DNA of 12,171 bases from an uncultured Pedobacter sp. (GTDB lineage Bacteria > Bacteroidota > Bacteroidia > Sphingobacteriales > Sphingobacteriaceae), in NCBI GenBank assembly GCA_946478755.1, contig CAMLDJ010000160.1, forward strand, positions 1 to 12,171, written 5' to 3'. The translations under genes were made by a program, and so were the position numbers. The notes beneath the pieces are model-generated. The model saw only the letters and a list, made by a program, of their open reading frames with translations, had not been told where the DNA came from and ran no database searches. Position 1 is the first letter of the stretch. The number at the start of each line of letters is the position of its first letter. Positions 1 through 12,171 of this stretch are shown piece after piece.

Positions 1-53
1 CATATAAAACATTCGGTTCCTGACCCAAATATTCCACTGGTTAATCTTGCCAT
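1..53 (-). CDS. possible 5' end of a minus-strand gene, cut by window edge
   Basis: A minus-strand ATG at 53-51 opens a frame that stays open to the window edge: 17 codons reading MARLTSGIFGSGTECFI. No ribosome-binding site is visible upstream, which is common in Bacteroidota. The first ten residues (MA-basic-hydrophobic-x-x-GI-x-G) resemble the opening of small Bacteroidota proteins of the DUF6266 type, but the following residues do not continue that pattern, and a 17-codon stretch can be open by chance. Treat it as a candidate only. Confidence 0.2.
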   Translation of the reverse strand, partial: MARLTSGIFGSGTECFI

Positions 54-533
54 GATTTAGATGATCAATTAAATTGATTTTTTTCGGCCTGTTATTGGCG
101 CGGACAGGGTTGCATGAACAACATCTCCCCTTAGTCTAATTCTGAATCCTGTTTATTCGCCATTCCCCGAAGCCGACCCGAATGAAACCCGAACAAGGTG
201 CCTTATTATGGCGGCTTATCTACAGGCCTGAACAAAGCCGTCTGCCATACCACACATCGGTTCGAAATCCATGCTACCTTCGTTTTACGATGTAATTGTT
301 TAGGTGTCATAACCCCAATGTAGCATCAATAAAAATGTAGCTATGCGTTTTATGCGTATGTCGGCAGCTTTAGCATGAAACCACCTGATAAACTCATTTA
401 ACGCGCAGCACATGACACGAAAATTACCTATTCGTAATAAAATTTTTTACTTGCTGCCTTGTAGGTCCCGGCTCATAGTAGTTTTCCGAATATCCTTTTG
501 AGGAAACCTAATTTATAGTGGAGACTAATTGAC
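54..533. other. gene-free stretch, possible decayed or repeated element
   Basis: No convincing gene is present. On the minus strand several short frames lie end to end: 37 codons at 413-300, 34 codons at 310-206 (overlapping the first by 11 bases in another frame) and 18 codons at 272-216. Stops interrupt every frame, as expected of either a broken gene or non-coding DNA. The part around 208-248 can fold well (listed separately). ATGCTAC at 271-277 is complementary to GTAGCAT at 320-326, and CATGCTA at 270-276 to TAGCATG at 371-377. At 64-78 there is a 15-base AT-rich palindrome (ATCAATT-A-AATTGAT) running into seven T. I do not recognise the element. Confidence 0.4.
208..248. repeat. interrupted inverted repeat / hairpin with palindromic loop
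   Basis: ATGGC (208-212) and GGCTT (213-217) on the left are complementary to AAGCC (235-239) and GCCAT (244-248) on the right. This gives two 5-bp stems separated by a 4-base bulge (GTCT, 240-243). The 17-base loop carries the self-complementary octamer CAGGCCTG (223-230). No T run follows, so it does not look like a terminator. It could be part of a structured RNA or the remnant of an element end; its function is unknown. Confidence 0.4.
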
Positions 534-564
534 ATTGTAACGGTATATTAATACCTTATGTTTG
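534..564 (+). promoter_or_regulatory. Bacteroidota-type promoter, distal promoter of phosphoesterase gene
   Basis: ATTG (534-537), a 19-base spacer, and a perfect TAnnTTTG box TATGTTTG (557-564). This matches the Bacteroidota primary sigma factor consensus (TTTG-N19-TAnnTTTG) except for one base in the -33 box. Transcription would start near 570, leaving an untranslated leader of about 175 bases. The spacer contains the inverted repeat GGTAT-ATTA-ATACC (542-555), placed where a repressor could block polymerase. Confidence 0.5.
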
Positions 565-680
565 TAAGATAAATTGGAATTTTGAGTACGATTGAAAAGT
601 ACTTAGGGAATTAAGTGATGTGAAATGAAAGTAACAGGATAAGCTCAGCTCTTTTAACACTTTCCTTAATTGACGTTTTT

Positions 681-712
681 TTTGACAAACCTTACAAGCA
701 TGATTATATTTA
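681..712 (+). promoter_or_regulatory. second promoter-like site, proximal to phosphoesterase gene
   Basis: TTTG (681-684), a 20-base spacer, and TATATTTA (705-712), seven of eight matches to TAnnTTTG with the three T in place. The spacer is one base longer than usual. A start near 718-720 would put the ATG at 746 about 27 bases downstream. The surrounding DNA is very A/T rich, so chance similarity is possible. Confidence 0.35.
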
Positions 713-745
713 TTTTTTTTATTGAATCTTAAACAAGAAAACGGA

Positions 746-2092
746 ATGCATTTACAACGATTTTTTTATATTTTTCTTATCATTTTGGGGATCAGCAGTT
801 GCGGGATCAACAAAAAAGTGCAACAACAGGAAATCTCATTTGATGAAGGTATCCGGAAGATTAACCACGTGGTGGTTATCTATATGGAAAACCACAGTTT
901 CGATAATTTGTATGGAGAGTTTAAAGGAGCAAATGGCATAGAAAATGCTAAAAAACGCAACTTTATACAGGTTGACAAGGATGGAAAACCTTATCAGTAC
1001 CTTCCCGAGATTCCGCGAAACAACTCTTTTCCAACCAATCTGCCAAATGAACCTTTTAATATAGATCAGTATGTTCCGTCCGACAAAAAAACGCCTGATG
1101 TTACCCATATGTTTTACCATAACCAGTTGCAAATTAACGGAGGAAAGATGGATAAGTTTGCGGCATATAATAATTCCAAAGGGCTGGCAATGGGCTATTA
1201 TAGTACTGAAAAACTACCCCTGTTTCCGATAGCTCAAAAATACACACTGTGTGATAATTTTTTTCAAAGTGTATTTGGTGGTTCCTACTTTAACCACGTT
1301 TACCTGATTTCTGCCGCCGCGCCAGTTTGGCCGGATGCCCCGGAATCATTGATCGCGAAAGTCGATGCCGATGGAAAAATGATAAAGGATGGCAAAGTTA
1401 CTCCAGACGGTTATGTGATCAACCATATTCTTTCACGAAACAAACCTTACCCTCCCAAATCGGATACTTCCAAATTATTGCCATCCCAAACGATGCCGAC
1501 TATTGGCGACAGGCTGAGCGAAAAAAATATATCCTGGGCATGGTATTCGGAGGGATGGGATGATGCGGTAGCCGGAAAGAAAAATAATTTTGCTTATAAC
1601 CATGAACCTTTCCTGTATTTTGCCAGGTATGAGGAAGGGACAGAAGGCCGGAAACACATGAAAGACCAAAATGATTTCATTAAAGCAGCGAAAGCAGGTA
1701 CGCTTCCCAGCGTTTCTTTTGTGAAACCCGGTGGCGGAAATGACGAACATCCGGGCGGTTCTGATGTATATTCTTCAGAACAACTGGCTGTAAACCTGAT
1801 CAATGCCGTATTAGAGGGACCCAATGCTAAGGATGCATTGGTTATCCTAACCTACGATGAGTTTGGAGGTTTTTATGATCATGTAAACCCACCGGTTATC
1901 GACAGATGGGGTCCTGGGAGCCGTATTCCAGCAATTGTCATCGGCCCATTTGCCAAAAAAGGCATCGTAGACCACACGCAATATGAGACCGTCAGCATTC
2001 TTTCTTTTATCGAGCATAGATGGGGAATAGAACCATTGGCTGAACGGGATAAAAATGCGAACCCATTCAGGAATGCGCTTGTATTTAAGTAA
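746..2092 (+). CDS. phosphoesterase family lipoprotein (phospholipase C / AcpA-type acid phosphatase)
   Basis: This is a predicted secreted phosphoesterase of the phospholipase C / AcpA acid phosphatase family (alkaline-phosphatase fold), which hydrolyses phosphate esters at the cell surface. Residues 1-18 form a lipoprotein signal peptide ending in I-S-S with Cys19 as the lipidation site. Family motifs follow in order: ENHSFDN (48-54), CDNFFQSVFGG (from 169), EHPGGSD (334-340), TYDEFGGFYDHV (369-380), GPGSRIPAIVIGPF (389-402), and DHT then EHRWG (409-427). The Glu/Asn of the first motif and the Asp, Glu and His of the later ones are expected metal and active-site residues. The length, 448 residues, is typical. 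The frame also opens at a TTG at 722, but the ATG at 746 is preferred because it starts directly at the signal peptide and leaves room for a leader. The cytochrome peroxidase gene follows after 30 bases, probably in the same transcript. The exact substrate cannot be told from sequence. Confidence 0.88.
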   Translation: MHLQRFFYIFLIILGISSCGINKKVQQQEISFDEGIRKINHVVVIYMENHSFDNLYGEFKGANGIENAKKRNFIQVDKDGKPYQYLPEIPRNNSFPTNLPNEPFNIDQYVPSDKKTPDVTHMFYHNQLQINGGKMDKFAAYNNSKGLAMGYYSTEKLPLFPIAQKYTLCDNFFQSVFGGSYFNHVYLISAAAPVWPDAPESLIAKVDADGKMIKDGKVTPDGYVINHILSRNKPYPPKSDTSKLLPSQTMPTIGDRLSEKNISWAWYSEGWDDAVAGKKNNFAYNHEPFLYFARYEEGTEGRKHMKDQNDFIKAAKAGTLPSVSFVKPGGGNDEHPGGSDVYSSEQLAVNLINAVLEGPNAKDALVILTYDEFGGFYDHVNPPVIDRWGPGSRIPAIVIGPFAKKGIVDHTQYETVSILSFIEHRWGIEPLAERDKNANPFRNALVFK

Positions 2093-2105
2093 ATTACGGT
2101 TAATC

Positions 2106-2114
2106 GGGAGGAGG
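2106..2114 (+). promoter_or_regulatory. strong Shine-Dalgarno sequence of the cytochrome peroxidase gene
   Basis: GGGAGGAGG lies 8 bases before the ATG at 2123 and contains a full AGGAGG core (2109-2114). Such sites are uncommon in Bacteroidota. It supports the start at 2123. An out-of-frame ATG at 2118 would give only eight codons and would sit too close to the site. Confidence 0.65.
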
Positions 2115-2122
2115 AATATGAT

Positions 2123-3964
2123 ATGTATAAGCAGATTGGAATAGTAGCAATTCTATTTACAGGGCTATTTATTGTAAGCTTTACCTCCGTTAATTCAAAT
2201 GATACAAAAGAAATAGAAGCCAGTCCGCGTGAACGAAACATTCAACAAGAAGTTTTAAGTCAAATCGCATCCTTCCAGGATTATGTAAAAGACACCTTAC
2301 TTTTTGAGGTTAGTAAAGATAAGGTTGACGAACAAAGCGTTCAGCAAGCTTTCCTAAAATCAAGATTGCTGTTTAAAAGATTTGAATGGGCGGCGACATA
2401 TTTTACTGCCGATCTGACTAAGAGATTAAATGGCCCTCCTGTACAAGAGATCGAGAATGCTGATTTATTAGACTCTTCTTTAACCCGTGCTGTTGAACCA
2501 ATGGGGTTGCAGGTGATGGAGCAATTTATCTTTCCGAGATACGATACTGCGGGGAAAAAAGAGCTGATCAACGAAACCAGGCATTTAATAAAAAATACAG
2601 CGTATCTGATTTCTTATTTTGCTGATCATCAGCTTGCAGATTGGCGAATATTGGATGCGGCCAAGCTGGAGGTATTCAGGGTAATTGCTTTAGGAATTAC
2701 CGGATATGACAATGCGCTTTCTTTAAATGCTATGGAAGAATCATCCGTATCTTTAAAAAGCCTGCGGGACGTCCTTTGTTTCTATGTAGATAAAAAGAAA
2801 AAAACCACGTTAATGCAGGATCTGAATGCCTCCATAGCTTATCTGAATCATCATCCTAATTTTAACTCATTCGACAGAGCGGCATTTATTACAAGCTTCG
2901 GAAATAAGATCAGTACCGGAATAGCACAATTGGAGCAGGATTTACCGGGGCGTAAAATTAAATATAACCGAATGCTTAGGCAGGAAGTAAGAACATTGTT
3001 TGATTCCGATGCATTTAATGTAGATGCATTTTCTCCTGGTCCTGAATATCATATTACAGATGCTAAAGTGGAGTTGGGTAAAAGACTTTTTTATGATGAA
3101 TCCTTATCCGGTACCGGTACAAGAAGTTGTGCTTCCTGCCACAATCCTGATTTGGCTTTTACGGATGGACTGGCTAAGCCTGCAGATATTCATGTTCCCG
3201 AAAAACTGCTGACAAGAAATGTACCTACGTTACTCAACGCGGCTTTACAGTCAAATTATTTCTATGATATGAGGGCGTTAATGTTGGAGGATCAGGTGCG
3301 TGATGTAATCAGTAACAAGCAGGAGATGGACGGTTCGATTGATGCGATCATAAAATATGTGTCTGCAGATAAATCATATCGGTCGTTATTCGCGAGGGCT
3401 TTTTCTGCAAAGACTGAAAAAGGAATCAACCCGGATCAGGTAACGAATGCCCTGGCTTCCTATATTCGTAGCTTAACAAAACTCAATAGCCGGTTTGACG
3501 AGTATATGGGCGGTAAGGAAGATGCCTTGTCAAAGCAGGAATTGAAAGGTTTTAATTTATTTATGGGGAAAGCGAAATGTGCCACTTGTCATTTTGCTCC
3601 TTTGTTTAATGGAGTTACCCCCCCTAAGTACGTGGAGAGCGAAACGGAAGTGCTGGGGGTTCCTGTGTCCCAGGCAAATGCTACGCTGGATCCGGATTTG
3701 GGTTATTATGGCGTGATTGGTGTTGATTCCTATAAACATGCTTTCAAGATTCCCACCATCAGGAATATCAATAAAACTGCGCCTTATATGCACAATGGAG
3801 CATATCGGACTTTAGACGAGGTCATGGAATTTTATAATAACGGGGGAGCTGCGGGCTTAGGGATAAATCTTCCTAATCAAACGCTTGCTGAAGATAGTCT
3901 TCATCTCACTGAAAAAGAAAAAGCGGATATCGTTGTTTTTATGGAGAGTTTAGAAAGCAAGTAA
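2123..3964 (+). CDS. di-heme cytochrome c peroxidase family protein with N-terminal helical extension
   Basis: This protein belongs to the bacterial di-heme cytochrome c peroxidase / MauG family and is exported to the periplasm. Members reduce hydrogen peroxide with electrons from small cytochromes or quinols, or carry out related oxidations. Residues 4-22 are a hydrophobic signal or anchor segment without a lipobox. Residues about 35-290 form a helix-rich extension absent from the classic enzymes; the stretch around RLNGPPVQEIENAD (101-114) is reminiscent of imelysin-like N-terminal regions in other Bacteroidota peroxidases, from memory only. The catalytic part (about 305-613) has two heme-binding motifs, CASCH (336-340) and CATCH (486-490), and a late PYMHNGAYRTLDEVMEFY segment (554-571) whose Met556 is a candidate axial ligand. 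At 613 residues it is nearly twice the usual 320-350. It probably shares a transcript with the upstream phosphoesterase. Family assignment is firm; the physiological substrate is not known. Confidence 0.9.
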   Translation: MYKQIGIVAILFTGLFIVSFTSVNSNDTKEIEASPRERNIQQEVLSQIASFQDYVKDTLLFEVSKDKVDEQSVQQAFLKSRLLFKRFEWAATYFTADLTKRLNGPPVQEIENADLLDSSLTRAVEPMGLQVMEQFIFPRYDTAGKKELINETRHLIKNTAYLISYFADHQLADWRILDAAKLEVFRVIALGITGYDNALSLNAMEESSVSLKSLRDVLCFYVDKKKKTTLMQDLNASIAYLNHHPNFNSFDRAAFITSFGNKISTGIAQLEQDLPGRKIKYNRMLRQEVRTLFDSDAFNVDAFSPGPEYHITDAKVELGKRLFYDESLSGTGTRSCASCHNPDLAFTDGLAKPADIHVPEKLLTRNVPTLLNAALQSNYFYDMRALMLEDQVRDVISNKQEMDGSIDAIIKYVSADKSYRSLFARAFSAKTEKGINPDQVTNALASYIRSLTKLNSRFDEYMGGKEDALSKQELKGFNLFMGKAKCATCHFAPLFNGVTPPKYVESETEVLGVPVSQANATLDPDLGYYGVIGVDSYKHAFKIPTIRNINKTAPYMHNGAYRTLDEVMEFYNNGGAAGLGINLPNQTLAEDSLHLTEKEKADIVVFMESLESK

Positions 3965-4306
3965 GGTTTATAGACCCCCGGATTCGATAGTAGAACGGGA
4001 ATGGACACACCAGTACCTAAACAGCAGTTGCTATAAACGTGAGTCAAAGATGATGTAATTTCCTATCCTTGTATTCCTTGTTAGTATTTATTGCAGCCAG
4101 TTCAGTTTCAAGGTAAATGATATACTATTCCTGAGGTCTTCAATTTCTAATTTACCAAAAAAGAAATGTTCTCAGGTACATTCTGGATACAATGAATCCA
4201 GAGGAAAAACCGAAATAATAACGCAATCAAAGTTCCGTAAGGAAAGACAAGGCTTTTTTATGTGTTTCAAGTACATTATCCCATATTTGTAATTTGAAAT
4301 ACCTTT
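3965..4306. other. intergenic stretch with one perfect hairpin, no gene seen
   Basis: No open frame with coding character was found. A perfect 7-bp hairpin lies at 4182-4202 (TCTGGAT, loop ACAATGA, ATCCAGA). No T run follows it, so it is not an obvious terminator for the peroxidase gene. A weak TTCC-GTAA-GGAA hairpin (about 4233-4244) is followed a few bases later by CTTTTTT (4253-4259). A candidate promoter for the next gene lies at its right end. Confidence 0.45.
4259..4289 (+). promoter_or_regulatory. weak Bacteroidota-type promoter candidate for the HAD gene
   Basis: TATG (4259-4262), a 19-base spacer and CATATTTG (4282-4289). The spacing is right but each box has one mismatch to TTTG and TAnnTTTG. 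Transcription from here would start about 10 bases before the ATG at 4307, giving a very short leader. Confidence 0.3.
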
Positions 4307-4942
4307 ATGCAGGAAATAAAAAATATCATATTCGATTACGGGAATGTAATTTTCGAAATAGACTTTAAAAGAACTCAGGAGGCACTGACCCAACTCGGCA
4401 TCAAAAATAGTACGGAGTTCTTTGCACACAAAAGTCATCATCATCTCTTTAATGACTTCGAAACTGCGGCGATCAGCCCTGCAGAATTCAGAACTGGCAT
4501 CCGCGAGGCAGCTGGCAATAACGATCTAACGGACGAGGAAATTGATGCCGCCTGGAACAGTTTACTGATTGGGGTTCCACCAGGAATCCATGATGTATTA
4601 CTTAAAGTAAAGCAAAAATATCGCACCTTTCTCCTAAGCAACAACAATGAAACACATTACATCTATATAACGGAGTACCTGAAAAAGGAATTCAACATGG
4701 ATGATAACAGTAGTTTATTTGAAAAGGCCTATTATTCACAGCACATGTTTTTACGCAAGCCTAATGTGGAGATATTTGAGCAGGTAATCCGGGAAAATGG
4801 GCTTAACCCGGCTGAAACGTTATTTATTGACGATAGTCCGCAGCACATTGAAGGCGCCAGGCAAGCAGGATTAAACACGATCCTGATGACCAGGCATCCG
4901 AGAGACCTGGAGCAGGTATTGATTGATCATCACATCCTGTAA
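4307..4942 (+). CDS. HAD-superfamily phosphatase, YihX-like
   Basis: This is a cytoplasmic haloacid dehalogenase-type hydrolase of subfamily IA. Motif I is FDYGNV (9-14) with nucleophile Asp10; the usual second Asp two residues later is Gly12, as in the DxGN-type motif of E. coli YihX, a glucose-1-phosphate phosphatase. Motif II is LLSNNN (109-114, Ser111), motif III is the Lys of RKP (Lys151), and motif IV is FIDDS (173-177) with Asp175 and Asp176. A helical cap domain occupies roughly residues 18-90. At 211 residues it has the normal family length. It stands alone, convergent with the proline dehydrogenase gene. Sugar phosphates are plausible substrates by analogy with YihX, but specificity in this family is poorly predictable. 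Confidence 0.85.
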   Translation: MQEIKNIIFDYGNVIFEIDFKRTQEALTQLGIKNSTEFFAHKSHHHLFNDFETAAISPAEFRTGIREAAGNNDLTDEEIDAAWNSLLIGVPPGIHDVLLKVKQKYRTFLLSNNNETHYIYITEYLKKEFNMDDNSSLFEKAYYSQHMFLRKPNVEIFEQVIRENGLNPAETLFIDDSPQHIEGARQAGLNTILMTRHPRDLEQVLIDHHIL

Positions 4943-4946
4943 CCGA

Positions 4947-4995
4947 ATGATACCGAAATAGCGTCCATCTATATCGGTATCATCCTAACCTTTTT
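4947..4995 (+). terminator. long hairpin terminator between convergent genes
   Basis: ATGATACCGA (4947-4956) pairs perfectly with TCGGTATCAT (4974-4983). Inside, after one A-A mismatch, ATAG (4958-4961) pairs with CTAT (4969-4972), leaving the 7-base loop CGTCCAT. Five T follow on the plus strand (4991-4995) after a 7-base gap. The hairpin starts five bases after the HAD stop codon. Read on the minus strand it lies just beyond the proline dehydrogenase stop but lacks a T run, so it could act in both directions with unequal strength. Confidence 0.55.
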
Positions 4996-4997
4996 AA

Positions 4998-6182
4998 CTA
5001 TATTTTTCTGCGTTGTTTTTCCTTCATGATCAAATCCAGTTCCCTGTTGGTTTGCCCGGCGATGGAAGTGTTTTCCTGTGCCCTTCTGAATAAATAGGGC
5101 ATAACCGCTTTTATAGGCCCGTATGGCACATATTTAGCTACATTATAGCCTGCGTCAGACAAGTTAAAACTTAGATTATCACTCATTCCCAATAACTGGG
5201 AAAAATATACATGGGGATGATCATGAGCTATTTTATGCTCATCCAGCAGCTCTGCAAGCAAACGGCAGCTCTCCTCATTATGTGTTCCACAAACGAAAGC
5301 AATCTCGTCAATATGATCCATGCAGTAATTTAAAGAAGCATCATAATCCCGGTCTGATGCCGCCTTATCTGGTTGTATAGGCGATGGATAGCCCATCTCC
5401 TCTGCCCTTTTCCGTTCCTTCTCCATATAGGCGCCCCGTACCATTTTCACCCCTAAAATGAAACCTGTGGCTTTTGCGATCAGGTGATCTGCCTTCATAT
5501 CTGCCAGCTTATCGTGACGGTACATCTGGTAGGTGTTGTAAACAATAATGCGCTCCTTATTAAACAAACGCATCATATCCAGGGCCAACTCATCAATAGT
5601 GTCCTGTATCCACGTTTCTTCCGCATCAATCATAACAGGTACATTTCTATTGAAAGCCATTCTGCAGATCTTTTCGCAACGCTGTTTCACCTTTTTAAAC
5701 TCTGCTGCCTCTGTTGCGTTCAATTCTTCTTTGGCATCTAGTTTTTCCAGTAAGCCAAAGCGACCGATCCCGGTAACTTTAAAAACAGTAATCGGAATTC
5801 GTGGGTCGCCAGCAGCCCTTTCAATAGTTCTTATGATCTCCTCACAGGTAAAATCGAACACAGCTTCTTCATCTTCCCCTTCAACCGAATAATCTAAAAT
5901 AGTCCCCACCTTGCATGAAGCCAGCTGCTGAATGGTTTCCTCACATTCCGCTATGGTCTCCCCGCCACAGAAGTGTTTAAATATCGTGGCTTTGATCAGC
6001 CCTTTAATGGGCAGACCAATATGAAGAAGAAAATTAGTGACAGGAGGGCCTACCTTTGTCAGGAAATTACTGCTGATCAGCTTAAATAACCAATATGCAG
6101 CGTCTAATGCGGAATTTGATTTATGGCGGAAAGCAATTTCCGTATCATCGAAATTCAATGATTCCTTGGTGGAGATTTCCAT
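4998..6182 (-). CDS. proline dehydrogenase (standalone, FAD-dependent)
   Basis: The enzyme oxidises L-proline to delta-1-pyrroline-5-carboxylate, using FAD and passing electrons to the membrane quinone pool; it is the first step of proline breakdown. It is the single-function form related to the mitochondrial enzyme, with no fused P5C dehydrogenase as in PutA. Motifs include VKMVRGAYMEKER (245-257, Lys246 and Arg249), CGTHNEES (298-305), FSQLLGMSDNL (327-337), YVPYGP (351-356) and RRAQENTSIAGQ (366-377). The paired Arg366/Arg367 is the expected proline-carboxylate binding pair. The length of 394 residues is normal for this type. The minus-strand ATG is at 6182. A perfect TAnnTTTG box lies about 30 bases upstream. 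P5C dehydrogenase is not in the window. It is divergent from the S4-aroB unit. Confidence 0.93.
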   Translation of the reverse strand: MEISTKESLNFDDTEIAFRHKSNSALDAAYWLFKLISSNFLTKVGPPVTNFLLHIGLPIKGLIKATIFKHFCGGETIAECEETIQQLASCKVGTILDYSVEGEDEEAVFDFTCEEIIRTIERAAGDPRIPITVFKVTGIGRFGLLEKLDAKEELNATEAAEFKKVKQRCEKICRMAFNRNVPVMIDAEETWIQDTIDELALDMMRLFNKERIIVYNTYQMYRHDKLADMKADHLIAKATGFILGVKMVRGAYMEKERKRAEEMGYPSPIQPDKAASDRDYDASLNYCMDHIDEIAFVCGTHNEESCRLLAELLDEHKIAHDHPHVYFSQLLGMSDNLSFNLSDAGYNVAKYVPYGPIKAVMPYLFRRAQENTSIAGQTNRELDLIMKEKQRRKI

Positions 6183-6211
6183 TTACGAATGTCAGTTAGT
6201 TGTTTTGTATG

Positions 6212-6219
6212 CAAAAGTA
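6212..6219 (-). promoter_or_regulatory. -7 promoter box of the proline dehydrogenase gene
   Basis: Read on the minus strand the sequence is TACTTTTG, a perfect TAnnTTTG box. It would start transcription near 6205, some 23 bases before the start codon. No good -33 box is found at 19 bases; the nearest TTTA is 22 bases away. The promoter may therefore be weak or need an activator. Confidence 0.4.
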
Positions 6220-6262
6220 TAAATTCCGCTGCTATTGGTGGTAAACACTTTATAATTAATTG

Positions 6263-6270
6263 TAAGTTTG
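6263..6270 (+). promoter_or_regulatory. -7 promoter box of the S4-aroB unit, nearly leaderless
   Basis: TAAGTTTG is a perfect TAnnTTTG box ending only 7 bases before the ATG at 6278. A normal start distance would put the first base of the mRNA at or within a few bases of the start codon. The position 19 bases upstream reads GGTA, so there is no -33 match. Confidence 0.4.
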
Positions 6271-6277
6271 CCTTGCG

Positions 6278-6484
6278 ATGATAAAATTTAAACTGGAAGG
6301 CGAATTTATTCCCCTTATTCAATTATTAAAAGCAACCGGACTGGTGCAAAGCGGCGGTGAGGCGCAGACTGTTGTGGAAGATGGTCTGGTAAAGTACAAT
6401 GGAAAAGTTGACTACCGTAAGCGGCTAAAAGTTCGCGTGGGCGATGTCATTGATTTTATGTCACAAAAAATAACCGTAATTTAA
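6278..6484 (+). CDS. small S4-domain RNA-binding protein (YbcJ-like)
   Basis: A 68-residue protein consisting of one S4 domain, the RNA-binding fold also found in ribosomal protein S4 and pseudouridine synthases. The core pattern is present: hydrophobic start FIPLIQLLKATGL (10-22), SGGEAQ (25-30), a VxxGLVKYNGKV stretch (33-44), then the basic RKRLKVRVGDVI (47-58). It closely resembles E. coli YbcJ in length and motif order. The target RNA is unknown. Its TAA stop overlaps the aroB ATG by one base (TAATG), so the two are very likely translationally coupled. Confidence 0.87.
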   Translation: MIKFKLEGEFIPLIQLLKATGLVQSGGEAQTVVEDGLVKYNGKVDYRKRLKVRVGDVIDFMSQKITVI

Positions 6485-7548
6485 TGAACAAACTAGAGAG
6501 CGCAGGTCATACCATTCATTTTGAAACACAATTGGCTCCATTAACGGAGGTAATCGAATCCGGGAAATACAGTAAAATATTTGTTTTTGCCGATAGCAAT
6601 ACCTCCGAAGTATGTCTCCCCCTTTTCCGCGAAATGCTGGACGACTTCAATGGTTTCGATCTGATAGAGACCGACCCGGGAGAAGAAAATAAAAACATCG
6701 ATTTCTGCATAGGCATCTGGAAAACCCTGCTGGATTTTGGCGCCGACCGCAAGTGCCTGATGATTAACCTGGGTGGAGGTGTGATTACAGATATGGGCGG
6801 ATTTGTGGCCAGTACATATAAAAGAGGCATCGACTTTATCAATATTCCGACTACGTTACTTTCCCAGGTAGACGCTTCTGTAGGTGGTAAAACGGGTATT
6901 GATGTAGACAATGTGAAAAATATGGTGGGGACTTTTACCCTCCCGCAATCGGTTTTCATTGAAACTGCTTTTCTGAAAACATTGCCTGCAAGAGAACTCC
7001 TGTCGGGCTTTGCCGAAATGATCAAGCATGGCTTAATTGTGGACCACAATTATTATCACGAACTTAAAAACAGTGATTACCTGAAGATAGAACCGCAGGC
7101 CATTTACCGTTCTGTAGAAATAAAAAATGAGGTGGTCACTGAAGATCCGCATGAAAAAGGATTGAGAAAGATCTTAAATTTTGGCCATACCATTGGTCAT
7201 GCCGTGGAAACCTATGCGCTGATTAACGATGCCAAACCATTAACACATGGTGAAGCCATCGCTATAGGCATGATCTGCGAAGCCTTTCTATCGGCCAGGA
7301 ATAACACCTTGAACGAAGATGAGCTAGAGGACATCACGGCCTATATCACCAGCTTATACCCGCCCTATCACCTGAAAGCAGAAAGCTTTACGCAACTGAT
7401 GGAATTGATGCAAAGTGATAAAAAGAACGAAAACGGACAAATCATGTTTTCATTGCTAAGTGGTATCGGCAAATGTGATTACAACTGCAGGGTGTCTGAA
7501 AAAGACATTTTAGATAGTTTTGCTTACTTCAATGCCATTGGACGCTAA
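6484..7548 (+). CDS. aroB: 3-dehydroquinate synthase
   Basis: AroB converts DAHP to 3-dehydroquinate, the second step of the shikimate pathway, in the cytoplasm with NAD and a divalent metal (zinc or cobalt). Signature segments are GGGVITDMGGFVAS (97-110, nucleotide binding), IPTTLLSQVDASVGGKTGID (121-140), FAEMIKHGLI (176-185), ILNFGHTIGHAVE (230-242) and THGEAIAIGM (254-263). Glu178, His235 and His255 align with the expected metal ligands. At 354 residues it has the usual length. The start is fixed by the one-base overlap with the S4 gene. It lies just upstream of, but apparently separate from, the pheA-aroC operon, which has its own promoter at 7620-7650. Confidence 0.95.
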   Translation: MNKLESAGHTIHFETQLAPLTEVIESGKYSKIFVFADSNTSEVCLPLFREMLDDFNGFDLIETDPGEENKNIDFCIGIWKTLLDFGADRKCLMINLGGGVITDMGGFVASTYKRGIDFINIPTTLLSQVDASVGGKTGIDVDNVKNMVGTFTLPQSVFIETAFLKTLPARELLSGFAEMIKHGLIVDHNYYHELKNSDYLKIEPQAIYRSVEIKNEVVTEDPHEKGLRKILNFGHTIGHAVETYALINDAKPLTHGEAIAIGMICEAFLSARNNTLNEDELEDITAYITSLYPPYHLKAESFTQLMELMQSDKKNENGQIMFSLLSGIGKCDYNCRVSEKDILDSFAYFNAIGR

Positions 7549-7592
7549 AGAAATAGCTAAAATTTTGAGGCCGTGAATGCCTTGTATTAACA

Positions 7593-7611
7593 GTAAAAAA
7601 ATATTTTTTAC
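7593..7611. terminator. AT-rich palindrome after aroB, possible bidirectional weak terminator
   Basis: GTAAAAAA (7593-7600), loop ATA, TTTTTTAC (7604-7611) form a perfect 8-bp inverted repeat. It lies 45 bases after the aroB stop and 9 bases before the -33 box of the next promoter. The T-rich arm could help release transcripts from aroB. Alternatively the A/T tract could act as an upstream promoter element or binding site. The stem has only one G-C pair, so its stability as RNA is low. Confidence 0.3.
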
Positions 7612-7619
7612 ATTTAGCT

Positions 7620-7650
7620 ATTGACAAATAAAATTTTGTTAGTACATTTG
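7620..7650 (+). promoter_or_regulatory. Bacteroidota-type promoter of the aromatic amino acid operon
   Basis: ATTG (7620-7623), exactly 19 bases, then TACATTTG (7643-7650), a perfect TAnnTTTG box. Transcription should start near 7656, about 47 bases before the leader peptide ATG and about 210 before pheA. This is the best-matching promoter in the window. Confidence 0.65.
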
Positions 7651-7702
7651 AAAAAAAAATAAGGAAAGGATGTGGTAGCATGTCCGATCATAAATAGAAA
7701 AG

Positions 7703-7765
7703 ATGAAAAATATCACTACATATTGGTTTGGTTACTTTTACTACTTTAGTAAGAGCCGGGACTAA
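7703..7765 (+). CDS. aromatic-residue-rich leader peptide of the pheA operon
   Basis: A 20-codon frame (ATG 7703, TAA 7763-7765) whose residues 7-15 read YWFGYFYYF: four Tyr, three Phe and one Trp in nine positions. It is preceded by a purine-rich AGAAAAG rather than a strong Shine-Dalgarno. It has no likely function as a protein. Its position between the operon promoter and an intrinsic terminator, and its regulatory codons placed just before the switch segment (7755-7763), mark it as the sensing part of an attenuator. When charged tRNA for Phe, Tyr or possibly Trp is scarce, a ribosome would stall on the run; otherwise it would reach the stop codon and cover the switch segment. The design is that of E. 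coli pheL or trpL, though the sequence is not recognisably homologous. Confidence 0.82.
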   Translation: MKNITTYWFGYFYYFSKSRD

Positions 7766-7810
7766 TATGCAATGATATCAACACGATAAATGTATACGAA
7801 AAGTCCCGGC
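7755..7810 (+). promoter_or_regulatory. antiterminator pairing of the pheA-operon attenuator
   Basis: GCCGGGACT (7755-7763), spanning the end of the leader peptide codons and the first base of its stop, is perfectly complementary to AGTCCCGGC (7802-7810), which is the 5' arm of the terminator. The 7755-7763 segment is identical to the terminator 3' arm (7816-7824). The 5' arm can therefore pair either backwards (antiterminator, 9 bp, loop of 38) or forwards (terminator), but not both. A ribosome ending at 7763-7765 masks the upstream partner and favours termination. One stalled early in the aromatic run leaves it free. Confidence 0.75.
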
Positions 7811-7830
7811 CAAACGCCGGGACTTTTTTT
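7799..7830 (+). terminator. intrinsic terminator (attenuator) before pheA
   Basis: The stem is AGTCCCGGC (7802-7810), the loop CAAAC, and the 3' arm GCCGGGACT (7816-7824), with the last T continuing into a run of seven T (7824-7830). Three A before the stem can extend it to 12 bp by pairing with the first T. This is a strong GC-rich rho-independent terminator. It lies 38 bases before the pheA start codon and after the operon promoter, so it must be bypassed for the operon to be expressed. Confidence 0.88.
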
Positions 7831-7867
7831 GTTTAACGCAAAGAGAAAAAATGGTAAAACTAATCTA

Positions 7868-8701
7868 ATGAAGAAAGGAACAAGAGTAGCAATTCAAGGC
7901 ATTAAAGCATCTTTTCACGAAGAAGCAGCTTTCAAATTTTTTGGAAAAGATATCGAGACGATCGAGTGTAATTCTTTTAAGCAAACTTGCGAGAGTCTGG
8001 AAAATAAGGAAGCTGACTTTGTAGTCATGGCTATAGAAAATTCTATCGCCGGCAGCTTATTACCTAACTACACCTTGATCCGCGAGTATAACTTTGCTGT
8101 AGTAGGTGAAGTATACCTGCCGATCCAGCTGCACCTGATGGCTTTGCCGGGTGTGAAATTTGAAGATGTCCGGTTTGCAACCTCCCACCCTATTGCCATC
8201 CGCCAATGCGTAGATTTCTTTTATGACTACCCACATATTCAGGTAATTGAAGGCAATGACACTGCAGCCTGTGCCAAACGCATCAAAGAGGAACAACTAA
8301 CGGATACGGTTGCCATTGCCAATACCTTGGCTGCTGAACTGTATGGATTGAACATCATAGAACGGAGGATAGAATCCAACAAGAAGAATTATACCCGGTT
8401 CCTGATCCTAAGGCTGGATAAAACGGAAGACCTGAAAGAGATCAATAAGGCCTCTATCTGTTTCCAGGTTGGCAATCACGTAGGTGCATTATCCAAAGTA
8501 CTCAATATTTTTGCAGAGCAGCAGGTTAACCTTACCAAAATACAGAGCATGCCGGTTTTAGGCAAGCGCAACGACTATTATTTCTATGTGGACATGGAAT
8601 GGAATAACATGGAAAACTATGATAAAGCCGTCCGTCAGGCATTAAAATATACTGTAAACTTTAACATTATGGGCGAATATCAGAAAAATGATCAGGTGTG
8701 A
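7868..8701 (+). CDS. pheA: prephenate dehydratase (monofunctional) with ACT domain
   Basis: This enzyme converts prephenate to phenylpyruvate, the committed step to phenylalanine. Residues 1-185 are the catalytic prephenate dehydratase domain with ENSIAGS (57-63) and the catalytic NYTRF motif (174-178). Residues about 194-270 are an ACT regulatory domain with the GAL motif (206-208). The ESRP motif that normally helps bind phenylalanine reads QSMP (226-229). There is no chorismate mutase domain, unlike E. coli PheA; that activity is supplied by the next gene. An in-frame ATG at 7790 is rejected because it lies inside the attenuator, before the terminator stem; the ATG at 7868 gives 277 residues, normal for the family. 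No clear Shine-Dalgarno is present. It is the first structural gene after the attenuator. Confidence 0.93.
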   Translation: MKKGTRVAIQGIKASFHEEAAFKFFGKDIETIECNSFKQTCESLENKEADFVVMAIENSIAGSLLPNYTLIREYNFAVVGEVYLPIQLHLMALPGVKFEDVRFATSHPIAIRQCVDFFYDYPHIQVIEGNDTAACAKRIKEEQLTDTVAIANTLAAELYGLNIIERRIESNKKNYTRFLILRLDKTEDLKEINKASICFQVGNHVGALSKVLNIFAEQQVNLTKIQSMPVLGKRNDYYFYVDMEWNNMENYDKAVRQALKYTVNFNIMGEYQKNDQV

Positions 8702-8753
8702 TCTTCTGCTAAATAGTCCTTCGTAAAATAAAAAACAATTTAAACCCCAAAAA

Positions 8754-9893
8754 ATGAAACTACAATTGAACATTCAGCCATTAAACACATGGCTTGACAT
8801 TAAAAACGAACCTTTAATCATTTCCGGACCATGCAGTGCGGAAACTGAAGAACAATTATTAACTACAGCCCATTTACTGGCAGCAACCGGAAAAGTATCG
8901 GTTTTAAGAGCAGGTATATGGAAGCCACGTACCCGTCCGGGAGAATTTGAAGGCATTGGCAGCATCGGACTTCAGTGGTTAAAAAGAGCCAAAGAAGAAA
9001 CCGGTTTACCTACGGCTGTTGAAGTAGCAAATGCAAAACATGTTGAAGAGGCTTTGGCTGCAGGTGTCGATATCCTTTGGATCGGAGCACGTTCAACCGT
9101 AAACCCTTTTACTGTACAGGAAATTGCTGATGCTTTGCAGGGAGTAGATATCCCGGTGTTGGTTAAGAACCCGGTAAACCCTGATCTGCAGTTATGGGCA
9201 GGTGCATTAGAGCGCATCAATCGTGCAGGCATCACCAAACTGGGTGCTATTCACCGTGGTTTCTCTTCATTCGAGAAAAGCTCTTTCCGTAATGAGCCGA
9301 TGTGGGAACTGGCTATCCAGCTGAAAACATTATTGCCTGACCTGCCGATCATCAATGATCCAAGTCACATCTGCGGTAACCGCGAACTGATCCCTTACAT
9401 CTCTCAGAAAGCATTGGATCTGGACATGCAGGGCTTAATGATCGAATCGCACGTAGATCCTTCAGTAGCCTGGACAGATGCCAAACAACAAGTTACTCCT
9501 GCAGCACTTGGAGAACTGGCTGAGCGTTTAACGGTTCGCGAGCCGGAATCTAAAAACGAGCAATTCACCGATCAGCTGGCAGACCTGCGTAAGCAAATTG
9601 ATAAAATAGACGATATTCTATTACAGAAATTAGGCGAACGCATGGCAATTGTTGGTAAAATCGGCGAATTTAAACGCGATAACCAGGTTACTATACTCCA
9701 GGTAAACCGCTGGGATGCCATCATCAAAAAAGGTACTTCATTTGCGAAAGCTTTAAACCTGGATCTAAACTTTACAGAAAAGTTCCTTGAGCTTGTTCAT
9801 GGCGAATCTATTCGTAAACAAACGGAGATCATGAATGCCGGCAAAGCAGAAAAAGGCATTGCAGCAGAGGCGCATACTGAAGTTAAATCTTAG
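8754..9893 (+). CDS. bifunctional DAHP synthase (type I-beta) / chorismate mutase
   Basis: This fusion carries the first step of the shikimate pathway (erythrose 4-phosphate plus phosphoenolpyruvate to DAHP) and chorismate mutase (chorismate to prephenate). Residues 1-260 are the synthase of the KDO8P-synthase-like I-beta group: GPCSAE (25-30), KPRTRPGEFEG (57-67), KNP (138-140), IHRGFSS (166-172), NDPSHICGNR (201-210), and ESHVDP (231-236). Residues about 274-355 are an AroQ-type chorismate mutase: LRKQIDKIDDILLQKLGERM (278-297) then KIGEFKR (302-308). In the Porphyromonas gingivalis enzyme of the same layout the mutase domain also mediates feedback inhibition by prephenate. A low-complexity tail (361-379) follows. 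It starts 52 bases after pheA, and only 2 bases separate it from aroA. Confidence 0.93.
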   Translation: MKLQLNIQPLNTWLDIKNEPLIISGPCSAETEEQLLTTAHLLAATGKVSVLRAGIWKPRTRPGEFEGIGSIGLQWLKRAKEETGLPTAVEVANAKHVEEALAAGVDILWIGARSTVNPFTVQEIADALQGVDIPVLVKNPVNPDLQLWAGALERINRAGITKLGAIHRGFSSFEKSSFRNEPMWELAIQLKTLLPDLPIINDPSHICGNRELIPYISQKALDLDMQGLMIESHVDPSVAWTDAKQQVTPAALGELAERLTVREPESKNEQFTDQLADLRKQIDKIDDILLQKLGERMAIVGKIGEFKRDNQVTILQVNRWDAIIKKGTSFAKALNLDLNFTEKFLELVHGESIRKQTEIMNAGKAEKGIAAEAHTEVKS

Positions 9894-9895
9894 CA

Positions 9896-11155
9896 ATGAG
9901 TAAAAACGCAATTGTTTCTTTTAAAGGGATTAAAGATATAAATGCTGAAATAACCTTAACAGGTTCAAAAAGCGAAAGCAACAGGGCGCTGATCATCAGC
10001 GCCCTGTCTGAGGGGCTGGTTCAAATAAATAACCTCTCGGATGCAGCAGATACAGTGATTCTGAACAACATCCTTAACCAGGTAAAAGCAAATCAGGACC
10101 AGGATAATTACCTGACCGTAGATGTAGGACATGCCGGTACCGCAATGCGTTTTTTAACGGCATACCTGTCTATTGCAAATGGAATGTTTCACCTTACCGG
10201 TTCGGGAAGGATGAAAGAACGGCCGGTAAAGCTACTGGTTGAAGCGCTTCAGCAACTCGGTGCAGACGTTCAGTATGCGGGACAGGAAGGTTATCCACCA
10301 CTCAACATCAATAATGGCTTTAAACAAAGCAGCCGGTTAGTTAAGATTCCAGGTAACATCAGCAGCCAGTATTTATCTGCATTGTTGATGATTGCCCCTT
10401 CGTTACCATTGGGCCTCTCTCTGGAAATCGAGGGCGACCTGACTTCAAGGCCATATCTTGAGATGACCTTAAGCATGCTTCAGGAAGCAGGGATTACCCA
10501 TCAATGGGACAACAACACCATTCACATCGATCATCAATCCTTTAAACACTGCAGCTTAACTGTGGAGCCCGACTGGAGTGCAGCCTCCTACTGGTACAGC
10601 ATTGCAGCTTTGGCGGATCAGGCGAGTATCACCTTGCCACATTTAAAGGAGAAGAGTTTACAGGGCGATAGCAAGATCAATGACATTATGGTTCCTTTTG
10701 GGGTGCGCACCTCGCACGTCCCTAATGGCATTGCTTTAAAGTCCGGCACTTCAGTTGCCATTGCAGAAGTATTGAACCTAAAGAATTGTCCTGATCTGGC
10801 ACAAACCATTATTGTTTGCGCGGCAGCAAAAGGCCTTAATCTTTCTTTTACAGGACTGGAAACGCTAAAAATTAAAGAGACCAACAGAATTCTTGCTTTA
10901 CAGCAGGAACTGGCGAAAATTGGCGTCTTGCTTATTGAAGACGATGAAGTCTATACTTTAAACTGTGACCAGCTGAGTTTCCCGGAGAAAGTATGTTTTC
11001 AGACCTATGATGACCACCGGATGGCCATGGCCTTTGCACCGCTGAGCCTTTTTATCAAGGAAGTAGAAGTGGAAGATTACCAGGTTGTAGAGAAATCATA
11101 TCCTGATTTCTGGAAAGACCTGGAAAAAGCAGGGTTTACAGTCAGGGAAATTTAG
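9896..11155 (+). CDS. aroA: 3-phosphoshikimate 1-carboxyvinyltransferase (EPSP synthase)
   Basis: AroA joins shikimate 3-phosphate and phosphoenolpyruvate to form EPSP, the sixth shikimate step and the target of glyphosate. Visible active-site motifs are GSKSESNR (23-30, with Lys25, Ser26, Arg30), GHAGTAMRFL (78-87), RMKERP (105-110), SSQ (156-158), PDWSAASY (225-232), NCPDLAQT (297-304, Asp300 as the likely catalytic base), KETNR (327-331), DDHRMAM (372-378) and EKSYPDFW (399-406). The length of 419 residues is close to the 427 of E. coli. The residue corresponding to Pro101 in E. coli is Phe86. It follows the DAHP synthase stop by two bases and is clearly cotranscribed. A 27-base near-perfect palindrome lies inside the gene at 9981-10007. 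Confidence 0.95.
   Translation: MSKNAIVSFKGIKDINAEITLTGSKSESNRALIISALSEGLVQINNLSDAADTVILNNILNQVKANQDQDNYLTVDVGHAGTAMRFLTAYLSIANGMFHLTGSGRMKERPVKLLVEALQQLGADVQYAGQEGYPPLNINNGFKQSSRLVKIPGNISSQYLSALLMIAPSLPLGLSLEIEGDLTSRPYLEMTLSMLQEAGITHQWDNNTIHIDHQSFKHCSLTVEPDWSAASYWYSIAALADQASITLPHLKEKSLQGDSKINDIMVPFGVRTSHVPNGIALKSGTSVAIAEVLNLKNCPDLAQTIIVCAAAKGLNLSFTGLETLKIKETNRILALQQELAKIGVLLIEDDEVYTLNCDQLSFPEKVCFQTYDDHRMAMAFAPLSLFIKEVEVEDYQVVEKSYPDFWKDLEKAGFTVREI
9981..10007. repeat. 27-base palindrome inside aroA
   Basis: ACAGGGCGCTGAT (9981-9993) is the exact reverse complement of ATCAGCGCCCTGT (9995-10007), with a single C between. As RNA it would fold into about 11 bp with a 5-base loop AUCAU, a very stable GC-rich hairpin about 85 bases downstream of the aroA start codon. 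It encodes residues 29-37, overlapping the conserved active-site segment. No T run follows, so it is not an intrinsic terminator. Confidence 0.7.
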
Positions 11156-11214
11156 CAATAAAGTCTAAATGGTACATTTAATTTTAACACCATAAATCTA
11201 AAATCGTAAACAAT

Positions 11215-12171
11215 ATGGCAGGCAATACATTTGGTCAGTTATTTCGCATCAGCACCTTCGGCGAATCACACGGAGTAGCTATCGGTGTTATTTTAGATGG
11301 CTGCCCGGCACAATTACCGATCGACCTGGAATTTATTCAGTCAGAATTGGATAAACGCAGGCCCGGCCAGTCAAAGATCACTACTCAACGTAAAGAAAGC
11401 GACACTGTTCAGATCTTATCGGGAACATTTGAAGGCAAAAGCACCGGAACACCAATTGCGATGCTGATCCCGAATGAAGACCAGCGGAGTAAGGATTACA
11501 GTCACAATACCGATGTTTACCGTCCCTCACATGCAGATTATACCTACGATGCCAAATACGGGATCCGCGATCACCGTGGCGGTGGGCGTTCATCTGCCAG
11601 GGAAACTGCAGCCCGCGTAGCAGCAGGTGCAATTGCAAAATTGTTGTTAAAACACCATGGCATCGAAATTTTTGCACATGTTTCTGCCGTTGGCCAGATA
11701 CAGGCGCCCAACTTAGCTCAAGAGGATGTCAGCACCTTGCTTGCCATCAGGGAAGATAACATTGTCCGCTGCGCTGATCCGGCAACGGCCCATCAGATGA
11801 TTGAGTTTATTGACGGAGTGAGAAAGGATGGAGATACGGTAGGCGGAAAGGTAAGCTGCATCATCAAAAACTGTCCGGTTGGCTTAGGCGAGCCGGTATT
11901 TGATAAACTGCATGCCGACCTTGGAAAGGCGATGCTGAGCATGAATGCGGTACATGGTTTTGAATATGGATCGGGATTTGCCGGCAGTGAAATGAGAGGT
12001 TCCGAGCACAACGATATTTTTCTTGCAGCAGAAGGCGGCCCCAAGACGCTAACTAATTTTTCGGGCGGAATACAGGGCGGCATTTCTAACGGCATGGAGA
12101 TCAATTTCACGGTTGACTTCAAACCGGTCGCGACGATCATGCATAACAAGCAGACCATTAATGCAGCACGC
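11215..12171 (+). CDS. aroC: chorismate synthase, 3' end missing (window edge)
   Basis: AroC converts EPSP to chorismate, the last common step of aromatic biosynthesis, and needs reduced FMN. The 319 visible codons run in frame to the window end; the family is usually about 355-365 residues, so about 40 are missing. Motifs are FGESHG (15-20, with His19), KRRPGQS (47-53), RPSHADYTY (103-111, with His106 matching a catalytic His of the fungal enzyme), [18 protein letters not shown] (122-139), [13 protein letters not shown] (243-255) and [11 protein letters not shown] (284-294). The ATG at 11215 puts the first residues ([11 protein letters not shown]) where family members begin. It starts 59 bases after aroA in the same operon. 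A TACATTTA box in this gap (11173-11180) lacks a partner box, so an internal promoter is doubtful. Confidence 0.95.

Follow-up and report, generated by a model that had tools for sequence, protein, structure and literature searches.

A probable leader-peptide attenuator with tyrosine and phenylalanine codons upstream of pheA and shikimate pathway genes in a Pedobacter-like bacterium and its relatives

Genes and leader region of the window

The window, that is, the whole stretch of 12,171 nt analysed here, has a Pedobacter-like, soil-type bacterium as its host. The genes aroB, pheA, a DAHP synthase/chorismate mutase fusion, aroA and aroC follow each other on the same strand, with a leader region between aroB and pheA (Table 1), and pheA to aroC are presumably read as a single transcript. 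The pheA product shares 94% identity with its counterpart in a Pedobacter MAG, and its closest neighbours on the tree were Pedobacter. Adjacency of the fusion gene to pheA was found by tblastn in all 80 named loci, with gaps of about -8 to 183 nt, and an aroA match was present in 80/80 as well.

Homology of pheA to its relatives starts at 7868; the longest ORF call is 7790-8701, which runs back through the terminator described below. Longest-ORF calling pulls pheA into the terminator in this way, and automatic annotation could conceal the leader. An acid phosphatase-like protein (TIGR03397, above cut-off) is encoded beside a MauG/MbnH-like di-heme protein elsewhere in the window, at 722-2092 and 2123-3964; for the di-heme protein the best models were below cut-off.

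Table 1. Features of the window; positions are counted from its first nucleotide.
Feature	Position	Strand	Remarks
aroB	6484-7548	+	upstream of leader region
Promoter-like pattern	7621-7650	+	TTG (7621), 19 nt, TACATTTG (7643-7650); pattern match
Leader ORF	7703-7765	+	20 codons, MKNITTYWFGYFYYFSKSRD; YWFGYFYYF at residues 7-15
Segment 1	7719-7743	+	aromatic-run RNA; folds; can pair with 7747-7769
Segment 2	7755-7763	+	GCCGGGACT; end of leader ORF; antiterminator partner of segment 3
Intrinsic terminator	7798-7834	+	hairpin 7798-7828 plus T tract; hairpin -21.3 kcal/mol
Segment 3	7802-7810	+	AGTCCCGGC; common to antiterminator and terminator
Segment 4	7816-7824	+	GCCGGGACT; terminator 3' arm, followed by TTTTTTGTTT
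pheA, prephenate dehydratase	7868-8701	+	NF008865, 190.8 bits, below the curated cut-off of 219
DAHP synthase fused to chorismate mutase	8754-9893	+	NF006421, 171 bits, and NF006691, 52 bits; both below curated cut-offs
aroA, 3-phosphoshikimate 1-carboxyvinyltransferase	9896-11155	+	TIGR01356, above cut-off
aroC, chorismate synthase	11215-12171	+	TIGR00033, above cut-off; runs off the window

A first-pass annotation, made from the letters alone, had described a promoter, a 20-codon frame with a run of aromatic codons, a nine-base segment occurring both at the end of that frame and as the 3' arm of a strong terminator, and a 5' arm able to pair with either copy. Each of these elements was recovered: the frame with its aromatic run, the two copies of GCCGGGACT, and AGTCCCGGC as the complement of both. 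The regulatory codons of the frame are Y7, W8, F9, Y11, F12, Y13, Y14 and F15, and the final T of segment 2 is the first base of the leader stop codon. A terminator scan of 7400-8000 returned one site only, the hairpin at 7798-7828, with 13 pairs and a T tract (0.2 sites in shuffles), and the fold of 7680-7860 had a z of -5.5, with none of 200 shuffles equally low. The antiterminator, in which segment 3 pairs with segment 2, shares the terminator 5' arm, making the two structures mutually exclusive. Segment 1 can pair with 7747-7769 through an outer helix, CAUAU...AUAUG, and an inner helix, CUUUUACU...AGUAAGAG.

The promoter-like sequences were likewise present, TTGACA at 7621-7626 and TACATTTG at 7643-7650. 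A sigma-70 scan gave 6 sites, compared with 2.5 in shuffles. Over these we prefer TTG-N19-TAnnTTTG, which we take to be the promoter type of Bacteroidota, as the best description of the window promoter. With a spacing of 18-22 nt, the same pattern occurs in the 110 nt preceding the leader in 70 of 99 cases from the order and in 7 of 19 from outside it (samples below); in shuffles its frequency was 0.3%. The distance from the TAnnTTTG box to the leader ATG is 24-27 nt in 60 of the 73 order leaders that have the box, compared with 60 nt in the window. In the window, a five-codon ORF, MSDHK (7680-7697), is located between promoter and leader ORF.

The leader and its switch segments in relatives

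We sampled 101 genomes evenly across the order to which a Pedobacter genome belongs and read the sequence upstream of pheA in each; a leader was defined by an ATG start and at least six aromatic residues within nine codons. Such a leader preceded pheA in 98 of the 101 genomes (1.1% in Markov sequences; 2/101 on the reverse strand), and two more leaders with a TTG start (L091 and L092) brought the count to 100. Genome G090 (locus L140) was the only one of the 101 with pheA and no leader; in its place, pheA is closely preceded by the end of an open frame some 134 residues long.

Outside the order, searches with proteins and a Pfam model identified a prephenate dehydratase in 31 of 119 genomes of the class and none in 88. 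Four of the 31 were already part of the order sample, and the class-level count therefore rests on 27 genomes: 17 carried a leader (Markov 0/540; reverse strand 0/27), 19 did so at a looser cut-off, and 8 had none even at the looser one. Altogether 119 leaders were kept, 100 from the order and 19 from outside. An aromatic short ORF was also found in 79 of the 80 named loci, the remaining contig (L001) starting too late to include one. Searching six genomes for the aromatic run as a pattern, with 3 mismatches allowed, proved too loose, since the reversed control gave more matches in each of them. Region 7600-7900 had no match in the phage collection.

A terminator-like hairpin was located downstream of all 100 order leaders (9% of Markov sequences by the same rule), and the strict score was reached in 96 of them against 0/500 Markov sequences. 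The same hairpin followed all 19 leaders from outside the order (Markov 25%), 18 of them at the middle score, for which the Markov frequency was 1.1%.

Of 199 leaders, 194 have the best partner of the hairpin 5' arm starting 6-14 nt past the last aromatic codon; some genomes enter this set twice, unlike in the samples of 101 and 27. In one leader (L206) the best partner lies far downstream, and in 4 of the 100 order leaders it falls inside the aromatic run and not beyond it. The antiterminator pairing score was 15.5 or higher in 90 of the 100 order leaders and lower in 10, 15.5 being the 95% point of a null whose search region was longer than that of the count using it.

The position of segment 2 relative to the stop codon is also constrained. 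In 80 of the 100 order leaders its last base doubles as the first of the stop codon; among the 96 in which segment 2 follows the run, its end lies from 3 nt upstream to 14 nt downstream of that stop-codon base in 94, and in the other two the stop is 19-20 nt beyond segment 2. For 9 of the 19 leaders outside the order the stop lies 5-26 nt beyond segment 2, which weakens the masking argument there.

The segments were found to change together, as in L117 (AGCCAGGACT/GGTCCTGGCT/AGCCAGGACC), L196 (AGGCGGGA/TCCCGCCT/AGGCGGGA) and L197 (GTCAGGATT/AATCCTGAT/ATCAGGATT). For covariation, 49 diverse sequences, chosen from 180 by a similarity cut, were aligned with MAFFT (alignment A1). The terminator showed 42 double-changed cells against 8.3 in shuffles, a value reached by none of the 500 shuffles. 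For the antiterminator there were 6 double-changed pairs against 2.0, reached by 1/500; the signal is modest (7 cells; 89.1% paired, compared with 85.7% in shuffles), and we regard it as weaker evidence than that for the terminator. On the same 49 sequences RNAalifold predicted the terminator alone. In the structure formed by segments 1 and 2, the inner helix was 90.9% paired and the whole structure 73.0%, compared with 71.2% in shuffles (2/500 reach this value); slid versions reached 51.6% at most.

Each leader was in addition compared with arms permuted among the leaders. In the order (24 arm types) the mean pairing with the own arm was 18.8, against 16.6 for permuted arms, and outside it (19 leaders) 17.8 against 13.5; neither value was reached by any of 10,000 permutations. 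The own arm was the best of all 19 in 8 of the 19 leaders from outside the order.

The comparison among relatives, which the first-pass annotation had proposed as a check, found the aromatic run, the co-varying switch segments and the operon all conserved. A terminator kept where the run or the duplicated segment had been lost, the pattern named there as contrary evidence, was looked for in the relatives and did not appear. By this comparison, the reading of the region as an attenuator is strongly supported.

Amino acids presumably read by the leader, and other explanations

Tyr and Phe codons are present in every one of the 119 kept leaders. Trp occurs in 30 of the 100 order leaders and in 4 of the 19 from outside (it is missing from 70 and 15, respectively), and on a quick pheA tree for the Pedobacter-rich set described below, in which 23 of 77 inner branches were unsupported, its presence changed at least 12 times. 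In view of this coming and going we take Tyr and Phe together as the conserved signal and Trp as optional; Tyr and Phe would be the presumed triggers. The first-pass annotation had proposed that Tyr, Phe and Trp are all sensed: its Tyr and Phe components are borne out in every leader, and a conserved set of Tyr, Phe and Trp codons was not found in the 119.

That the same attenuator answers physiologically to all three amino acids, Trp included, is possible and on the whole doubtful. The window leader does have one Trp codon in its run, W8, at which a stall would free segment 2 in the folding model described below; the operon includes the chorismate trunk, which feeds all three pathways; and Trp occurs in 45 of 80 leaders of a Pedobacter-rich set, which comprises the window plus its named close relatives. 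Against it stand the frequent lack of Trp, its repeated changes on the tree, and separate Trp-run leaders upstream of trpE in the same family. The Trp codon of the window leader may add a response to Trp, and is not a defining part of the Tyr/Phe leader.

The trpE leaders come from a comparison of pathways, in which regions upstream of trpE and hisG were examined in 26 genomes of the same family, using 22 strong PF04715 matches for trpE (19 weaker places were dropped) and 22 matches for hisG. Runs of Phe/Tyr codons preceded pheA in 98/101 cases, runs of Trp codons preceded trpE in 17/22 and runs of His codons preceded hisG in 21/22, with counts of 0 to 2 for runs of an amino acid wrong for the pathway. 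Codon identity thus follows the pathway, and we regard this match as the strongest argument for amino-acid sensing.

The anatomy of the switch is clearest at pheA. The Trp-run leader ORFs before trpE (L219-L240; for example MTINTTIRNWWWPVKNSAGSTYNGID in L225) numbered 20 of 22 by a looser rule; a terminator was found in 19 of these 20, and segment 2 at a score of 15.5 or higher in just 9. For the His-run leader ORFs before hisG (L249-L270; for example MPVVFTHHVHFHHRHCGDR in L267), an intrinsic terminator was detected in only 1 of 22, and the four leaders that were folded showed a hairpin at or just past the end of the His run. These leaders may act on translation or through Rho.

The composition of the run was analysed in 88 distinct leaders, taking the nine codons that end with the last aromatic one. 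Tyr, Phe or Trp accounted for 678 of the 792 codons (86%), Leu for 3 and Cys for none, compared with an expectation, from position-wise base make-up, of 68% aromatic codons and 11% Cys. Judged from the leader sequences, the run codons are selected as codons. The lack of Cys speaks against a very improbable alternative, namely that the hairpin is the constitutive terminator of the upstream aroB unit, that the ORF is a fortuitous T-rich frame and that pheA starts further downstream. The hairpin is indeed located in the aroB-pheA interval, with both genes on its strand, but the promoter-like pattern before the leader is conserved, and so are the aromatic run, the distance from the run to segment 2 and the repeated segment.

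An arrest peptide, in which the nascent peptide and not codon starvation stalls the ribosome, is unlikely. TnaC is a peptide that stalls the ribosome in response to Trp. Among 30 distinct 20-residue leaders with a run ending at residue 15, T6-Y7, G10 and Y11-F12-Y13 are highly conserved, as an arrest peptide might be. Several synonymous sites in the same leaders are nearly fixed, however, with TAT at 7 and TAC at 11 and 13; this fits the same RNA doubling as segment 1, and the conservation may in part come from a constraint on the RNA. Moreover, Tyr, Phe and Trp interchange and codons are inserted, and leaders from outside the order diverge widely yet stay aromatic-rich, the peptide being conserved in close relatives and not across the class. 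An arrest that rises with the free amino acid would also have the wrong sign for a biosynthetic operon.

Least probable is a riboswitch or T-box binding an amino acid or an uncharged tRNA directly. Such elements likewise place a terminator before an amino-acid operon, a layout that the region matches. However, the only Rfam matches in the window up to an E of 1 were two unrelated sRNAs at chance level, BSnc120 (E 0.07) and FuFi-1 (E 0.32), far below their gathering scores, and no match at gathering score was obtained in the 10 related loci scanned; the conserved RNA consists of the coding run and the switch.

Proposed mechanism and comparison with known systems

We consider it very likely that the operon of pheA, DAHP synthase/chorismate mutase, aroA and aroC is under the control of a ribosome-mediated transcription attenuator like those of trp and phe. 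What points to it, in the window and by comparison, is a leader ORF biased towards aromatic codons, three segments that are conserved, co-vary and keep their spacing, and the gene order; from these we infer the stalling and the termination decision.

In the proposed mechanism, RNA polymerase would start upstream of the leader ORF with a ribosome following. When charged tRNA-Tyr or tRNA-Phe is scarce, the ribosome would stall within the aromatic run, at codons 7-15, and cover segment 1, so that segment 2 would be available for pairing with segment 3; the terminator formed by segments 3 and 4 would then not arise in time, and the operon would be transcribed. With both tRNAs plentiful, the ribosome would reach codons 16-21 and cover segment 2, segment 3 would pair with segment 4, and transcription would stop near 7830.

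A model of nascent-RNA folding was run on two assumptions, a footprint reaching 17 nt behind and 12 nt ahead, and a transcript start at 7658. The probability of the pairing between segments 2 and 3 was 0.96-0.99 with the A site at codons 7-14, 0.65 at codon 15 and 0 at codons 16-21; the aromatic run ends, therefore, about where stalls stop aiding the antiterminator. A stall at the regulatory codons frees the antiterminator and a ribosome at the stop codon blocks it, both in the window model, which depends on the assumed footprint, and by the spacing. Once segment 4 was made, the terminator won at equilibrium in every ribosome state (probability of at least 0.98), so the antiterminator must act kinetically. 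In the model run without a ribosome, segments 2 and 3 paired (0.92) before segment 4 existed and the pairing of segments 1 and 2 lost to it; the latter, as a "protector", is thus not clearly effective.

Related elements have been reported. In Flavobacterium psychrophilum and other Flavobacteriaceae, a structured 5' element lies upstream of pheA, and "strong clues" are mentioned for leader-peptide attenuation before amino-acid operons (PMC9723704). This element belongs to the same gene in the same phylum, likewise has no Rfam match, and is a candidate counterpart; the passages cited describe it without a peptide, a switch or an amino acid for pheA (PMC9723704). The first-pass annotation had known of no published description for the lineage. 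For Sphingobacteriaceae this stands, as no description of a pheA leader was among the matches listed in the open-access literature; the Flavobacterium report tempers it.

In Bacteroides thetaiotaomicron, a member of the same phylum, long 5' UTRs contain short ORFs that are described as reminiscent of attenuation leader peptides, the example in the section cited being a hypothetical gene and not an aromatic operon (PMC7366714). Upstream ORFs with Phe/Tyr codons have been noted at shikimate genes (PMC6429828), and attenuation was proposed for uORFC-13-1 before aroF in Acholeplasma (PMC8632094). Both are, like the Pedobacter leader, aromatic-codon ORFs before shikimate genes, and the portions cited do not establish identity with it. 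The Bacteroid-trp motif (RF01692), a candidate cis-regulatory RNA of Bacteroidetes (PMC2864571), had no match in the window up to an E of 1 or in the 10 loci at gathering score. According to the statement cited from a 2010 survey, before the survey's own case in Firmicutes no leader-peptide system had been shown outside Proteobacteria and Actinobacteria, the atypical ermC aside (PMC2965389).

The mechanism is classical and probably little described in Bacteroidota; the points of interest are that Tyr and Phe are mixed, that the gene order spans the shikimate pathway and that the leader is widespread in Bacteroidia. We lean, with some reserve, towards the wider view that leader-peptide attenuation is old and general in Bacteroidota and that the Tyr/Phe leader integrates two amino acids, parallel to the Trp leaders of trpE and the His leaders of hisG, the latter apparently without an intrinsic terminator. 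If this is true, a large bacterial group runs an attenuation regulon so far described just in passing, and a mechanism known mainly from Proteobacteria is part of how aromatic amino acids are controlled in one order of Bacteroidia and in further members of the class. The mixture of Tyr and Phe poses a testable question, that of one leader integrating two amino acids, for which the trpE and hisG leaders are built-in controls.

In E. coli, the pheL attenuator precedes pheA, and its leader is rich in Phe and has no Tyr. The region described here resembles it in the short leader ORF with aromatic codons, the alternative hairpins, the intrinsic terminator and pheA downstream, and differs from it in that Tyr and Phe alternate and that DAHP synthase, aroA and aroC follow. 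With E. coli trpL it shares the logic of the 1:2, 2:3 and 3:4 pairings and regulatory codons that end shortly before segment 2; unlike trpL, it has a different amino acid signal, a segment 2 whose last base is the first of the stop codon in most order leaders, and a 1:2 protector that is putative.
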